A DNA stretch of 64,000 nucleotides. Origin: Bradyrhizobium sp. BR 10289 (lineage in GTDB: Bacteria; Pseudomonadota; Alphaproteobacteria; Rhizobiales; Xanthobacteraceae). The notes beneath the pieces were generated by a model, which searched no databases, had not been told where the DNA came from, and saw nothing but the letters and a program-made list of their open reading frames with translations. Positions within the stretch are counted from its first letter, which is position 1; each line of letters opens with the position of its first letter. Both the position numbers and the translations under genes were made by a program. Shown here in pieces: positions 1 through 64,000 of the stretch. The DNA lies in contig NZ_JACOFR010000001.1 of assembly GCF_019455385.1 (NCBI RefSeq), positions 186,001-250,000 on the forward strand. The letters are read 5' to 3'.

Positions 1-285
1 GCCATGGCCGGCCTCAATGCGCATGAGGTGAAGCTCGCGATCGATCTGGTCCGCGACATCCACCGTTCCGGCATCACGCTCGTGATCGTCGAGCACATCA
101 TGGAAGTGATCATGTCGCTGGCGAGCCGCGTCATGGTGTTCCACCAGGGCAAGGAGATCGCCCGCGGCTCGCCGCGCGAGGTCACGTCAAATCCGGCCGT
201 GATCGAAGCCTATCTCGGCAAGCGCGCGGCCAAGGCCGCCGCAGGTCATACGCCGGTCGAATTGATGGGCGGGCCGGACCTATGA
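1..285 (+). CDS. livG: Branched-chain amino acid ABC transporter ATPase, LivG type (5' end outside window)
   Basis: Only the last 94 residues are present; the reading frame is open to base 1, so the start lies upstream of the window. The fragment begins just after the expected Walker B/D-loop (GLNAHEV) and contains the switch-loop region LVIVEHIMEVIM with its conserved histidine, then the typical LivG tail (VMVFHQGKEIARGSP, AYLG). LivG is one of two cytoplasmic ATPases that drive import of branched-chain or related amino acids through LivH/LivM. The stop codon overlaps the ATG of the next ATPase (ATGA), as is usual for livG-livF pairs. The substrate cannot be told from an ATPase fragment. Confidence 0.9.
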   Translation, partial: AMAGLNAHEVKLAIDLVRDIHRSGITLVIVEHIMEVIMSLASRVMVFHQGKEIARGSPREVTSNPAVIEAYLGKRAAKAAAGHTPVELMGGPDL

Positions 286-1001
286 GCGGCGCGCTGCTGC
301 GGATCGAGCATCTCGAGGTGCGGTATGGCGACCTCATCGGCGTCTCCGACGTGTCGCTGGAGGTGCCTGAGGGGAGCGTCGTCGCACTGCTCGGCTCCAA
401 TGGCGGCGGCAAGACCACGACGCTGAACGCGATCGCCGGGCTCATTCCCGTGCATTCCGGCTCGATCAGCTTTCGCGGCGAGGAGATCGCGGGCGAGAGG
501 GCCTTTTCCATTGTGCGCAAGGGGCTCGCCCTGTCGCCGGAGGGCTGGCGGCTGTTCGTGCAGCAGAGCGTCGAAAACAATCTGATGTTAGGTGCGACGC
601 CGCTGCACGACAGGTCGCGCCAGGCGGGGCTGCTGGAGCGCGTCTACGAAATTTTTCCGCGCCTGAAGGAGCGCCGCAACCAGCGCGCCGGCACCATGTC
701 CGGCGGCGAACGGCAGATGCTCGCGGTCGGCCGCGCGCTGATGAGCGATCCGAAGCTGCTCATGCTGGACGAACCCTCGCTCGGCCTCGCGCCGGCCGTG
801 GTCGAGTCCATGTACGAGACCTTCGGCCGCCTGCATCGCGAGGGGCTCACCATCCTGCTCGCCGAGCAGTCGATCGAGCTCGCGCTGGAGGTCTCGGACT
901 TTGCGACGGTGCTCCAGGTCGGCAAGAGCGTGCTGTCGGGAACGGCCGCCGCGCTCGCGCAAGATCCGCAGGTGCAGAAGGCCTATCTCGGCGTGGATTG
1001 A
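282..1001 (+). CDS. livF: Branched-chain amino acid ABC transporter ATPase, LivF type
   Basis: This is a complete 239-residue ABC ATPase, the normal LivF length. Walker A is at about residues 38-45 (GSNGGGKT, with Gly where a Pro or Ala is common), the signature is MSGGERQ, Walker B is LLMLDEP, and the switch region reads LLAEQSIELAL. The end AYLG is typical of LivF. It overlaps livG by 4 bp and is presumably translationally coupled to it. The permease and binding-protein genes must lie upstream of the window. The HAAT family is clear, but the substrate (branched-chain or other hydrophobic amino acids, amides, urea or aromatic acids) is open. Confidence 0.92.
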   Translation: MSGALLRIEHLEVRYGDLIGVSDVSLEVPEGSVVALLGSNGGGKTTTLNAIAGLIPVHSGSISFRGEEIAGERAFSIVRKGLALSPEGWRLFVQQSVENNLMLGATPLHDRSRQAGLLERVYEIFPRLKERRNQRAGTMSGGERQMLAVGRALMSDPKLLMLDEPSLGLAPAVVESMYETFGRLHREGLTILLAEQSIELALEVSDFATVLQVGKSVLSGTAAALAQDPQVQKAYLGVD

Positions 1002-1020
1002 CCTGGAGAGAGGCTGATCT

Positions 1021-1596
1021 TTACTTGATCTTGTCATAGGCCGCCGCGAAATCGCCGAGCGGCATCGGGATCGCGATCGTTTCCTTGCTCATGTTCTGGA
1101 AGGAGACTTTCAGCTGCTTGCCGGAGCGCAAGGCCGCCAGCAGGTCCGGCGCGATCGGCGCCGAGGCGTAGCAGCCGCGGTTCTCGCAGGTCTGGATCTG
1201 CAGGTCGACCGCCTTGCCCTCATCGACCTGGAGTTTTGCGCCGACGGGCAGATTGAGGCCGAGCGGCAATTGCAGCAGCGCCACCGGCGTGCGGGTGTCG
1301 GGCGCGATGCGGATGTTGATCAGCACGATGGTCTGGCCGGTCTTGGTCAGCACCGCGTTCTGCTCCATCGCGCATTCGAGCGGCGCATCGCGGCTGACGC
1401 TGGTGCAGCGCACGACCCAGCCGGCCTGCTGCGCCGGTGCGCCGTCAGCTTGCGCTTGCGTCGGGGCGGGCGCGGGCTGCGCGGCCGGAGCAGGAGGCGG
1501 GCTTGCGTTCTTCTTGGCGCCCTGCTGGGCATACGCGGCGGCCGTCGACAACAGGAGCGCGGCGGCGAGGGCGACAAGTCTGGATTGCATGAGCAT
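1021..1596 (-). CDS. Invasion-associated locus B (IalB) family exported protein
   Basis: The 191-residue protein has an N-terminal signal peptide (hydrophobic stretch LVALAAALLLSTAAAYA, probable cleavage after AYA), then an Ala/Pro/Gln-rich linker to about residue 55. The globular domain begins WVVRCTSVSRDAPLECAMEQ and includes paired cysteines (CENRGCYASAPI), which resemble the disulfide-bearing IalB fold. The family is periplasmic or surface-exposed and is named after a Bartonella erythrocyte-invasion protein; in soil alphaproteobacteria it is common and of unknown role. Two ATGs are possible (1596 and 1590). It converges on livF with a 19 bp gap and is not obviously in an operon with its neighbours. 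Confidence 0.85.
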   Translation of the reverse strand: MLMQSRLVALAAALLLSTAAAYAQQGAKKNASPPPAPAAQPAPAPTQAQADGAPAQQAGWVVRCTSVSRDAPLECAMEQNAVLTKTGQTIVLINIRIAPDTRTPVALLQLPLGLNLPVGAKLQVDEGKAVDLQIQTCENRGCYASAPIAPDLLAALRSGKQLKVSFQNMSKETIAIPMPLGDFAAAYDKIK

Positions 1597-1660
1597 GGCG
1601 AAACCGCGTTGGCGTGAACCGAGGGCCCCGCTGTAGCGTCGCGGGAGCCGCGGCGCAAGC

Positions 1661-4600
1661 TTACTCGGCGGCTTCCTTGACGGTGCCGTGCGCGGGCGTT
1701 TCGTGGCCTTCGTCGTCGTCCGAACGGCCCCATGCGGAGAACCAGTTGTTGAGCCTGTCGAGATAGAGATAGACGACGGGCGTCGTGAACAGCGTCAGCG
1801 CCTGGCTGACGATCAGGCCGCCGACCATGGCGTAGCCGAGCGGCTGGCGGATTTCGGATCCGGTGCCGTGGCCCAGCATCAGGGGTACGCCGCCGAGCAA
1901 TGCCGCCATCGTCGTCATCATGATGGGGCGGAAGCGCAGCAGCGCGGCCTGGCGGATCGATTGCTCCGGCGTCTTGTGTTGGTCGCGCTCCGCGGCGATC
2001 GCGAAGTCGACCATCATGATGCCGTTCTTCTTCACGATGCCGATCAGCAGGATGACGCCGATCAGCGCGATCAGGCTGAACTCGAAGCCGGCCGCCATCA
2101 GGATCGCGAGCGCGCCGACGCCGGCCGAGGGCAGTGTCGACAGGATCGTGATCGGATGGATGTAGCTCTCATAGAGGATGCCGAGGATCAGATAGACCAC
2201 GACGAGCGCGGCGAGAATCAGCAGCGGCACGGTGCCGAGCGACTGCTGGAACGCCTGCGCGGTGCCCTGGAAGCTCGAGTTCAGCGTCGGCGGCGCGCCG
2301 AGATCGGCCATCGCCTTCTGCACGGCCTCGGTGGCCTGGCCGAGCGCGACGCCTTGCGCGAGGTTGAAGCTGATCGTAATCGCCGGGAATTGGCCCTGAT
2401 GGCTGATCGAGAGCGGGCGGACCGGATCGGTGCTCCAGCTCGCGAAGGTCGACAGCGGCACCTGCTCGCCGGTCAGCGGCGATTTCACGTAGAGCTTGTT
2501 CAGGCTGTCGAGGTTGCCCTGCATCTCCGGCAGGATCTCGAGGATCACCTTGTAGGTGTTGAGCTGGGTGAAATACTGCGTCACCTGCCGCTGTCCGAAC
2601 GCGTCATACAGCGTGTCGTCGATCAGCTGCGGCTGGATGCCGTAGCGCGAGGCGGTGTCGCGGTTGATCTTGAGCTGGACCGTGGTGCCCTGGGTCTGCT
2701 GGTCGGTGGCGACGTCGCGCAGCTCCGGCAGCGTCGCCATCTTGGCCAGGATCTTCGGCGCCCAGTCGTTGAGCTCGGCGAGATCGGCGTCCTGCAGGGT
2801 GAATTCGAACTGCGTGCGCGTCGGCCGGCCGCCGAGTCGGACGTCCTGGGCCGCCTGCATGTAGAGGCGGGCGCCGGACACCTTCTCCAGCTTGGGACGC
2901 AGCCGCGCGATGATCTGCTGTGCGGAGGCCTCGCGCTCGTCGCGCGGCTTCAGCGTGATGAACATGTTGCCGTTGTTGCCGGCGCGGCCGCTGCCGCCGA
3001 TGTTCATTGCCACCGAAGCGACGTCCGGATCGTCCTGCACAATCTTGCCGAGCTCGACCTGGCGGCGCTGCATCTCCTTGAACGAAATGTCCTGGGAGGC
3101 TTCCGAGGTCGCGGTGATCAGGCCGACGTCCTGCTGCGGGAAGAAGCCCTTCGGGATCAGGATGAACAAATAGACTGAAAGGCCGAGCGTGACGAAGAAA
3201 ATCGTCAGCGTGGTGCGGCGCCAGGCCATCGCATGGTCGAGCACATATTCATAGCCGCGCAGCATGGCGTCGAAGGCGGCCTCGCTCCACTGGTAGAACC
3301 TGCCGTGGGTGACCTCGCCATGGGCGCGCAGGAAGCGAGAGGCCATCATCGGCGTCAGCGTCAGCGACACGAACATCGAGACGAAGATGGTCATCGCCAG
3401 CACGACCGCGAATTCGCGGAACAGGCGGCCGATGATGCCGCCCATCAAGAGCAGCGGGATCAGCACGGCGACCAGCGAGATCGAGATCGAGACGATGGTG
3501 AAGCCGATTTCCTTGGAGCCGCGAAAGGCCGCCGCCATCGGCGATTCGCCCTCCTCGATATAGCGCGTGATGTTCTCGAGCATCACGATGGCGTCGTCGA
3601 CGACGAAGCCGACCGCGATGGTGAGCGCCATCAGCGACAGATTGTCGAGCGAATAGCCCCAGACCCACATCAGCGCGCATGCGCCCAGCAGTGCCAGGGG
3701 AACCGTGATGGTGGGGATGACCGTCGCCCAGAAACTGCGCAGGAAGATGAAGATGACCATGACCACCAGGCCGATGGTCAGCAGCAGCGTGAACTGCACG
3801 TCCTCGACCGCGGCGCGGATCGTCGTGGTGCGGTCGCTGATCACCTCGATCTTGATCGCGGGCGGGATCGCCGCCACGAGGCGGGGCAGGGTCGCCTTGA
3901 TCCGGTCGACGGTCTCGATGACGTTGGCGCCCGGCTGCTTGAACACCACCAGGAACACGCCGCGCTTGCCGTTGGCCCAGGCTGCCTGCTTGGCATCCTC
4001 GGCGCCGCTGACGGCCTGGCCGATGTCGCGGATTCGCAACGGACCGCCGTTACGATAGGCGATGATGACGTCGTTCCAGTCCTTGGACTGGGTGAGCTGG
4101 TCGTTGGCGTAGATCGTATAGGCGCGCTTCTCGCCGTCGATATTGCCCTTGGGGCTGTCGACCGTGGTGATCGCGATCTGGCTGCGCACGTCCTCCATCG
4201 ACAGGCCCTTGGCGACGAGCTTCGCCGGGTCGATCTGGATGCGGATGGACGGCTTCTGCTGGCCGCCGATGAAGACCTGCGCGACGCCCGAGAGCTGGCT
4301 GATCTGCTGGGCAAGCTGGGCGTCGACCGCGTCGCTGACGCTGGTCAGCGGCAGCGTCTCCGAGGTTGCCGACAGCAGCAGGATCGGCGCGTCGGCCGGG
4401 TTCACCTTGCGATAGGTCGGCGGCGAGGGCAGGTTCTTCGGCAACTGGCCGCTGGCGGCGTTGATGGCGCCCTGCACGTCGTTGGCGGCGCCGTCGATGC
4501 TGCGGTTGAGGTCGAACTGGATGGTGATCGAGGCGGTGCCGAGATAACTCGTCGAGGTCATCTGGGCGATGCCGGGGATCTGGGCGAACTGGCGCTCCAG

Positions 4601-4807
4601 CGGCTGCGCCACCGACGAGGCCATCGTCTCCGGGCTGCCGCCCGGCAGATTGGCCGTGATCTGGATGGTCGGGAAGTCCACCTGCGGCAGCGGTGCGACC
4701 GGAAGCAGGGGATAGGCGACGAGACCGACGAAGAGAATGCCGGCCATCAGCAGCGAGGTGCCGATGGGATAACGGATGAAAGGTGCCGAAATCCCGCCCT
4801 CGGTCAT
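1661..4807 (-). CDS. RND efflux pump inner-membrane permease (MdtB/MdtC-like)
   Basis: This 1048-residue protein has the full HAE1-RND length and begins with the usual N-terminal helix followed by PLLPVAPLPQVDFPTIQ. TM4 carries the paired acidic residues of the proton relay, Asp404-Asp405 (VGFVVDDAIVMLEN), and the second half repeats the fold (LIALIGVILLIGIVKKNGIMMVDFA). It exports drugs or other amphiphiles from the periplasm, driven by proton influx. The sequence is closer to the MdtB/MdtC branch than to AcrB. MdtBC usually works as two different RND genes, but only one is here, so a homotrimer is inferred. The start overlaps the stop of the upstream adaptor gene (ATGA). No TolC-type channel gene is adjacent. 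Confidence 0.95.
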   Translation of the reverse strand: MTEGGISAPFIRYPIGTSLLMAGILFVGLVAYPLLPVAPLPQVDFPTIQITANLPGGSPETMASSVAQPLERQFAQIPGIAQMTSTSYLGTASITIQFDLNRSIDGAANDVQGAINAASGQLPKNLPSPPTYRKVNPADAPILLLSATSETLPLTSVSDAVDAQLAQQISQLSGVAQVFIGGQQKPSIRIQIDPAKLVAKGLSMEDVRSQIAITTVDSPKGNIDGEKRAYTIYANDQLTQSKDWNDVIIAYRNGGPLRIRDIGQAVSGAEDAKQAAWANGKRGVFLVVFKQPGANVIETVDRIKATLPRLVAAIPPAIKIEVISDRTTTIRAAVEDVQFTLLLTIGLVVMVIFIFLRSFWATVIPTITVPLALLGACALMWVWGYSLDNLSLMALTIAVGFVVDDAIVMLENITRYIEEGESPMAAAFRGSKEIGFTIVSISISLVAVLIPLLLMGGIIGRLFREFAVVLAMTIFVSMFVSLTLTPMMASRFLRAHGEVTHGRFYQWSEAAFDAMLRGYEYVLDHAMAWRRTTLTIFFVTLGLSVYLFILIPKGFFPQQDVGLITATSEASQDISFKEMQRRQVELGKIVQDDPDVASVAMNIGGSGRAGNNGNMFITLKPRDEREASAQQIIARLRPKLEKVSGARLYMQAAQDVRLGGRPTRTQFEFTLQDADLAELNDWAPKILAKMATLPELRDVATDQQTQGTTVQLKINRDTASRYGIQPQLIDDTLYDAFGQRQVTQYFTQLNTYKVILEILPEMQGNLDSLNKLYVKSPLTGEQVPLSTFASWSTDPVRPLSISHQGQFPAITISFNLAQGVALGQATEAVQKAMADLGAPPTLNSSFQGTAQAFQQSLGTVPLLILAALVVVYLILGILYESYIHPITILSTLPSAGVGALAILMAAGFEFSLIALIGVILLIGIVKKNGIMMVDFAIAAERDQHKTPEQSIRQAALLRFRPIMMTTMAALLGGVPLMLGHGTGSEIRQPLGYAMVGGLIVSQALTLFTTPVVYLYLDRLNNWFSAWGRSDDDEGHETPAHGTVKEAAE

Positions 4808-5976
4808 TCCTGTCGTACCTTGCTCTGGGCCGGATCCGAGCTTGCCACCGCCGTCGAGACGAGGCTGCCGGGCTGGACCTTGAATTGACCGCCGGTGATC
4901 ACTTGCTGACCAGGGCTCAAGCCTTCATCGACGACCGATCGTCCATCGATGCCGTAGCTGACCTTGATCTTGTGCACTTCGGCCTTGTTGTCCTGATTGA
5001 CGGTATAGGCGTAGAGGCCATTGGTCGAATGCTGAACCGCGTCATCTGGAATCACGGTCGCATCCTTGAGCGTCCGGACCAGAAGGCGGGTCGAAACCGA
5101 CTGCCCGGGCCACAGCGCGTGGTCCTTGTTGTCGAACACCGCCTTGAGCCGAATAGTCCCGCTGGTCGTGTCGACCTGGTTGTTGATGACGGCAAGCTTG
5201 CCCTCGGCAAGCGTCTTTTTCCCGTCCGTGGTGAACGCAATCACCTTGAGAGCGCCTGCCTTCTGGCCTTCGCTGATATAAGGCAGCTGATCCTCGGGCG
5301 CGGTGAAGATCACGGAAATCGGCTCGACTTGCGAGATCGTCACGATGCCTGTCTGCGAGGAGGCGTTGACGATGTTGCCGACATCGACCTGACGGAGTCC
5401 TGCGACTCCCGTGAACGGCGCCTTGATCTGGGTGTAGTCGAGCTGGGTCTGCGCGTTGGAGATCGCAGCCTCGTCGGCGGCGATCTGGGCGGTGAGTTGG
5501 GCAACCGTGGAGCGCTGGGTGTCGACCCGCTGTGCGGTGGCGAATTCGCCGAGTTTCATGGCGCGCTGGAGCTCGAGATTGGCGTTGGCCAGATTCGCCT
5601 CATCCTGCGCCTTCTTGGCCTTGGCCTGATCGAGCGTGGCTTGGTAGGGGCGGGGATCGATTGAGGCGAGAAGCTCGCCTTCCTTGGCGATCTGGCCTTC
5701 GGTGAATGCGATCTTGTCGATCTGGCCGTCAACCCGGCTTCGGACCTGTACGGTGTTAAAGCCGGCAACCGTTCCCAGACCGGTCAGGTAGACCGGAAAA
5801 TCGGCCTTCTGGACCGGCGCAACGCTCACGGGAATCGCGGACGGGCGCGGCGCGCCCTTCTGTGCTGTCTGGGCTTTTCCGGCCTCTGCGGAGCCGTATT
5901 TCTGCCAACCGTAGTAACCCGCGCCGGCCACGGCCGCGATGACGACAATCCAGAGGATCGGCCGTGATTTTTTCAT
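4804..5976 (-). CDS. RND efflux periplasmic adaptor (membrane fusion protein, MdtA-like)
   Basis: The protein is 390 residues from the chosen ATG at 5976 (MKKSRPILWIVVIAAVAG), which gives a normal N-terminal membrane anchor; a longer in-frame ATG at 6060 would add 28 residues of poor character. Visible parts are the lipoyl/barrel-sandwich half (VQVRSRVDGQIDKIAFTEGQ and the mirrored TQIKAPFTGVAGLRQVDVG), an intervening alpha-hairpin rich in Ala, Gln and Lys, and a C-terminal beta-barrel with the membrane-proximal domain (GLSPGQQVITGGQFKVQPGS). It bridges the permease to an outer membrane channel. It is first in the two-gene operon and overlaps the permease by 4 bp. Confidence 0.93.
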   Translation of the reverse strand: MKKSRPILWIVVIAAVAGAGYYGWQKYGSAEAGKAQTAQKGAPRPSAIPVSVAPVQKADFPVYLTGLGTVAGFNTVQVRSRVDGQIDKIAFTEGQIAKEGELLASIDPRPYQATLDQAKAKKAQDEANLANANLELQRAMKLGEFATAQRVDTQRSTVAQLTAQIAADEAAISNAQTQLDYTQIKAPFTGVAGLRQVDVGNIVNASSQTGIVTISQVEPISVIFTAPEDQLPYISEGQKAGALKVIAFTTDGKKTLAEGKLAVINNQVDTTSGTIRLKAVFDNKDHALWPGQSVSTRLLVRTLKDATVIPDDAVQHSTNGLYAYTVNQDNKAEVHKIKVSYGIDGRSVVDEGLSPGQQVITGGQFKVQPGSLVSTAVASSDPAQSKVRQE

Positions 5977-6043
5977 ATCGGCTCGTTGGCTCGTATGCCC
6001 AAAACTATGAATTGAAGGGCAATCATAGGGTTCCAGCGCGCCT

Positions 6044-6073
6044 TGTATATTACACGCCAAGTTCCAGTGTAAA
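6044..6073 (-). promoter_or_regulatory. Candidate promoter with inverted repeat for the RND efflux operon
   Basis: On the minus strand a -35-like TTTACA (6068-6073) and a -10-like TATACA (6044-6049) are 18 bp apart, about 70-95 bp upstream of the adaptor ATG. Between and across them lies a perfect 6 bp inverted repeat, TTACAC at 6050-6055 and GTGTAA at 6067-6072, with an 11 bp spacer. A repressor bound there would block RNA polymerase. The repeat is seen directly; its use by a regulator is inferred. Confidence 0.4.
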
Positions 6074-6282
6074 CAGCACTATCGGCTGAGAATCCTAAAC
6101 AATTGGAAAGCTTTGCACTGCCTAGGCAATGCTCTGGCGCGCCGGTGTGCAGTGCTGCATTTTCCCGCTGCGAGCCACCAGCGTGCAAGAAATAGGCAGC
6201 ACTCGCAGACGGTGTGGGCGGCGCGAACCGGGTTTGCGGGCAAGGCGCCGCAATGTTTGCCCGAGCGCCGGGACTTGCGCCA

Positions 6283-6301
6283 TTCGAGAACGGTTCTAAG
6301 T
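6283..6301. promoter_or_regulatory. Irr box / iron control element (ICE) upstream of the small ORF
   Basis: The core GAGAACGGTTCTAAG at 6286-6300 closely fits the rhizobial ICE/Irr-box palindrome (TTTAGAA-N3-TTCTAAA type), with the central GAACGGTTC intact. It lies about 90 bp before the ATG at 6391. In Bradyrhizobium the haem-responsive regulator Irr binds such elements. The match is by eye. Confidence 0.6.
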
Positions 6302-6390
6302 CGCGCGCGCAGCGTTTCGGTTGTCAGGAAAATCAGCATCGTCCATATCGGCGCCCGCCACCCAAGAGAGCGCAGGCAAGGGAGCGCAGG

Positions 6391-6630
6391 ATGGACGAAT
6401 TGAACGGCAAGCTGATCGCGTGTCAGATCCTGATCACGGGATTGATCGCGCGCGTTGCCAACGAGCAGCGCGACCCCTTGCGCTTCCTCACCGATTTTCG
6501 CGACGAAATCAAAGCGGTCGTTGGTGGCGTCAACATCGCCGGCATGGACAACACCGATCGCGTCCGTGCGGTCGCGCAGAAGACCGTCGACGAATTGTTC
6601 TCGCTGATGAAGCCGCCGAGCAGCGATTGA
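6391..6630 (+). CDS. Small conserved-looking protein of unknown function downstream of an ICE
   Basis: This is a 79-residue soluble protein with no signal peptide or metal-binding cysteine cluster. Its single Cys is in the N-terminal helix (MDELNGKLIACQILITGLIA), and the rest is predicted mostly helical and acidic. The start at 6391 is chosen because GGGAGCGCAGG lies just before it, although the frame is open further upstream. The Irr-box-like palindrome about 90 bp upstream and the iron operon downstream suggest an iron-responsive gene. I do not recognise the family. It could be a small helical regulator or an assembly factor, but nothing in the sequence decides this. Confidence 0.6.
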   Translation: MDELNGKLIACQILITGLIARVANEQRDPLRFLTDFRDEIKAVVGGVNIAGMDNTDRVRAVAQKTVDELFSLMKPPSSD

Positions 6631-6673
6631 GGCTACGCGCGTCACAGCCATTTTGCGGCGTTTTTCTCGCGCG

Positions 6674-6737
6674 TTTTAGAACGGCTCCAATCTTTGTTTT
6701 AGAACCGTTTCAAACTGGAATTTAGAATCGTTTTGAT
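6674..6737. promoter_or_regulatory. Triple Irr box / ICE array upstream of the siderophore receptor
   Basis: Three TTTAGAA half-sites start at 6675, 6698 and 6721, exactly 23 bp apart. Each is followed by a degenerate partner half: TTTAGAACGGCTCCAA, TTTAGAACCGTTTCAAA and TTTAGAATCGTTTTGAT. The array lies 100-165 bp before the receptor ATG. The unit matches the Irr box of Rhizobiales; the even two-turn spacing would put three regulators on one DNA face. Binding is inferred. Confidence 0.65.
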
Positions 6738-6836
6738 CTGGACTTATTCAAGAGTTCTCGCGGCCTGCGCGCATTGACCCACTATTTTGCCGCCGATACC
6801 AACAGCCTAATCGCTCGTCGAAGTGAATGAGCGGAC

Positions 6837-9401
6837 ATGAAAATGGGGCGTGGTGTAATGGGGCAGGTGGTCGCACCGAAGTCGTTGCGTTCGGCGGCAG
6901 CGTTCAATCCGGTGGATGAGAAGTCCGCGGGCATTTCCGGCAAGAAGGTTTCGGCAGTCGCGAGCTTGATCGCGGTGGCGTCGGTGTCGAGCGGCGCCGA
7001 GGCGCAGCAGTCGAACCTGCCGCAGGTGACGGTCGATGCGCCGGTCGCGCGTCCGCGTCCAACCGCCTCGAAGCCGACGCCGGATCAGGTCCGCGCGCGC
7101 AACGCGCTTCGCCGCGCCGCGCAGCGGCAGCAGGCGGCGCAACAGGCGGCTCCGGCCGCGCCATCTGGCCCGGCCGATGCGAACCCCTATGCCGATCCCG
7201 CCGCGCCCTACAAGGTCGACCACGTCCAGGCAGGTGGCAAATTTCCGGAGAAGCTGGTCGATACGCCGAAATCGATCACGGTTCTCAGCAAGGAAGTGCT
7301 CGAGGACAAGAACGCCACGTCGCTCAAGCAGGCGATCCTGAGCACGGCCGGCGTCACTCTCGGCTCTGGAGAGGGCGGCAATGCGTTCGGAGATCGCTTC
7401 TTCATCCGCGGCTTCGACGCGCGCAACGACATCTTCATCGACGGCGTGCGCGATTCCGGCGTCAGCGTGCGCGAGAACTTCTTCACCGAGCAGGTCGAGA
7501 TCCTGCGCGGTCCGGGTTCGACCTTTTCCGGTCGTGGCGTTGCCGGCGGCGCAATCAACATCGTCACCAAGGAAGCGAAGACGGGGAAAAGCTTCTACAA
7601 CATGGACACCACGTTTGGCACCGACCAGACCAAGCGTGTCACGCTCGACGTCAACCAAGTGATCGATCCGACGTTCGCCGTCCGCGCCGGCGGTCTGTTC
7701 CAGGATGCCGACGTCGCTGGACGTGACTACGTCAAGGACAATCGGAACGGCGCCTTCGTCGCCACGACGTGGAAGCCGATCGACGCGGTCAAGGTCACCG
7801 CGAATTATATTCATACCGAACTGACCGGCGTTCCTGACTTTGGCGTGCCCTATTATCGCCCAAGCACGTCGTCGACTGCTGGCGGTCCGTTCCCCGACTT
7901 CGGTGCCAACCGGAACAACTGGTATGGCCAGATCAACCGCGACTTTTATCGGACCGGGCAGGATATCGGCACGCTGAACGCAGAAGTGCAGATCTCACCT
8001 GATCTGACGGTCAGCAACAAGTTCCGCGCCTCGCGTTCTACGCAGAACTACGTCGGAACACTGCCGGAGAGTCCGGTGGTCGCCAACCCGCTCTCGGCTT
8101 CGACCCTCACCATGAATCCGCAGAGCCGTCTGCAGATCACCGACGTGCTCGCCAACCAGACCGAGGCGACCTACAAATTCCAGGATGGCGCCGGCTTCAA
8201 GCACACCGCGCTGGCGGGTATCGAGGTCGATCGTGAGCGGTCGTCGATCGACAAATATCTCGGCCTCACCTCCGAGGGGAACGGAATCCCGACCACCCCA
8301 TCCGGCTCGCCGACCGGCGTCAGCGTCTTCGCTCCACAAGACACGTACTTGCCCGGCAAGGCGCTCGCGCTGGCGGGCCTGCCCACCAAGATCGGCATCG
8401 ACACCGTCAGCGGCTACGTCATGGATAGTGCGAACTATCACGACCTCCTCATCCTCAACGGCGGTTTCCGCTACGACAATTACAAGATCAACACGTCGGG
8501 ATACGGAACGATCGGTGGCGTGAGCCAGTTTGGGCAGCAATCGGCAGAATTCCTGATCCCCAACTTCAACCTTGGTCTCACGCTTAAGCCACTGCCGAAT
8601 GGCAGCGTCTACGTGGCCTACGCCACCTCCGCGAATCCCGTTGGTGCCGAGTTCGACGGGACGAGCACCGCCTATGGCGGTCTTACGCCGGTGCTCAATG
8701 GCAATTCGAACCAGATTTTCGGGCCGGAAAAGAACAAGGCGATTGAGGTCGGCACGAAGTGGGAGTTGTTCGACCGTCATCTCCTGCTGACGGCGGCCCT
8801 GTTTCAGACCGAAAAGGAAAACGCGCGAGAATCGCAGAACATTACCCCGGCGACGGCAACTGCAACTTGTCCCTATCCTCCGGCGACGACCGGCACCGTG
8901 TCCTGCATCACCGCCGGTGCGGCCTACCGCATCCGCGGCATCGATCTCGGCGTTGGCGGCAAACTCACGGACAAGTGGAGCGTGTTCGGCGGTCTCGTGC
9001 TGATGGAGTCCGAGGTGACGAAGTCATTGGCGCCGTCTGCGAACAAGACCCTCTATCCGACCAATGTCGGACTGCCGCTCGCCAATATCGCGCATCAGTC
9101 GTTCAGCCTGCTGTCGAAATATCAGATCAACGACATCTGGGAGTTGGGCGGACAGGCGGTGTACCGCTCCAAGATCTACGGCGGCACCTTGCTCGCAGCC
9201 AACCAAGGCACATCGATCCCGAGCTATTGGCGGTTCGACATGTTTGCGGAAGCCAAGATCAACAAGAACTGGCAGGTCAAGCTGTTCGTAAACAACATCT
9301 TCGACAAGCGCTACTATGACGCTCTTTACCAAAGCGCCGCGCCCTTCGTGCTCGAGGCGCCGGGACGCGCCGCCTATGTGGTCGTGTCGGCGCGCTACTG
9401 A
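6837..9401 (+). CDS. TonB-dependent siderophore receptor (Fiu-like)
   Basis: This 854-residue outer membrane receptor has a long N-terminus: about 35 residues precede the hydrophobic signal VSAVASLIAVASVSSGAEA, followed by a Pro/Ala/Arg-rich linker. The plug domain is clear (DTPKSITVLSKEVLEDKN, FIRGFDARNDIFIDGVRD, VEILRGPGSTFSGRGVAGG), and the rest is a 22-strand barrel ending in an aromatic residue (VVSARY). It imports ferric siderophore with energy from TonB-ExbBD. The PiuC-type hydroxylase 16 bp downstream mirrors the fiu-ybiX and piuA-piuC pairs, so a catecholate or monomeric catechol-iron ligand is the best guess. Iron control through the upstream triple ICE is likely. A shorter signal starting near residue 39 would also be plausible. 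Confidence 0.92.
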   Translation: MKMGRGVMGQVVAPKSLRSAAAFNPVDEKSAGISGKKVSAVASLIAVASVSSGAEAQQSNLPQVTVDAPVARPRPTASKPTPDQVRARNALRRAAQRQQAAQQAAPAAPSGPADANPYADPAAPYKVDHVQAGGKFPEKLVDTPKSITVLSKEVLEDKNATSLKQAILSTAGVTLGSGEGGNAFGDRFFIRGFDARNDIFIDGVRDSGVSVRENFFTEQVEILRGPGSTFSGRGVAGGAINIVTKEAKTGKSFYNMDTTFGTDQTKRVTLDVNQVIDPTFAVRAGGLFQDADVAGRDYVKDNRNGAFVATTWKPIDAVKVTANYIHTELTGVPDFGVPYYRPSTSSTAGGPFPDFGANRNNWYGQINRDFYRTGQDIGTLNAEVQISPDLTVSNKFRASRSTQNYVGTLPESPVVANPLSASTLTMNPQSRLQITDVLANQTEATYKFQDGAGFKHTALAGIEVDRERSSIDKYLGLTSEGNGIPTTPSGSPTGVSVFAPQDTYLPGKALALAGLPTKIGIDTVSGYVMDSANYHDLLILNGGFRYDNYKINTSGYGTIGGVSQFGQQSAEFLIPNFNLGLTLKPLPNGSVYVAYATSANPVGAEFDGTSTAYGGLTPVLNGNSNQIFGPEKNKAIEVGTKWELFDRHLLLTAALFQTEKENARESQNITPATATATCPYPPATTGTVSCITAGAAYRIRGIDLGVGGKLTDKWSVFGGLVLMESEVTKSLAPSANKTLYPTNVGLPLANIAHQSFSLLSKYQINDIWELGGQAVYRSKIYGGTLLAANQGTSIPSYWRFDMFAEAKINKNWQVKLFVNNIFDKRYYDALYQSAAPFVLEAPGRAAYVVVSARY

Positions 9402-9417
9402 GTGACGACGAGGGGTC

Positions 9418-10103
9418 ATGCTGACGTGCATTGAAGGCGTTCTGAGCAAGGATGATGTGGCGGATTTCCGCCGCATCATGGACGCTAGCGATTGGGAAGA
9501 CGGCCGCTCCACCGCCGGCGCGCAGTCGGCCATGGTCAAGCGCAACGAGCAGTTGCCGCCCGACAGCGACGTCGCGCGAAAACTCGGTAGCCGCATCATC
9601 TCGGCGCTGACGTCGAACCCGCGCTTCATCGCGGCCGCCATCCCGCTCCAGATATTCCCGCCGCTGTTCAACCGCTATGCGGCGGACAGCGGCCATCACT
9701 TCGGCCTGCATGTCGACAACGCGATCCGCGGTGACCGCCTGACCGGCCTTCGCATCCGCACCGACCTGTCGGTCACGCTGTTCCTCGCTGAGCCGGAAGA
9801 CTATGACGGTGGCGAACTTGTGATCGAGGACACCTACGGTTCGCACGAGGTCAAGTTGCCAGCCGGCGACTGCGTGCTCTATCCCTCGACCAGCCTGCAT
9901 CTGGTCACGCCGGTGACGAGGGGAACGCGGGTTGCGTCTTTCTTCTGGCTTCAGAGCATGATACGGGACGATCAAGCCCGGAGCATGATCTTTGACCTCG
10001 ACACCGCGATACAGGCGCTGGTGGAACGGCTCGGGCGTGACGATCCCGAAACGGTCAAATTGACGGGTATCTATCACAACCTCATTCGCTACTGGGCCGA
10101 AGT

Positions 10104-10107
<4 letters not shown>
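9418..10107 (+). CDS. piuC: Fe(II)/2-oxoglutarate-dependent PKHD-type hydroxylase (PiuC/YbiX)
   Basis: The 229-residue protein matches the PiuC/YbiX family in length and motifs. The iron triad is His98-x-Asp100 (FGLHVDN) and His161 (TSLHLVTPV), with the 2-oxoglutarate arginine near Arg171 ([10 protein letters not shown]). It is a cytoplasmic dioxygenase of unsettled substrate, found next to catecholate siderophore receptors in many proteobacteria and induced by iron starvation. It is 16 bp downstream of the receptor and overlaps exbB by 4 bp, so it sits inside the iron operon. A role in modifying or releasing iron from an imported ligand is inferred from context. Confidence 0.9.
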
Positions 10108-11027
<920 letters not shown>

Positions 11028-11030
11028 AGC

Positions 11031-11495
11031 ATGGCCGTTTCGCTCGCAGACAACGATGACGATGACGATTTCTCGGAAACGCATGACATCAACGTCACGC
11101 CGTTCATCGACGTCATCCTGGTGCTGCTGATCATCTTCATGGTCGCAGCACCGCTGTCCACCGTCGACCTGCCGGTCGATCTGCCGACGTCGAGCGCGAT
11201 GCCACAGAAGAAGCCGGACAAGCCGACCTATCTCAGCATCAGGCGCGATCTGACGGTCGCGATCGGCGAGGAGACCGTCCATCGCGCCCAGCTGATCGGG
11301 ACCCTCGACGCGACGCCCGACATGAGCAAGGACAAGTACATCTTCCTGCGCGCCGATCGCGCGGTGCCCTATGGCGAGTTGATGGGCGTGATGGAGCTGT
11401 TACGCTCCGGCGGCTATACCAAGGTGAAGCTGGTTGCGCTCGAAGGGCCTCCCGCGGCGGCGGGAACACCCGCCGCGAGCCCTGCGCAGCCCTAG
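11031..11495 (+). CDS. exbD: TonB-system energiser ExbD
   Basis: This 154-residue protein has one N-terminal membrane helix preceded by an acidic stretch. [19 protein letters not shown] contains Asp27, which corresponds to the essential proton-carrying aspartate of ExbD (Asp25 in E. coli). The periplasmic domain follows ([38 protein letters not shown]) and ends in an Ala/Pro tail. It couples proton flow to TonB movement with ExbB. It is 3 bp after exbB and 9 bp before tonB in the same operon. Confidence 0.95.
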
Positions 11496-11504
11496 AGGTC
11501 AGTC

Positions 11505-12353
11505 ATGTCTGACGCCGAGCTCCAACCTAGATCGTCCCGAAGGCTTTGGATTTGGCCTGCCGTCGGCCTTTGGACGCTGGCCGCCGTCGCGGCTGTCGCC
11601 CTCCATGTGGGTGGCGCTGCGCTCGCGCTGGCAAATCTGAAGTCTGACGACGGCGAAGGGCTGGGCGCTGCGGGGGCGGAATTCGCGGTCGAGATGGCCT
11701 CGCCGCCGGCTCAGGAGTCCGACAAGGCGCCCGGGCCGCAGGATTCCGAGGAGCAGGAAGAGCGCCCGGAGATGCCCGAGCAGAAGGCCGAGGTCAAACA
11801 GACCGACCTTCCTCAGGACCGGCCGCAGCAGGTCGAGGAGGCCGATCGGCTCGTCACCGAGAACAAGCCGAAGAAGGAGCAGGACGACGATCCCAAGATC
11901 GCCGCCGTCGAAACGCCGGCCATGGAGGCCGCGCAGAAGTCGATTGCGATGGAGCGGCAGACCTTCGAGGAGGCCACGCGCGAGGCCGAGAAGGCCACGG
12001 CGCCGGTGATGGGCATCGGCAAGGACGTTCTGCAGGTGACCGCCGACTGGAATCGCAAGATCAGCGCGCACCTCTCGGCGCACAAGGTCAATCCGGAAGG
12101 CAAGGACCCCAAGAACGAGACAACCAAGGTGAGCTTTGCGCTCAACCGCATGGGCAATGTGCTGTCGGTGGATGTCGTGACCTCGTCCGGGGACAAGGCC
12201 TTCGACGCCGCGGCGATCGCTATGGTCCGCAAGTCAGACCCGTTCCCGCAGCCGCCTGCCGCGCTGACCGAAGACCGGATCGAGCGCACGGTCGAGATCG
12301 TCTTCAAGCCGCCGGACGAGAAGAAAAAGAAGAAACAGGCTCAGCGCCAGTAG
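11505..12353 (+). CDS. tonB: TonB family energy transducer
   Basis: The 282-residue protein has the TonB plan: a cytoplasmic Arg patch and one membrane helix (about residues 10-38, LWIWPAVGLWTLAAVAAVAL), a long Glu/Pro/Lys/Gln-rich periplasmic spacer (about 60-170), and a C-terminal domain with TKVSFALNRMGNVLSVDVV and the AFDAAAIAMVRKSDPFPQPP signature. A short Lys-rich tail follows. It spans the periplasm to transmit energy to the receptor. The 3' end overlaps the convergent gene at 12341 by 13 bp. With the receptor, exbB and exbD in one operon, this is a dedicated transducer set. Confidence 0.93.
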   Translation: MSDAELQPRSSRRLWIWPAVGLWTLAAVAAVALHVGGAALALANLKSDDGEGLGAAGAEFAVEMASPPAQESDKAPGPQDSEEQEERPEMPEQKAEVKQTDLPQDRPQQVEEADRLVTENKPKKEQDDDPKIAAVETPAMEAAQKSIAMERQTFEEATREAEKATAPVMGIGKDVLQVTADWNRKISAHLSAHKVNPEGKDPKNETTKVSFALNRMGNVLSVDVVTSSGDKAFDAAAIAMVRKSDPFPQPPAALTEDRIERTVEIVFKPPDEKKKKKQAQRQ

Positions 12354-12826
12354 AGCCGGATCCCGACATAGACCACGACCAGGCAGGCGAAGATCAGCGC
12401 GACCGGAAGCGGGCGCTTCTGGGCGCCGCTGGCGGCCGACCCGAAGAAACTGACCTTGGCCTTCGGCTTGGGGGCCGGGCGCCGGAAGGCGGTAACATTG
12501 TCCGCCGCCGGCTCCGGCGGGCGGGGCCGGACGTCGGGCGGGGTTCCCGCACCGCCCATCTCGGCATAATAGGCCTTGTAGATCGCCCCGATGGTGGCCT
12601 CGGTGGCCTCGCCTTCGCTCATCTGCGCTAAGAGGTTCTTGTAGCTGGTCAGGAACTCCTGGGCCTCCGGAGGCAGCGCGGATGACCCGTTGAGCTTCGC
12701 CATCATCTTCCAGGTGGCAAAATCAGCGCGGGCGCGGGTGTCCGCGCGTCGCGCGATCAGCATATCGGCAGCTTTGACCAAGTCGGCCTCGAGCCTTTCG
12801 GCTTGTGTTCGGGGTGTTCTCTTCAA
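12341..12826 (-). CDS. Predicted tail-anchored protein of unknown function
   Basis: The 161-residue protein has a charged helical N-terminal half (ERLEADLVKAADMLIARRADTRARADF), a Pro-rich middle (about 95-125), and one hydrophobic segment at the extreme C-terminus (LPVALIFACLVVVYVGIRLYW). No signal peptide is present, so a tail anchor with the bulk in the cytoplasm is likely. It starts directly at the stop of the M50 protease gene, suggesting an operon. I do not recognise the family. Its stop overlaps tonB on the opposite strand by 13 bp. Confidence 0.7.
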   Translation of the reverse strand: MKRTPRTQAERLEADLVKAADMLIARRADTRARADFATWKMMAKLNGSSALPPEAQEFLTSYKNLLAQMSEGEATEATIGAIYKAYYAEMGGAGTPPDVRPRPPEPAADNVTAFRRPAPKPKAKVSFFGSAASGAQKRPLPVALIFACLVVVYVGIRLYWR

Positions 12827-13507
12827 CTACGCATTGCCGGTCAGAAAGAGAACAGCCTGAATCACATAACCGGTCAACGTCCTCAGTATTGCTGAAATAA
12901 CATCAAGATTTAGACCGAACTGCGAGCCGGCCAGCGGCAGCAGAATCAGCAGGCCGATCAGGATCAGCATGCCATATGGCTCGAGCCGGGCGAGCGGCAG
13001 AGCGAGCGGTCGCGGCAGCAGCCCGACCGCGACACGGCCGCCATCGAGCGGCGGGATCGGCATCATGTTGAACACCGCCAGCACCGCGTTGATGAGCAGC
13101 GTATTCTTGAGGTTGTCGAAGATCCACTGTGCCGAGCCGGCCGGGGCCAGCGGCAGGGCATGGAGGGCGAGCGCCGCCACGAGCGCCAGCAGGATGTTGG
13201 TCACGGGCCCGGCCAGGGCCACCCAGACCATGTCGAGCCTGGGGTTGTTGAGCTTGCGGAAATTCACCGGCACCGGCTTGGCGTAGCCGAACAGGAAGGG
13301 TGAATGCGCGAACAGCAGCATCGCCGGCAGGATCACGGTGCCGAACGGTTCGATATGCTTGATCGGGTTGAAGCTGACGCGGCCGAGCTGCGCGGCGGTG
13401 TTGTCGCCGAGACGGTCCGCGACGAAGGCGTGCGCGGCCTCGTGGAAGGTGATGGCGATCAGGAGCGGAAGGATCCAGACCGACAGGTCATAAAAGGAAA
13501 GGTTCAC
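12827..13507 (-). CDS. Site-2-protease family (M50) membrane metalloprotease
   Basis: The 226-residue polytopic protein has the zinc motif His22-Glu23-x-x-His26 inside the first membrane helix (AITFHEAAHAFVADRLGD) and the distal motif NMMPIPPLDGGRV, where Asp is the third zinc ligand. It belongs to the compact group I/II S2P-like rhomboid-unrelated proteases (YwhC/SREBPG type), which lack a PDZ domain. Such proteins cleave substrates within membranes, but the bacterial targets are generally unknown. It is followed without a gap by the tail-anchored unknown protein, which could be a partner or substrate; that link is speculation from adjacency. Confidence 0.92.
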   Translation of the reverse strand: MNLSFYDLSVWILPLLIAITFHEAAHAFVADRLGDNTAAQLGRVSFNPIKHIEPFGTVILPAMLLFAHSPFLFGYAKPVPVNFRKLNNPRLDMVWVALAGPVTNILLALVAALALHALPLAPAGSAQWIFDNLKNTLLINAVLAVFNMMPIPPLDGGRVAVGLLPRPLALPLARLEPYGMLILIGLLILLPLAGSQFGLNLDVISAILRTLTGYVIQAVLFLTGNA

Positions 13508-13576
13508 GGCTCGTCAGTCCCGGCTTGCCTCGTGGCCTTGCAGCCAACCCGGCCGATCCGGTGATGGGGCAACGCG

Positions 13577-14443
13577 TCAGGTCAGCATATGGGACGCCGG
13601 TTCCGAAATCCCAAGCTGTAAATGATCGGCCAGCAGCGCCGCCGGCCGCGACAGATTGCGCGCGCGGTGGAGGCGGATGTCCGCCGCCGGCAGCGCCGGC
13701 AGGCCGTTCGCGAGGACGCGCAGGCGAGGGGGCAGGATACCGGCTTTCACGACGGTGATGGCAAGGCCCTGCGCTGCGATGGCTTCGACCGCCGCAAGCG
13801 TGCGGCTGACAAAGGCGAGGCGCCAGGGTCGGCCAGCCGCATCGAGCGCCTCCGCGGCCCATTGCCGGAACAGGCAGCCCGGCGGATAGAGCGCGACCGG
13901 CAGCGTGTCCTGTGCTGCGCAGGGATAGGATTCGGAGGCAGCCCAGACCGCCTGCTCGCGGCGCAGCAGCTCGCCATGGCCGCGTCCTTCCGGATGCATG
14001 GCGATGACGAGGTCGTAGGCTTCGCCGAGCCGGGCCGGCATCGTCGCGGTGAGCCCGGTCTCGACCTCGATCCTGATCTCCGGATGGCTTTCGGCAAAGC
14101 GCGCCAGCAAGGGCGGAAGCACGATCGTGCCGTAATCGTCCATCACGCCGAGGCGGACGACCGCTTCGCGCTTGCATGCGCGCAGTGCATCGACGGCCTC
14201 GGCGTTGAGGTCGAGCAGCCGCCGCGCATAGACGAGCAGCTCATCGCCCGCCGCGCTCAGTGCGACGCCGGCCCTGGTGCGTTGAAACAGTTTTGTGCCG
14301 AGCCGCTCCTCGAGGCGCCTGATCTGGACGCTCACCGCGGATTGTGTGCGATTGAGCGCCGTGGCCGCGCGCGTGAAGGAGCGATGCTCGGCAACGGCGA
14401 CAAAGGCCTTCAGCAGATCGGGATCGAGAGCAGAGGCGGTCAT
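13577..14443 (-). CDS. LysR-family transcriptional regulator
   Basis: The 288-residue protein has an N-terminal winged helix-turn-helix (about residues 5-65, FTRAATALNRTQSAVSVQIRRLEERLG, then LSAAGDELLVYARRLL) and a C-terminal effector domain of the periplasmic-binding fold. It is divergent from the EamA exporter with 89 bp between, the standard arrangement for a LysR regulator controlling its neighbour. Two CATGACG direct repeats 21 bp apart lie at its start. The effector is not deducible. Confidence 0.92.
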   Translation of the reverse strand: MTASALDPDLLKAFVAVAEHRSFTRAATALNRTQSAVSVQIRRLEERLGTKLFQRTRAGVALSAAGDELLVYARRLLDLNAEAVDALRACKREAVVRLGVMDDYGTIVLPPLLARFAESHPEIRIEVETGLTATMPARLGEAYDLVIAMHPEGRGHGELLRREQAVWAASESYPCAAQDTLPVALYPPGCLFRQWAAEALDAAGRPWRLAFVSRTLAAVEAIAAQGLAITVVKAGILPPRLRVLANGLPALPAADIRLHRARNLSRPAALLADHLQLGISEPASHMLT

Positions 14444-14470
14444 GACGAAAGCTTATCCTGCCATGACGGA
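14441..14470. promoter_or_regulatory. Direct repeat at the LysR/EamA divergent promoter
   Basis: CATGACGAAA at 14441 and CATGACGGAA at 14462 share nine of ten bases and lie 21 bp apart, about two helical turns. The first covers the LysR start codon. This could be a LysR binding region, though the usual T-N11-A dyad is not obvious. Confidence 0.25.
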
Positions 14471-14532
14471 AATTCCATTCCCTGTTTCGGCGCGTCTCGT
14501 ATGCTGCCTGCAAGGCATCAGCGGGAGGACAG

Positions 14533-15432
14533 GTGGGAGAAATTTTTGGTGTTCTGGCTGCCGTGCTGTCGAGCGCGCTCGGCGGCACCTCGATCGGCGC
14601 CACGCGCTATCTTGTCGGCAGCCTCGATCCGCTCGCGATCGGCTCGTTCCGGTTCGGAATCGGCTTTCTGCTGCTGCTGCCACTGACGCTGCTGCGCGGT
14701 GATCGCTGGCCGGAGCGGGGCGACTGGGCAGCCGCCTTCGGGCTCGGCATTCTGTTCTTCGCCCTGTTTCCGATCCTGTTCAACGCCTCGCTGATCTTCA
14801 CGACCGCCGCGCGCGGCGCGCTCGCGCTGTCGACGCTCCCGCTGCTGTCGCTCGTGATTGGCGCCGCCCTTGGGGCCGAAGTCCTGACCTGGCGCAAATC
14901 GATCGGCGTCGTGGTCGCGACGTCAGGCGTCGCGGTGGCGCTGCTCTCCGATCTGACCTCGGCCCCCTCGGGCGCCTGGCGCGGCGATCTCCTGATGATG
15001 GCGGCGGCGCTCTGCATGGCGCTGTACGGCATCTGGTCGAGGCCGCTGATCCGGCGCTCGAGCCCGATTGCCTTCACGACCACGAGCATGGCCGCCGGCG
15101 CGGCCTGCCTCATCCTGCTCTCGTATGTCCGCGGCAGTTTTGCGCCGGTCGCCACTTTCGGCGCGCCGCAATGGCTGGCCGCCTCTTATCTCGGCGCGTT
15201 CGGCGCCGCGCTGACCTTCTATCTCTGGGCCTTCGCGCTGGAGCGGACGACGCCGACGCGCGTCGCCATCTCCGTGACGGTCAATCCGGTCACGGCCTCG
15301 CTGGTCGGTGCCTGGCTGCTCTCCGAACCGCTGCGCTGGAATCTGGCGGCCGGCATCGTCGCGGTGTTTGCCGGGATCTGGATCGCGACCACGACGGGAC
15401 GGCGCGCCGCGACCGCGTCACAGCAAGCCTGA
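14533..15432 (+). CDS. EamA/DMT-family permease
   Basis: The 299-residue protein has ten hydrophobic segments and the two EamA repeats of the drug/metabolite transporter superfamily (first half GEIFGVLAAVLSSALGGTS, second half SGAWRGDLLMMAAALCMALYG, with a late conserved NPVTASLVGAWLLSEPL). It starts at GTG 14533, supported by GGGAGGA 5 bases upstream. Such proteins export amino acids or other small metabolites. The divergent LysR suggests inducible expression. The substrate is unknown. Confidence 0.88.
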   Translation: MGEIFGVLAAVLSSALGGTSIGATRYLVGSLDPLAIGSFRFGIGFLLLLPLTLLRGDRWPERGDWAAAFGLGILFFALFPILFNASLIFTTAARGALALSTLPLLSLVIGAALGAEVLTWRKSIGVVVATSGVAVALLSDLTSAPSGAWRGDLLMMAAALCMALYGIWSRPLIRRSSPIAFTTTSMAAGAACLILLSYVRGSFAPVATFGAPQWLAASYLGAFGAALTFYLWAFALERTTPTRVAISVTVNPVTASLVGAWLLSEPLRWNLAAGIVAVFAGIWIATTTGRRAATASQQA

Positions 15433-15530
15433 CATCACGCCGCAATCGTCCCCTGATATTGCACCAGATTATCGTCGGGCGTCAGCCAGGCGAGCTTCTC
15501 CGATCCCCACCTTCCCGGATCATGCGGGCC

Positions 15531-16277
15531 TCAATAGGTTGCGCGCCCGCCCGAGATATCAAACACCGCGCCGGTGGAGAAGGCGCAATCTTCCGATGCG
15601 AGCCAACTCACCATCGCGGCGAGCTCTTCGACCTGCACGAAGCGGCCCTTCGGGATCTTCGACAGCATGAAGTCGATATGCTGCTGCGTCATCTGGTCGA
15701 AGATCGCGGTCTTGGCCGCCGCCGGCGTCACCGCATTGACGAGAATGTCATGCGCGGCGAGCTCCTTGCCGAGCGACTTCGTCAGCGCGATCAGGCCGGC
15801 CTTGGACGCGGAATAGTGCGAGGCGTTCGGATTGCCTTCCTTGCCGGCGATCGAGGCGATGTTCACGATGCGCCCGTATTTCTGCTTGAGCATTTCGGGA
15901 ACGATCGCTTTGCAGACGATGAAGGGGCCGTCGAGATTGATGCGCAGCACCTTGCGCCATTCCTCGAGGTCGGTCTCCCACACCGGCTTGTTGACGCCGG
16001 CGATGCCGGCATTGTTGACGAGGATGTCGATCTTGCCGAAGGCGGCCAGCGTCGCATCGCGGGCGTGCTCGACGCCTGATGTGTCGGTGACGTCGACCTT
16101 GATGACCTTGGTGTCGCCGCCGATCGCCTTGGCAGTCTTCTCGGCCAGCGCGGCGTCGAAGTCCCAGATCGCGACCTTGGCGCCGGAGGCGACGAAGCGC
16201 TCGGTGATGGCGCGGCCAAAGCCCTGCGCGCCGCCCGTGACGACGGCGACGCGGCCGTTGAGATCGATCTTGTTCAT
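15531..16277 (-). CDS. SDR-family NAD-dependent dehydrogenase (sugar-acid cluster)
   Basis: This 248-residue classical SDR starts at 16277 (MNKIDLNGRVAVV); the frame remains open upstream but that part overlaps the next SDR in another frame. The dinucleotide motif is TGGAQGFG (14-21), with Asp39 at the end of strand 2, which favours NAD. NNAG is at 88-91, and the catalytic Ser142, Tyr155 and Lys159 are present. It is 17 bp after the second SDR and probably the last gene of the dehydratase operon. Likely substrates are an aldose or a sugar-acid hydroxyl. A 3-oxoacyl-ACP reductase label would be only a generic SDR name. Confidence 0.88.
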   Translation of the reverse strand: MNKIDLNGRVAVVTGGAQGFGRAITERFVASGAKVAIWDFDAALAEKTAKAIGGDTKVIKVDVTDTSGVEHARDATLAAFGKIDILVNNAGIAGVNKPVWETDLEEWRKVLRINLDGPFIVCKAIVPEMLKQKYGRIVNIASIAGKEGNPNASHYSASKAGLIALTKSLGKELAAHDILVNAVTPAAAKTAIFDQMTQQHIDFMLSKIPKGRFVQVEELAAMVSWLASEDCAFSTGAVFDISGGRATY

Positions 16278-16294
16278 ACCGGCTGCCTTGAGCG

Positions 16295-17026
16295 TCAGAG
16301 CATGTAGCCGCCATCGACCACGAGGTCGACGCCGGTGGTGAAGGCGCTCTCGTCGCTGCCGAGATAGACCGCCATGTTGGCGATCTCGTCGGCGGTGCCG
16401 AGCCGGCCCATCTTCTGGCGCGAGATGAACATCTCCTTGCCCTGCGGCCCTTGGGCTGCGGCGCGATCGAGCATCGAGGGGGTCTCGACGGTGCCGGGGC
16501 AGATCGAATTGCAGCGGATGCCCTTGGTGATGAAGTCGAGCGCGACCGCGCGGCTCAGCAGCGACACCGCCGCCTTCGACGAGCTGTAGACGTAGCGGTT
16601 GGCCGGCGGCCTCAGGGCCGCGCAGGAGGAGATGTTGACGATGCTGCCGCCGCCGCCCGCGATCATGTCGGGCAGGAACGCCTTGATGGTCCGGTGCATC
16701 GACTTGACGTTGAGGTCGAATGAGAAATCGAAATCCTCCTCCGAGCACTCCAGGATGGTGCCGTGATGCACGAAGCCGGCGGCGTTGAGCAGGATGTCGA
16801 TCTTGCCGATACGTTTTGCAAAGGCGTTGACCTCGGCGGTGTTGCGCACGTCGAGCTTTGCGACCTCGGCGATGCCTTGCTTGGTCAGATCGGCAATGCC
16901 GGCCTCGTTGATGTCGGTGGCGATGACGGTTGCGCCTTCGCGCGCGAATGCGAGAGCGCAGGCGCGCCCGATGCCTGCCGCGGCTGCCGTGACGACGGCG
17001 CGCTTACCCTTGAGGCGGTCTGCCAT
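16295..17026 (-). CDS. SDR-family dehydrogenase, 2-keto-3-deoxy-L-fuconate dehydrogenase/BDH2-like
   Basis: The 243-residue SDR has TAAAAGIG at 13-20, Asp38 for NAD preference, NAAG at 81-84, and the catalytic pair Tyr147 and Lys151 (YVYSSSKAA). The sequence style (KLDVRNTAEVNAF, CNSICPGTVETPS, ISRQKMGRLGTADEIA) is that of the group holding bacterial 2-keto-3-deoxy-L-fuconate dehydrogenase and animal BDH2. It would oxidise a 2-keto-3-deoxy sugar acid made by the dehydratase upstream. A palindromic repeat fills the 132 bp between the two genes, so co-transcription is likely but not certain. Confidence 0.88.
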   Translation of the reverse strand: MADRLKGKRAVVTAAAAGIGRACALAFAREGATVIATDINEAGIADLTKQGIAEVAKLDVRNTAEVNAFAKRIGKIDILLNAAGFVHHGTILECSEEDFDFSFDLNVKSMHRTIKAFLPDMIAGGGGSIVNISSCAALRPPANRYVYSSSKAAVSLLSRAVALDFITKGIRCNSICPGTVETPSMLDRAAAQGPQGKEMFISRQKMGRLGTADEIANMAVYLGSDESAFTTGVDLVVDGGYML

Positions 17027-17054
17027 TTTTTCACTCCTTTTTTGAATTGTTGTT

Positions 17055-17154
17055 CGTCATTCCGGGATGCGCCGTCAGGCGCAGGCCCGGAATCCATACT
17101 CCCGATCGTGGTTATGGATTCCGGGCTCGCGACTGCGTCGCGCCCCGGAATGAC
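17055..17154. repeat. Intergenic palindromic repeat, CGTCATTCCGGG family
   Basis: The ends are inverted: GTCATTCCGGG from 17056 and CCCGGAATGAC at 17144-17154. A second nested pair is CCCGGAATCCATA at 17086-17098 and TATGGATTCCGGG at 17113-17125. The whole 100 bp unit can fold into a long stem-loop. A degenerate relative lies at 31829-31915. It sits between two genes of the same strand and may act on mRNA stability. Confidence 0.85.
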
Positions 17155-17158
17155 ACTG

Positions 17159-18988
17159 TCAGTGATTATCCCGCGGCACGCCAAACGCCGCGGCGACGTT
17201 CTGGTAGCGCGTGGCGAGCTCTATGCATCCGCCGGTCGACTGTTGACCGACGGTGTTGCGGTAGATCTCCTGCCAGGGCGTCTGGTTCGGCGGATGCTTG
17301 AAGCCGCCGGCGGCCTTGAGCTCGGCGTGGCGCTTCTTCAGCTCATCGTCCGAGATCAGGATGTTGGCGCTGCCCTTGTTGAGGTCGATGCGCACCTTGT
17401 CGCCGGTCTTGAGGATCGCGAGGCCGCCATTGGCGGCTGCTTCCGGCGAGGCGTTCAGGATCGAGGGCGAGCCTGACGTGCCGGACTGGCGGCCGTCGCC
17501 GATGCAGGGCAGGGACAGGATGCCGCGTTTGATCAGGGCTGCCGGCGGCTGCATGTTCACGACCTCGGCGCCGCCGGGATAGCCGATCGGGCCGGTGCCG
17601 CGGATGAACAGCACGCAATGCTCGTCGATGTCGAGCGAGGCATCGTCGATCCGCTCGTGATAGTCCTCCGGACCCTCGAACACGATGGCGCGGCCCTCGA
17701 AGGCGTTCGGATCCTTGGGGTTGCTCAAGTAACGGTCGCGGAATTCCTTGGAGATCACCGAGGTTTTCATGATCGCGGAATCGAACAGATTGCCCTTCAG
17801 CACCAGGAAGCCGGCGTCCTTCACCAGAGGCTTGTCATAGGCCCGGATCACGTCGTTGTCGGGCGCGGGCGCGTCCTTGCAGTTCTCGCCAATGCCACGG
17901 CCGTTGACGGTGATCGCGTCCTCATGGATGCGCTTGTGCTTCATCAATTCGCGCACCACTGAAGGCACGCCGCCGGCGCGGTGGAATTCCTCGCCGAGAT
18001 AGAAGCCGGCCGGCTGCATGTTGACCAAGAGCGGCACGTCGTGGCCGAATTTCTGCCAGTCCTCGATCGACAGCTCGACGCCGATGTGGCGGGCGAGCGC
18101 ATTGATGTGGATCGGCGCATTGGTCGAGCCGCCGATCGCCGAGTTGATCACGATGCAGTTCTCGAACGCCTTGCGGGTCAGGATGTCCGACGGCTTCAAA
18201 TCTTCCCAGACCATCTCGACGGCGCGTTTTCCCGTCTCGTAGGCGATCTGGCCACGCTCGCGATAGGGCGCGGGGATGGCCGCGCAGCCCGGCAGAGAGA
18301 AGCCGAGCGCTTCGGCAAGGCCGTTCATGGTGGAGGCGGTGCCCATGGTGTTGCAATGGCCGACCGACGGCGCAGAGGAGGCCACGATCTCCATGAACTC
18401 TTCATAGTCGATCTCGCCGGCCGCGAGCCGCTCGCGCGACTTCCAGACGATCGTGCCGGAGCCGGTGCGCTCGCCATTATGCCAGCCGTTCAGCATCGGG
18501 CCGCCCGACAGCACGATCGCGGGCAAATTGACAGTTGCCGCCGCCATCATCATGGCGGGCGTGGTCTTGTCGCAGCCCGTGGTCAGCACCACGCCGTCCA
18601 GCGGATAGCCGTAGAGGATCTCGACCAGGCCGAGATAAGCGAGGTTGCGGTCAAGCGCCGCGGTCGGGCGCTTGCCGGTTTCCTGAATGGGGTGAGTGGG
18701 GAATTCCATCGCAATGCCGCCGGCCTCGCGGATGCCCTCGCGGACGCGATGGGCAAGCTCGAGATGATGGCGGTTGCAGGGAGAGAGGTCGTTGCCGGAT
18801 TGGGCGATGCCGATGATCGGCTTGCCGGACTGCAGCTCGGCGCGGGTGAGGCCGTAATTCAGATAGCGCTCCATATAGAGCGCGGTCATGCCCGGATTAT
18901 GCGGGTTGTTGAACCACTCCTGCGAGCGGAGGTGGCGGCGGGTGCCGTTACCGGCGGGCGCATGCCCATTGGTTGGCTTTTTTGTCAT
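17159..18988 (-). CDS. IlvD/Edd-family sugar-acid dehydratase (arabinonate/xylonate/gluconate type)
   Basis: The 609-residue protein is full length for the sugar-acid branch of IlvD/Edd. Cys71 (SPCNRHH), Cys139 (TTGCDKTT) and Cys212 (VGHCNTMG) have the spacing of the three [2Fe-2S] ligands I recall from Rhizobium L-arabinonate dehydratase. Asp140-Lys141 is the metal/carbamylated-lysine pair, and the late motif [16 protein letters not shown] is intact. It removes water from an aldonate to give a 2-keto-3-deoxy acid. The KDG kinase and KDPG aldolase across the cluster suggest a six-carbon aldonate (such as gluconate), though pentonates are possible. It heads the leftward operon; a LacI-type operator lies 138 bp upstream of its ATG. 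Confidence 0.92.
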
Positions 18989-19110
18989 TGGTTTCTCCTG
19001 CGATGCAAACGCACTGGCTTCGGTTCGAGGCTGTCGGCTTGTGCGATGCCCAACGGCGTGAGCGATGGTGGGCCTGCCCGTTGGCGGGTCGTTTCCTCAC
19101 AAGTTCGATA

Positions 19111-20211
19111 CTAGTCATGGCTACTTGGTAACGCTACCATTTTGTTCGCAGCGCCGCCGCCCGATGCGGCCAGCCTGTTGTCCTGATGGCGCGAGGACGA
19201 GCTTTGCCGCTCGATCACCTTGAAGCCGAGATCGAGCACCGGCTGCTCCGGGCGCCGTCCGTCGATTGCTTCGATCAGCATGGTGGCGGCCGTGTTACCC
19301 ATCTCGTAGCGGTTGGTACGCACGCTGGTGAGAGTGGGGACGGCGGAGGCCATGAATTCGAGGTCGTTGAAGCCGACGATCGCGATCTGCTCCGGCACTG
19401 CGATCTCGCGCCGCCGGCATTCGAAGAGAACGCCGAGTGCAAGGTCGTCATTGGCGCAGAACACCGCGTCGATGTCGGGCTCGCGCGCGAGGAGATCGGC
19501 GAAGAGGGCGCCGCCCAATGTCACCGAGGTCGGCGTCGCCGTCGTGACCACGAGGCGCTGCTCGAACAGGCCGGCATCCTTCATCGCGGAGACGTATCCG
19601 TCCAGCCGCCGCTGCACCCGCGGATCCATCCGCGCGCCGACGAAGCCGATCCTGCGGTGGCCTTGCGCGAACAGATGGGTAATCGCCGCCCGCGCTGCAT
19701 CATAGTGGGAAAAGCCGATCATCATGTCGACCGGGCTGGGCCCGATCTCCATGATCTGCACGATCGGGCAGTCGGCCGCCTCCAGCATCGCGCGCGATTC
19801 CGCGGTCTGGTCGATGCCGGTCACGATCAGCCCGGCCGGCTTCTGCGCCAGAAACAGGCGCAACAGCTTCTCCTCCTGCAGGATACTATAGCGTGTGTTG
19901 GAGAGCTGGATCGAGTAGCGGCTGCCTTCGGAGGCGTCGTAGATGCCGCGCAGCACGTCGGAGAACACGTTGTTGGTCAGTGACGGAATCAAGACACCGA
20001 TCACTTCGGTGCGTTGCGAGGCCAGCGCCCGTGCCGCAAGGTTAGGCACATAGCCAAGCTCCCTGGCTGCGCTCTCGACCCGCGTTCGCTTGGCGACCGA
20101 CAGCGCCTCCGGATTACGGAAGAAGCGGGACGCGGTGATCGGGCTCACGCCGGCAAGCTCGGCGACTTCCGCCAGCCGGATTTTGCCTGACTTGGTGCGT
20201 TTTCGACCCAT
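19111..20211 (-). CDS. LacI-family transcriptional repressor of the sugar-acid cluster
   Basis: The 366-residue protein has a LacI helix-turn-helix at about residues 10-60 (IRLAEVAELAGVSPITASRFFRNPEALS, hinge NLAARALASQRT) followed by a periplasmic-binding-type sensor domain (VIGVLIPSLTNNVFSDVLRGIYD). The GntR-type sub-branch (NKMVAL tail, RFFRNPEALSVAKRTRV) often senses gluconate-like acids. It lies between the dehydratase operon, on the same strand downstream, and the divergent ABC importer. An operator-like palindrome lies in its own last codons and another in the divergent promoter. Confidence 0.93.
   Translation of the reverse strand: MGRKRTKSGKIRLAEVAELAGVSPITASRFFRNPEALSVAKRTRVESAARELGYVPNLAARALASQRTEVIGVLIPSLTNNVFSDVLRGIYDASEGSRYSIQLSNTRYSILQEEKLLRLFLAQKPAGLIVTGIDQTAESRAMLEAADCPIVQIMEIGPSPVDMMIGFSHYDAARAAITHLFAQGHRRIGFVGARMDPRVQRRLDGYVSAMKDAGLFEQRLVVTTATPTSVTLGGALFADLLAREPDIDAVFCANDDLALGVLFECRRREIAVPEQIAIVGFNDLEFMASAVPTLTSVRTNRYEMGNTAATMLIEAIDGRRPEQPVLDLGFKVIERQSSSSRHQDNRLAASGGGAANKMVALPSSHD
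19126..19139. promoter_or_regulatory. LacI-type operator inside the 3' end of the lacI-family gene
   Basis: TGGTAACGCTACCA is a palindrome with perfect TGGTA/TACCA arms around a 4 bp centre, the usual form of LacI/GalR/GntR operators. It overlaps the codons for Met-Val-Ala-Leu-Pro near the repressor's C-terminus and is 138 bp upstream of the dehydratase ATG. It shares CGCTACCA with the site at 20254. Confidence 0.65.
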
Positions 20212-20253
20212 TTGCTGCTCTTAGCATAGCCATTGTCGAAACCAAAGGATCGT

Positions 20254-20267
20254 TGACAGCGCTACCA
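20254..20267. promoter_or_regulatory. LacI-type operator in the divergent lacI/ABC promoter
   Basis: TGACAGCGCTACCA is an imperfect palindrome (right arm GCTACCA exact, left arm TGACAGC with two mismatches). It lies 43 bp before the repressor start and about 145 bp before the ABC ATPase. Its right half matches the operator at 19126, so one repressor can plausibly control itself, the importer and the dehydratase operon. Confidence 0.6.
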
Positions 20268-20412
20268 GCACAGACTAACCAAAGACAAATTGCCAAAACC
20301 GCACAAACTGCCGACAATGTCGCCTGGTAAGACCGGGCTTCGGTTGGTGAAGTCTGAAAAGCAAGACGGTCGCGGCGCAAGAGGCGTCGTGGACTCGTGA
20401 GGAGGGAACTAG

Positions 20413-21474
<1,062 letters not shown>

Positions 21475-21545
21475 CGACGTCGCAGAACTGCCCAAAACTG
21501 CCCAAGACTACCAAAATACAAATTATAAAATTCAGGGAGAGAACG

Positions 21546-22859
21546 ATGAGCAATTTCGACAGGCGAAGTGTGCTTAAAGCTGGCCTGGGCGGCGCAGCGT
21601 TGCTGGCCGGCCCGGGCATCGTCCCGGTCCGTGCTGCCGAGTGGACCAATACGCCCGAGCCGAACGCCTCCATCCGGGTGCTGCGCTGGAAGCAGTTCAT
21701 CCAGGCCGAGTTCGACAAGTTCGCCGAGCAGACCAAGAAGTTCTCCGAGAAGACCGGCGTCAAGGTGAAGCTCGAGGCCGAGAGCTGGGAGGACATCCGT
21801 CCGAAGGCTGCGGTCGCCGCCAATGTCGGCGCCGGTCCCGACCTGATCATCGGCACGCTCGACGACCCCCACAAATTTCCCGAGAAGCTGATCGACGTGA
21901 CCGACGTCGCGGACTATCTCGGCAAGCAGTATGGCGGCTGGTATCCGGTGGCCGAGCGCTACGGCAAGAAGGGCAATGGCTGGATCGCCATTCCGCAAGG
22001 CGCGACCGGCGGCTGCCTGAACTACCGCGTCAGCCACATGAAGGCGGCGGGCTTCGAGAAATTCCCAACCGACACCGACGGCTTCCTCAAGCTGTGCCAG
22101 GGGCTGAAGAAGAACAACACGCCGGCCGGCTTCGCGCTCGGCCATGCCACGGGCGATGCAAACGGCTGGTGCCAGTGGGCGCTGTGGGCGTTCGGCGGCA
22201 AGGTCGTCAACGACAAGAACGAGGTCGTGATCGACTCGCCGGAGACGATCGCCGCGATCGAGTACGTCAAGCAGCTCTACGAAACCTTCATTCCGGGCGT
22301 GCTGTCCTGGAACGACTCGAACAATAACAAGGCGTTCCTCAACGGCGAACTCAGCCTGACCTTGAACGGCATCTCGATCTGGACCGTCGGCAAGAACTCC
22401 ACCGATCCGAAGCAGCAGGAGATCGCCAAGGACATGGACCACGCGCCGATGCCGATCGGCCCGGTCGGCGTGCCGACCGAACAGCAGAACGTGCTGGTCT
22501 ATTACGGCTACAAGCACTCGAAGTATCCGAAGGCGGTCAAGGAGTTCATCAAGTTCATGATGGACAAGGAGAACTACGACGCCTGGGAGGTCGCTTCCAA
22601 CGGCTACGTGTCGCCGCCGCTGCCGGCCTATAATGACAACCCGGTGTGGACGTCGGATCCGAAGATCACCCCGTACCGCGACTGCCTGAAGCGCTGCCGC
22701 GACAACGGCTATGCCGGCGATCTCGGTTATGCCTCCGCGGCCGTGATGGGTGACTTCGTCGTCGTCGACATGTTCGCCGAGGCCGCCTCCGGCTCGGCGA
22801 CGCCGAAGCAGGCGGCCGCGCGCGCCGCCGAGCGCGCCAAGCGCTACTACCAGGTCTGA
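21546..22859 (+). CDS. Sugar ABC transporter substrate-binding protein (family 1, Tat-exported)
   Basis: The 437-residue periplasmic protein has a twin-arginine leader (DRRSVLKAGLGGAALLAGPG, cleavage near VRAAE) and the family 1 binding-protein fold (IRVLRWKQFIQAEFDKFAEQTKKF, DLIIGTLDDPHKFPEKL, FLNGELSLTLNGISIW). It captures the solute for the two permeases downstream. A perfect 13 bp stem-loop follows the stop codon, which would raise its level relative to the permeases. The ligand is inferred to be a sugar acid or oligosaccharide from context. Confidence 0.92.
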   Translation: MSNFDRRSVLKAGLGGAALLAGPGIVPVRAAEWTNTPEPNASIRVLRWKQFIQAEFDKFAEQTKKFSEKTGVKVKLEAESWEDIRPKAAVAANVGAGPDLIIGTLDDPHKFPEKLIDVTDVADYLGKQYGGWYPVAERYGKKGNGWIAIPQGATGGCLNYRVSHMKAAGFEKFPTDTDGFLKLCQGLKKNNTPAGFALGHATGDANGWCQWALWAFGGKVVNDKNEVVIDSPETIAAIEYVKQLYETFIPGVLSWNDSNNNKAFLNGELSLTLNGISIWTVGKNSTDPKQQEIAKDMDHAPMPIGPVGVPTEQQNVLVYYGYKHSKYPKAVKEFIKFMMDKENYDAWEVASNGYVSPPLPAYNDNPVWTSDPKITPYRDCLKRCRDNGYAGDLGYASAAVMGDFVVVDMFAEAASGSATPKQAAARAAERAKRYYQV

Positions 22860-22872
22860 TCAGCTCCAATCT

Positions 22873-22910
22873 GCGCGGCGTCCGGTTTTCCGGACGCCGC
22901 GCCTGTTCTT
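22873..22910 (+). terminator. Stem-loop between binding protein and permease genes
   Basis: A 13 bp perfect stem (GCGCGGCGTCCGG at 22873-22885, its complement at 22890-22902) encloses a TTTT loop and is followed by CTGTTCTTT. It lies 14 bp after the binding-protein stop and before the permease ribosome binding site. This could be a partial terminator or a 3' mRNA stabiliser like those after malE. Confidence 0.7.
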
Positions 22911-22925
22911 TGAGGGGAGTTCGAC

Positions 22926-23873
22926 ATGGCGGTCATCGCCGAGCCCGTCGCCGCGCACGTCAAGCGCAGCAGCCTGTGGACCAGGGCATTCGAGAGCCGG
23001 AATTTTCTCGGCGCGATGTTTATGGTGCCGGCGATCGCCATCCTGATCCTGTTTCTCGCTTACCCGCTGGCGCTGGGCTTCTGGCTCGGCATGACCGACA
23101 CCAAGATCGGCGGGGCCGGGCGCTATATCGGTTTTGCCAACTTCGTGTCGCTGGCCAAGGACTCGGTGTTCTGGCTCTCGGTGTTCAACACCATCTTCTA
23201 TACGGTGACCGCGAGCATCGTGAAATTTGCCATCGGCCTTTATCTGGCGCTGCTGCTCAACGAGCACCTGCCGTTCAAGTCGATGATCCGCGCCATCGTG
23301 CTGCTGCCCTTCGTGGTGCCGACGGTGCTCTCCGCGATCGCGTTCTGGTGGATCTATGACAGCCAGTTCTCGATCATCTCCTGGGTGCTGATCAAGGCCG
23401 GCCTGATCACGCGCTATATCGACTTCCTCGGCGATCCCTGGAATGCGCGCCTGTCGGTGGTCGCCGCCAACATCTGGCGCGGCGTGCCTTTCGTCGCAAT
23501 CACGCTGCTGGCGGGATTGCAGACCATCTCGCCCTCGCTCTACGAGGCCGCCAATCTCGACGGCGCCACCAACATGCAGCGCTTCCGCCACATCACGCTG
23601 CCGATGCTGTCGCCGATCATCGCGGTCGTGATGACGTTCTCGGTGCTGATGACCTTCACCGATTTCCAGCTGATCTACACCATCACGCGGGGTGGGCCGA
23701 TCAATGCCACGCATCTGATGGCGACGCTGTCGTTCCAGCGCGCCATCACCGGCGGCAATCTCGGCGAGGGCGCGGCGATCTCGAACGCGATGATCCCGTT
23801 CCTGGTCGCGGCGATCCTGCTCAGCTTCTTCGGGCTTCAGCGCTCCCGCTGGCAGCAGGGCGGGAGGGACTGA
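22926..23873 (+). CDS. Sugar ABC transporter permease 1 (CUT1, UgpA/MalF-like)
   Basis: The 315-residue protein has six membrane segments after a short cytoplasmic N-terminus. The ATPase-coupling EAA loop is YEAANLDGATNMQRFRHITLPML, which fits the CUT1 consensus EAA---G---------I-LP. It pairs with the permease 2 bp downstream to make the channel. The ribosome site GAGGGGAG precedes the ATG. Confidence 0.92.
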   Translation: MAVIAEPVAAHVKRSSLWTRAFESRNFLGAMFMVPAIAILILFLAYPLALGFWLGMTDTKIGGAGRYIGFANFVSLAKDSVFWLSVFNTIFYTVTASIVKFAIGLYLALLLNEHLPFKSMIRAIVLLPFVVPTVLSAIAFWWIYDSQFSIISWVLIKAGLITRYIDFLGDPWNARLSVVAANIWRGVPFVAITLLAGLQTISPSLYEAANLDGATNMQRFRHITLPMLSPIIAVVMTFSVLMTFTDFQLIYTITRGGPINATHLMATLSFQRAITGGNLGEGAAISNAMIPFLVAAILLSFFGLQRSRWQQGGRD

Positions 23874-23875
23874 TC

Positions 23876-24751
23876 ATGACCACCGTGGAAGACCAAAGCG
23901 TCGGAATGGACTACCTCGAGAGCTTCCCGCGAAAGTTCTTGCGCGTCTATCTTCCGCTTCTGCTGATCATCTTCTTCCTGCTGTTCCCGTTCTACTGGAT
24001 GGCGGTCGCGACGTTCAAGCCGGACGCGGAGATGTACGATTACGAGAAGTACAATCCGTTCTGGATCGTGCATCCGACGCTGGAGCACATCAAGAAACTG
24101 TTCTTCGAAACCGACTATCCGCTCTGGATGTGGAACACCGTGATCGTCTCGGTGTCCTCGACCTTCATCTCGCTGTTCGCCAGCGTCTGCGCCGCCTACG
24201 CGATCGAGCGCCTACGCTACACCGGCTCGCGCTATGTCGGCCTTGCGATCTTCCTCGGCTATCTCGTGCCGCCCTCGATCCTGTTCATTCCGCTGGCGGC
24301 GATCGTGTTCCAGCTCGGCCTGTTCGACGGCAATCTGGCGCTGATCCTGACCTATCCGACCTTCCTGATCCCGTTCTGCACCTGGCTCTTGATGGGCTAT
24401 TTCCGCACCATTCCTTACGAGCTGGAGGAATGCGCGCTGATCGACGGGGCGACGCGGCTCCAGATCCTGATCAAGATCACACTGCCGCTGTCGCTCCCGG
24501 GGGTGATCTCGGCCGGCATCTTCGCGTTCACGTTGTCCTGGAACGAGTTCATCTATGCGCTGACCTTCATCTCCTCCTCGGAGAACAAGACGATTCCCGT
24601 CGGCGCCATCACCGAGCTCGTCAACGGCGACGTCTATCATTGGGGCGCGCTGATGGCGGCGGCCCTGACCGGCTCGGTCCCCGTAGTTATCCTTTATTCC
24701 TTCTTCGTAGAGTACTATGTGTCGGCAATGACCGGCGCCGTGAAGGAATGA
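23876..24751 (+). CDS. Sugar ABC transporter permease 2 (CUT1, UgpE/MalG-like)
   Basis: The 291-residue protein has six membrane segments and an EAA loop (ELEECALIDGATRLQILIKITLPLSL). The N-terminal extension (VEDQSVGMDYLESFPRKFLR) is cytoplasmic. It starts 2 bp after the first permease, indicating coupled translation. The 60 bp downstream lead into the DenD-like dehydrogenase, so import and catabolism appear to share a transcript. Confidence 0.92.
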   Translation: MTTVEDQSVGMDYLESFPRKFLRVYLPLLLIIFFLLFPFYWMAVATFKPDAEMYDYEKYNPFWIVHPTLEHIKKLFFETDYPLWMWNTVIVSVSSTFISLFASVCAAYAIERLRYTGSRYVGLAIFLGYLVPPSILFIPLAAIVFQLGLFDGNLALILTYPTFLIPFCTWLLMGYFRTIPYELEECALIDGATRLQILIKITLPLSLPGVISAGIFAFTLSWNEFIYALTFISSSENKTIPVGAITELVNGDVYHWGALMAAALTGSVPVVILYSFFVEYYVSAMTGAVKE

Positions 24752-24811
24752 CCAGCGGGGCCGCAATGAGGGCGCGCTGCGGGCAGTGCGCCAATAAGAA
24801 GGAGTAGGCTC

Positions 24812-25798
24812 TTGCACATTCTGGTTCTCGGCGCTGCCGGCATGGTCGGCCGTAAATTCTGTGAACGGCTGCTCCGCGACGGCCGGCTCGGCAAGAGCGA
24901 CATCACCAAATTGACCATGCATGACGTGGTCGAGCCGAAGAAGCCGGAGAAGGCCGGTTTCCCCGTCGAGACGGTGTCCGGCGATTTCGCCGTCCCGGGC
25001 GCGGCCGAGAAGCTGATCGCCGGCCGTCCCGATGCGATCTTCCATCTCGCCGCGATCGTCTCGGGCGAGGCCGAGCTCGATTTCGACAAGGGCTACCGCA
25101 TCAATCTCGACGGCACGCGGATGCTGCTCGACGCCATCCGCCTGGTCGGGGGCGGCTACAAGCCGCGCGTGGTGTTCACCTCCTCGATCGCGGTGTTCGG
25201 CGCGCCGTTCCCGGACGCGATCGGGGATGAGTTCTTCCACACCCCGTTGCTCAGCTATGGCACCCAGAAGGCGATCGGTGAATTGCTGCTGGCGGATTAC
25301 TCGCGCCGCGGCTTCCTCGACGGCATCGGCATCCGTCTGCCGACCATCTGCATCCGGCCCGGCCTGCCCAACAAGGCGGCATCGGGCTTCTTCTCCAACA
25401 TCCTGCGCGAGCCGTTGGCCGGCAAGGAAGCGGTGCTCCCGGTCTCCGAGGACGTTCGCCACTGGCACGCCACGCCGCGCTCGGCGGTCGGCTTCCTCTT
25501 GCATGCCGGCACCATGGACCTCGCCAAGGTCGGTCCGCGCCGCAATTTGACCATGCCCGGCTTCTCGGCGACGGTCGGCGAGCAGATCGCGGCGCTCCGG
25601 CGCGTCGCCGGCGACAGGGTCGCCGCCCGCATCAAGCACGAGCCCGATCCCTTCATCATCAGCATCGTCGGCGGCTGGCCGCGCAATTTCGAGGCGAAAC
25701 GGGCGCGCGAGCTCGGCTTCACCACCGAAGAGAAGAGCTTCGACGATATCATCCGCATTCACATCGAGGACGAGCTCGGCGGCAATTTCGTCGCCTGA
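24812..25798 (+). CDS. denD: D-erythronate dehydrogenase-like NAD-dependent oxidoreductase (DenD)
   Basis: The 328-residue extended SDR/epimerase-fold protein starts at TTG 24812, supported by AAGGAG 9 bases upstream and by the immediate Rossmann strand HILVLGAAGMVGRKF (GxxGxxG). The catalytic tyrosine and lysine are in YGTQKAIGELLL. The pattern matches DenD, which oxidises D-erythronate at C2, and the related uronate and nucleoside-sugar dehydrogenases. In this operon it may act on the imported sugar acid rather than on erythronate, because no DenA or OtnK-type partner is next to it. The family is sure; the exact substrate is not. Confidence 0.8.
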   Translation: MHILVLGAAGMVGRKFCERLLRDGRLGKSDITKLTMHDVVEPKKPEKAGFPVETVSGDFAVPGAAEKLIAGRPDAIFHLAAIVSGEAELDFDKGYRINLDGTRMLLDAIRLVGGGYKPRVVFTSSIAVFGAPFPDAIGDEFFHTPLLSYGTQKAIGELLLADYSRRGFLDGIGIRLPTICIRPGLPNKAASGFFSNILREPLAGKEAVLPVSEDVRHWHATPRSAVGFLLHAGTMDLAKVGPRRNLTMPGFSATVGEQIAALRRVAGDRVAARIKHEPDPFIISIVGGWPRNFEAKRARELGFTTEEKSFDDIIRIHIEDELGGNFVA

Positions 25799-25815
25799 TC
25801 CGACCCATCAACAGC

Positions 25816-26793
25816 GTGGATATGACGATGGCGAGCGTTGCTTGCATCGGTGAATGCATGGTCGAGCTCCGGCAGGCTCAGGGTGGTTCTGCCGGGCAGG
25901 GCGGTGGGCTCTACTCGCGCGGCTTCGGCGGCGACACCCTCAACACGGCGGTTTATCTGGCGCGTCTCGACGTCAAGGTCGACTATCTCACCGCGCTCGG
26001 CGATGACGCCCTGAGCGACGAGATGATCGCGGCCTGGAACGCGGAGAGCATCGGCACGAGGCGCGTGGTGCGGCTGCCGGGCAAGCTGCCCGGCCTCTAC
26101 ATGATCCAGACCGATGCCAACGGCGAGCGCCAGTTCTTCCACTGGCGCGACAGCGCGGCGGCGCGGGAATTGATGAGCCTGCCGGAGACGGACGAGCTGC
26201 TCAACTCGCTGATGAGCTACGACATCGTCTATCTCTCCGCGATCACGCTCTCGATCTATGACGCAGCCGGGCGCGATCGCCTGTTCGCTGCGATCAAGCG
26301 TGCGCGCCTGCTCGGCACCCGCTTCGTGTTCGACACCAATTTTCGCGCGCGCGGCTGGCCCGACCGCGATGTCGCGCGCGAGGTGTTCGCCACGGCGTTT
26401 GCGGCCGCCGACATCGTGCTGACCTCGACCGAGGATCTGCTCGCGCTCTATCCTGGCGAGAACCAGGACCAGCTGATGGCGCGCATCCCCACGTCCGAAC
26501 TGGTGTTCCGCCTCGCCGAGCCCGTGAGCCTGCTGCGCTTCCCCGGCGGCACCAGCGAGGTCCGCGCCGAACCCATGACCAAGCCCGTGGTTGACACCAC
26601 CGCGGCCGGCGACAGCTTTGCCGCGGCCTATATCGCGGCGCGGCTCGGCGGTTCCGATCCGGTCGAGGCCGCCCAGGCCGGACACCGCCTCGCCAGCCTC
26701 GTGATCTGCTATCCTGGCGCCATCATTCCGGGCTATGCCATGCCGCCGAAGAAGCGGCACCGCGCTGCGCCCACGCGTCAAGCGACCAAGTGA
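25816..26793 (+). CDS. kdgK: PfkB-family carbohydrate kinase, probable 2-keto-3-deoxygluconate kinase
   Basis: The 325-residue ribokinase-fold enzyme has the N-terminal GxGGDTLNTAVYLARL motif and the C-terminal anion-hole/base motif DTTAAGDSFAAAY, whose Asp is the catalytic base. The start could be GTG 25816, ATG 25822 or ATG 25828; none has a strong ribosome site. It is followed after 13 bp by KDPG aldolase, so the product is most simply 2-keto-3-deoxy-6-phosphogluconate. This pair converts dehydratase product to pyruvate and glyceraldehyde-3-phosphate. Confidence 0.88.
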   Translation: MDMTMASVACIGECMVELRQAQGGSAGQGGGLYSRGFGGDTLNTAVYLARLDVKVDYLTALGDDALSDEMIAAWNAESIGTRRVVRLPGKLPGLYMIQTDANGERQFFHWRDSAAARELMSLPETDELLNSLMSYDIVYLSAITLSIYDAAGRDRLFAAIKRARLLGTRFVFDTNFRARGWPDRDVAREVFATAFAAADIVLTSTEDLLALYPGENQDQLMARIPTSELVFRLAEPVSLLRFPGGTSEVRAEPMTKPVVDTTAAGDSFAAAYIAARLGGSDPVEAAQAGHRLASLVICYPGAIIPGYAMPPKKRHRAAPTRQATK

Positions 26794-26806
26794 GACGAAA
26801 GCCAAT

Positions 26807-27457
26807 ATGCCCACTGCTGCCCAACAGAACCACCTCGTCGCGCTGTTCAAGGCCGCGACCGTCATTCCCGTCCTCACCATCGAGCGGATCCAGGATGCCG
26901 TGCCGCTGGCGCAAGCCCTCGTGGCGGGCGGCGTCCGCACTCTGGAGGTGACCCTGCGCACGCCCATTGCGATTGAGGCGGCGCGGGCGATCATGTCCGA
27001 AGTCCCCGACGCGGTGGTCGGCATCGGCACCATCCTCACGCCGGCCGACTTCGTCCGTGTCGAGAAGCTCGGTGTCGCCTTCGGCATCAGCCCGGGCCTG
27101 ACCTCCGATCTCCTCGCAGCCGCCGCCCATAGCTCCCTGCCGTTCGCGCCGGGTATTGCCACGGCCTCCGAGCTGATGCTGGCGCTGTCGCACGGCTTCG
27201 ACGTCGCGAAATTCTTCCCCGCCGAGCAGGCCGGCGGCATCAAGGGCCTGCGTGCCCTCGGCGGCCCGTTCCCGAACGTGCGGTTCTGCCCCACGGGCGG
27301 GGTGGGCGAGGCCAATGCGGCGACCTGGCTGGCCGAGCCCAACGTGGTCGCGGTCGGCGGTTCCTGGCTGTGCCCGACGGCCGAGATCAAAGCCGGGAAC
27401 TGGGCCGGCATAACTGCCATCTGCCAGCGCACCCTCCAGGCCCTTAAACCTGCGTGA
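26807..27457 (+). CDS. eda: KDPG/KHG aldolase (Eda)
   Basis: The 216-residue class I aldolase starts at 26807 (MPTAAQQNHLVALFKAATVIPV). The catalytic acid/base is Glu47 (TLEVTLRT) and the Schiff-base lysine is Lys135 (VAKFFPAEQAGGIKGL), both as in E. coli Eda. GVRTLEVTLRT and CPTGGV are family signatures. It cleaves KDPG to pyruvate and glyceraldehyde-3-phosphate. Close linkage to the kinase closes an Entner-Doudoroff-like route for the sugar-acid regulon. Confidence 0.94.
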   Translation: MPTAAQQNHLVALFKAATVIPVLTIERIQDAVPLAQALVAGGVRTLEVTLRTPIAIEAARAIMSEVPDAVVGIGTILTPADFVRVEKLGVAFGISPGLTSDLLAAAAHSSLPFAPGIATASELMLALSHGFDVAKFFPAEQAGGIKGLRALGGPFPNVRFCPTGGVGEANAATWLAEPNVVAVGGSWLCPTAEIKAGNWAGITAICQRTLQALKPA

Positions 27458-27516
27458 AGTCTTGCCAACCCTGCGCTAAGACTTAGCTCAGGAAGAGATT
27501 TCAGGGAGAAGAGACC

Positions 27517-28686
27517 ATGACCGCCAGCATCGTCGGATGGGCGCATACGCCGTTCGGCAAGTTCGACACCGAAACCGTCGAAAGCCTCGTCACCCGCGTC
27601 GCCAATGAGGCGATGGCCGATGCCGGCATCTCGGCCTCCGACGTCGACGAGATCGTGCTCGGCCATTTCAACGCCGGCTTCTCGGCGCAGGATTTTACCG
27701 CCTCGCTGGTGCTCCAGGCCGACCCGAAGCTGCGCTTCAAGCCGGCGACCCGTGTCGAGAACGCCTGTGCCACCGGCTCGGCCGCCGTCCACCAGGGCCT
27801 GCGCGCGATCGCCGCAGGCGCCGCCAAGATCGTGCTGGTCGTCGGCGTCGAGCAGATGACCCGCACCCCGGGCCCTGAGATCGGCAAGAACCTGCTCAAG
27901 GCGTCCTACCTGCCCGAGGATGGCGACACCGTCGGCGGTTTTGCCGGCGTGTTCGGCAAGATCGCCAGCTCGTACTTCCAGAAATACGGCGACCAGTCCG
28001 ATGCGCTGGCGCTGATCGCGGCCAAGAACCACAAGAACGGCGTCGCCAATCCCTTCGCCCAGATGCGCAAGGATTTTGGCTTCGATTTCTGCCGCGCCGA
28101 AAGCGAAAAGAACCCCTATGTGGCCGGTCCGCTCAAGCGCACCGATTGCTCGCTGGTCTCCGACGGCGCCGCCGCGCTGGTGCTGGCCGATGCCGAGACC
28201 GCCAAGACCATGGCCAAGTCGATCGGCTTCCGCGCCACCGCGCACGCCCAGGACTTTCTGCCGATGAGTAAGCGCGACATCCTCCAGTTCGAGGGCTGCA
28301 CGGTCGCTTGGCAGCGCGCGCTGGAGAAGGCGGGCGTGACGCTCAACGATCTCTCCTTCGTCGAGACCCATGACTGCTTCACCGTCGCCGAACTGATCGA
28401 GTACGAAGCGATGGGCCTGACGCCGAAGGGGCAGGGCGCCCGCGCCATCAAGGAGGGCTGGACGCTGAAGGACGGCAAGCTGCCGGTCAATCCGTCCGGC
28501 GGCCTCAAGGCCAAGGGCCACCCGATCGGCGCCACCGGCGTTTCCATGCACGTGATGACCGCGATGCAGCTCGCAGGCCAGGCGCCCGAGGGCATGCAGC
28601 TGAAAAATGCAAAACTCGGCGGCATCTTCAACATGGGCGGCGCGGCCGTTGCCAACTACGTCTCCGTGCTGGAGCCGCTGAAGTAG
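27517..28686 (+). CDS. Acetyl-CoA acetyltransferase / thiolase-family protein
   Basis: The 389-residue thiolase has the nucleophilic cysteine at Cys84 (RVENACATGSAAVHQG), a mid histidine/cysteine region (FVETHDCFTVAE), and the C-terminal GGLKAKGHPIGATG motif. The sequence resembles the SCP-x/lipid-transfer thiolase branch more than PhaA-type biosynthetic thiolases. It cleaves or forms beta-ketoacyl-CoA. It has its own leader with GGGAGAAG 6 bases before the ATG and a strong terminator after it, so it is probably a single-gene unit, separate from the sugar-acid operon. Confidence 0.88.
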   Translation: MTASIVGWAHTPFGKFDTETVESLVTRVANEAMADAGISASDVDEIVLGHFNAGFSAQDFTASLVLQADPKLRFKPATRVENACATGSAAVHQGLRAIAAGAAKIVLVVGVEQMTRTPGPEIGKNLLKASYLPEDGDTVGGFAGVFGKIASSYFQKYGDQSDALALIAAKNHKNGVANPFAQMRKDFGFDFCRAESEKNPYVAGPLKRTDCSLVSDGAAALVLADAETAKTMAKSIGFRATAHAQDFLPMSKRDILQFEGCTVAWQRALEKAGVTLNDLSFVETHDCFTVAELIEYEAMGLTPKGQGARAIKEGWTLKDGKLPVNPSGGLKAKGHPIGATGVSMHVMTAMQLAGQAPEGMQLKNAKLGGIFNMGGAAVANYVSVLEPLK

Positions 28687-28697
28687 GCTCTCGCAGC

Positions 28698-28737
28698 GTG
28701 GGCAACGGCGCACTTGCGCCGTGCCCACTGTTTTCTT
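28698..28737 (+). terminator. Rho-independent terminator after the thiolase gene
   Basis: GTGGGCA-A-CGGCGCA (28698-28712) pairs with TGCGCCG-TGCCCAC (28715-28728), leaving a two-base loop and one bulge, followed by TGTTTTCTT. This is the clearest intrinsic terminator in the window. It ends transcription 12 bp after the thiolase stop. Confidence 0.8.
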
Positions 28738-28803
28738 GCGTTAGATCATGGTGGGGCCGCCCGGGCCCCTTAAAGCTCTTGATCGATTTGCAGGGAATAT
28801 ATC

Positions 28804-29010
28804 ATGAGCAATGACTACGAAGACTCGCTGTCGATGGACGCACTCAACGATCGCATCGCGATCCTCGAGGACAATATCCGGCAGCTGATCGAGCAGGCTG
28901 CCGCCGCATCCGGCGAGCAGAGCGAGTCGCGCATCGCCGACCGCATCAATCAGCAGAACGACGAGCTCGATCGTCTCATCAAGATCCGCGAATCCCGCCA
29001 GAAGAAATAG
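28804..29010 (+). CDS. Small acidic coiled-coil protein, unknown function
   Basis: The 68-residue cytoplasmic protein has an almost continuous heptad-like helix from about residue 11 to 64 (MDALNDRIAILEDNIRQLIEQ, then RIADRINQQNDELDRLIKIRE). It has no cysteine, signal or membrane segment. It is preceded by a terminator and followed by about 110 bp before the CoA-transferase, so it stands alone. I do not recognise the family; an oligomerising adaptor is plausible. Confidence 0.65.
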   Translation: MSNDYEDSLSMDALNDRIAILEDNIRQLIEQAAAASGEQSESRIADRINQQNDELDRLIKIRESRQKK

Positions 29011-29122
29011 CGGCCGCGTTGCCGCGCATGAGGCCATACGCCGGCCGGCCTTGCGCGCGCGGCGTCGCTGCCGTTAGCTGGACCGAAATCGCGGGAGAGC
29101 CCGCGCAATCGGGAGCGAACGG

Positions 29123-30334
29123 ATGGGGCCGCTGAAGGGCATCAAGGTCGTCGACATGACCACCGTGCTGATGGGGCCTTATGCGACCCAGATGCTCGGC
29201 GATTACGGCGCCGACGTCATCAAGGTGGAATCGCTCGACGGCGATGTCACCCGCCTGATTGGCCCGACCCGCCATGCCGGCATGGGCCCGGTGTTTCTCA
29301 ACACCAACCGCAGCAAGCGCTCGATCTGCCTCGACCTGAAGAAGCCCGCGGGCCGCGAAGCCGTGCTGCGGCTGCTGAAGGATGCCGACGTGCTCGTCTA
29401 CAACGTCCGGCCGCAGGCGATGGCGCGGCTGCAACTCGGCTACGACGTCGTCTCCAAGATCAATCCGCGCCTCGTCTATGCCGGCGTGTTCGGCTTCGGA
29501 CAGGACGGGCCCTATGCGGCCAAACCCGCCTATGACGACCTGATCCAGGGCGCCACCGCGCTCCCCGCTTTGATGGCGCAAACCGGCGACGGCGTGCCGC
29601 GCTATGTCCCGAACGCGCTGGTCGACCGCATCGTCGGCCTCACCGCGGTCGGCGCGATCTGCGCCAGCCTCGTGCACCGCGACCGCACCGGGCGCGGCCA
29701 GCGCGTCGACATCCCGATGTTCGAGACCATGGCCGGGTTCGTCATGGGCGATCATATGGGCGGTCTCACCTATGAGCCGCCGCTCGACAAGGGCGGCTAC
29801 GCCCGCCACCTCTCGCGCGACCGCAGGCCGTACAAGACGTCGGACGGCTATCTCAGCGTGATCGTCTACAACGACAAGCAGTGGGAGAATTTCTTCAAGG
29901 CGACGGGCCGCGACGATCTCCGCGCCGATCCCAAATTCGCAACCTTTGCCGGCCGCGCCGCCAATATCGACGTCGTCTACGCCGAGCTCGCCCGCATTTT
30001 CGAAACGCGCACCACCGCCGAGTGGATCGACCTCCTGACCAAGGCCGACGTGCCGGTGATGCCGATGCACGACCTTGCATCGATCCTGCACGACGAGCAT
30101 CTCGAAGCGACCGGTTTCTTCCCGATCGTGAACCATCCGACCGAAGGTCCGATCCGTAGCATGAAGGTCACCGCAACCTGGTCGGAGACGGAAGCCGAGC
30201 CGGTGCGGCTTGCGCCACGCCTCAACGAGCACGGCGCGGAGATCCTCCGCGAGATCGGCTACTCCACTGAGGAGATCGCCGCCATGGTCCGCGACGGCGT
30301 GACGCGCGCGGCGCCGGAGCAGGGGGCATCATGA
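29123..30334 (+). CDS. CaiB/BaiF-type (family III) CoA-transferase
   Basis: The 403-residue protein fits family III CoA-transferases: opening GPLKGIKVVDMTTVLMGPYATQ, loop TNRSKRSICLDLKKPAGRE, and the catalytic aspartate in YDDLIQG (about residues 137-139). It moves CoA between carboxylic acids. Its stop overlaps the ATG of the next gene (ATGA). With the thiolase-fold protein and DUF35 protein it forms a three-gene operon for activating and cleaving an unknown acid. Confidence 0.92.
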   Translation: MGPLKGIKVVDMTTVLMGPYATQMLGDYGADVIKVESLDGDVTRLIGPTRHAGMGPVFLNTNRSKRSICLDLKKPAGREAVLRLLKDADVLVYNVRPQAMARLQLGYDVVSKINPRLVYAGVFGFGQDGPYAAKPAYDDLIQGATALPALMAQTGDGVPRYVPNALVDRIVGLTAVGAICASLVHRDRTGRGQRVDIPMFETMAGFVMGDHMGGLTYEPPLDKGGYARHLSRDRRPYKTSDGYLSVIVYNDKQWENFFKATGRDDLRADPKFATFAGRAANIDVVYAELARIFETRTTAEWIDLLTKADVPVMPMHDLASILHDEHLEATGFFPIVNHPTEGPIRSMKVTATWSETEAEPVRLAPRLNEHGAEILREIGYSTEEIAAMVRDGVTRAAPEQGAS

Positions 30335-31467
30335 GCTTCATCACCGGCGTCGGCCTCACGCCTTACGGCAAGCACGACGGCTCATCGTCGCTCGACCTGA
30401 TGAGCAAGGCCGCCCAACTCGCGCTCGACGACGCCGGCCTCAAGCGCGCCGAGATCGACGGCATCCTCTGCGGCTACTCCACCGTCTCGCCCCACATCAT
30501 GCTGGCGACAGTGTTCGCAGAGCATTTTGGCATCCGCCCGTCCTACGCGCATGCTGTCCAAGTCGGCGGTGCCACCGGTCTCGCGATGACCATGCTCGCC
30601 CATCACCTCGTCACATCAGGCGTCTGCCGCAACATGCTCGTCGTCGCCGGCGAGAACCGCCTCACCGGGCAGAGCCGTGACGCCTCGATCCAGGCGCTGG
30701 CGCAGGTCGGTCATCCCGATTACGAGGTGCCGCTGGGCCCGACCATTCCCGCCTATTACGGCCTCGTCGCCACGCGCTACATGCATGAATACGGCGTGAC
30801 CGAAGAGGACCTCGCCGAATTTGCCGTGCTGATGCGCGCCCACGCCTGCACGCATCCCGGCGCGCAATTCCACGATCCCATCACGGTTGCCGATGTGATG
30901 GCGTCGAAGCCGGTGGCGATGCCGTTAAAACTGCTCGATTGCTGCCCGGTGTCCGATGGCGGCGCCGCCTTCGTCATCAGCCGCGAGCGGACCGGCGAGC
31001 TAGGGGTGCGCATCCGCGGCTGCGCCCAGGCCCATACCCATCAGCACGTCACGGCCGCGCCGGCGCTCAGCGAGCTCGGTGCCGAAATCTCCGTCGCCCG
31101 CGCCAAGGAGGCGACGGGCCTCGCGATCTCCGACGTGCGCTACGCCGCGATCTACGACAGTTTTACCATCACGCTCGCGATGCTGCTGGAAGACCTCGGC
31201 CTTGCCGGCCGCGGCGAAGCAGCGGCGCGCGTTCGTGCCGGCCATTTCAGCCGCGACGGCGCCATGCCGCTCAACACCCATGGCGGCCTGCTCAGCTATG
31301 GCCATTGCGGCGTCGGCGGCGCGATGGCGCATCTGGTCGAGGCGCATTTGCAGATGACGGGGCGGGCGGCTACCCGCCAGGTGAAGGACGCCTCGATCGC
31401 ACTGCTGCATGGCGACGGCGGCGTGCTGTCGTCCCACGTCAGCATGTTTCTGGAGCGCGTGCGATGA
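30331..31467 (+). CDS. Thiolase-fold protein lacking the nucleophilic cysteine (Ltp2-like aldolase candidate)
   Basis: The 378-residue protein has the thiolase fold, but where thiolases carry the reactive cysteine it reads QVGGATGLA, with Gly80 in that place; the active thiolase at 27517 has ENACATGSA there. The late GGLLSYGHCG motif keeps the histidine. Such cysteine-less members include Ltp2, which performs retro-aldol cleavage with a DUF35 partner in steroid side-chain breakdown. Here a DUF35 gene follows with a 4 bp overlap, and the CoA-transferase precedes with a 4 bp overlap. A retro-aldolase acting on a 3-hydroxyacyl-CoA is therefore inferred; classical thiolysis is unlikely. Confidence 0.88.
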   Translation: MSFITGVGLTPYGKHDGSSSLDLMSKAAQLALDDAGLKRAEIDGILCGYSTVSPHIMLATVFAEHFGIRPSYAHAVQVGGATGLAMTMLAHHLVTSGVCRNMLVVAGENRLTGQSRDASIQALAQVGHPDYEVPLGPTIPAYYGLVATRYMHEYGVTEEDLAEFAVLMRAHACTHPGAQFHDPITVADVMASKPVAMPLKLLDCCPVSDGGAAFVISRERTGELGVRIRGCAQAHTHQHVTAAPALSELGAEISVARAKEATGLAISDVRYAAIYDSFTITLAMLLEDLGLAGRGEAAARVRAGHFSRDGAMPLNTHGGLLSYGHCGVGGAMAHLVEAHLQMTGRAATRQVKDASIALLHGDGGVLSSHVSMFLERVR

Positions 31468-31823
31468 GCGAACGTCCGGCGGACTGGACCAGGGGCGAAG
31501 CGGCCATCAACTACCAGACCTGCGCAGCATGCGGTCATGTGCAGTATTTCCACCGCGCCTTCTGCGCGGCCTGCGGAGCGCCCGATCCGCGCGTAGCACG
31601 CGCCAGCGGCAAGGGCAGGGTCTACGCGACCTCGCTGGTCTGCCGCGCTGCGACACCCGACACGCGCGCGCATGTGCCCTACAATATCCTGCTGGTCGAT
31701 TGCGCCGAAGGCTTTCGCATGATGGCGCATGGCGAGAACGATCTCGCCATCGGCGATGACGTGACCGCGAGCTTCAAGCCGTTTGCCGGAAAGCCCGTGC
31801 CGTTCTTCACGAAGGCAAAGTAG
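31464..31823 (+). CDS. DUF35/OB-fold zinc-ribbon protein, partner of the thiolase-fold protein
   Basis: The 119-residue protein has a zinc ribbon formed by Cys20, Cys23, Cys34 and Cys37 (YQTCAACGHVQYFHRAFCAACG), followed by an OB-fold (GKGRVYATSLVCRAATPDTR, PYNILLVDCAEGFRMMAHGEN). DUF35 proteins bind thiolase-superfamily enzymes and are needed for their activity in several systems. It overlaps the upstream gene by 4 bp. The reading frame is also open far upstream, but the ATG at 31464 is supported by the overlap and by the start of the domain. Confidence 0.88.
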   Translation: MSERPADWTRGEAAINYQTCAACGHVQYFHRAFCAACGAPDPRVARASGKGRVYATSLVCRAATPDTRAHVPYNILLVDCAEGFRMMAHGENDLAIGDDVTASFKPFAGKPVPFFTKAK

Positions 31824-31828
31824 AGGGA

Positions 31829-31915
31829 TTCGTCATTCGGGGGCGGTCAATGACCGAGCCTGGAACGGGTATTCTGGGCCTGGCGCTGTGCGAGACGCCA
31901 CCCCGGAATGACGAA
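31829..31915. repeat. Degenerate intergenic palindromic repeat, CGTCATTC family
   Basis: TTCGTCATT at 31829-31837 and AATGACGAA at 31907-31915 form a perfect 9 bp inverted pair. The inner part (CCCCGGAATGACG at the right end) matches the copy at 17055-17154, but the left arm has decayed. It may also end the transcript of the DUF35 gene. Confidence 0.7.
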
Positions 31916-31936
31916 AGCTCGTGAACTCAACTCAAA

Positions 31937-32038
31937 CTAACGCGCATAGAACAAGATGCTGGCGATGACGAGCATGGCCATCACCGCCAGCATATGCGCG
32001 AACGCTTCCGAGGCCGCCCCCTTGGTGGCTTCCTTCAT
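31937..32038 (-). CDS. Predicted 33-residue single-pass membrane peptide
   Basis: A very short frame runs from ATG 32038 to TAG 31937. The first 14 residues are polar and charged (MKEATKGAASEAFA), and the rest is one hydrophobic helix (HMLAVMAMLVIASILFYAR) ending in Arg. GGGAGAAAA lies 4-12 bases before the ATG as a ribosome site. The composition and placement look like a real small membrane protein, but no family is recognised. It stands between the DUF35 operon and the FadR regulator. Confidence 0.5.
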   Translation of the reverse strand: MKEATKGAASEAFAHMLAVMAMLVIASILFYAR

Positions 32039-32273
32039 GCCGTTTTCTCCCTAGACTTGGGCGTAGCTCATCGTTGCGCGGTTGAAGCGCAAAGACGGCC
32101 AATTGTTTTTACTCGGAACACCCCTTGCGAGTATTCACCCCGATGTGTCCCCACGCGGCGAATATCGACTGCGCCAAGGTCGTTCAGCATTGCGGCGGCA
32201 TTTTGACTCGATGTTGTTGCTGGTGAGGTCTTGCAGCACAGCGTGTGCGCGAACTTTATTCAACCGTCGCAAC

Positions 32274-33032
32274 TCATCGGATTTTTCGAGGAGAATTCTT
32301 GGGTAGCTTCGTTGCAGCCATCGATTTGGCCTTCGACGCCACCATCAGCGCGTCCCTGATATTGTTGAGATGACGCGTCATCGCGCTGCTCGCCTTGCGC
32401 GGGTTCCGCGCCTGCACGGCTGCGAAGATCGCTTCGTGATCCCTGAGCCACATCGGACGATAGTCCTCCATCCGCATGTGGTTGTGGATCTCCTGCCAGA
32501 TGCCGGACTCGGTTTGCGCGCGCCACAGCGAGTCGCAGATCGACACCAGCGCTCCGTTCCCGGTCGCCTCGGCCAGCACGACATGGAAACGGTGATCCGA
32601 CGTGTCGGCCTCGCGTCCCTGAGCATGCTCCCAGCGCATCATGGCGAGGGCTTCGGCGAGCTGCGCGAAAGTGGCCTCGGTGCCGCGTTGCGCCGCGATC
32701 GCCGCGATCTGCGGCTCGATCAGCTGGCGCGCCTCCAGATTTTCGAACGGGCCAAAGCCTTCGAGCTTGTGAACGTCAGGGGCTTCCTGACGGCTGATCA
32801 CGTAGACGCCGCTGTTGCTGCGCACCTTCAGCATGCCGGCCATCGCCAGCGACAGGATCGCCTCGCGCACGGTCGGCCGCGACACGCCAAACGTCTTGGC
32901 GAGATCGCGCTCGGCTGGCAGGCGCTGGCCGATGCGGTAACTCGCCTGGATCATCGCAGCAATGCGCCGAGCGACGATCTCGAAGCTGCGCTCGGGCTTG
33001 GATGGAGGGTCGTGCAACATCTTCGTGCTCAT
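32274..33032 (-). CDS. GntR/FadR-subfamily transcriptional regulator
   Basis: The 252-residue protein starts at ATG 33032 (MSTKMLHDPPSKPERSF); a TTG at 33056 would add eight residues. The winged helix at about 15-80 contains GQRLPAERDLAKTFGVSRPTVREAILSLAMAGML, and the C-terminal FCD-type all-helical domain contains HYRFH-like and histidine ligands (SDHRFHVVLAEATGN, RDHEAIFAAVQARN). FadR-type regulators sense acids and often bind TGGTNNNACCA. Two such sites lie in the divergent region, so it likely represses the transaminase-DMFase-like operon and perhaps itself. Confidence 0.92.
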   Translation of the reverse strand: MSTKMLHDPPSKPERSFEIVARRIAAMIQASYRIGQRLPAERDLAKTFGVSRPTVREAILSLAMAGMLKVRSNSGVYVISRQEAPDVHKLEGFGPFENLEARQLIEPQIAAIAAQRGTEATFAQLAEALAMMRWEHAQGREADTSDHRFHVVLAEATGNGALVSICDSLWRAQTESGIWQEIHNHMRMEDYRPMWLRDHEAIFAAVQARNPRKASSAMTRHLNNIRDALMVASKAKSMAATKLPKNSPRKIR

Positions 33033-33076
33033 CAGCTCTTTTTTTGAGTTTGACAAGCTGGTGCACGAAAGCCAAG

Positions 33077-33103
33077 CTGGTCAGACCAATTTGGACTGAC
33101 CAA
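33077..33103. promoter_or_regulatory. Tandem FadR/GntR-type operators
   Basis: Site 1, CTGGTCAGACCAA at 33077-33089, has perfect TGGT/ACCA arms with a 3 bp centre. Site 2, TTGGACTGACCAA at 33091-33103, has one mismatch to TTGGTNNNACCAA. Their centres are 14 bp apart. They lie between the FadR-type regulator and the transaminase gene, where they could control both directions. Confidence 0.65.
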
Positions 33104-33161
33104 TTTGGTCGCCCGGTGCCGTCACAAGAGCGCCGGGGGCAAGAAGACGGAGCGTCGACGC

Positions 33162-34553
33162 GTGTCCGACAGACGACTGAATTCCGCCGAGGCGCGCGAC
33201 ATCGCGTTCCATCTGCACTCGCAGACCAATCCTCGACGACATGCAGAAATCGGACCGCTGATCATGGCGCGCGGCGAGGGCGTCCATGTCTTTGATGCAG
33301 GCGGCAAGCGTTATCTGGAAGCGATGGCCGGCCTGTGGTGCACCTCGCTCGGCTTTTCCGAGACCCGGCTCAAGGCTGCGGCACTCGCTGCCTACGACAA
33401 ATTCGGCTTCTACCACAGCTTCAATCACAAGACGCCGGACAACACGATCGACCTCGCCGAGAAGCTGGTCGAGATCTCGCCGATCCCGGACGCGCAGGCC
33501 TATTTCGCAACGTCAGGTTCGGAAGCCACCGAGACCATGGTGAAGCTCGCCTGGGTCTATCACGCGGTCCACGGCAAGCCCGGCAAGCGCAAGATCATCG
33601 CCCGCGACCGCGGCTTCCATGGCTCGACCATCGTTGCCGCCTCGATGTGCGGTCTGCCCCGCATGCACCGCGAATTCGGCCTTCCGCTCGACGGTTTTCT
33701 GCACACGCATTGCCCGGACGCCTATCATGGCACGCGGCCCGGCGAGAGCGAGGCGGCGTTCGTCGCCCGTCTCGCGGCCGATCTCGAAGCCATGATCATC
33801 GCGGAGGGACCTGACACGATCGCCGCCTTCATCGCCGAGCCGATCAATGCCGGCGGCGGCATCGTCGTGCCGCCGAAGGGATATTTTGCTGCGATCGAGA
33901 CGGTGCTGCGCCGTCACGACATCCTGGTGCTCGGCGACGAAGTGGTCTGCGGCTTCGGCCGCACCGGCAACTGGTTCGGCTGCGAGACGGTCGGCATGAC
34001 GCCCGACATGGTCGCGCTCGCCAAGGGCATCACCTCGTCCTACTTCCCGATGTCGGCGGTGCTGCTCGGCCGGCCGATCCGCGACGCGCTCGCCGAGATG
34101 AACAAGGGCGGCGAGCTGTTCGGCCACGGTTTCACCAATTCCGGGCACCCGGTTGGTGCGGCCATCGCGCTCGAGACGCTCAAGATCTACCACGAGATGG
34201 ATGTGGTGCCGCATGTCCGCCGCATGGGCGGCAGGCTCCGCAACGGGCTCGCGCAGATCGCGAAGGATTCGCGCATCGTCGGCCAGGTCAGGGGCGAGGG
34301 GTTGATGATCGGCGTCGAGCTGGTCGCCGATCCCGCGACGCGGCAGGTCTTCGATCCCGCGCTCAAGGTCGGTGCGATGTTCGACGCGCGCGCGATCGAG
34401 AATGGCCTGATCATCCGCGCGATGGGCGACACGATCGGGTTCTGCCCGCCGCTGATCATCGACGAGGCCGGCGTCGACGAGGCGCTCGATCTGTTCGCGA
34501 AAACCCTGTCCAGCATCGAAGCCAGGCTTGCCGAGACACGTCCATCTGCGTAA
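33162..34553 (+). CDS. Class III aminotransferase (omega-transaminase type)
   Basis: From GTG 33162 (GGAG 9 bases upstream) the protein is 463 residues; an ATG at 33105 would add a basic N-terminus that overlaps the operator region. The PLP lysine is Lys288 (VALAKGITSSYFPMS) and the cofactor-ring aspartate is Asp259 (LVLGDEVVCGFGRTG). GSGSEATETMVKLA-like and FTNSGHPVGAAIALE motifs complete the fold. It transfers a terminal amino group, for example from a diamine, beta-alanine or taurine-like substrate, to pyruvate or another keto acid. It heads a rightward operon whose other members suggest amide or amine catabolism. Confidence 0.9.
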   Translation: MSDRRLNSAEARDIAFHLHSQTNPRRHAEIGPLIMARGEGVHVFDAGGKRYLEAMAGLWCTSLGFSETRLKAAALAAYDKFGFYHSFNHKTPDNTIDLAEKLVEISPIPDAQAYFATSGSEATETMVKLAWVYHAVHGKPGKRKIIARDRGFHGSTIVAASMCGLPRMHREFGLPLDGFLHTHCPDAYHGTRPGESEAAFVARLAADLEAMIIAEGPDTIAAFIAEPINAGGGIVVPPKGYFAAIETVLRRHDILVLGDEVVCGFGRTGNWFGCETVGMTPDMVALAKGITSSYFPMSAVLLGRPIRDALAEMNKGGELFGHGFTNSGHPVGAAIALETLKIYHEMDVVPHVRRMGGRLRNGLAQIAKDSRIVGQVRGEGLMIGVELVADPATRQVFDPALKVGAMFDARAIENGLIIRAMGDTIGFCPPLIIDEAGVDEALDLFAKTLSSIEARLAETRPSA

Positions 34554-34573
34554 CCCGTTGAGGAGAAAATAAC

Positions 34574-36178
34574 ATGCGCCGTCGAGACCTGCTCCGATCC
34601 ACACTGGGCGCCGGTCTCGGCGTCGCCTTGGGCTCCACGCTTGCGATGCCGCGCATTGCCCGTGCGCAAGGCTCGCGCACGCTGCGCTTCGTGCCGCAGG
34701 CCGATGCTGCGATCCTCGATCCCATGATCACCACAGGTCTCGTCAACCGCAACCACGGTTTCCTGATCTGGGACACGCTGTACGGCATCGACGAGAAATT
34801 CCAGGTCCAGCCACAGATGGTCGCCGGCCACACCGTCGAGAACGACGGCAAGCTCTGGACGATGACCTTGCGGGACGGCTTGAAATTCCACGATGGCGAG
34901 CCCGTGCGTGGGCGCGACGTGGTGGCGAGCCTGAAGCGCTGGGCCTCGCGCGATGCCTTCGGCAATTCGCTGTTTCTTCTGGTCGACGAGCTCTCGGCGC
35001 CTGACGACAAGACCGTGCGCTGGCGGCTCAAGGCGCCGTTTCCGATGTTGCCTGAATCGCTCGGCAAGGTCGGCGCCATCATCGCCTTCATCATGCCGGA
35101 GCGTCTGGCGCAAACCGACAGCGTCACGCCGGTCAAGGAACTGATCGGCTCCGGTCCGTTCAAATTCCAGGCCGATCAGCACGTGCCCGGCGCGCGTCTG
35201 GTCTACACGCGTTTCGATGGCTATGTGCCGCGCCCCGAGGGCACGCCGAGCCTGCTCGCGGGGCCCAAGGTCGCTTATTTCGACCGGGTCGAGTGGCAGG
35301 TTCTGCCCGATCCCGCGACGGCGGCGGCGGCGCTTCAGCAGGGCGAGATCGACTGGTGGGATCAGCCCATCGTCGACCTCTTGCCGAAGCTGAAGGCGAA
35401 CAAGGCGCTCAATGTCGAGTTGCTCGATCCCATCGGCAATGTCGGCGTGCTGCGCTTCAACCACACGCAGCCGCCGTTCGACAACCCGGCCATCCGCCGC
35501 GCCGTGCTCTCCGCCGTCAGCCAGAAGGAATTCATGTCGGCGATCGCGGGCGACGACACCAGCCTCTGGCGTGACAAGATCGGCTTCTTCGCGCCCGGCG
35601 GCAACATGGCCAACGATGCCGGCATGGAAGCGCTGACCGGTCCCCGCGACATCGCCGCCGCGGCCAAGGCCATCAACGACGCCGGCTACAAGGGCGAGAA
35701 GGTGCTGCTGATGGCGCCGGGCGATTTCCCCGTGATCGGGCAGATGAGCGAGGTCACCGCCGATCTGTTCCGCAAGCTCGGCTTCAACCTCGACTACGTC
35801 ATGATGGACTGGGGCTCGATGCTGCGGCGCATGGGCAATCGCGAGACGCCGGACAAGGGCGGCTACAGCGCCTTCTGCACTTATTCCGCGGGCGTGACGC
35901 AGCTCAACCCGTCGGCGCATAATTTCATCCGCGGCAGCGGTGACAAGGCGACCTTCGGCTGGGCCAGAAGCGAGAAGCTGGAGCAGCTGCGCGATGCCTG
36001 GTTCGCCGCGCCCGATGCCGCCGCGCAGGCCAGGATCGGCATCGAGATGCAGAAGCAGTGTTTTATCGACGTTCCCTATGTGCCGCTTGGTGTCTTCTAT
36101 CAGCCGACCGCGTACAAGAAGACCCTGACGGGCATGCTCAAGGGCCTGCCATTGTTCTGGAACGTGCGCAGCGCCTGA
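34574..36178 (+). CDS. Family 5 ABC transporter substrate-binding protein (Tat-exported), without adjacent permeases
   Basis: The 534-residue periplasmic binding protein of the DppA/OppA fold has a twin-arginine leader (RRRDLLRSTLGAGLGVALGS, cleavage near ARAQ) and the typical lobe motifs (DGLKFHDGEPVRGRDVVASLKRW, NHTQPPFDNPAIRRAVLSAV). It binds peptides, amines or similar solutes in the periplasm. No permease or ATPase gene is next to it, so it must use membrane components from elsewhere or serve as a receptor. It sits 20 bp after the transaminase and 13 bp before the DMFase-like gene. Confidence 0.92.
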   Translation: MRRRDLLRSTLGAGLGVALGSTLAMPRIARAQGSRTLRFVPQADAAILDPMITTGLVNRNHGFLIWDTLYGIDEKFQVQPQMVAGHTVENDGKLWTMTLRDGLKFHDGEPVRGRDVVASLKRWASRDAFGNSLFLLVDELSAPDDKTVRWRLKAPFPMLPESLGKVGAIIAFIMPERLAQTDSVTPVKELIGSGPFKFQADQHVPGARLVYTRFDGYVPRPEGTPSLLAGPKVAYFDRVEWQVLPDPATAAAALQQGEIDWWDQPIVDLLPKLKANKALNVELLDPIGNVGVLRFNHTQPPFDNPAIRRAVLSAVSQKEFMSAIAGDDTSLWRDKIGFFAPGGNMANDAGMEALTGPRDIAAAAKAINDAGYKGEKVLLMAPGDFPVIGQMSEVTADLFRKLGFNLDYVMMDWGSMLRRMGNRETPDKGGYSAFCTYSAGVTQLNPSAHNFIRGSGDKATFGWARSEKLEQLRDAWFAAPDAAAQARIGIEMQKQCFIDVPYVPLGVFYQPTAYKKTLTGMLKGLPLFWNVRSA

Positions 36179-36191
36179 AAGGGGATTTTCG

Positions 36192-38420
36192 ATGCTTCCA
36201 ATCACCGGCTATGCGGATCGCTGGAGCGTGCGCCCCGGCGACGACATCAACTTCATGATCGCGGTCAAGGGCGGCGGTCGCTATTCGGCGCGTATAGCCC
36301 GCGTCATCTGCGGCGACCCGAACCCTGGAGGGCCCGGCTATCGCGAGATACCCATGAAGTGGGATCTCGAAGGTCAGCACGACGGCATCGAGCAGGTCAT
36401 CGCCAAGGGCTCGTGGGTCGACGTGCCCAAGCTGGCATTGCCAACGGGTCCGATTGCCTTCGCTGCGACCGTCTGGCCGACCTTGCTCGCCGCCGGCAAG
36501 CAGGCCGTGCTGAATTTTGCCGGCGCCGGCGGTGCGCTGACGCTCGGCGTCGGCGCGACGGGCGCCTTCGCCCGGCTCGTGACCGGCGAGGGCAGCGTCG
36601 AGGTCGAGACCGGCATCGCGCTCACCGAGCGTGCCTGGCACGATGTCGCCTGCCTGTTCGACCCCGCGGCGGGATCGCTGACGATCGCGCAGGCGCCGCG
36701 CAAGAGCAGGCTCGACCGCGACGAGCGTGCGACGAAATCGCTAAGCGCGCCGAAGGCTGCCTTGGCCGGCACGGGGCCGGTCGCGATTGCGGCGGAGCGC
36801 GCAGGGAAGGGCGTGGCCGATCGCTTCAACGGCAAGATCGAGCGGCCGCGCATCACCGATGGCGGTGCTGGCCTCGACGGCATCATCACCGCGCAAGCCT
36901 CCGGCGCGGCGGCGCCCGCCATCGCCGAATGGGATTTCTCGATCGGCATTCCCTCGGACGTCGCGACCGACATCGGCCCCTCCAGCGCGCACGGCACCTG
37001 CATCAATCTGCCGACGCGCGCGATGACGGGCTCGCGCTGGACCGGCGGCGTGACGCATCGCTGGACCGAAGAGCCAGAACTCTGGGGCGCGATCCATTTC
37101 CACGACGACGATATTGGCGACTCCGGCTGGCAGCCATCGCTGAGCTTCACCGTGCCTGACGACTGGACAAGCGGCGTCTACGCGCTGCATCTCGACAAGG
37201 ATGGCGCGCGCGACAACATCGTCTTCTACGTCCGCGCCAAAGTGCCGGGATCGCAGGCCAAGGTGGCGTTCCTCGCGCCGACCTTCAGCTACACGGTCTA
37301 CAGCCAGTATCAGAAGAAGGGCCGGCAGGCCCTGATCACGGAGCGCTCGCTGGCCTGGGGTGCGCTGGCGCAGGCGCCCGACGGTCATCCCGAATACGGC
37401 GTCTCGCCCTATAATTTCCATTCGGACGGCAGCGGCGTGGTGATGTCGACCATGCGCCGGCCGCTGATCGACAAGCGGGTCAACCAGATCCACCTCGTCG
37501 ATCCCAGCGATTACGGCTCGGGCCTCTACTGGATCTCCGCCGACAGCGCCATCACCGATCTCCTGACCCGCAAGGGCATCGACTTCGAGGTCATCACCGA
37601 TCACGATGTCCATGCCGAGGGTGTCGACCTGCTGTCGAAATATTCCGTGGTCCTGACCGGCCAGCACCCGGAATATCACACGCACGAGACGCTCGATGCG
37701 CTCGGGGCCTATATCGGCAATGGCGGCCGCTTCATGTATCTCGGCGGCAACGGCTTCTACTGGAAGGTGGTGCCGCATGCGACGGGTACCTGGGCGTTCG
37801 AGCTGCGGCGCGCCGAGGGCGGCATTCGTCTCTGGGAAACGCTGCCCGGCGAGAGCTATCACGCCTTCGACGGCTCCTATGGCGGCCTGTGGCGACGGCT
37901 CGGCCGCCCGCCGCAGGCGCTGGTCGGCGTCGGCTTCTCGACGCAAGGAGAATATATGGGTTTCCCCTATACGTTCCTCGATGGCGTTCTCGATCCCCGC
38001 GTCGCCTTCATGCGCGAGGGCATCGAGGATCTGGCGCGGCCCGGCGCAAAGCTCGGCGAGCGCGGCTTCATGGGCGGCGGCGCCGCCGGCCATGAACTGG
38101 ACCGCGCCGACGTCCGCCTCGGCACGCCGCATCACGCCATCATCATCGGCCGCGCCGTCCTCACCGATCCGACCTATCAGCCCGTCAACGAGGAACGTTA
38201 CGACCACACCTGGCCGGCCCCGCGCGAGGACATCATCCGCTCCGACCTGACCTTTTTCGAGACACCGAACGGCGGCGCGGTGTTTTCGGTCGGTTCGATG
38301 AATTTCATCGGAGCGCTGCCGGTCGACGGCTACAACAATGTCGCAGCCCTGCTGATCACCAACATCGTCAAGCGCTTCGCCAATCCGGCGCCATTCCCGG
38401 CGCCAAAGGCCTCTCCGTAA
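36192..38420 (+). CDS. N,N-dimethylformamidase large-subunit-like protein
   Basis: The 742-residue protein matches the length and layout of the dimethylformamidase (DMFase) large subunit: an N-terminal beta domain with a LamG-like insertion (about 85-240, GPIAFAATVWPTLLA, WHDVACLFDPAAGSLTIAQ) and a C-terminal catalytic domain. His492-x-Glu494 (TGQHPEYHT), with tyrosines near 370-373 and 401-407, resembles the mononuclear iron site of two tyrosines and a glutamate that I recall from Paracoccus DMFase. That enzyme also has a small subunit of about 130 residues, and no such gene is seen here. It probably hydrolyses an amide or related C-N bond; the natural substrate is unknown. Confidence 0.85.
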   Translation: MLPITGYADRWSVRPGDDINFMIAVKGGGRYSARIARVICGDPNPGGPGYREIPMKWDLEGQHDGIEQVIAKGSWVDVPKLALPTGPIAFAATVWPTLLAAGKQAVLNFAGAGGALTLGVGATGAFARLVTGEGSVEVETGIALTERAWHDVACLFDPAAGSLTIAQAPRKSRLDRDERATKSLSAPKAALAGTGPVAIAAERAGKGVADRFNGKIERPRITDGGAGLDGIITAQASGAAAPAIAEWDFSIGIPSDVATDIGPSSAHGTCINLPTRAMTGSRWTGGVTHRWTEEPELWGAIHFHDDDIGDSGWQPSLSFTVPDDWTSGVYALHLDKDGARDNIVFYVRAKVPGSQAKVAFLAPTFSYTVYSQYQKKGRQALITERSLAWGALAQAPDGHPEYGVSPYNFHSDGSGVVMSTMRRPLIDKRVNQIHLVDPSDYGSGLYWISADSAITDLLTRKGIDFEVITDHDVHAEGVDLLSKYSVVLTGQHPEYHTHETLDALGAYIGNGGRFMYLGGNGFYWKVVPHATGTWAFELRRAEGGIRLWETLPGESYHAFDGSYGGLWRRLGRPPQALVGVGFSTQGEYMGFPYTFLDGVLDPRVAFMREGIEDLARPGAKLGERGFMGGGAAGHELDRADVRLGTPHHAIIIGRAVLTDPTYQPVNEERYDHTWPAPREDIIRSDLTFFETPNGGAVFSVGSMNFIGALPVDGYNNVAALLITNIVKRFANPAPFPAPKASP

Positions 38421-38467
38421 GGAGACGAGCCGCGAGGATGTTGCTCTTGTGCCGGTGCGAGAATACT

Positions 38468-38503
38468 CTTGGGAACTGTTCAAAAACGAGAACAAGACCC
38501 AAG
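38468..38503 (+). promoter_or_regulatory. Hairpin overlapping the ribosome site of the CMD-family gene
   Basis: CTTGGG at 38468-38473 pairs with CCCAAG at 38498-38503, with an inner GTTC/GAAC pair. The right arm covers part of the AAGGTG ribosome site for the ATG at 38511. This could tune translation of the next gene or be a remnant processing site. Confidence 0.3.
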
Positions 38504-38510
38504 GTGACTG

Positions 38511-39038
38511 ATGGCCCGCATCCTCTACAGCGACCCGATCAACGCGTCCGATCGCACCCGCGAAATCCTCGACAAGAACCGCAACGCCAACATCTTCCGC
38601 ATGATGGCGCATTCGCCGAGCTATTTTGAGCAATATTGCCGCCTGGGCGGTGCGATCAGGCACAAGGGCGAGCTCGATCCTGTTGTCCGCGAGCTCGCAA
38701 TCACCCGCACCGGCATCCTGTGCGAGGCGCCCTACGAGATCGTCGCGCACAAGCGCATCGGCAAGAATGTCGGCGTCACCGACGAGCAGAACGAGGCGCT
38801 CGAGAACTGGCAAGGCGCGAGCTGCTTCAACGAAGTGCAGCGCGCTGCGCTCGCCTTCACCGACGAGATCGTGAAGCTGAACAAGCCGACCGATGCGACC
38901 TTCAAGGCGATTGCCTCGAAGCTGACGCCGGCCGCTTTGGTCGAGCTGCAGCTTTCGGTCGGATTTTACATCATGACGTCAAAATTCCTGGAGACATTCG
39001 AGATCGATCTCCAGCCCGTCACGGAAGTGGTGGGCTGA
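38511..39038 (+). CDS. Carboxymuconolactone decarboxylase/AhpD-family protein
   Basis: The 175-residue all-helical protein has the family motif in VRELAITRTGILCEAPYEIVAHKRIGKN, with a single Cys rather than the AhpD CxxC pair, so a peroxidase-reductase role is unlikely. The second half (LTPAALVELQLSVGFYIMTSKFLETF) is also typical. Members of this group (often annotated as CMD-like) hydrolyse or isomerise small compounds or have unknown roles. It follows the DMFase-like gene after 90 bp with a hairpin between. Confidence 0.85.
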   Translation: MARILYSDPINASDRTREILDKNRNANIFRMMAHSPSYFEQYCRLGGAIRHKGELDPVVRELAITRTGILCEAPYEIVAHKRIGKNVGVTDEQNEALENWQGASCFNEVQRAALAFTDEIVKLNKPTDATFKAIASKLTPAALVELQLSVGFYIMTSKFLETFEIDLQPVTEVVG

Positions 39039-39060
39039 TCGGAAGGCTGCCGCGCGAGGG

Positions 39061-39369
39061 ATGCCGATGACGATCGATGAATATGCGGCCTGGGCCGCCA
39101 CCATCGCCAAGGTCGATGAGCACCCCTCGAACGAGCGGCTGTCCTATCTCGGGCTGGGCCTCGCCGGGGAAGCCGGCGAGGTCGCCGAGCACATAAAGAA
39201 GCTGCTCCGCGACGACTGGCTCGACAAGGCGGGTCTCGTCGAAGAGCTCGGCGATGTCATTTATTACTGGGCCTGCCTGTGCGCCGCGACCGGCCAGCAG
39301 CCGTCCGAACTGCTCGCGGCCAGTGCCGCCAAGATCAAGCGTCGGATCAGTGAGGCTGCGAGCCGCTAG
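39061..39369 (+). CDS. MazG-like nucleotide pyrophosphohydrolase
   Basis: The 102-residue all-alpha NTP pyrophosphohydrolase carries the metal-binding pairs Glu37-x-x-Glu40 (LAGEAGEVAEHIKK) and Glu62-x-x-Asp65 (VEELGDVIYYW). These single-domain MazG-type proteins hydrolyse non-canonical or excess NTPs to NMP and pyrophosphate. The start may be ATG 39061 or ATG 39067. It is 22 bp after the CMD gene; its presence at the operon end may be housekeeping rather than pathway-related. Confidence 0.88.
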   Translation: MPMTIDEYAAWAATIAKVDEHPSNERLSYLGLGLAGEAGEVAEHIKKLLRDDWLDKAGLVEELGDVIYYWACLCAATGQQPSELLAASAAKIKRRISEAASR

Positions 39370-39398
39370 AGGTGAGGTGTTAGCGAAGGGCGACGCTG

Positions 39399-39532
39399 TT
39401 CACCTCTCCCCGACGGGGAGAGGTCGGATTGCGCAGCAATCCGGGTGAGGGGCTCTTCAGAACATTGTCCGTAACCCCTCACCCGGATCGCATCTTCGAT
39501 GCGACCCGACCTCTCCCTACGGGAGAGGTGAA
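39399..39532. repeat. Intergenic palindromic repeat, CACCTCTCCC family
   Basis: TTCACCTCTCCC at 39399-39410 and GGGAGAGGTGAA at 39521-39532 are perfect 12 bp inverted ends. Inside, CCGGGTGAGGGG at 39441-39452 pairs with CCCCTCACCCGG at 39475-39486. The 134 bp unit lies between convergent genes and may serve as a two-way terminator. A related element is at 43565-43680. Confidence 0.88.
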
Positions 39533-39545
39533 GAGCCTCCGCCGC

Positions 39546-41390
39546 TCATGTCGAGGTCAAAATATCGACCTTCGCATTTGCGACGATCAGACGATCCGCC
39601 AGCAACAGCGCCAGGTTGCGCATGATGCGCTCAGAGGCGCGCGGGTGCTGCTGGCGGAAACGCTCGAAATCCTTCAGGGGGACCTCGAAGGCGGTCGCGG
39701 CCATGTCCGCAAACACATCGGCAGAGCGGGTCGGCTCGAGCAGCGCCATTTCGCCAAAGGCCATGCCGGCGGTGAGGGTTGCCAGCCGCACGCCGTCGGG
39801 CAGGGTGACGTGCACGGCGCCGCTGCGCAGGAAGAACAGGGAATCTGCGGGCTCGCCGGTGGTGATGATCTTCGCGCCGGACTGATAGGTCCTGACGGTG
39901 CTGATCGCACCGAGCTCGGCGACTTCGTCCGCACTGAGGCCTTCCAGCAGCGGCTGCTCGGCAAGCTCGGTGGTCTCGTGGAAGTCGATCGAGCCGCCAT
40001 AGCGGTAGACGATCTGGTCCTCGGCCCATTCGATCGCGGTGTCGAGCAGATAGAAGTCGCGGACGTTCTTCAGCTCGGCGGTCCATTCCCGCAGCGTATT
40101 CCATTCCTTCGAGGCCCGCCGGACGCCCGACAGCACGACGGTGATGTTGAGCTGCGCCAGCTCTTCGAACGCCTCGGCGGCGAGCCGGGCGCCGGCGCGC
40201 GTCGTGGAGGTGACGCGATGGAGGTCGAAGATCACGAATTGCGGCCGCGTCCGGCCCGCCAGCCGCCGCGAGACGTAGTCGACCGCCGACAGCGACAGCG
40301 TTCCGACCAGCTCAATGATCCGCACCTCCTGCTCGTGTGCGGCGAGGATCTCGCGCTCCTGCGGCCGGCGGACGCGGCGGGACGGGCTCTTGCCGATGTC
40401 GTAGTCGGCGATCACGGCGTTGCGGGCGTCGTCGCTGCGGTTGAGCATGTGCAGATCGTAATGCGACGACAGCGCCTCGCACACCTTGATGCCGCGCACG
40501 CTGTTGCCGTGTTTGTCGAGCTTTGGCGAATAGCTGCCGAGCCCGAGCCGGGCCGGGAGCGCCGCCAGAATGCCGCCGCCGACGCCGCTCTTGGCGGGAA
40601 TGCCGATCCGGTAGATCCACTCGCCGGCATAGTCGTACATGCCCGACGACGTCATCACCGACAGCGTGCGCGATATCGCGTAAGGCGTCAGCACCTGCTC
40701 GCCCGTGACCGGATTGACGCCGCGATTGGCGAGCGTTGCCGCCATCACCGCGATGTCGCGCGCGGTCACGAGCACCGCGCATTGCCGGAAATAGACGTCG
40801 AGCACGCCGGCGACATTGTCGGAGATCACGGCATTGGTCTTGAGCAGATAGCCGATGGCGCGGTTGCGGTCACCGGTCTGGCTTTCGGAGGTGTAGACCG
40901 CCTCATCCAAGGCGAGGTCGCGTCCGGCAAAGCGGCTGAGCGCCAGGCGAATCTGCTCGAACGCCTCCGGACCCTTGCTGTCGTAGATCAGCCCGGTGCA
41001 GGCGATCGCGCCGGCATTGACCATCGGGTTGAACGGATGGTTCTCGGCATTGAGCCGGATCGAATTGAAGGGATCGCCGGAGGGTTCGACGCCGATCGCA
41101 CTCTCGACCTTGCTTGCGCCGAGCAGGTCGAGCGCGAGCGCAAACACGAACGGCTTCGACATCGACTGGATCGTGAAGGGCACCCTGCTGTCGCCGACCT
41201 CATAGACATGGCCGTCCAGCGTCGCGAGGCTGATGCCAAAATAGGCAGGGTCGGCCTTGCTCAGCTCCGGGATGTAGTCGGCGACATGGCCTGATGTCTC
41301 GGCCGAGAATTCGTTGAGGCAGGCGTTCAGAAACCGCAGCAAGGGCGGTTTCGAGCGGATCCAGGCGGAAGCGGGCGGCGATTGGGTCAT
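39546..41390 (-). CDS. glsA: Glutaminase fused to STAS and cyclic-nucleotide-binding domains
   Basis: The protein is 614 residues from ATG 41390. The serine-dependent glutaminase domain spans about 15-325, with the catalytic Ser76-x-x-Lys79 (TIQSMSKPFVFAL) and the NPMVNAGAI and RNRAIGYLLK motifs. A STAS domain follows at about 350-455 (VRIIELVGTLSLSAVDYV, FVIFDLHRVTSTTRAGARL). The C-terminus (about 475-600) is a cNMP-binding domain with the phosphate cassette FGEMALLEPTRSADV. It hydrolyses glutamine to glutamate and ammonia; the added domains imply control by a nucleotide signal or a partner. It starts 21 bp after the TRAP permease gene. Confidence 0.93.
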   Translation of the reverse strand: MTQSPPASAWIRSKPPLLRFLNACLNEFSAETSGHVADYIPELSKADPAYFGISLATLDGHVYEVGDSRVPFTIQSMSKPFVFALALDLLGASKVESAIGVEPSGDPFNSIRLNAENHPFNPMVNAGAIACTGLIYDSKGPEAFEQIRLALSRFAGRDLALDEAVYTSESQTGDRNRAIGYLLKTNAVISDNVAGVLDVYFRQCAVLVTARDIAVMAATLANRGVNPVTGEQVLTPYAISRTLSVMTSSGMYDYAGEWIYRIGIPAKSGVGGGILAALPARLGLGSYSPKLDKHGNSVRGIKVCEALSSHYDLHMLNRSDDARNAVIADYDIGKSPSRRVRRPQEREILAAHEQEVRIIELVGTLSLSAVDYVSRRLAGRTRPQFVIFDLHRVTSTTRAGARLAAEAFEELAQLNITVVLSGVRRASKEWNTLREWTAELKNVRDFYLLDTAIEWAEDQIVYRYGGSIDFHETTELAEQPLLEGLSADEVAELGAISTVRTYQSGAKIITTGEPADSLFFLRSGAVHVTLPDGVRLATLTAGMAFGEMALLEPTRSADVFADMAATAFEVPLKDFERFRQQHPRASERIMRNLALLLADRLIVANAKVDILTST

Positions 41391-41411
41391 CGCCTCCCTT
41401 GTGCAACGCAA

Positions 41412-43484
41412 TCAGGGCACGCGCAACCCGTTCGGCAGGGGCGATTGCCGCCGCACCAACAACAGGGCGATCAGAACGGTCGGCACGAGGATGGCAAGGC
41501 CGAGCAGCGTCACCTGCATCTGTGACAGCGGCATGATCCCGCCGCCGGGCGTCGCGACCACGAAGCCGCCGATCACCAGCAGCACGCGCAACGGCCATTC
41601 CAGCGCGCCCGCGCCTCGCAGGTCGCCGACGAAGGGCTGGTAACCCTGAATGCCGCCGCAGATGAAGAGCGTGCCGAACGCGGCCATGCCCATCAGGCCG
41701 AGGCCGGCCAGATACGGGCTCGGCCCCTGCAGCACCAGCGCCGGATTGAGCACGAAGAAGAACGGGATGAAATAGATGATGCTGCCGACCCACATCGATT
41801 CCCAACCGGTCTTCATCGCCGGCGAGCCGGCAATGCCGGCGGCGGCGAAGGAAGCGATCGCAACCGGGGGCGTGATCGACGACAGCATGCCCCAATAGAA
41901 GATGAACATGTGCACGGCCATCCTGTTCAGCCCGAGCTTTTCCAGCGCGGGGGCAACGAGGATGGCGAGGAAGATGTAGCAGGCCGTCGTCGTCAGCCCG
42001 AGGCCGAGGATGAGGCTGGTGAGCGCGCACATGCCGAGCAGCAGGAAGGGATTGTCCCCGGCAATGTGGAGGAGGTCGTTGGCAAGGCTCGACACCACGC
42101 CGGTCATCGAGAATGCGCCGATCAGGAGGCCGCAGCCGGCGAGGATGCCGACCAACTCGACGAAAGTGCGGCCGTTGACCTCGAGGAACTTGCCGATGGT
42201 GGCAAGCGTCCAGCGCGTGTCCTTGGAGAAGAACTGGTTGAGCACCAGCAGCAGCGCGGTCGCATAGAATGGCGCGTGGCTCTCGCGCTTGAAATAGAGC
42301 AGCATCACGATCAGCAGCGCGATGACGAAGACGTAATACCAGCCGTCCTTGATCGTATCCATGATCCGCGGCAGCTCGGCGCGCGGGATGCCCTTCAGCC
42401 CATGGCGGGCGGCATAGGAATCGACCTGCATGAACAGTCCAACATAATACAGCGCCGCCGGGATGATCGCGGCGACCGCGACATCGGCGTAGCTGACATT
42501 GAGGAATTGCGCGATCACGAAGGCAGTCGCGCCCATCACCGGCGGAGCCAGCACGGCGCCCGTGGAGGCGCAGGCCTCGATCGCACCGGCGTAGGAGGCG
42601 CGGAAACCGCTCTTCTTCATGACCGGGATGGTCATGGTGCCGGCGGTCAGCACGTTGGAGATGATCGAGCCCGACATCATACCGAGCAGACCGCTCGCAA
42701 AGATGCAGACCTTCGCCGCGCCCCCGCGAAACGTTCCGCACAGCGCAAACGCGAGATTGATGAAGAACTTTCCGGCTCCGGTCATCATCAGCGCGGTGCC
42801 GAACACCAGGAAGCCGATCACGGTGTCGGCGAAGGCCTGGATGGGAATGCCGAGCAGGCTTTCGCCCGACAGCACGTGATAGGCGGTCGCCTGCTCCAGT
42901 GTCGATTGCGTGCCGCGGAACGGGCCGAGCCAGCTTGATTCCGCAAACAGGGGATAGACGGTGAAGGGCAGCACGCTCAGCAGCAGGCTCCAGCCGCCGG
43001 TGCGGCGCAGCGCCTCCATCAGCATCACCCACATCACGAGGCCAGCGGCAATCACATTGTTGGGCGCGCCGCCGAACTCCCAGCCGGCCTCCGCCGCCTT
43101 GCGCACGTTCGACATCAGCAGCAATGCTGCGGCGAAGGTCACCACAAAGAAGACGAGGTCATACCAGGAAATGCGGTCGAGCGGCGCGCGTTCGGTGCCC
43201 GGGAAGATCAGGAACGTGAACGGCAGCATCAACGCGATCAGGAGATAGAAATACTCGGTGTTGAGCTGGGTGTAGCCGATGAAGAACCGCAGCGAGAATT
43301 GCTGGTTGATGCAGAGCAGGATCGTCGCCGCGGTCGCCGCTACCAGGGTCCAGCGCCACGCGCCGCGCAACGTCCGCACGCGCGTGACCTCGGCTTCCTG
43401 CATGTTGCCGGCCGCGCCATGCGGATCGTCGAACACGACCCGCTTGGCCTCGCCGTCGGGGCTGGTGGTGGTGGAAACAGACAT
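41412..43484 (-). CDS. TRAP transporter fused permease (DctQM type)
   Basis: The 690-residue membrane protein starts at ATG 43484 (MSVSTTTSPDGEAKRV). An upstream continuation of the frame passes through a palindromic repeat and is rejected. It combines a 4-segment DctQ-like part with the larger DctM-like part (many hydrophobic helices, GSAPSIISNVLTAGTMTIPVMKK-like loops, PPVMGATAFVIAQFL). Fused permeases of this type pair with TAXI binding proteins and import solutes with a sodium or proton gradient. It lies between the TAXI gene and the glutaminase gene in one direction. Confidence 0.9.
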   Translation of the reverse strand: MSVSTTTSPDGEAKRVVFDDPHGAAGNMQEAEVTRVRTLRGAWRWTLVAATAATILLCINQQFSLRFFIGYTQLNTEYFYLLIALMLPFTFLIFPGTERAPLDRISWYDLVFFVVTFAAALLLMSNVRKAAEAGWEFGGAPNNVIAAGLVMWVMLMEALRRTGGWSLLLSVLPFTVYPLFAESSWLGPFRGTQSTLEQATAYHVLSGESLLGIPIQAFADTVIGFLVFGTALMMTGAGKFFINLAFALCGTFRGGAAKVCIFASGLLGMMSGSIISNVLTAGTMTIPVMKKSGFRASYAGAIEACASTGAVLAPPVMGATAFVIAQFLNVSYADVAVAAIIPAALYYVGLFMQVDSYAARHGLKGIPRAELPRIMDTIKDGWYYVFVIALLIVMLLYFKRESHAPFYATALLLVLNQFFSKDTRWTLATIGKFLEVNGRTFVELVGILAGCGLLIGAFSMTGVVSSLANDLLHIAGDNPFLLLGMCALTSLILGLGLTTTACYIFLAILVAPALEKLGLNRMAVHMFIFYWGMLSSITPPVAIASFAAAGIAGSPAMKTGWESMWVGSIIYFIPFFFVLNPALVLQGPSPYLAGLGLMGMAAFGTLFICGGIQGYQPFVGDLRGAGALEWPLRVLLVIGGFVVATPGGGIMPLSQMQVTLLGLAILVPTVLIALLLVRRQSPLPNGLRVP

Positions 43485-43564
43485 GATCGATCCGAGCGTG
43501 GGCTGTTGAACGCCGACTAAGCGAATGGTCGTTGGTTGAATCGGTCGGGCCGCGGACTCCTGAA

Positions 43565-43680
43565 CCTCTCCCGCTTGCGGGAGAGGTCGCGCCGAAGGCG
43601 CGGGTGAGGGCTCTCGCCTCTGGGGGAATCCCACCGTGGAAAAACCCTCTCCCCAACCCTCTCCCGCAAGCGGGAGAGGG
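43565..43680. repeat. Intergenic palindromic repeat, CCTCTCCCGC family
   Basis: Two hairpins flank the unit: CCTCTCCCGC-TT-GCGGGAGAGG at 43565-43586 and CCCTCTCCCGC-AA-GCGGGAGAGGG at 43657-43680. The inner sequence includes GGGTGAGGG, as in the copy at 39399-39532. It lies inside the TAXI-TRAP operon between binding protein and permease, where it could lower downstream expression. Confidence 0.85.
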
Positions 43681-43720
43681 AGCGCACCTTCCGCGTGGTC
43701 GTGAGCGAACCCATCCCGCC

Positions 43721-44887
43721 CTAATCCTCAAACCCGTTCGGCATCTCGGCCTTCGCGAGCGCCGCCGCGCGGGCCTTCATCCAGCCTTCGAGGAATGCCT
43801 TGTCGTCCGAGGGCGGATTGGACTTGCCGTACTCCGCCCACGCCGCGCCCAGCACCTCCTGCCGCTTGAACAGTTTGTTGTTATGCGCCTCCTGCGCGTC
43901 GCTCCATTGCCCGGCCTCCCGCAAGGCCTTCACCGCGCCGGGATGCACCGGCACCACCCAGTTCTTGGTCTGCCGGTCGGCCGCAAGGCCGCCCGCGCCC
44001 GGCGCGGAATCCTTGTAGGCGTCGTAGTTGACGATCATCGCCTTGGTGATGGCGTAGATCTGGTCCGCCGGTTGCGACGCATAGGCGACGAAGATCGGGT
44101 AAGGGTAGTTGCCGAGTTCGACCGGTTTCTCCGGCGAGATGCCGGCGCCGCAGGTTGCTGTTTGCGGGAAGAAGAACGAGCCGACCTTCTGCATCCGTGC
44201 CCAGCCTTCCTTGTCGCTGGCCGGCAGCGGCGGCCAGATCAGGCCGCGGGGCGAGGTCTCGGCTTCCTTGGCCGGGCCGGTGATGGTGGTGCCGAAGGCC
44301 GCGTCGGTGTCGTTGTTGATCAACCCCTTCCACATCGCACCGTAGCTTGCGAACTCGACGACCTTGACATCCTTCTGCGTGAGCCCTGCGAAGGCGAGCA
44401 CGGCGAGCGAGTTCTGGTTCAGCGCGGGCGAGCCCACGACGAATCCGACGCGCTTGCCCTTGAGGTCCTTCAGCTCCTTCACGCCGGTGTCGGCGGCAAC
44501 CGCAAGCGAGCCGCAATTGCAATCGACCGTCGAGAGCAGGATCTGCAGCGGCTGCGGCCCCCATTCCCTGGAGCCGAACTCGAACACGCCTTCCTGCGCA
44601 AAATAGGATCCAGATCCCATCGCTGCGGAGGCCGCGCGCTTGGCGCGCAGCGGCGCGAGCCGCGCGACGTCGTTGCCCGCGGGCAGCACGCGCACGTCAG
44701 TGCCGTATTTGTCCTTCATCATCTTGCCGACGCCGACCGCGATGTTGAAGCCGGCGGTGCCGGTGTCATAGGCGGTGAACGTCAGCGTGGCCGGCAGCTT
44801 GATGTCCTCGGCGGATGCATAGCGTGTAGACGCAAATGAAATGCCCGCAACCAGAGCAGGCGCGAGCATGAGCAGCCCACGAAGCAT
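43721..44887 (-). CDS. TAXI-family TRAP transporter solute-binding protein
   Basis: The 388-residue protein has a Sec signal (MLRGLLMLAPALVAGISFAS, cleavage near YASAE) and the TAXI fold: LPATLTFTAYDTGTAGFNIAVGVGKMM near the start and DLKGKRVGFVVGSPALNQNS in the centre. TAXI proteins deliver solutes to fused TRAP permeases; a Thermus member binds glutamate or glutamine. The in-line glutaminase gene supports a glutamine or glutamate ligand here, though other dicarboxylates remain possible. A palindromic repeat separates it from the permease by 236 bp. Confidence 0.9.
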   Translation of the reverse strand: MLRGLLMLAPALVAGISFASTRYASAEDIKLPATLTFTAYDTGTAGFNIAVGVGKMMKDKYGTDVRVLPAGNDVARLAPLRAKRAASAAMGSGSYFAQEGVFEFGSREWGPQPLQILLSTVDCNCGSLAVAADTGVKELKDLKGKRVGFVVGSPALNQNSLAVLAFAGLTQKDVKVVEFASYGAMWKGLINNDTDAAFGTTITGPAKEAETSPRGLIWPPLPASDKEGWARMQKVGSFFFPQTATCGAGISPEKPVELGNYPYPIFVAYASQPADQIYAITKAMIVNYDAYKDSAPGAGGLAADRQTKNWVVPVHPGAVKALREAGQWSDAQEAHNNKLFKRQEVLGAAWAEYGKSNPPSDDKAFLEGWMKARAAALAKAEMPNGFED

Positions 44888-44940
44888 GTTTTTCCTCCCA
44901 GCATCCTCGCTTTTGCCGCGAAGATTTTCGTTCTTTGTTT

Positions 44941-44959
44941 GAAACAGATTTTGTTTTGT
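44941..44959. promoter_or_regulatory. Possible operator upstream of the TAXI gene
   Basis: TGAAACAGATTTTGTTTTG is an imperfect inverted repeat (GAAACA / TGTTTT) about 55-70 bp before the TAXI start, in an AT-rich patch. It resembles the TGAAACA-type operators of IclR/KdgR regulators, but no regulator gene is next to it. Low confidence. Confidence 0.25.
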
Positions 44960-45056
44960 AACGGATCATGTCATCGCGGTCGGGCGATGGCAATGTCGTA
45001 CCGCGCACGCGGCGACGAAGCAGACAGATTGTCGCGGCAGCCCAGGGTTAACGCAG

Positions 45057-45278
45057 TCAGTTCGCGACGATCGCGATAGCCTGTCCTTCGGCAACGACAT
45101 CGTCGAGCTTGACCAGCAGCGATGTGATCGTGCCGCTCGCGGGCGAGAGCACGGGAATCTCCATCTTCATGGCTTCGACGACTACAACGTCATCGCCATC
45201 CGCTACGGTTCCTCCAACTTGCACGGGCGTTGCGCAGATGCGTCCCGCGACTTCGGTGACGATCTTTATTTCTGGCAT
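45057..45278 (-). CDS. Stand-alone biotin carboxyl carrier protein
   Basis: The 73-residue protein is a bare biotinyl domain, with the biotin attachment lysine Lys38 in EAMKMEI and the mirrored half SPASGTITSLLVKLDDVVAEGQ. The start at 45278 is chosen because it gives the normal domain start (MPEIKIVTEVAGRI). It carries CO2 from a biotin carboxylase to a carboxyltransferase. It is divergent from the IclR gene and the carboxyltransferase, forming the same functional module. No biotin carboxylase gene is in the window. Confidence 0.9.
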   Translation of the reverse strand: MPEIKIVTEVAGRICATPVQVGGTVADGDDVVVVEAMKMEIPVLSPASGTITSLLVKLDDVVAEGQAIAIVAN

Positions 45279-45333
45279 GCCATCGCCTTTTTGTTGTCGT
45301 CGCAAAATGCCTGAGGTAGCGTCGTCTGCAAGT

Positions 45334-45357
45334 GGAATTTAATTCCGCACAGCGGAA
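45334..45357. promoter_or_regulatory. Overlapping inverted repeats in the IclR/biotin-carrier divergent promoter
   Basis: GGAATTTAATTCC at 45334-45346 and TTCCGCACAGCGGAA at 45343-45357 are both perfect palindromes with 3 bp centres and share the middle TTCC. The second ends 3 bp before the ATG at 45361. Similar GGAA/TTCC dyads serve IclR-family regulators. It would control the carrier and the regulator/carboxyltransferase genes together. Confidence 0.55.
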
Positions 45358-45360
45358 CAA

Positions 45361-46347
45361 ATGGTAGGGAACATGGGACGACGTTCGGAGCGGTTGAGTA
45401 GGCAAGGTGCGCTCGCTGGCGAAGCCGGTGAGGGTGATGTCATCCAGGTGGTGTCGCGCGCGTTCGACGTGCTCCGATGCTTCGAGGGCCACGAGGCGAG
45501 ACTCGGCAATCTCGAGATTTCAAATCGCTGCGGTCTGCCGCGCTCGACGGTGTCGCGGCTCACGCACACCCTGACGCGCATGGGGCAGCTCGTGTATCTG
45601 CCGCGCGATCAGAAATATCGGATCGGCCCGAGCGCGGTGGCGATGAGCGCCTCGATGATGAAGGGCGCGCAGCTGCGCAGCATGATCCGCCAGCGGCTGC
45701 AGGAAGTCGCCGAGCAGCTGCCGGGCACCGTCGGTTTCGTCGTGCCCGATCGCTTCCATCTCGTCTATCTCCAGTTCGCGCGCTCGGCGACGGCGCTCGG
45801 CCTGCACGAAGGCACCGGCAGCCGCATCTCGATGGCATCGACCGCGGCAGGCGCAGCCTATACCGCAGCGCTCGCGCCGGAATTCGGCGATGCCTTCATC
45901 AACGACATGGAGCGCGAGGCGCCCGAGGCTGCCAAGATCCTGAAGCCCCGCATCGAGGCCAACCGGCAGATGCTGCGCGAGCGCGGCTATGTCGTGGCCT
46001 GTGGCCTGTGGAGCCCGCACATCAACGGCCTCGCGGTGCCGATCTGGTCGCCGCAGTACCAGACCTTCGTCGTCATCACGATCGGTCTTCTGTCGGCGAT
46101 GTATGACGAGCAGCGTCTGCATGACGAGGTCGCACCGCTGATGCTGGCACTTGGCCGTTCGCTCGGCAGCCTGATGGAGGGCGCGGAAGGCGACGCCTTC
46201 AACAGCCGCATCCCGCGCAAACCGGTCGCAATGACCGTGCACAACAATAACAAGCCGATCCATTCGGAGGGAGTGAATGAACTGGAAGCCGGAACTCGAC
46301 GAGCTCGCCCGGCGCGAAGCCTTCGCGCGGGAGATGGGCGGCGTTGA
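45361..46347 (+). CDS. IclR-family transcriptional regulator
   Basis: The 328-residue protein has an N-terminal winged helix (about 25-85, VIQVVSRAFDVLRCFEGHE, LEISNRCGLPRSTVSRLTHTL) and the IclR effector domain (GTGSRISMASTAAGAAYTAAL, VACGLWSPHINGLAVPIW). ATG 45361 and 45373 are both possible. The last 23 codons overlap the carboxyltransferase gene by 71 bp, an unusually long overlap, and the tail is Arg-rich with no sign of a domain. It probably regulates the carboxylase genes on either side. Confidence 0.9.
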   Translation: MVGNMGRRSERLSRQGALAGEAGEGDVIQVVSRAFDVLRCFEGHEARLGNLEISNRCGLPRSTVSRLTHTLTRMGQLVYLPRDQKYRIGPSAVAMSASMMKGAQLRSMIRQRLQEVAEQLPGTVGFVVPDRFHLVYLQFARSATALGLHEGTGSRISMASTAAGAAYTAALAPEFGDAFINDMEREAPEAAKILKPRIEANRQMLRERGYVVACGLWSPHINGLAVPIWSPQYQTFVVITIGLLSAMYDEQRLHDEVAPLMLALGRSLGSLMEGAEGDAFNSRIPRKPVAMTVHNNNKPIHSEGVNELEAGTRRARPARSLRAGDGRR

Positions 46348-47836
46348 CAAGGTCAAGCGACAGCATGACCAGGGCCGGCTGACTGTTCGGGAGCGTATCG
46401 ATAGACTGACCGACAAGGGCAGCTTTCACGAGATCGGTGCCGTCTCCGGCATCGGTGAGTACGATTCCAGCGGCGATCTCAAGAAGCTGACGCCGGCGAA
46501 CTGCGTGTTCGGGCGTGCGCGCGTCGATGGCCGCACGGTCGTCGTGGTCGGCGACGATTTTACGGTCCGCGGCGGCTCGGCCGATGCGTCGATCTCGGCC
46601 AAGCCGCTGATGGCGGAGGAGATGGCGCACGACTTCCGCCTGCCCATCATCCGCATCATCGAGGGCTCCGGCGGCGGCGGCTCGGTCAAGACCATCGAGA
46701 CCAAGGGCGCGGCCAACCTGCCGGGCGGCATCGGCGGCACGCGCTGGTATCGCTTCACGACGGAGAATCTCTCTCGCGTGCCGGTGGTCGCGCTCGGCCT
46801 CGGCTCGGTCGCGGGCCTTGGCGCCGCGCGGCTTGCCGCCAGCCACTACTCCATCATGACGCGAAAATCGGCGATGTTCGTCGCGGGCCCGCCGGTGGTG
46901 AAGGCGCTGGGGCAGGACCTCTCGAAGGAGGAGCTCGGCGGCACCGATATCCAGACCCGCGCCGGCGCGGTCGATCATGCCGTCGACACGGAGGAGGAGG
47001 CCTTTGCCTGCGCGCGGCGTTTCCTGTCCTACCTGCCGTCATCGGTCTACGAGCTGCCGCCGACCGTGCCCTGCGCCGACAATCCGGAGCGCGCAGAAGA
47101 AGCGCTGATGAACGCGGTGCCGCGCAACCGCAAGCAGGTCTACAAGATCCGGCCGATCATCGATGCCGTCGTCGACAGGGGCTCGTTCTTCGAAGTTGCG
47201 AAAAACTTCGGCAAGCCGATCATCGTCGGCCTTGCCCGGCTCGAGGGCCGGGCGGTGATGGTGCTCGCCAGCGACAGCTTTCACTATGGCGGCTCGTGGA
47301 CGGCGGATGCCTGCCAGAAGGTGGTGCGCTGGGTCGACTTCGCCGAGACCTTCCATCTGCCGATCGTCTATCTCATGGATTGCCCCGGCTTCATGATCGG
47401 CCTCGATGCCGAGAAGGCGGCGACCATCCGCCATGGCGTCCGCGCCATGGCCGCGGTCAACCAGACCACCGTGCCCTGGTGCACCGTGATCCTGCGCAAC
47501 GCCTTCGGTGTCGCCGGCGTGGTGCATCAGCCCGCCGACCGTTTCTCGATCCGCTACGCCTGGCCGTCGGCCTATTGGGGCTCGCTGCCGCTCGAAGGCG
47601 GCATCGAGGCCGCCTACCGCGCCGACATCGAGGCCGCCGAGGACAAGGGTGCCAAGCTGGAGGAAATCCAGCAGCGCCTCAACAAGCTGCGCTCGCCGTT
47701 CCGCTCCGCCGAAAAATTCTGGGTCGAGGAGATCATCGATCCCAGAAAGACAAGGTCACTGCTGTGCGAATTCGCAAGGCTCGCCGAGCCCTTGCGCAAG
47801 GCGGGGCCGCCGGAGAACTTTTCGATCAGGCCATAG
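46277..47836 (+). CDS. Acyl-CoA carboxylase carboxyltransferase (beta) subunit
   Basis: The 519-residue crotonase-superfamily carboxyltransferase has the N-terminal half (GRLTVRERIDRLTDKGSFHEIG, SGGGGSVKTIETKG-like) and the C-terminal half (VMVLASDSFHYGGSWTADACQK, MDCPGFMIGLDAEKAATIRHG) of methylcrotonyl-, propionyl- or geranyl-type enzymes. It moves CO2 from biotin to an acyl-CoA. It overlaps the IclR gene and is opposite the small biotin carrier. The acyl substrate is not defined by what can be seen. No biotin carboxylase gene is in the window. Confidence 0.9.
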   Translation: MNWKPELDELARREAFAREMGGVDKVKRQHDQGRLTVRERIDRLTDKGSFHEIGAVSGIGEYDSSGDLKKLTPANCVFGRARVDGRTVVVVGDDFTVRGGSADASISAKPLMAEEMAHDFRLPIIRIIEGSGGGGSVKTIETKGAANLPGGIGGTRWYRFTTENLSRVPVVALGLGSVAGLGAARLAASHYSIMTRKSAMFVAGPPVVKALGQDLSKEELGGTDIQTRAGAVDHAVDTEEEAFACARRFLSYLPSSVYELPPTVPCADNPERAEEALMNAVPRNRKQVYKIRPIIDAVVDRGSFFEVAKNFGKPIIVGLARLEGRAVMVLASDSFHYGGSWTADACQKVVRWVDFAETFHLPIVYLMDCPGFMIGLDAEKAATIRHGVRAMAAVNQTTVPWCTVILRNAFGVAGVVHQPADRFSIRYAWPSAYWGSLPLEGGIEAAYRADIEAAEDKGAKLEEIQQRLNKLRSPFRSAEKFWVEEIIDPRKTRSLLCEFARLAEPLRKAGPPENFSIRP

Positions 47837-47846
47837 CTCTCACCTG

Positions 47847-47933
47847 CGTCATTGCGAGGAGCCGTTGCGACGACGCAATCCAGACTGTCTCCGCGGAGGC
47901 TGCCTGCATTGCTTCCCTGGGCTCGCAATGACG
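47847..47933. repeat. Intergenic palindromic repeat, CGTCATTGCGAG family
   Basis: CGTCATTGCGAG at 47847-47858 and CTCGCAATGACG at 47922-47933 are perfect 12 bp terminal inverted repeats of an 87 bp unit. The inside has GCAATCCAGACTGTCTCCGC, a sequence I associate with repeats common in Bradyrhizobium and relatives. It follows the carboxyltransferase gene. Confidence 0.85.
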
Positions 47934-48084
47934 GTTGTACCTGGATCGATTGCGCGTGAGGCGAGTTTAACTACGTTAACGCCGCGCAACTCAGCCACTT
48001 TCCGCCGCGCTTCAGGCGCATTTCAGCCAAACCGATATTGGTCTCTCGTCGCGGGGCAGGACCCTCCAACCCAGAGTCCTGCAA

Positions 48085-48621
48085 ATGATCAAGCTGGTTC
48101 TTTCAGCGTGCGTTTTTGTTGTCGCCACCTCGACCGCCGCAGAAGCGCGGTCCTATCGCAACTTCCAAGCTCCCGAATGCAATATCACAATGCCATGCGA
48201 TTTCTCGTATGCGCAGCCGCGCCGCGAGCGGGTTTCGCGGCCGTCGTTGCAGGCCTATCGCGCAACACAGATGACAGTGACCAACGCGGGTTATACCGCG
48301 ACAACGGTCAGCGTCACAGGTGATCGCGTCATCGGCGGCCGTCCCGCCGGTTGTCCATCATCCTTCTGTGGCTGCGGTGCGGCGATCCGCGTATTCGGCC
48401 ATGTCGTTCCGGAATTGAACCTGGCGTCGAACTGGTTGCGCTTCCCGCGCGCGTCGCCGGCGCCCGGAATGGTTGCGGCGCGCCGCGGGCATGTCTTCGT
48501 TCTGGAGCAGCATCTCGGAGGCGATATGTGGATGGCCTATGACGCCAATTCGGGCGGCCACGCCACGCGCCTGCATGCGCGCTCTCTGCGGGGCTACACC
48601 GTCGTCAACCCGCGCGGCTGA
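48085..48621 (+). CDS. Exported protein of unknown function
   Basis: The 178-residue protein has a signal peptide (MIKLVLSACVFVVATSTAAEA) and a mature domain with several cysteines (ECNITMPCDF, GCPSSFCGCGAAIRVFG) and a C-terminal stretch VFVLEQHLGGDMWMAYDANSGGHATRLH that resembles a short papain-like or CHAP-like fold in flavour, with Cys and His residues. I do not recognise the family with certainty. It is preceded by a repeat and stands alone. Base composition is like its neighbours. Confidence 0.65.
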   Translation: MIKLVLSACVFVVATSTAAEARSYRNFQAPECNITMPCDFSYAQPRRERVSRPSLQAYRATQMTVTNAGYTATTVSVTGDRVIGGRPAGCPSSFCGCGAAIRVFGHVVPELNLASNWLRFPRASPAPGMVAARRGHVFVLEQHLGGDMWMAYDANSGGHATRLHARSLRGYTVVNPRG

Positions 48622-48744
48622 TGGTCTGCGGATCGCGCGCGCCGGGCGTTTTTTTCTGGCGTGTATCGCTGTCCTCAGTTTTGTTTCAGTTGTTGTGGCG
48701 CCGCCCGAACGGCTGACCTGCGACGTTCAACCCGAGTCGAACGA

Positions 48745-48777
48745 CACGGGCTCCCCGCAGCCTGCGAGGAGCCCGTG
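48745..48777. terminator. Strong hairpin upstream of the secretin gene
   Basis: CACGGGCTCC at 48745-48754 pairs perfectly with GGAGCCCGTG at 48768-48777 around a 13 base loop and is followed by GCGTCTTTC. It may terminate the exported-protein transcript or act in the secretin leader. The T run is short. Confidence 0.45.
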
Positions 48778-48814
48778 GCGTCTTTCGAGGGACAGGACGT
48801 TGAGGACAATCGTC

Positions 48815-50263
48815 ATGCATGGCGCTGCCGGATCATTACCGCGTGCATCCAGGCACGTGCTGCCAATTCTGATCGCCCTGGCTGCGGTGTCCTGCCAGTC
48901 GCCCTCGGTGGAAGCCGCCGACCGCCGGACTCCGAAGCAGGAGGATGCGACCAGCCCGTCCGATGCGCGGTTCGTGTCCCTGGGCGTCGGAAAGTCCTTC
49001 GTGGTCGACCTTCCACGCGACGTGAAGGATGTGCTGGTCGCGGATCCGAAGATCGCCAATGTCGTGCTGCGATCGACGCAGCGCGCCTATGTCATCGGGG
49101 TGGCGGTGGGGCAGACCAACGTGGTGTTCTTCGACACCGCCGGCCAGTCGATCGCAGCCTATGACATCGCCGTCAAGCGTGACCTGAACGGCGTTCGGGC
49201 CGCGCTGAAGCAGGCGCTTCCCGCGGCCAACATTCAGATCGACGGCGTCGGCGATGGCGTCATATTGACCGGCACCGCCGCGACGCCCGTCGAAGCCCAG
49301 CAGGCCAACGACATCGCCGCGCGCCTCACGGGCGGCGCCGACAAGGTCGTCAACTCGATCACGGTTCGGGGACGGGACCAAGTGATGCTGAAGGTGACGG
49401 TCGCCGAGGTCTCGCGCCAGATCATTAAGCAGCTCGGCGTCGACCTCAGTACCAGTCTCAGCTCGGGCACGTCGACCGTCAGCCTGACGAACTCCAACCC
49501 CTTTACGGCCTATGGCAAGAACCTCGTGGACGGCAACAACGTATCCCTGTCGGCAGGCGGGACGACGGCCACGCTGCGCGCGATGGAGAATGCAGGCGTG
49601 ATGCGCACCCTGGCGGAGCCGACGTTGACGGCGATCTCGGGAGAGTCCGCGACTTTCATCTCCGGCGGCGAGTTTCCGGTTCCTGCGGGCTATTCCTGCG
49701 ATCCGACCACTCATGTCTGCACCACGCAGATCAGCTTCAAGAAATTCGGAATGTCGTTGAACTTCACGCCGGTCGTCCTGGCGGAAGGCCGCATCAGCAT
49801 GCACCTGATGGCCGAGGTGTCGGATATTTCGAACGAGAATGCGATCACGCTGTCCCAGGCGGTGAGCGACAGCACGACCAACTCGTTGACCGTGCCGTCG
49901 ATCAAGACGCGTCGGGCCGAGAGCACGCTCGAAATCCCCTCCGGCGGGTCCATGGCGGTTGCCGGCCTGATCCAGGACCAGACCAAGCGCGCGGTGAATG
50001 GCCTGCCCGGGCTGATGCAAGTGCCGCTGCTGGGCGCGTTGTTCCGCAGCCAGGATTTCGTCAACAACCAGACCGAGCTCGTCGTTCTCGTGACGCCCTA
50101 CGTGGTCCGCGCCGTGAGCCCGAGAGAGCTGTCGCGGCCGGACGACGGCTTCGTCGGCGCGAGCGACCCGCAATCCGCTCTCATCGGCAACATCAACCGA
50201 ATCTACGGCCGAACCGGGCCGGTGGGAGGCCGCCGCGGCGATGTCGGCTTCATCACCGAGTGA
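48815..50263 (+). CDS. CpaC-like type II/III secretion family secretin (orphan)
   Basis: From ATG 48815 (GAGGAC 9 bases before) the protein is 482 residues. The N-terminal signal (HVLPILIALAAVSCQSPSVEA) is followed by the CpaC/RcpA-type N domain (SLGVGKSFVVDLPRDVKDVLVADPKIANVV), a BON-like domain (DLNGVRAALKQALPAANIQI), and the secretin core (LRAMENAGVMRTLAEPTLTAISGESATF, GLPGLMQVPLLGALFRSQDF). Secretins form outer membrane channels for Flp/Tad pili. No other cpa/tad gene is nearby. A cysteine at AAVSC might be a lipid site. The 3' end adds an Arg/Gly-rich tail. Confidence 0.88.
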   Translation: MHGAAGSLPRASRHVLPILIALAAVSCQSPSVEAADRRTPKQEDATSPSDARFVSLGVGKSFVVDLPRDVKDVLVADPKIANVVLRSTQRAYVIGVAVGQTNVVFFDTAGQSIAAYDIAVKRDLNGVRAALKQALPAANIQIDGVGDGVILTGTAATPVEAQQANDIAARLTGGADKVVNSITVRGRDQVMLKVTVAEVSRQIIKQLGVDLSTSLSSGTSTVSLTNSNPFTAYGKNLVDGNNVSLSAGGTTATLRAMENAGVMRTLAEPTLTAISGESATFISGGEFPVPAGYSCDPTTHVCTTQISFKKFGMSLNFTPVVLAEGRISMHLMAEVSDISNENAITLSQAVSDSTTNSLTVPSIKTRRAESTLEIPSGGSMAVAGLIQDQTKRAVNGLPGLMQVPLLGALFRSQDFVNNQTELVVLVTPYVVRAVSPRELSRPDDGFVGASDPQSALIGNINRIYGRTGPVGGRRGDVGFITE

Positions 50264-50378
50264 GGCGCGTTCCGGCAACGTTCATTCAATCTCCGCAACA
50301 TTTGTAAACATCTTCGCCAACATCTCGCGGCTGTTCGCGCGTAGGACGCGCGCGGATTTTACGGAGTGGGATTAAGCG

Positions 50379-50873
50379 ATGCACTTGAAGATCACCGCCG
50401 CGCTTGCCGGCGTCGGCGCGATATGCCTCGCGCTGGCAAACATCAACCCGGTGCGCGCGGAGCTGGTGTTCGACAGTCTGGGCGGCACCTGGTCGGGCAC
50501 CGGCACGATGAAGCCGTCGGACGGCCCGCGCGAGAAGGTCCGTTGCAAGGTGGCGTACAGCATCACCAAACCCGGCCGTTCCGTCAGCCTCGACCTGCGC
50601 TGCGCCAGCGATGCATATAAGATGGTCCTGTCCGCAAACATCGAGCAGAACGGTACGGAGCTGTCCGGCAACTGGTTCGAGCACGAATATCGCCAGGGCG
50701 GCAAGGTCTATGGCACCAACAAGGACGGCCTGATCGAGGCGCGCATCGAGGGCAATACGGTCGCGGCGCTGGTGACGATCCAGACCAAGGGCAACCATCA
50801 GTCGTTCCTGATGGAAGCCCCGGGGTCCTGGATGTCGGAGGTGGCGATCGAATTGAACAAGGATGCGAAATGA
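50379..50873 (+). CDS. Exported protein of unknown function (beta-rich)
   Basis: The 164-residue protein has a signal peptide (MHLKITAALAGVGAICLALA, cleavage near VRAE) and a mature part of alternating beta-strand character: GGTWSGTGTMKPSDG, VRCKVAYSITKPGRSVSLDLRC (two Cys), and NGTELSGNWFEHEYRQGGKVYG. It looks like a small periplasmic beta-barrel of the lipocalin or heme-binding sort, but no named family can be assigned. It stands alone between the secretin and the convergent cytochrome gene. Confidence 0.65.
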   Translation: MHLKITAALAGVGAICLALANINPVRAELVFDSLGGTWSGTGTMKPSDGPREKVRCKVAYSITKPGRSVSLDLRCASDAYKMVLSANIEQNGTELSGNWFEHEYRQGGKVYGTNKDGLIEARIEGNTVAALVTIQTKGNHQSFLMEAPGSWMSEVAIELNKDAK

Positions 50874-50879
50874 CCTCGC

Positions 50880-51512
50880 TCAATCCGGGCAGGGCTGTCC
50901 CGCGGCGCCCCACATCGCCATGTCCTTGACGTGCTCCTCGAACGAGCCGGGCGGCGTCGAGCGGCCCGCGCCGGGCGCCCATCCGCGCGGGATGAAGCCG
51001 TTCAGGGAGGCGTCGTGCCGGAGGTGATCGACGAGACCGGCGGCGTCGCGACCGCCGTTGCGCTTGGGATCTTTCAGCTGCGCGCAGATCTCGGCGCCGG
51101 TCTTGCCGAACCAGATGAAGGCGACCGGGGCAAGCTGCCAGTCGATGCCGGCGCGCGGCGGCGACGGTGCCGGCTCGTTGGCCTGGGTGGATGTCATGTG
51201 ACAGGTCGAGCAGGCGAGCGCTTCGGTGCCGATCCGGCTTTCTCCGCCATGAATGTTCATGCCGTGCACGCGCGGCTTGGTCTCGCCGGCCGGCGTCCAG
51301 ATCGGGATCGCCTTGGCGTCGACATGGCAGTTGGCGCAGCGCGGATGCGTCACCACGGCTTCGATGCGTTTCCAGGCCTCCAGCCCCTCGGCGCGGCTGA
51401 CGCTGCCCGCCTGCGAGACTTCGCTTTTGCCGTCGTCCTTGGCGGCGACAATCCCGGTGAGGGCCGCAATGGCCGACGCCGCGAGGACGACCGCGATCAG
51501 AGATCTCTTCAT
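50880..51512 (-). CDS. Di-heme cytochrome c, partner of the molybdoenzyme
   Basis: From ATG 51512 the protein is 210 residues with a signal peptide (SLIAVVLAASAIAALTGIVAA). Two haem c sites are present: CANCH at 59-63 and CSTCH at 101-105. Later Met/His residues (such as those in RVHGMNIHGG) may serve as axial ligands. It probably accepts electrons from the isoquinoline-type oxidoreductase encoded 8 bp upstream and passes them to the respiratory chain. Confidence 0.9.
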   Translation of the reverse strand: MKRSLIAVVLAASAIAALTGIVAAKDDGKSEVSQAGSVSRAEGLEAWKRIEAVVTHPRCANCHVDAKAIPIWTPAGETKPRVHGMNIHGGESRIGTEALACSTCHMTSTQANEPAPSPPRAGIDWQLAPVAFIWFGKTGAEICAQLKDPKRNGGRDAAGLVDHLRHDASLNGFIPRGWAPGAGRSTPPGSFEEHVKDMAMWGAAGQPCPD

Positions 51513-51520
51513 GGCGCGCC

Positions 51521-53773
51521 TCAGACGAAATCGATGAACTTGTTGAAGGGCATTTCCCGGATCCGCTTGCCGGTCGCCGCGAAGATCGCATTCGCGAGCG
51601 CAGGCGCGGCAGGAGGCACCGGCGGCTCGCCGACGCCTCTCACCTTGGGATCGTTCTCGAGCCCGCGCACTTCGATGACCGGGCACTGGTAGATCCGCAT
51701 CGCTTCGTGGTGATTGTAGTTGGTCTGCTGAACCGCGCCCTTGGCGTAGGTTAGCTCGCAATTGATGGCGTGGCCGAGCCCCCAGACGACGCCGCCCTGC
51801 ACCTGGTTCTCGAAATTGACGGGATCCATCACCTTGCCGACGTCGGCGGCGATCCAGACCTTGTCGATCTTGATGCCTCTGTCCGTCATCGAGACTTCGA
51901 CGACTTCGGCGACCGGCGTGCCAAAGGACTCCACGAAGGCGACGCCGCGGCCGCGGCCGTTGCCGAGCGGCCCCTTCCAGTCCGACATCTCCGCGACCGT
52001 CTCCAGCACCTTGCGGTAATGCGGCACGGTGCACATCGCGATGCGTGCCTTCATGGGATCGAGGCCCGCCGCGTGGATCAGCTCGTCGATGAAGCTCTCG
52101 GTGAAGAAGCCCGATGTCGAGGCGCCGACCGATCGCCACGTCGTGCACGGCGACAACCCTTGCGCCTCATAGCTCGTGCCCCTGAAATTGGGGATGTCGT
52201 AATAGACATTCCACAGGCCGGCGGCCAATTGCCCGTCGGGATCCTTCGAAGGCGTGCCGGACCGCTCCAGCAGCCCCTTGAGCGGCGCCGTCGAGGCCAA
52301 AGCCAGATCGGCGGAAACAATCTTGTTGTTCTCGACGCTGCCGCGGTGCCGGGCGATCGCGATTTGCCGCGGGACGTCCTGGAGAAAATCCTCCTCGCGC
52401 GAGAACACCAGCTTGATCGGCGTGCCCTTCATCTGGTTGGCGATCTCGGCGAGAACGCGGACGTTCTCGTATTCGAGACGGTGGCCGAAACTTCCCCCCG
52501 TCCACTGATTGTGGAAGGTGACCTGCTCCGGCTTGAGGCCGATCGCCGTCGCCGCGACATATTGCACGAAGCGGGGGCTCTGATGGCCGACCCAGATCTC
52601 CATCCCCTTGTCGGTGACGAGGCCGATCCCGTTCAGCGGCTCGAGTGGCTGATGCCCCACATAGGGCGCGCGATATTCGGCCTCGACCAGCTTGCCCGTC
52701 TTCAGGCCGGCGTCGATATCGCCGGTCTTCTTCCACTCCTTGCCGAGGAATTCCGGCTTGAACGAGGATTCCAGCACCTTCCAGTGATCGGCTTGTTCAG
52801 CGGGATAGGCCGAGGGCGCCCACTCGCAAACGACGGTGTCGACCGCCTTCATGGCGTACCAGCTGTTCGTCGCAATCACCGCGACGCCGTTCTTGATTTC
52901 GAGGACCTTCTTGACCCCCGGCATCGTGCGCGCCTTGCTGGCGTTGTAGGATTTCAGCGGCTGCCCCTTGGCGGGATTGAGCTTGACGGAGGCGTAGAGC
53001 ATGCCGTCCGCCTTCAGGTCGATGCCGAACTTCAGCTCGCCCATGACCTTGTCGCGAATGTCGAGGCGCGTCATCGGCTTGCCCAGCAGGCGCCATGTCG
53101 AGGGATCGCGCGGCTTGGCATCGAGCACCGGCGGAATTTTTGCGGCGTCCGCGGAGAGGTCGACATAGGCGATCTTGGTGCCGTTGGGCAGGATTACATG
53201 GCCCGACTGGGTGCGCAGCTCGGCCAGCGCGACGCCCGTGCGTTTGGCCGCGGCCGCCTTCAACGTCTCGCGCGCGACCGCGCCGGCAACACGTAGCTTT
53301 TCATAGGTATCCGGCATCGAACTCGACCCGCCGGTCATCTGCAGGCCGGCCTGCCTCAGCCATTCGAGCGTCTTGGCGCGGGCTTCCTCGGCGGCCGGAC
53401 TCTGGTCCGCCGCCACGAACGGCGCGAACTCGTCGGCAAAGCCGGTGTTGAAATAGGCGGGACTGGGCCCGGCAAAGCGAACGTCGAACTGGCCGGGATC
53501 GAGATCCATCTCCTCGGCGATCATGATCGGCTGCACCGAGCCGACGCCCTGGCCGATGTCGGCATGCTGGGCGATCAGCGTGATTTTTTCGGGGCTGATC
53601 TCGACCCAGGGATTGAAGGTGACGGAGTTCGGCCCGAGACCGGCGGAGAGCGGATTGTCGCCGGCGGTGGCGGCCGCTTCTGCCGTGCCGAAAGCGCCGA
53701 ACGCAATGCCACCGGCGATGGCGGCGGAGCCGAGCACGAAGGCGCGGCGGGAGAGCTTCTCGATGTGGCCCAT
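51521..53773 (-). CDS. Aldehyde/isoquinoline oxidoreductase-type molybdopterin subunit (IorB-like)
   Basis: The 750-residue protein begins with a Tat leader (KLSRRAFVLGSAAIAGGIAF) and belongs to the xanthine-dehydrogenase superfamily molybdenum subunit. QHADIGQGVGSVQPIMIAEEMDLD, GTPIKLVFSREEDFLQD, and the RSVGASTSGFFTESFIDEL region carry cofactor-binding motifs; the end has GLGHAINCELTYAKGA and GVGEPPVPPAAPALANAI. It hydroxylates N-heterocycles or oxidises aldehydes in the periplasm. The small [2Fe-2S] subunit is 1 bp upstream and the cytochrome c is downstream, replacing the FAD subunit of typical XDH. Confidence 0.9.
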   Translation of the reverse strand: MGHIEKLSRRAFVLGSAAIAGGIAFGAFGTAEAAATAGDNPLSAGLGPNSVTFNPWVEISPEKITLIAQHADIGQGVGSVQPIMIAEEMDLDPGQFDVRFAGPSPAYFNTGFADEFAPFVAADQSPAAEEARAKTLEWLRQAGLQMTGGSSSMPDTYEKLRVAGAVARETLKAAAAKRTGVALAELRTQSGHVILPNGTKIAYVDLSADAAKIPPVLDAKPRDPSTWRLLGKPMTRLDIRDKVMGELKFGIDLKADGMLYASVKLNPAKGQPLKSYNASKARTMPGVKKVLEIKNGVAVIATNSWYAMKAVDTVVCEWAPSAYPAEQADHWKVLESSFKPEFLGKEWKKTGDIDAGLKTGKLVEAEYRAPYVGHQPLEPLNGIGLVTDKGMEIWVGHQSPRFVQYVAATAIGLKPEQVTFHNQWTGGSFGHRLEYENVRVLAEIANQMKGTPIKLVFSREEDFLQDVPRQIAIARHRGSVENNKIVSADLALASTAPLKGLLERSGTPSKDPDGQLAAGLWNVYYDIPNFRGTSYEAQGLSPCTTWRSVGASTSGFFTESFIDELIHAAGLDPMKARIAMCTVPHYRKVLETVAEMSDWKGPLGNGRGRGVAFVESFGTPVAEVVEVSMTDRGIKIDKVWIAADVGKVMDPVNFENQVQGGVVWGLGHAINCELTYAKGAVQQTNYNHHEAMRIYQCPVIEVRGLENDPKVRGVGEPPVPPAAPALANAIFAATGKRIREMPFNKFIDFV

Positions 53774-53774
53774 C

Positions 53775-54239
53775 TTACTTCTCCGCCACCTTCTTCGCGG
53801 CGGCCGCGTGGATCGCGGCGCGAATGCGCGGATAGGTTCCGCAACGGCAGAGATTGCCCGACATCACCTGATTGATCTGGTCATCCGTGGGATTGGAGAT
53901 CCGATCGAGCAGCGAAATGGCCTGCATGATCTGGCCGGTCTGGCAGTAGCCGCATTGCGGCACCTGATGCTCGATCCAGGCCTGGATGACCGGGTTCTGC
54001 TCCTTTTTCTCCAGGCCTTCGAGCGTGACGACCGATTTGCCCGCGACCTCGCCGATATGCGCCTGGCAGGACCGCACGGCTTTCCCGTCGATCCGGACGG
54101 TGCAGGCGCCGCATTGTGCGACCCCGCAGCCGAATTTGGGGCTGGTGATGCCGAGTTCGTCGCGCAGGACCCAAAGCAAGGGCATCTCGGGAACGACATC
54201 GACGCGATGTTTGGTCCCATTGACGGTGAGCTCGAACAT
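53775..54239 (-). CDS. [2Fe-2S] subunit of isoquinoline/aldehyde oxidoreductase (IorA-like)
   Basis: From ATG 54239 the protein is 154 residues. The plant-type ferredoxin domain has [23 protein letters not shown], and the second cluster domain has [19 protein letters not shown] and [16 protein letters not shown]. It passes electrons from the molybdenum centre to the cytochrome. It precedes the large subunit by 1 bp. A longer frame exists upstream but lacks domain character. Confidence 0.93.
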
Positions 54240-54607
54240 GTTTGTGCGTCCTTCAAAGTTTGCCGTCCACACGGCCCAATCGCCGGGTTCAAGTCCCGGT
54301 CCGAGCGCGGCCATCGCCGCCTCGGCAACGGCGGAATCCCACCGTCTCCGCAAGTCTAGCGGGACATCGAAGAGGCCGCAGTTAATTGTGGTAAAAGCTG
54401 ATGCGGGATCGGCACGAAACTCGTGCGATCATGCAAACACCGCCGGATAGGTGGTCATGTTTGTCGCACCTGGTTACGCGGATTGCGCGATCGAATGGGG
54501 TTGATCGCGGATCGCTGGAGAACTGCCGTCCTCCAGCGACTGTGACGTTTGATCCTGATGCAGCTACCGTGCTGGCACGATCGCGCGCTGCGATCAACTT
54601 TTGCCAG
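54240..54607. other. Intergenic region, no gene recognised
   Basis: This 368 bp holds the promoter of the oxidoreductase operon and the 3' flank of the amino acid ATPase gene. A CCGGG-TTCAAGT-CCCGG T-arm-like hairpin lies at 54283-54299, but no acceptor stem or D-arm supports a tRNA. Nothing else stands out. Confidence 0.5.
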
Positions 54608-55375
54608 CTAGTGGATGATCTGATTGAGGAAGCCTTTCGCCCGTTCGCTGCGCGGAGCCCGGAAGAATGTCTCGGGATCAGCCTCCTCCAAAATGCATCC
54701 GCGGTCCATGAAGATGACCCGGTCGGCGACCTCGCGGGCGAAGCCCATCTCGTGTGTCACGCAGACCATCGTCATTCCGTCTTTCGCCAGCTCGACCATG
54801 GTGTCCAGCACTTCCTTGACCATCTCGGGGTCGAGCGCGGAGGTCGGTTCGTCGAACAGCATGATCTTGGGCTGCATGCACAGTGCTCGCGCGATGGCGA
54901 CCCGTTGCTGCTGCCCGCCCGAGAGTTGTGCGGGATATTTGTCGGCCTGATCCTGGATGCGTACCTTGCGCAGCAGGCCGAGCGCACGAGCGCGCGCCTC
55001 GGCTTGCGAAATGCCGCGAACCTTCATCGGGGCCAGCATGCAGTTCTCGGCGACCGTGAGGTGCGGAAACAGGTTGAAGCTTTGGAACACCATGCCGACT
55101 TCGCAGCGCACGCTGTTGATGTCGGCGAGACGATGGCTCAGCTCGACGCCATCGACGACGATCCGGCCTCCGTCGTGCTTCTCGATATGGTTGATGCAGC
55201 GGATCAGTGTCGACTTGCCGGAACCGGACGGCCCGCACAGCACGATCTTCTCGCCCTTGCCGACTCTGAGATTGACATCGTTCAGCGCGGTGAACGCGCC
55301 GAACCGCTTCGTCACATTCTCGACGACGACGATCGGGGCGGCCTGGGCGGTCCCGCTCACGGTCTCCTGAGGCAT
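54608..55375 (-). CDS. Polar amino acid ABC transporter ATPase (HisP/GlnQ type)
   Basis: The 255-residue ATPase starts at 55375 ([16 protein letters not shown]). Walker A is GPSGSGKST, signature [15 protein letters not shown], Walker [17 protein letters not shown], and the H-loop is [12 protein letters not shown]. It energises the two permeases encoded upstream. The intergenic gap to the permease is 23 bp. The operon order is binding protein, permease, permease, ATPase. Confidence 0.93.
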
Positions 55376-55398
55376 GTTCGTCTCCCGAACTCGAGGCG

Positions 55399-56091
55399 TT
55401 ATCGCGATGTGGCGAGAGCGTATCGTTTGCGAAGGATAGCGACGCACTGGGACGCTGCAGAGCTGATGGCGAGGTAGGCGAGTGCGACGACGAGGTACAT
55501 TTCGACGAGGCGGCCATTGAGCTGCGCAAGCTTGGAAGCGGCGCCCAGAAGATCCGTCAGCGACAGGACGTAAACGAGCGAGGTGTCCTGAAACAGGATG
55601 ATGGTCTGGCTCAGGATGATCGGGCTGGCCACGCGCAGGACCTGCGGCAGGACGATATGGCGATAGGTATCGTAGGTGGACAGCGCGAGCGCCTGGCAGG
55701 CCTCGAACTGGCCCTTGTTCACGGCGCGCAGGCCAACGCGGATGATCTCGGAATAGTAGGCGGCCTCGAACAGGCCGAAGGTGATGAAGGCCGTGAAGGT
55801 GGCGCCGATCGGGACAGGGCGGCCGTTGCCGCTGAGATAGCCGAGCACGATCGGTACCAGGAAGAAGAACCAGAACAGGACGAGGATCAGCGGGATCGAC
55901 CGGATCACCGCAACGTAGCCGCGGACGACCTGAGCCAGGACGGGGACCTCGAAGTGCTGGACCAGCGCAAGACAGGTCCCCAGAACCATGCCGATGGCGA
56001 ACGCGGCTGCCGTCAGCGAAAGCGAGAAGACCAGACCCGACCAGAGATAGGGCCAGGATTGCGCGACAATGGAGAAATCGAGGGTGTTCAT
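55399..56091 (-). CDS. Polar amino acid ABC transporter permease (HisM/GlnP type) 2
   Basis: The 230-residue protein has about five membrane segments and the HisMQ motif [46 protein letters not shown], which holds the EAA coupling loop. It starts at 56091, overlapping the other permease by 4 bp (ATGA). The longer frame upstream is a shadow of the first permease. Confidence 0.92.
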
Positions 56092-56882
56092 TTCGCGGCC
56101 TCCAGGGCGTTGGGCAAAGCGCCGGCTTGCTGCACCTCCGCGGCGAGATCCGCGTCGGCACTGAGCTTGACGGGCGCGCTGCCCGGAATCCGGACGGCTT
56201 TGTCGATGAGCATCATGCCCTGATAGGCTATCAGCGCCAGACAGAGGTAGATGATCGTCGCCGCCCCAAATGCCGTAAACGTCTGGAACGTGGCTTCGCT
56301 GATCTGGCGTGCCTGGGCGGTCAGCTCCATCAAGCCGATCGTGAGGGCGACGGACGTGTTCTTGTAGATGCCCATCACCTCGCTGGTGAGGCTCGGCACG
56401 ATGAGGCGCAAGGCCTGCGGCACGATGACGTATCGATAGGTGAGATAGCCGCTGAGGCCGAGAGCGTTGGCCGCCTCGATCTGTCCCCTTGGCAGCGCTT
56501 CGATGCCGGCGCGGACCTGCTCGGCGATACGCGATGCCGTGTAGAGTCCCAGGCAAAGGAGGGCCGGGAAGAATGATGCCCAGGGCGGCGGGATCTGTTT
56601 GATCGCGTCGCCGAGCGCAGAGGGGACCACCTCCGGGAAAACAAAATACCAGAGGAACATCTGCACCAGGACAGGGATGTTTCTGAAGATTTCGACATAG
56701 AGCCGGGCCGGGATCGCGAGGAAGCGATTCTGGACGGTGCGCCCAACTCCGACGACCACACCGATGCCGAAGGCGATCCACCAGCCGAAGAAGGCCAGCG
56801 CCAGCGTCCAGCCGAGACCCGACAGCAGCCAGTCGATATAGCGCTGGCCGTCCGCCGTCTGTTCAAAAAGCACTCCGAACAT
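56088..56882 (-). CDS. Polar amino acid ABC transporter permease (HisQ type) 1
   Basis: The 264-residue protein has the HisMQ fold: [21 protein letters not shown] near the middle and the EAA loop [32 protein letters not shown]. It pairs with the downstream permease. The start is 62 bp after the binding-protein stop. Confidence 0.92.
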
Positions 56883-56944
56883 CGCGAGCCCTCAACTTGC
56901 AGGTGCGAACGAGGATGTCCTTACGAGACGGCCGGCTCCGTCAA

Positions 56945-57841
56945 TCAATCGACCGCGTCGCTGGGATGCGCGATCCGCGCCATCAACTCGTCCGTGAGCG
57001 GGAATGCGAGATTCTCACCCTTGGGCGGGATCGGCCTGGTGAACCATTTCGCGTAGGTCTTCTCGAACTGGCCGGATGCCATTTGCTTGGAGAGAACGTC
57101 GTCGACGAGCGCCTTGAAGCCGGCATCCCCCTTCGTGAACATGAGCCCGTAATAGATCTTCGCGTAGCCCTCGGGCAGGAACAGCAGCGCATCTGGATTT
57201 GGCGCGGCGGCCTTGAGCCCGGCCAGCAGGATGTCGTCCTCCATGAAGGCGACGGCACGGCCGGTGTTCAACATCAGGAAGGATTCCGCGTGGTCCTTGG
57301 CCTGGACGATGTTGAGGCCGAGCTGCTCCTTGGCGTTGACGCCCTGCGCGAAAACGACCGCGTTGGAGCCTTGCGTGACGACGATGGTCTTGCCTTTCAG
57401 GTCGCCGGCGGTCTTCACGCCGCTGGCGGCCTTGACCAGCCAGCGCGGCTGGCTGACGAACGTTGCGACCGAAAACGACACCTGTTCCTGCCGCTTCTTG
57501 TCGTTCGCGGTGCCGCCGCACTCGATGTCGACGGTCCCGCTCTGGATCAGCGGAATCCGGTTCGAGGAGTTCACCGGCGTGTAATTGACCTTGAGGTTGG
57601 GCAATTTCAGCTCCTCCTTGATGCGATCGACGATCGCAGCGCAAAGATCGAGCGAGAAACCGATCGGCTTCTGATCGGGCCCGAGATAGGAGAACGGGAT
57701 CGACGCCTCACGGTGGCCGATAGTGATCGCGCCGCTCGACTTGATCTTGTCCAGCGTCGGGCTGTCGGCAGCCCCAGATGGCCTTGCGCCGACCACCAGG
57801 AGTCCGGGGAGAACCGCCAGGACCTGCACGAGCTTCTTCAT
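56945..57841 (-). CDS. Amino acid ABC transporter substrate-binding protein (family 3)
   Basis: The 298-residue protein starts at 57841 (MKKLVQVLAVLPGLLVVG) with a Sec signal ending near SGAAD. The mature part is the SBP_bac_3 fold: SGAITIGHREASIPFSYLGPDQKPIGFSLDLC, CGGTANDKKRQEQVSFSVATF, and DLKGKTIVVTQGSNAV. The recognition site resembles glutamate/aspartate binders (GHREASIPFSY), suggesting an acidic or polar amino acid. It follows the class V aminotransferase gene by 29 bp. Confidence 0.92.
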   Translation of the reverse strand: MKKLVQVLAVLPGLLVVGARPSGAADSPTLDKIKSSGAITIGHREASIPFSYLGPDQKPIGFSLDLCAAIVDRIKEELKLPNLKVNYTPVNSSNRIPLIQSGTVDIECGGTANDKKRQEQVSFSVATFVSQPRWLVKAASGVKTAGDLKGKTIVVTQGSNAVVFAQGVNAKEQLGLNIVQAKDHAESFLMLNTGRAVAFMEDDILLAGLKAAAPNPDALLFLPEGYAKIYYGLMFTKGDAGFKALVDDVLSKQMASGQFEKTYAKWFTRPIPPKGENLAFPLTDELMARIAHPSDAVD

Positions 57842-57870
57842 GGTATTTACCTTCCCCTCATGTGCCGAAT

Positions 57871-59031
57871 TCAAGCTGCGACCGACGAGCGTCCGAGCCC
57901 TCGTCGGCGGATGACATCGATCAGGCGATCGATGTCATCGGCGGTATTGAACATGCCGAGCGAGACGCGGATGCCGTCTCGTTCGGGCGACACCCGCACG
58001 CCGTTCTCCACGAAATGCCCGAGCCATTCCGCAGCGGGCAGGGCGATGACGTAGATGTGCGGCGCGCGGTGCTGACGCTCGCGCGGGCCAACGAGGCGGA
58101 CGCCTAGCTCGTCCAGGCGCGCGATCAGGTGGTCACCGAGATCGAAGCAGTGGTTCTGGATGTTCTGCACCCCGATCTGCTCGATCATGTCGAGGGCCGC
58201 ACCCAGCGCATGAATGGCCGGAAGATTGAAATTGCCGAGCTCGAAGCGTCTGGCGGTCGGCGAGGGTGTCATCCTGTCGGGACGCGCGATCAGATCCTCG
58301 GGGATCTCGGCGAGGCTCGCGGCGGCGAGATAGGCCGGTTCGAGCTCTCCGAGGGACTTGTCCCAGTAAAGCAGGCCGAGCCCCTGAGGCACCAGCAGAC
58401 CCTTGTGGCTTCCGGAGCCGATGAAGCTCGCGCCTATCGCCTTCGCGTCGATTGGCACGACGCCGATCGCCTGCATCACGTCCACGATGAAGTAGAGCTT
58501 CCTGCTGGCGCACAGCGCGCCGACGCTCGCGATGTCGAAGCGGTGTCCGGCGTGGAACGTCACATGCGACATCGAGATCGCGCGCGTGTTGCCGTCGATG
58601 AAGGGGACAAAGCTGTCGGCGTTCACGACTTCCGTCATCGGGATGAAGCGGACCTCGACGCCCTTCCGCTGCAGATGGAGGAACGCGTAGGCGTTGTTCG
58701 GATGATCGCCGTGGATCATCAGGACATTGTCGCCCGCCCTGAGCGGCAGTGCGTTGGCCGCGATGTTCATGCTTTCCGAGGTGTTCTTCGTGAAAGCGAT
58801 CTCGTCGGCGCTCACCCCGAGAAAGCGGGCGACTTTTGCGCGGGTCTGCTCCACCCGGTCGAGCCAGACGCTCTTCGGACCGGCTGTCTCAAAACCCTCG
58901 CGAAGAAAAAGCTCGATCGCGGCCTTCACCGGGCGCGCAAGCGGGGTTTGAAATCCGGAGTCCAGATAGACCATCCGTTCGACGGCGGGGAATTCCTTCC
59001 TCACGGCTGCGACGTCGTAGTGACGAGACAT
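57871..59031 (-). CDS. Class V PLP-dependent aminotransferase (cysteine desulfurase/isopenicillin epimerase-like)
   Basis: The protein is 386 residues from ATG 59031 (AGGAG 6 bases upstream; an ATG two codons earlier has no spacing for it). The PLP lysine is Lys210 (IGSGSHKGLL), Asp184 and Gln188 hold the cofactor ring (FIVDVMQAIG), and the N-terminus (EFPAVERMVYLDSGFQTPLARPVK) is typical of fold-type I class V. Members transaminate, epimerise or desulfurate amino acids. As the first gene of the transporter operon it probably acts on the imported amino acid. It is divergent from the IclR regulator. Confidence 0.9.
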   Translation of the reverse strand: MSRHYDVAAVRKEFPAVERMVYLDSGFQTPLARPVKAAIELFLREGFETAGPKSVWLDRVEQTRAKVARFLGVSADEIAFTKNTSESMNIAANALPLRAGDNVLMIHGDHPNNAYAFLHLQRKGVEVRFIPMTEVVNADSFVPFIDGNTRAISMSHVTFHAGHRFDIASVGALCASRKLYFIVDVMQAIGVVPIDAKAIGASFIGSGSHKGLLVPQGLGLLYWDKSLGELEPAYLAAASLAEIPEDLIARPDRMTPSPTARRFELGNFNLPAIHALGAALDMIEQIGVQNIQNHCFDLGDHLIARLDELGVRLVGPRERQHRAPHIYVIALPAAEWLGHFVENGVRVSPERDGIRVSLGMFNTADDIDRLIDVIRRRGLGRSSVAA

Positions 59032-59167
59032 CCACATCTCCTGTTGGCGCGCCGCCGGCGACTGGCCTCTCGGCCAGGCGGCGGAGCGAGATTCCGGGAA
59101 CGGCGAGGCTGTTTTGCACAGTTTTTGCTCAATCACCGGCAACGCCGAGAATATGAGCTTTCAGGCC

Positions 59168-59190
59168 TTCGACAAAACAAATTTGTCGAA
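59168..59190. promoter_or_regulatory. Perfect 9 bp inverted repeat in the aminotransferase/IclR divergent promoter
   Basis: TTCGACAAA at 59168-59176 and TTTGTCGAA at 59182-59190 are exact inverted copies around a 5 bp centre, in an AT-rich patch between the two divergent genes. It is the natural binding site candidate for the IclR regulator at 59269. Confidence 0.65.
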
Positions 59191-59268
59191 TTTCAATATG
59201 TTTTATTCCGAAAAATGATAGTATTTGGCGTTGATCTTGATTTCGCTGGCACTTTTAGCCGAGGGACC

Positions 59269-60063
59269 ATGACGAAGCGCATTGAGAAGGACGGGCCGCT
59301 GGATCGTGCCTTCGCGATCGTCCGACACGTTGCCGAGCAGCGCAAAGCCGTATCAGTGGCAGAGATTGCGAAGGCTCTCGCGCTGCCGCTTCCGACGGCG
59401 CACAGGCTGATCGGGAATCTCGAGGACCGCGGACTGCTTCAGAAGGCTTTGGGGACGAAGCGTTATGTGGTGGGAAACCAACTCGTCACGCTGTCGGCCG
59501 CCGTCATTGGAGCGGCCTTCCGCACCGCGCGGCGGCACGCGGTGCTTCGGGCGGTCGCGGGAGAAATCGGCGAACAGTGCGAGATCGGCGTCGTGCGCGA
59601 CAATGTCGTCGCCTATGTCGACAGCGTTCGCGTTTCGGAGCCGCAAGGCCTTCAGTTCAATCCGGGAGAGGCGGCGCCGCTCCACTGCACCTCGACCGGA
59701 AAGATCTACATGAGCAGGCTGCCCGAGCGCATCAGGGCGAAGCTGTGCCGCGCGCTGCCTCTGACCAAATTCACGGAGACGACGATCGTCGACGTCCACG
59801 GACTGATGAAGGTCCTCGAGGACACAAGGCAGAAGGGCTGGGCCAAGACCAACGAAGAATACGTCAAGGGCGTCGTCGGATGTGCCGTCCCCATCCTGTC
59901 ACCCGATCGAGAATTGATTGCCTGCTTGGGCGTCTCCGTGCCGGTGGCGCGCGTGAGCTTCACCGAGCTGGACCGCTTCATCCCGCCGCTGCAAAAGGCT
60001 GCCGCGCTGTTGTCGGAGACCATTCTGCAGGTCGAGGACGACGATGGGGACGATGCCCGATGA
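59269..60063 (+). CDS. IclR-family transcriptional regulator
   Basis: The 264-residue protein starts at ATG 59269 (MTKRIEKDGPLDRAFAIV), with GAGGGA just before it; the frame is open far upstream through the aminotransferase region but that is a shadow. The winged helix has VSVAEIAKALALPLPTAHRLIGNLEDRG, and the effector domain has LQFNPGEAAPLHCTSTGKIYMS and GWAKTNEEYVKGVVGCAVPI. It likely controls the divergent aminotransferase-ABC operon in response to an amino acid or its keto acid. Confidence 0.92.
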   Translation: MTKRIEKDGPLDRAFAIVRHVAEQRKAVSVAEIAKALALPLPTAHRLIGNLEDRGLLQKALGTKRYVVGNQLVTLSAAVIGAAFRTARRHAVLRAVAGEIGEQCEIGVVRDNVVAYVDSVRVSEPQGLQFNPGEAAPLHCTSTGKIYMSRLPERIRAKLCRALPLTKFTETTIVDVHGLMKVLEDTRQKGWAKTNEEYVKGVVGCAVPILSPDRELIACLGVSVPVARVSFTELDRFIPPLQKAAALLSETILQVEDDDGDDAR

Positions 60064-60321
60064 TGCCAACATACCCCTGTTTTGCCCGACGTGTCAAGTT
60101 GTAATTCGGAAAAGTCGTAAGTCGTTGATCCCGCACGCTTCGCTACTGTGCATGGGGTTGTTTTCGCATTTTGTCTTGATCGCCCGCCTGAAGTGCCTCT
60201 TGCTGCCGGGGGATAGACGGCATCATCAAACTGTAACACTGGCGTAATTGAGTACCCGTGATCCGGAGGATGCCGTCAGCCATCTTCCGGAGACGGGGCA
60301 TCTGTTGATGTGGGGTGGGCC

Positions 60322-61338
60322 ATGGCTGAGCCGGCGAAGCTTGCCAGCGCGATATCGAACACCGAACCTGCCATTCCGGGTCTGGTGTGGGCGTTCCGCC
60401 TGCACAGCGACGGCAGCGCCGAGGCGCTCGCGATCGACCAGCCGATCGAGTTCAGCCATGACGGCCGGCTCTGGCTGCATTTCAACCTGACCGACGCGCG
60501 GTCGCGGCCGTGGATCGCGAGCTCGCATCTTCCGCCGCTCGCGCGCGAATTGCTGCTCTCGAACGACACGTTCCAGCAGCTCCATGTCATCGATCATTGC
60601 GTCTACGGCGTGTTCTCCGATCTCGTGCGCGACATCGACAGCGCGACGGAGGAGACCGCGTTCTTGCGCTTCGCCATGACCGAGCGCCTGCTGGTCAGCG
60701 GCCGTCATCAGGCGCTGTGCTCGGCGGACGCGACGCGGCGCGTGCTCGAAGGCGGCTACCGCGTCGACAACGTCGCCCATCTCCTCGAGAAGATCGTCGA
60801 CGAGGTCGCCGACACGCTCGATCGCATGGCCGACAAGCTCGGCCAGGAGATCGACGGCATCGAGGAACGGATCCTGGCCGACGACGCCAAGCCGGAGATG
60901 CGGCGCGACCTCGGCCGGCTCCGCCGCACCTGCGTCAGGCTGCACCGTCAGCTCACCGGCCTGCGCGTGCTGTTCCACCGGCTCGACCAGAAGAACACCG
61001 ATCACCTCTCGCCAAGCTTGCGCATCCAGGCCGGCAAGCTGGCACAGCGGCTGGATGGGCTCGATCACGACATCGTCGAATTGCGCGAGCGCAGCCGCCT
61101 GCTGGAGGAGGAGCTGCGCTTCAAGAACGAGGAGGAGAGCAACCGCCACCTGCACACGCTCTCCATCGTGACGACGCTGCTGTTGCCGCCGACGCTGATC
61201 ACCGGCATTTTCGGGATGAACACGAAAGGCCTGCCGCTGACCGATGTCGAGGAAGGGTTCATTTATGCTGCCGTGCTGATGGTCGCCTCGATCGGCGCAG
61301 CCTATCTCTTCATGCGGCGGACGGGTATCTTCAAGTAG
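60322..61338 (+). CDS. CorA-family divalent metal transporter (ZntB-like)
   Basis: The 338-residue protein starts at ATG 60322 (GGGGTGGG just before); GTG 60310 would add four residues. A large cytoplasmic domain is followed by two C-terminal membrane helices separated by the selectivity motif GMN in GIFGMNTKGLP, which is followed by the acidic loop LTDVEEGF. It mediates magnesium, zinc or related ion flux. The N-terminal WAFRLHSDGSAEAL and WLHFNLTD style is that of ZntB. It is followed 13 bp later by the porin gene. Confidence 0.88.
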   Translation: MAEPAKLASAISNTEPAIPGLVWAFRLHSDGSAEALAIDQPIEFSHDGRLWLHFNLTDARSRPWIASSHLPPLARELLLSNDTFQQLHVIDHCVYGVFSDLVRDIDSATEETAFLRFAMTERLLVSGRHQALCSADATRRVLEGGYRVDNVAHLLEKIVDEVADTLDRMADKLGQEIDGIEERILADDAKPEMRRDLGRLRRTCVRLHRQLTGLRVLFHRLDQKNTDHLSPSLRIQAGKLAQRLDGLDHDIVELRERSRLLEEELRFKNEEESNRHLHTLSIVTTLLLPPTLITGIFGMNTKGLPLTDVEEGFIYAAVLMVASIGAAYLFMRRTGIFK

Positions 61339-61351
61339 CATACGTCAGCCG

Positions 61352-62758
61352 GTGTCAGCCTTGATCGAGATTGCCCATAGCTTTCGATGGCGAGCTGTGA
61401 TCGTGCTTGCGTGCACGGTGGCGAGCACGGCTGCGTTCGCGGGTGCCAAGGACGAAAGCGCCGCCGGGTGGCTGGCGCCGACATGGTTCAACGAATGGCA
61501 TGACGGCCTTGCGGGCAAGGGCCTGAATTTTGGCGCCACCTATATCGCCGACAACATCGCCAATGTTTCCGGCGGCGTGAAGCGCGGCGCCATCCATTTC
61601 GGCCGCCTCGACCTGTCGGTCGATGCCGATCTGGACAAGCTGGTCGGCTGGACCGGCGGACGCTTTTACGCCAATGCGTTCGTGATCTATGGCCAGGGCC
61701 TCTCGCGCAACTACGTGATGAACCTCGCCACCATCAGCGAGATCGAGGCGCTGCCGGACCAGCGGCTCTACAACGCCTATTTCGAGCAGAGCTTCTTCGA
61801 CGGACGACTGAACGTCAGGGCCGGCCAGCAGGCGGCCGATGTCGAGTTCTTCGACAGCGAGACCGACGATCTCTTCATCAACGGCACCTTCGGCTGGCCC
61901 GCGATCAAGGCTTCCAACCTTCCGGCCGGCGGCCCGGCGCCGCCGATCGCCGTGCCCGGCATCCGCGTCAAGGCGGCCTTGACCGACAAGATCACCGCCT
62001 TCGGCGCGGTCTTCAACGGCGATCCCTCGGGGCCGGGCGACCAGGACCCGCAGCTGCGCGACCATCATGGCCTCGCCTTTCGCGTCAATGATCCGCCGTG
62101 GGTGATCGGGCAGGTCCGGTTCGATTATGACATCGACATCGGCGGACGTCCGCTCGCCGGCAACTTCACGCCCGGCGCCTGGAAGCATTACGGCTCGTTC
62201 GACAGTCAGCGCTTCACCGCGGAAGGGCAGTCGATCGCCGACCCCGAGGGCAGCGGCATTCCGGCAAAGCTTCGCGGCAATTACGGCATCTTCGCCGTGA
62301 TCGAGCAGGTCCTGTACCGCCCGCCGGAGGTGAAGGAGAACAGCACCTCGGCCTCGCTGCCGGGCGTCACCGCGTTCGGTCGCATCGCCTACAGCCCGCC
62401 GGACCGCAATCTGATCGACCTTTATCTCGACGGCGGCGTCGGCTTCGTCGGCTTCGTTCCGGGGCGTCCGCTCGACCGCTTCGGCGTGGCGGCGGCCTAT
62501 ATGCGCATCTCGAACACCGCGCGCAACCTCGATATCGACACCAATGTCTACACCGGTGTCCAGGGGCCGGTGCGCAGCAACGAGACCTTGCTCGAGATGA
62601 TCTACGAAGCGCACATCAAGCCGGGCTGGCTGATCGCGCCGTACTTCCAATATGTGTGGCGCCCCTCCGGCGGCATCCCGAACCCGAACGCTCCGACCGG
62701 CGTGTCGCGGATCGGTGACGCCGCGGTGTTCGGCGTCACCTCCACGCTCCGGTACTAG
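61352..62758 (+). CDS. OprB-family carbohydrate porin
   Basis: The 468-residue protein starts at GTG 61352 with a signal peptide (VIVLACTVASTAAFAGA) and the OprB features: a starting helix-rich part LAPTWFNEWHDGLAGKGLNFGATYIADNIANVSGG, beta-rich barrel repeats (RLNVRAGQQAADVEFFD, GIRVKAALTDKITAFGAVFNGDPSG), and a C-terminal aromatic residue (VTSTLRY). It allows sugars across the outer membrane. It is convergent with the MFS gene; the stop codons overlap. Confidence 0.88.
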   Translation: MSALIEIAHSFRWRAVIVLACTVASTAAFAGAKDESAAGWLAPTWFNEWHDGLAGKGLNFGATYIADNIANVSGGVKRGAIHFGRLDLSVDADLDKLVGWTGGRFYANAFVIYGQGLSRNYVMNLATISEIEALPDQRLYNAYFEQSFFDGRLNVRAGQQAADVEFFDSETDDLFINGTFGWPAIKASNLPAGGPAPPIAVPGIRVKAALTDKITAFGAVFNGDPSGPGDQDPQLRDHHGLAFRVNDPPWVIGQVRFDYDIDIGGRPLAGNFTPGAWKHYGSFDSQRFTAEGQSIADPEGSGIPAKLRGNYGIFAVIEQVLYRPPEVKENSTSASLPGVTAFGRIAYSPPDRNLIDLYLDGGVGFVGFVPGRPLDRFGVAAAYMRISNTARNLDIDTNVYTGVQGPVRSNETLLEMIYEAHIKPGWLIAPYFQYVWRPSGGIPNPNAPTGVSRIGDAAVFGVTSTLRY

Positions 62759-64000
62759 GCCATCGCAGGTTTGGCCTGCGGCTTCGGCTGCCGCGACAAC
62801 GCCAGCACGATCAGCGCGGCGAACACGCAGAGCGCGCCTGCGATGAAGAACGCGGGCAGATAGCTCTGATAGACCGTTCGCGACAGGCCGGCACCGAACG
62901 CTGCGGTGCCCGCACCAAGCTGGTGGCCGGCAAAGATCCAGCCGAACACCAGATTGGCGCGCTCGGGTCCGAATTTTTGCGCGGTGAGCCGTACCGTGGG
63001 CGGCACGGTTGCGATCCAATCGAGCCCGTAGAACATCGCGAAGATCGAGAGCCCATAGAACGAGAAGTCGCTGAACGGCAGGAAGATCAGCGAGAGCCCA
63101 CGCAGGCCGTAATACCAGAACAGCAGATAGCGATTGTCGTAGCGGTCCGACAGCCAGCCCGACATGATGGTGCCGAAGAAGTCGAAAATGCCCATGGCCG
63201 CGAGCAGGCTCGCGGCCTGCACCTGCGGGATGCCGAAGTCGAGGCACATCGGGATCAAATGCACCTGGACGAGGCCGTTGGTCGAGGCGCCGCAGACGAA
63301 GAAGGTCGCAAACAGGATCCAGAACGCGCTCGACTTCGAGGCATCGCGCAGCGTGCCCAGCGCGACGGCCGTGATGGGCGCGTGACTGACGGGCGGCGCG
63401 GGCAGGGGCTCGGTGCCTTCGTCGCCGAACGGCCGCAACCCGACATCGCTCGGCCGGTCGCGCATGACCATCAGCACGGCGAAGGCGGACACGCCAAGCG
63501 CGATGCAGACGAAGCCGAGCGCGGGCCGCCAGCCGTAACGTTCGGTCAGGCTTGCGAGCAGCGGCAGGAACACGAGCTGGCCGGTGGCGACGCTCGCCGT
63601 CATGATGCCGACGACGAGGCCGCGCCGCGCCGCGAACCAGCGCGTCGCGATGGTCGCGCCCAGCACCAGCGCGGTCATGCCGGTGCCGATGCCGATCACG
63701 ACGCCCCAGAGTGCGACGAGCTGCCAGACCTGGGTCATGCCGAGCGACAGCACGAGGGCCGAGACCACGATGAGCTGCGCCGTCAGCGTGACGTTGCGCA
63801 GACCGTAACGGTTCAGCAGTGCAGCGGCAAACGGCGCCATCAGCCCGAACAGGATGAAGCGGATCGACAGCGCGGACGAGATCTCCGCCGTGCTCCAGCC
63901 GAACTCCTTCTGCAAGGGAACGATGAATACGCCGGGCGCGCCGACCGTGCCAGCGCTGATCAGCGCGGCAAGGAAAGTCACGCCGACCATCACCCAGCCG
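62755..64000 (-). CDS. MFS transporter (5' end outside window)
   Basis: About 415 residues are present. The frame is open to the right edge, so the N-terminus is cut. Twelve hydrophobic segments are largely seen, with the MFS loop motif RYDNRYL-type after helix 8 (MSGWLSDRYDNRYLLF) and a central charged linker. It resembles the oxalate/formate or monocarboxylate branch (VGAPGVFIVPLQKEFGWSTAEISSALS). The substrate is unknown. It overlaps the porin stop by 4 bp on the opposite strand. Confidence 0.88.
   Translation of the reverse strand, partial: GWVMVGVTFLAALISAGTVGAPGVFIVPLQKEFGWSTAEISSALSIRFILFGLMAPFAAALLNRYGLRNVTLTAQLIVVSALVLSLGMTQVWQLVALWGVVIGIGTGMTALVLGATIATRWFAARRGLVVGIMTASVATGQLVFLPLLASLTERYGWRPALGFVCIALGVSAFAVLMVMRDRPSDVGLRPFGDEGTEPLPAPPVSHAPITAVALGTLRDASKSSAFWILFATFFVCGASTNGLVQVHLIPMCLDFGIPQVQAASLLAAMGIFDFFGTIMSGWLSDRYDNRYLLFWYYGLRGLSLIFLPFSDFSFYGLSIFAMFYGLDWIATVPPTVRLTAQKFGPERANLVFGWIFAGHQLGAGTAAFGAGLSRTVYQSYLPAFFIAGALCVFAALIVLALSRQPKPQAKPAMA

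Follow-up and report, generated by a model that had tools for sequence, protein, structure and literature searches.

A single-chain dimethylformamidase-like amidase in a recurrent four-gene cassette of Bradyrhizobium sp. BR 10289

Introduction

The N,N-dimethylformamidase (DMFase) of Paracoccus (PDB 6lvb; Pfam PF20254) is described in PMC7686228 as an α2β2 enzyme whose large subunit alone is inactive. The same paper gives Y399, Y440 and E521 as the iron ligands, and reports that mutants of H519, N547 and E657 are inactive. Of the solved members of the family, the N-acetyl-(R)-β-phenylalanine acylase (8huy, 8i59, 8i5a) is the closest to the protein studied here. A precedent for a change of substrate within the family is the acetamiprid amidase AceAB of Pigmentiphaga, which is likened by description only to the DMFase of P. 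aminophilus and is stated to be specific for another substrate (PMC11573777); AceAB has two subunits, whereas the amidase considered here is a single chain. Outside the family, the closest parallel in pathway logic is the degradation of caprolactam by Pseudomonas jessenii, in which, according to PMC6061476, an ATP-dependent, oxoprolinase-type caprolactamase opens the amide and the transaminase PjAT (6g4b) converts 6-aminohexanoate with pyruvate.

We have analysed a window of 64,000 nucleotides from the soil bacterium Bradyrhizobium sp. BR 10289 (the whole stretch of DNA under study), in which a DMFase-like open reading frame (ORF) lies downstream of a transaminase gene and a gene for a periplasmic binding protein. 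The amidase is a member of a known enzyme family, not a new kind of enzyme. It has the three-domain fold, the iron ligands and the catalytic residues of DMFase in common with that enzyme, but it is found without a small subunit in the genome searched; with the acylase it shares the same six catalytic positions, the same clade and the lack of any small-subunit chain found in the PDB entries, while falling into a subclade of its own. As in P. jessenii, whose transaminase is among the closest solved ones and belongs to a known pathway, the logic would run from amide to amine to oxo compound, with the difference that an iron amidase is proposed to open the amide in place of the ATP-dependent caprolactamase. 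The coordinates of all features are collected in Table 1.

Table 1. Features of the cassette and its downstream flank, in window coordinates.
Feature	Coordinates	Strand	Basis
Cassette-specific segment, absent at the same site in most genus members	32222..38510	.	Empty-site alignment
Probable local regulator of the GntR/FCD type, transcribed divergently from the transaminase	32274..33056	-	PF00392 + PF07729
Putative tandem operator: TGGTCAGACCA palindrome, then TTGGACTGACCAA	33077..33106	.	Intergenic alignment
Class-III omega-transaminase	33162..34553	+	PF00202; NCBIfam PRK06105, 691 bits vs cut-off 517
Family-5 periplasmic solute-binding protein	34574..36178	+	PF00496; 8vdx, 518 bits
Single-chain DMFase-superfamily amidase	36192..38420	+	Profile, residues, tree, AlphaFold2 model
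Y370 codon, equivalent to DMFase Y399 (iron ligand)	37299..37301	+	Alignment
Y407 codon, equivalent to DMFase Y440 (iron ligand)	37410..37412	+	Alignment
H492-P-E494 codons, equivalent to DMFase H519 (catalytic) and E521 (iron ligand)	37665..37673	+	Alignment
N520 codon, equivalent to DMFase N547, proposed oxyanion contact	37749..37751	+	Alignment
E635 codon, equivalent to DMFase E657, proposed base	38094..38096	+	Alignment
CMD-family protein, flanking core gene, outside the cassette	38511..39038	+	In 59/60 genus genomes

Results and Discussion

Family, active site and fold of the amidase

The amidase ORF is complete from its ATG to its stop codon and encodes 742 aa. The initial annotation had recognized a DMFase-like large subunit here, and this identification holds: the match to PF20254 (DMFA2_C) scores 267 bits against a cut-off of 27, and the alignment with the DMFase large subunit spans almost the whole chain, covering residues 3-739 (E 7e-105). 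Pfam also places a Laminin_G_3 domain at residues 73-222, the NCBIfam scan of the protein returned no match, and public records label such proteins as 'N,N-dimethylformamidase beta subunit family'. The best solved match is the acylase, with an E-value of 6e-140 and 37.7% identity to 8huy, as compared with 31.1% identity to DMFase.

All six positions of the DMFase site, that is the set of two Tyr and one Glu that hold the iron and the active-site His, Asn and Glu, are present in the alignment. The His492-x-Glu494 motif pointed out by the initial annotation is correctly placed, falling on H519 and E521 of DMFase; the 'nearby tyrosines', which were left unnamed there, can now be identified as Y370 and Y407, and the loss of Tyr or Glu ligands on alignment, which had been named as the outcome that would speak against the assignment, was not seen. 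In an alignment of 108 rows (the window, two PDB chains and 105 rows of fetched loci, among them near-copies), the residues equivalent to Y399, Y440 and H519 are each kept in 107 rows, E521 in 108, and N547 and E657 in 104 each. The exceptions are one locus that deviates at three sites (L107), one that deviates at two (L098), and four rows with Asp for Asn; two fragment rows stop short of the Glu position equivalent to E657.

Structure prediction agrees with this picture. An AlphaFold2 model built from 40 family members has a pLDDT of 92.7 and a pTM of 0.92, and compared through this model the amidase superimposes on 8huy with Z 52.1 (710 residues, rmsd 2.2) and on DMFase 6lvb with Z 47.7 (713 residues, rmsd 2.3); the acylase entries were also top-ranked by Foldseek. 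The presence of the Ig-like, pentraxin-like and ThuA-like domains of the DMFase superfamily is supported by the model alignment, together with the Laminin_G_3 match. From residues and fold we infer that the protein binds iron and hydrolyses an amide.

Some deviations from the family pattern were recorded in other loci. Two DMFase-like copies from tandem pairs, L098 and L107 (genomes G049 and G018), lack some of the active-site residues: in L107 the changes fall at the positions of DMFase Y399, H519 and E657, and in L098 at those of Y440 and E657. It is possible, judging from these substitutions, that they are inactive partner chains. On plasmid pAMI5 of P. aminophilus, the DMFase-like large subunit at L002:4004-6430 (small subunit at 3505-3945) has Asp at the position of DMFase Asn547, as do L091, L092 and L093; because Asp replaces Asn547, the substrate of the L002 enzyme may not be DMF.

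The small subunit and the family tree

A profile of the DMFase small subunit was derived from the small subunits of three loci; it recognized the domain in 25 ORFs of the fetched loci, some of which represent one place twice. With a 14-row profile, the genome of BR 10289 (G000) gave 0 matches at E ≤ 10, and within the window the best match reached only E 0.61. As a control, the same profile found small subunits that were not part of it in all three of the genomes in which this was tried (G018, G049 and G096, E ≤ 7e-24). In G022, which also carries the cassette, the only match had an E-value of 0.67. Against the PDB the profile picked out DMFase (six entries, E 8.8e-14), all other matches having E ≥ 0.45, and no chain of 8huy, 8i59 or 8i5a was matched. 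As the initial annotation had it, no small subunit was found, and the idea that one is encoded elsewhere in the genome was rejected on the lack of profile matches combined with working controls. A replacement domain within the large chain was also considered and rejected: the chain has 742 aa as compared with 775, and an extra domain is absent from the model.

In a tree of 106 rows, the window and 8huy fall together in a clade of 80 rows with SH-aLRT support of 100, and a small-subunit gene was detected in none of the rows of this clade. The other 78 rows are loci; the 5' flank reaches 1 kb or more in 73 of them, and flank of this length is present on both sides in 67. For the same-genus loci from the genome survey the flank is only about 1.5 kb, and a very divergent small subunit could escape. 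All 21 rows with a small subunit lie outside the clade, together with five more rows without a hit (L094, L100, L101, L108, L111), so that absence is not confined to the 80-row clade. The distribution of small-subunit rows needs three changes on the tree, where several branches are weak (supports 30, 79 and 14) and the only firm one is the clade without small subunits. Inside that clade the window belongs to its own subclade of 30 rows, which excludes 8huy and has a support of 100; the 8huy branch is long. L016 and L020 (fragments shorter than 680 aa), L095 and L105 (frame broken), L001 (a copy of the window) and L102, L109, L110 and L112 (no long match) were omitted from the trees, and L010 and L086 are identical sequences.

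Since the window and 8huy share a clade without a detected small-subunit gene, the missing subunit is, on the evidence of these sequences, a trait of the clade that is already represented by a solved enzyme. The initial annotation had treated it as something special to this locus and had overlooked the acylase, the closest solved relative, with which the trait is shared. In many relatives no small-subunit gene is seen and the protein groups with the acylase branch, and this is true of the majority of the relatives that were sampled for their similarity to the window. That an enzyme of this kind can be active as an amidase without the small subunit rests on the 8huy relative, because the large subunit of DMFase is inactive alone (PMC7686228).

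These data also bear on whether the protein could be a true DMF- or formamide-degrading enzyme with its small subunit encoded elsewhere. The protein has the fold of DMFase and all of its iron-site residues, which would suit such an enzyme. But no small subunit was found in the genome despite a working control, the amidase is placed in a clade without small subunits, and its sequence and fold both resemble the acylase more closely than DMFase; we consider this explanation extremely unlikely.

A different arrangement of the small-subunit domain was encountered in some of the related loci, where it forms the C-terminal ~100 residues of an ABC permease of the LivH/M type (BPD_transp_2) adjoining the large-subunit gene. 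This fusion was seen in 7/7 such ORFs scanned with Pfam (L007:6278-7933, L096, L097, L103, L104, L106 and L107), most of them cut by the end of the locus, that of L007 being one annotated CDS. The sequences suggest a membrane-tethered amidase that might be fed its substrate straight from the importer.

A conserved unit of four genes

The conserved unit consists of four genes: a divergent GntR gene and, on the other strand, the genes of the omega-transaminase, the periplasmic binding protein and the amidase. The start listed for the transaminase ORF is a TTG at 33105, which falls inside the operator described below, and the GTG of Table 1 is therefore the likelier start. Its closest solved relatives are 5ghf and the P. 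jessenii enzyme (6g4b/6tb1; 477 bits for 6g4b). R438 aligns with R417 of PjAT, which we take to be the carboxylate-binding Arg of class-III transaminases. The leader of the binding protein is twin-arginine-like, as judged by eye. No permease or ATPase gene adjoins the binding-protein gene, and neither an aldehyde dehydrogenase nor an ABC permease was found within the cassette; with the permeases of a Variovorax locus as queries there was no match in the window, and ATPase matches occurred only near 0.3, 20.4 and 54.6 kb.

Of the clade's 78 other loci, 15 carry a transaminase gene and 19 a binding-protein gene upstream on the strand of the amidase, and in these 19 the binding-protein match ends 12-29 bp before the amidase match. 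The linked loci come from Bradyrhizobium, Pseudoroseomonas, Roseomonas, Acidisphaera and a Hyphomicrobiales MAG; they include a plasmid of Roseomonas marmotae, whose transaminase is of another type, and three loci of Acetobacteraceae/Roseomonadaceae with the binding protein only (L029, L036, L037). The partial loci L016 and L020 carry the same cassette genes. Near the amidases of the Belnapia/Paeniroseomonas relatives (62-63% identical) there is no transaminase match. Across the family as a whole, a class-III transaminase is found within 3 kb on the same strand in 6 of 26 clusters, where the search covered 130 kb of strand, and in 4 of 26 it occurs only elsewhere, in 463 kb (3.6 times more sequence); the counts are the same when the window transaminase is the sole query. 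The enrichment is rough, since the clusters are few and a single locus supplied the strand length of each, and it is to be read as support for the linkage, not as proof. The transaminases near family amidases include different types.

Elsewhere in the 80-row clade the neighbours are very varied (TauD, luciferase-like, molybdopterin, enoyl-CoA hydratase, carboxyl transferase and amidohydrolase proteins). Many of the neighbour ORFs in these G+C-rich loci are antisense, and they were used only to choose proteins for Pfam, where 4 of the 10 scanned had no match. A plasmid search with the binding protein yielded 142 records.

The first reading of the locus had thus named two partners correctly, the upstream transaminase and the binding protein; the third, the CMD-family protein, is a core gene next to which the cassette is inserted. 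It had also called the context new. We found no description of the cassette in the literature searched, which covered open-licence PMC papers, and in this sense the claim stands; as a genomic arrangement, the context recurs in many genomes.

The putative operator

In 13 fetched loci a GntR homologue with at least 60% identity occupies the same place, and two adjacent dyads can be recognized in 13 aligned GntR-transaminase intergenic regions, that of the window included. A strict pattern for the two dyads is present in 11 of the 13 fetched loci with the GntR gene, L014 and L017 missing it through changes in the first dyad; elsewhere among 130 loci it occurs only at the window's own place. A looser pattern gives four matches in the window (two dyads on both strands) as compared with 0.03 expected, and genome-wide four of its five matches are at the cassette. 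A genome-wide search with the operator for the missing permeases or dehydrogenases led outside the locus only to the fifth match, a weak one on contig 29. GntR proteins of the FadR type bind TGGN5CCA-like sites. These conserved tandem operator-like repeats suggest that the cassette is separately regulated by its GntR protein.

The insertion site

A thiolase gene upstream of the cassette is present in 56 of the 60 genus genomes, and thiolase and CMD genes lie on one contig and strand in 55. In 52 of these genomes the distance from one gene to the other does not exceed 1.3 kb; one genome has 3.1 kb, two have 7.0 kb, and the median of all 55 is 868 bp. The distance of 7.0 kb is found only in G000 and G022, the two cassette carriers. 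In 10 loci with an empty site, the alignment to the window ends at 32221 (nine loci) or 32230 (one) and in all of them resumes at 38511, and since the empty sites break and resume at these junctions, the cassette fills the whole of the intervening segment. Eight named Bradyrhizobium cassette loci have the thiolase upstream, and seven, all but the truncated L016, have the CMD gene downstream; in strain LTSP849 (L013) the cassette has neither flank.

The G+C content and the third-position G+C of the cassette differ little from those of the flanks. The only repeats that could mark the insertion are short and imperfect, and there is no tRNA gene in the window. On the basis of the insertion pattern, and of the 71-74% identity of the amidase to relatives in Acetobacteraceae and Roseomonadaceae, it appears that the cassette has been transferred between lineages.

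The patchy occurrence of the amidase (among 59 other same-genus genomes, any relative is found in 9 and an orthologue in 1) is what might be expected if it were non-catalytic or a neutral passenger of the genome. Against this, the catalytic residues are conserved across genera, as are the order and spacing of the genes and the operator, and we regard a passenger role as very unlikely.

Two flanking genes were examined as possible partners and rejected. The CMD gene belongs to the core of the genus, the cassette having been inserted before it, and a MazG-like gene (39061-39369) accompanies CMD in Bradyrhizobium loci only; both are neighbours by position only. Two further features of the flanks can be recorded. 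An inverted repeat at 31829-31915, with arms of 18 nt that are 51 nt apart, has the look of a REP-type or other small mobile element: at this site L116 has 88 additional bases, L119 has 99 additional bases, and L123 has about 100 fewer. On the other side, a single ORF at 39546-41411 combines a glutaminase, a STAS domain and a cyclic-nucleotide-binding domain.

Candidate substrates and proposed route

Because the neighbours of its relatives differ widely, the substrate of the amidase is not readable from the family alone, and for the same reason a shared clade does not give a shared substrate. The amidase probably removes the acyl group of an acylated amine, and the neighbouring transaminase then uses the amine so released; in the simplest reading an N-acyl amino acid of the beta or omega type, or an N-acyl amine, would be imported, deacylated and then transaminated. 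It had been suggested at the outset that the enzyme acts on a different amide or on a cyclic imide: the first part is upheld to the extent that the substrate is probably other than DMF, while nothing was found in support of a cyclic imide.

The similarity of the transaminase to the 6-aminohexanoate transaminase of the caprolactam pathway raises the question of a lactam route, in which the amidase would open a cyclic amide, for instance one resembling caprolactam or valerolactam, to give an omega-amino acid from which the transaminase would produce the semialdehyde, as an ATP-independent counterpart of the caprolactam pathway. In DMFase the pocket is narrowed by the aromatic F693 (PMC7686228). 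This aromatic is not kept in the alignment, where a gappy region gives D for the window and S for 8huy, and its loss counts in favour of the lactam route. However, the traceable characterized substrates of the family are open-chain (DMF, N-alkylformamides, acetamiprid and, from the name of 8huy, N-acetyl-(R)-beta-phenylalanine), ring opening by any traceable member was not found, the equally close transaminase 5ghf has no lactam link in these results, and the cassette is without a semialdehyde dehydrogenase, unlike the P. jessenii cluster as described in PMC6061476. We therefore judge this route improbable.

A lipid-like substrate was also weighed. On a plasmid of Variovorax paradoxus VAI-C, an aminotransferase close to the aminopentol aminotransferase 6hbs (L006:5666-6964, 598 bits) is located beside a two-subunit DMFase-like amidase, and adjoins a related binding protein and genes for an ABC permease and ATPase. 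By analogy, the amidase of the cassette could deacylate an N-acyl amino alcohol or fatty-acyl amine, with the transaminase acting on the amino alcohol. But L006 lies outside the clade of the window and has a small subunit, and its transaminase is of another type, with 24% identity to that of the window, so that this alternative too appears unlikely.

The reading that we favour, with somewhat more confidence than doubt, is that the amidase is a cytoplasmic, single-chain, mononuclear-iron enzyme at the core of an inducible catabolic cassette for N-acyl amines or amino acids that has spread between genomes. The binding protein would capture an N-acylated amine or amino acid, of the beta- or omega-amino acid type, and hand it to an ABC importer encoded elsewhere. 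Within the amidase, Fe(III) would be held by Y370, Y407 and E494, while E635 would help to activate water, H492 would be needed for activity, and N520 would be placed at the oxyanion; the exocyclic amide would be split into a small carboxylate and the free amine. The omega-transaminase would then move the amino group to pyruvate, the remaining aldehyde or keto acid would enter central metabolism, and the GntR protein would repress transcription in both directions from the tandem operator until an inducer arrives.

Conclusions

A broader and distinctly more tentative proposal is that an ATP-independent iron amidase has here replaced other amide-opening enzymes upstream of an omega-transaminase, in a horizontally spread cassette for a natural amide, either a lactam or an N-acyl beta- or omega-amino acid from plants or soil microbes. 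If true, this would represent an undescribed route from amide to amine to oxo acid with its own importer protein and regulator. With one regulator, one binding protein, one amidase and one transaminase, the cassette provides a clean handle on the role of one branch of the family, and it would show how the strained iron site of two Tyr and one Glu works without the small subunit that DMFase needs.
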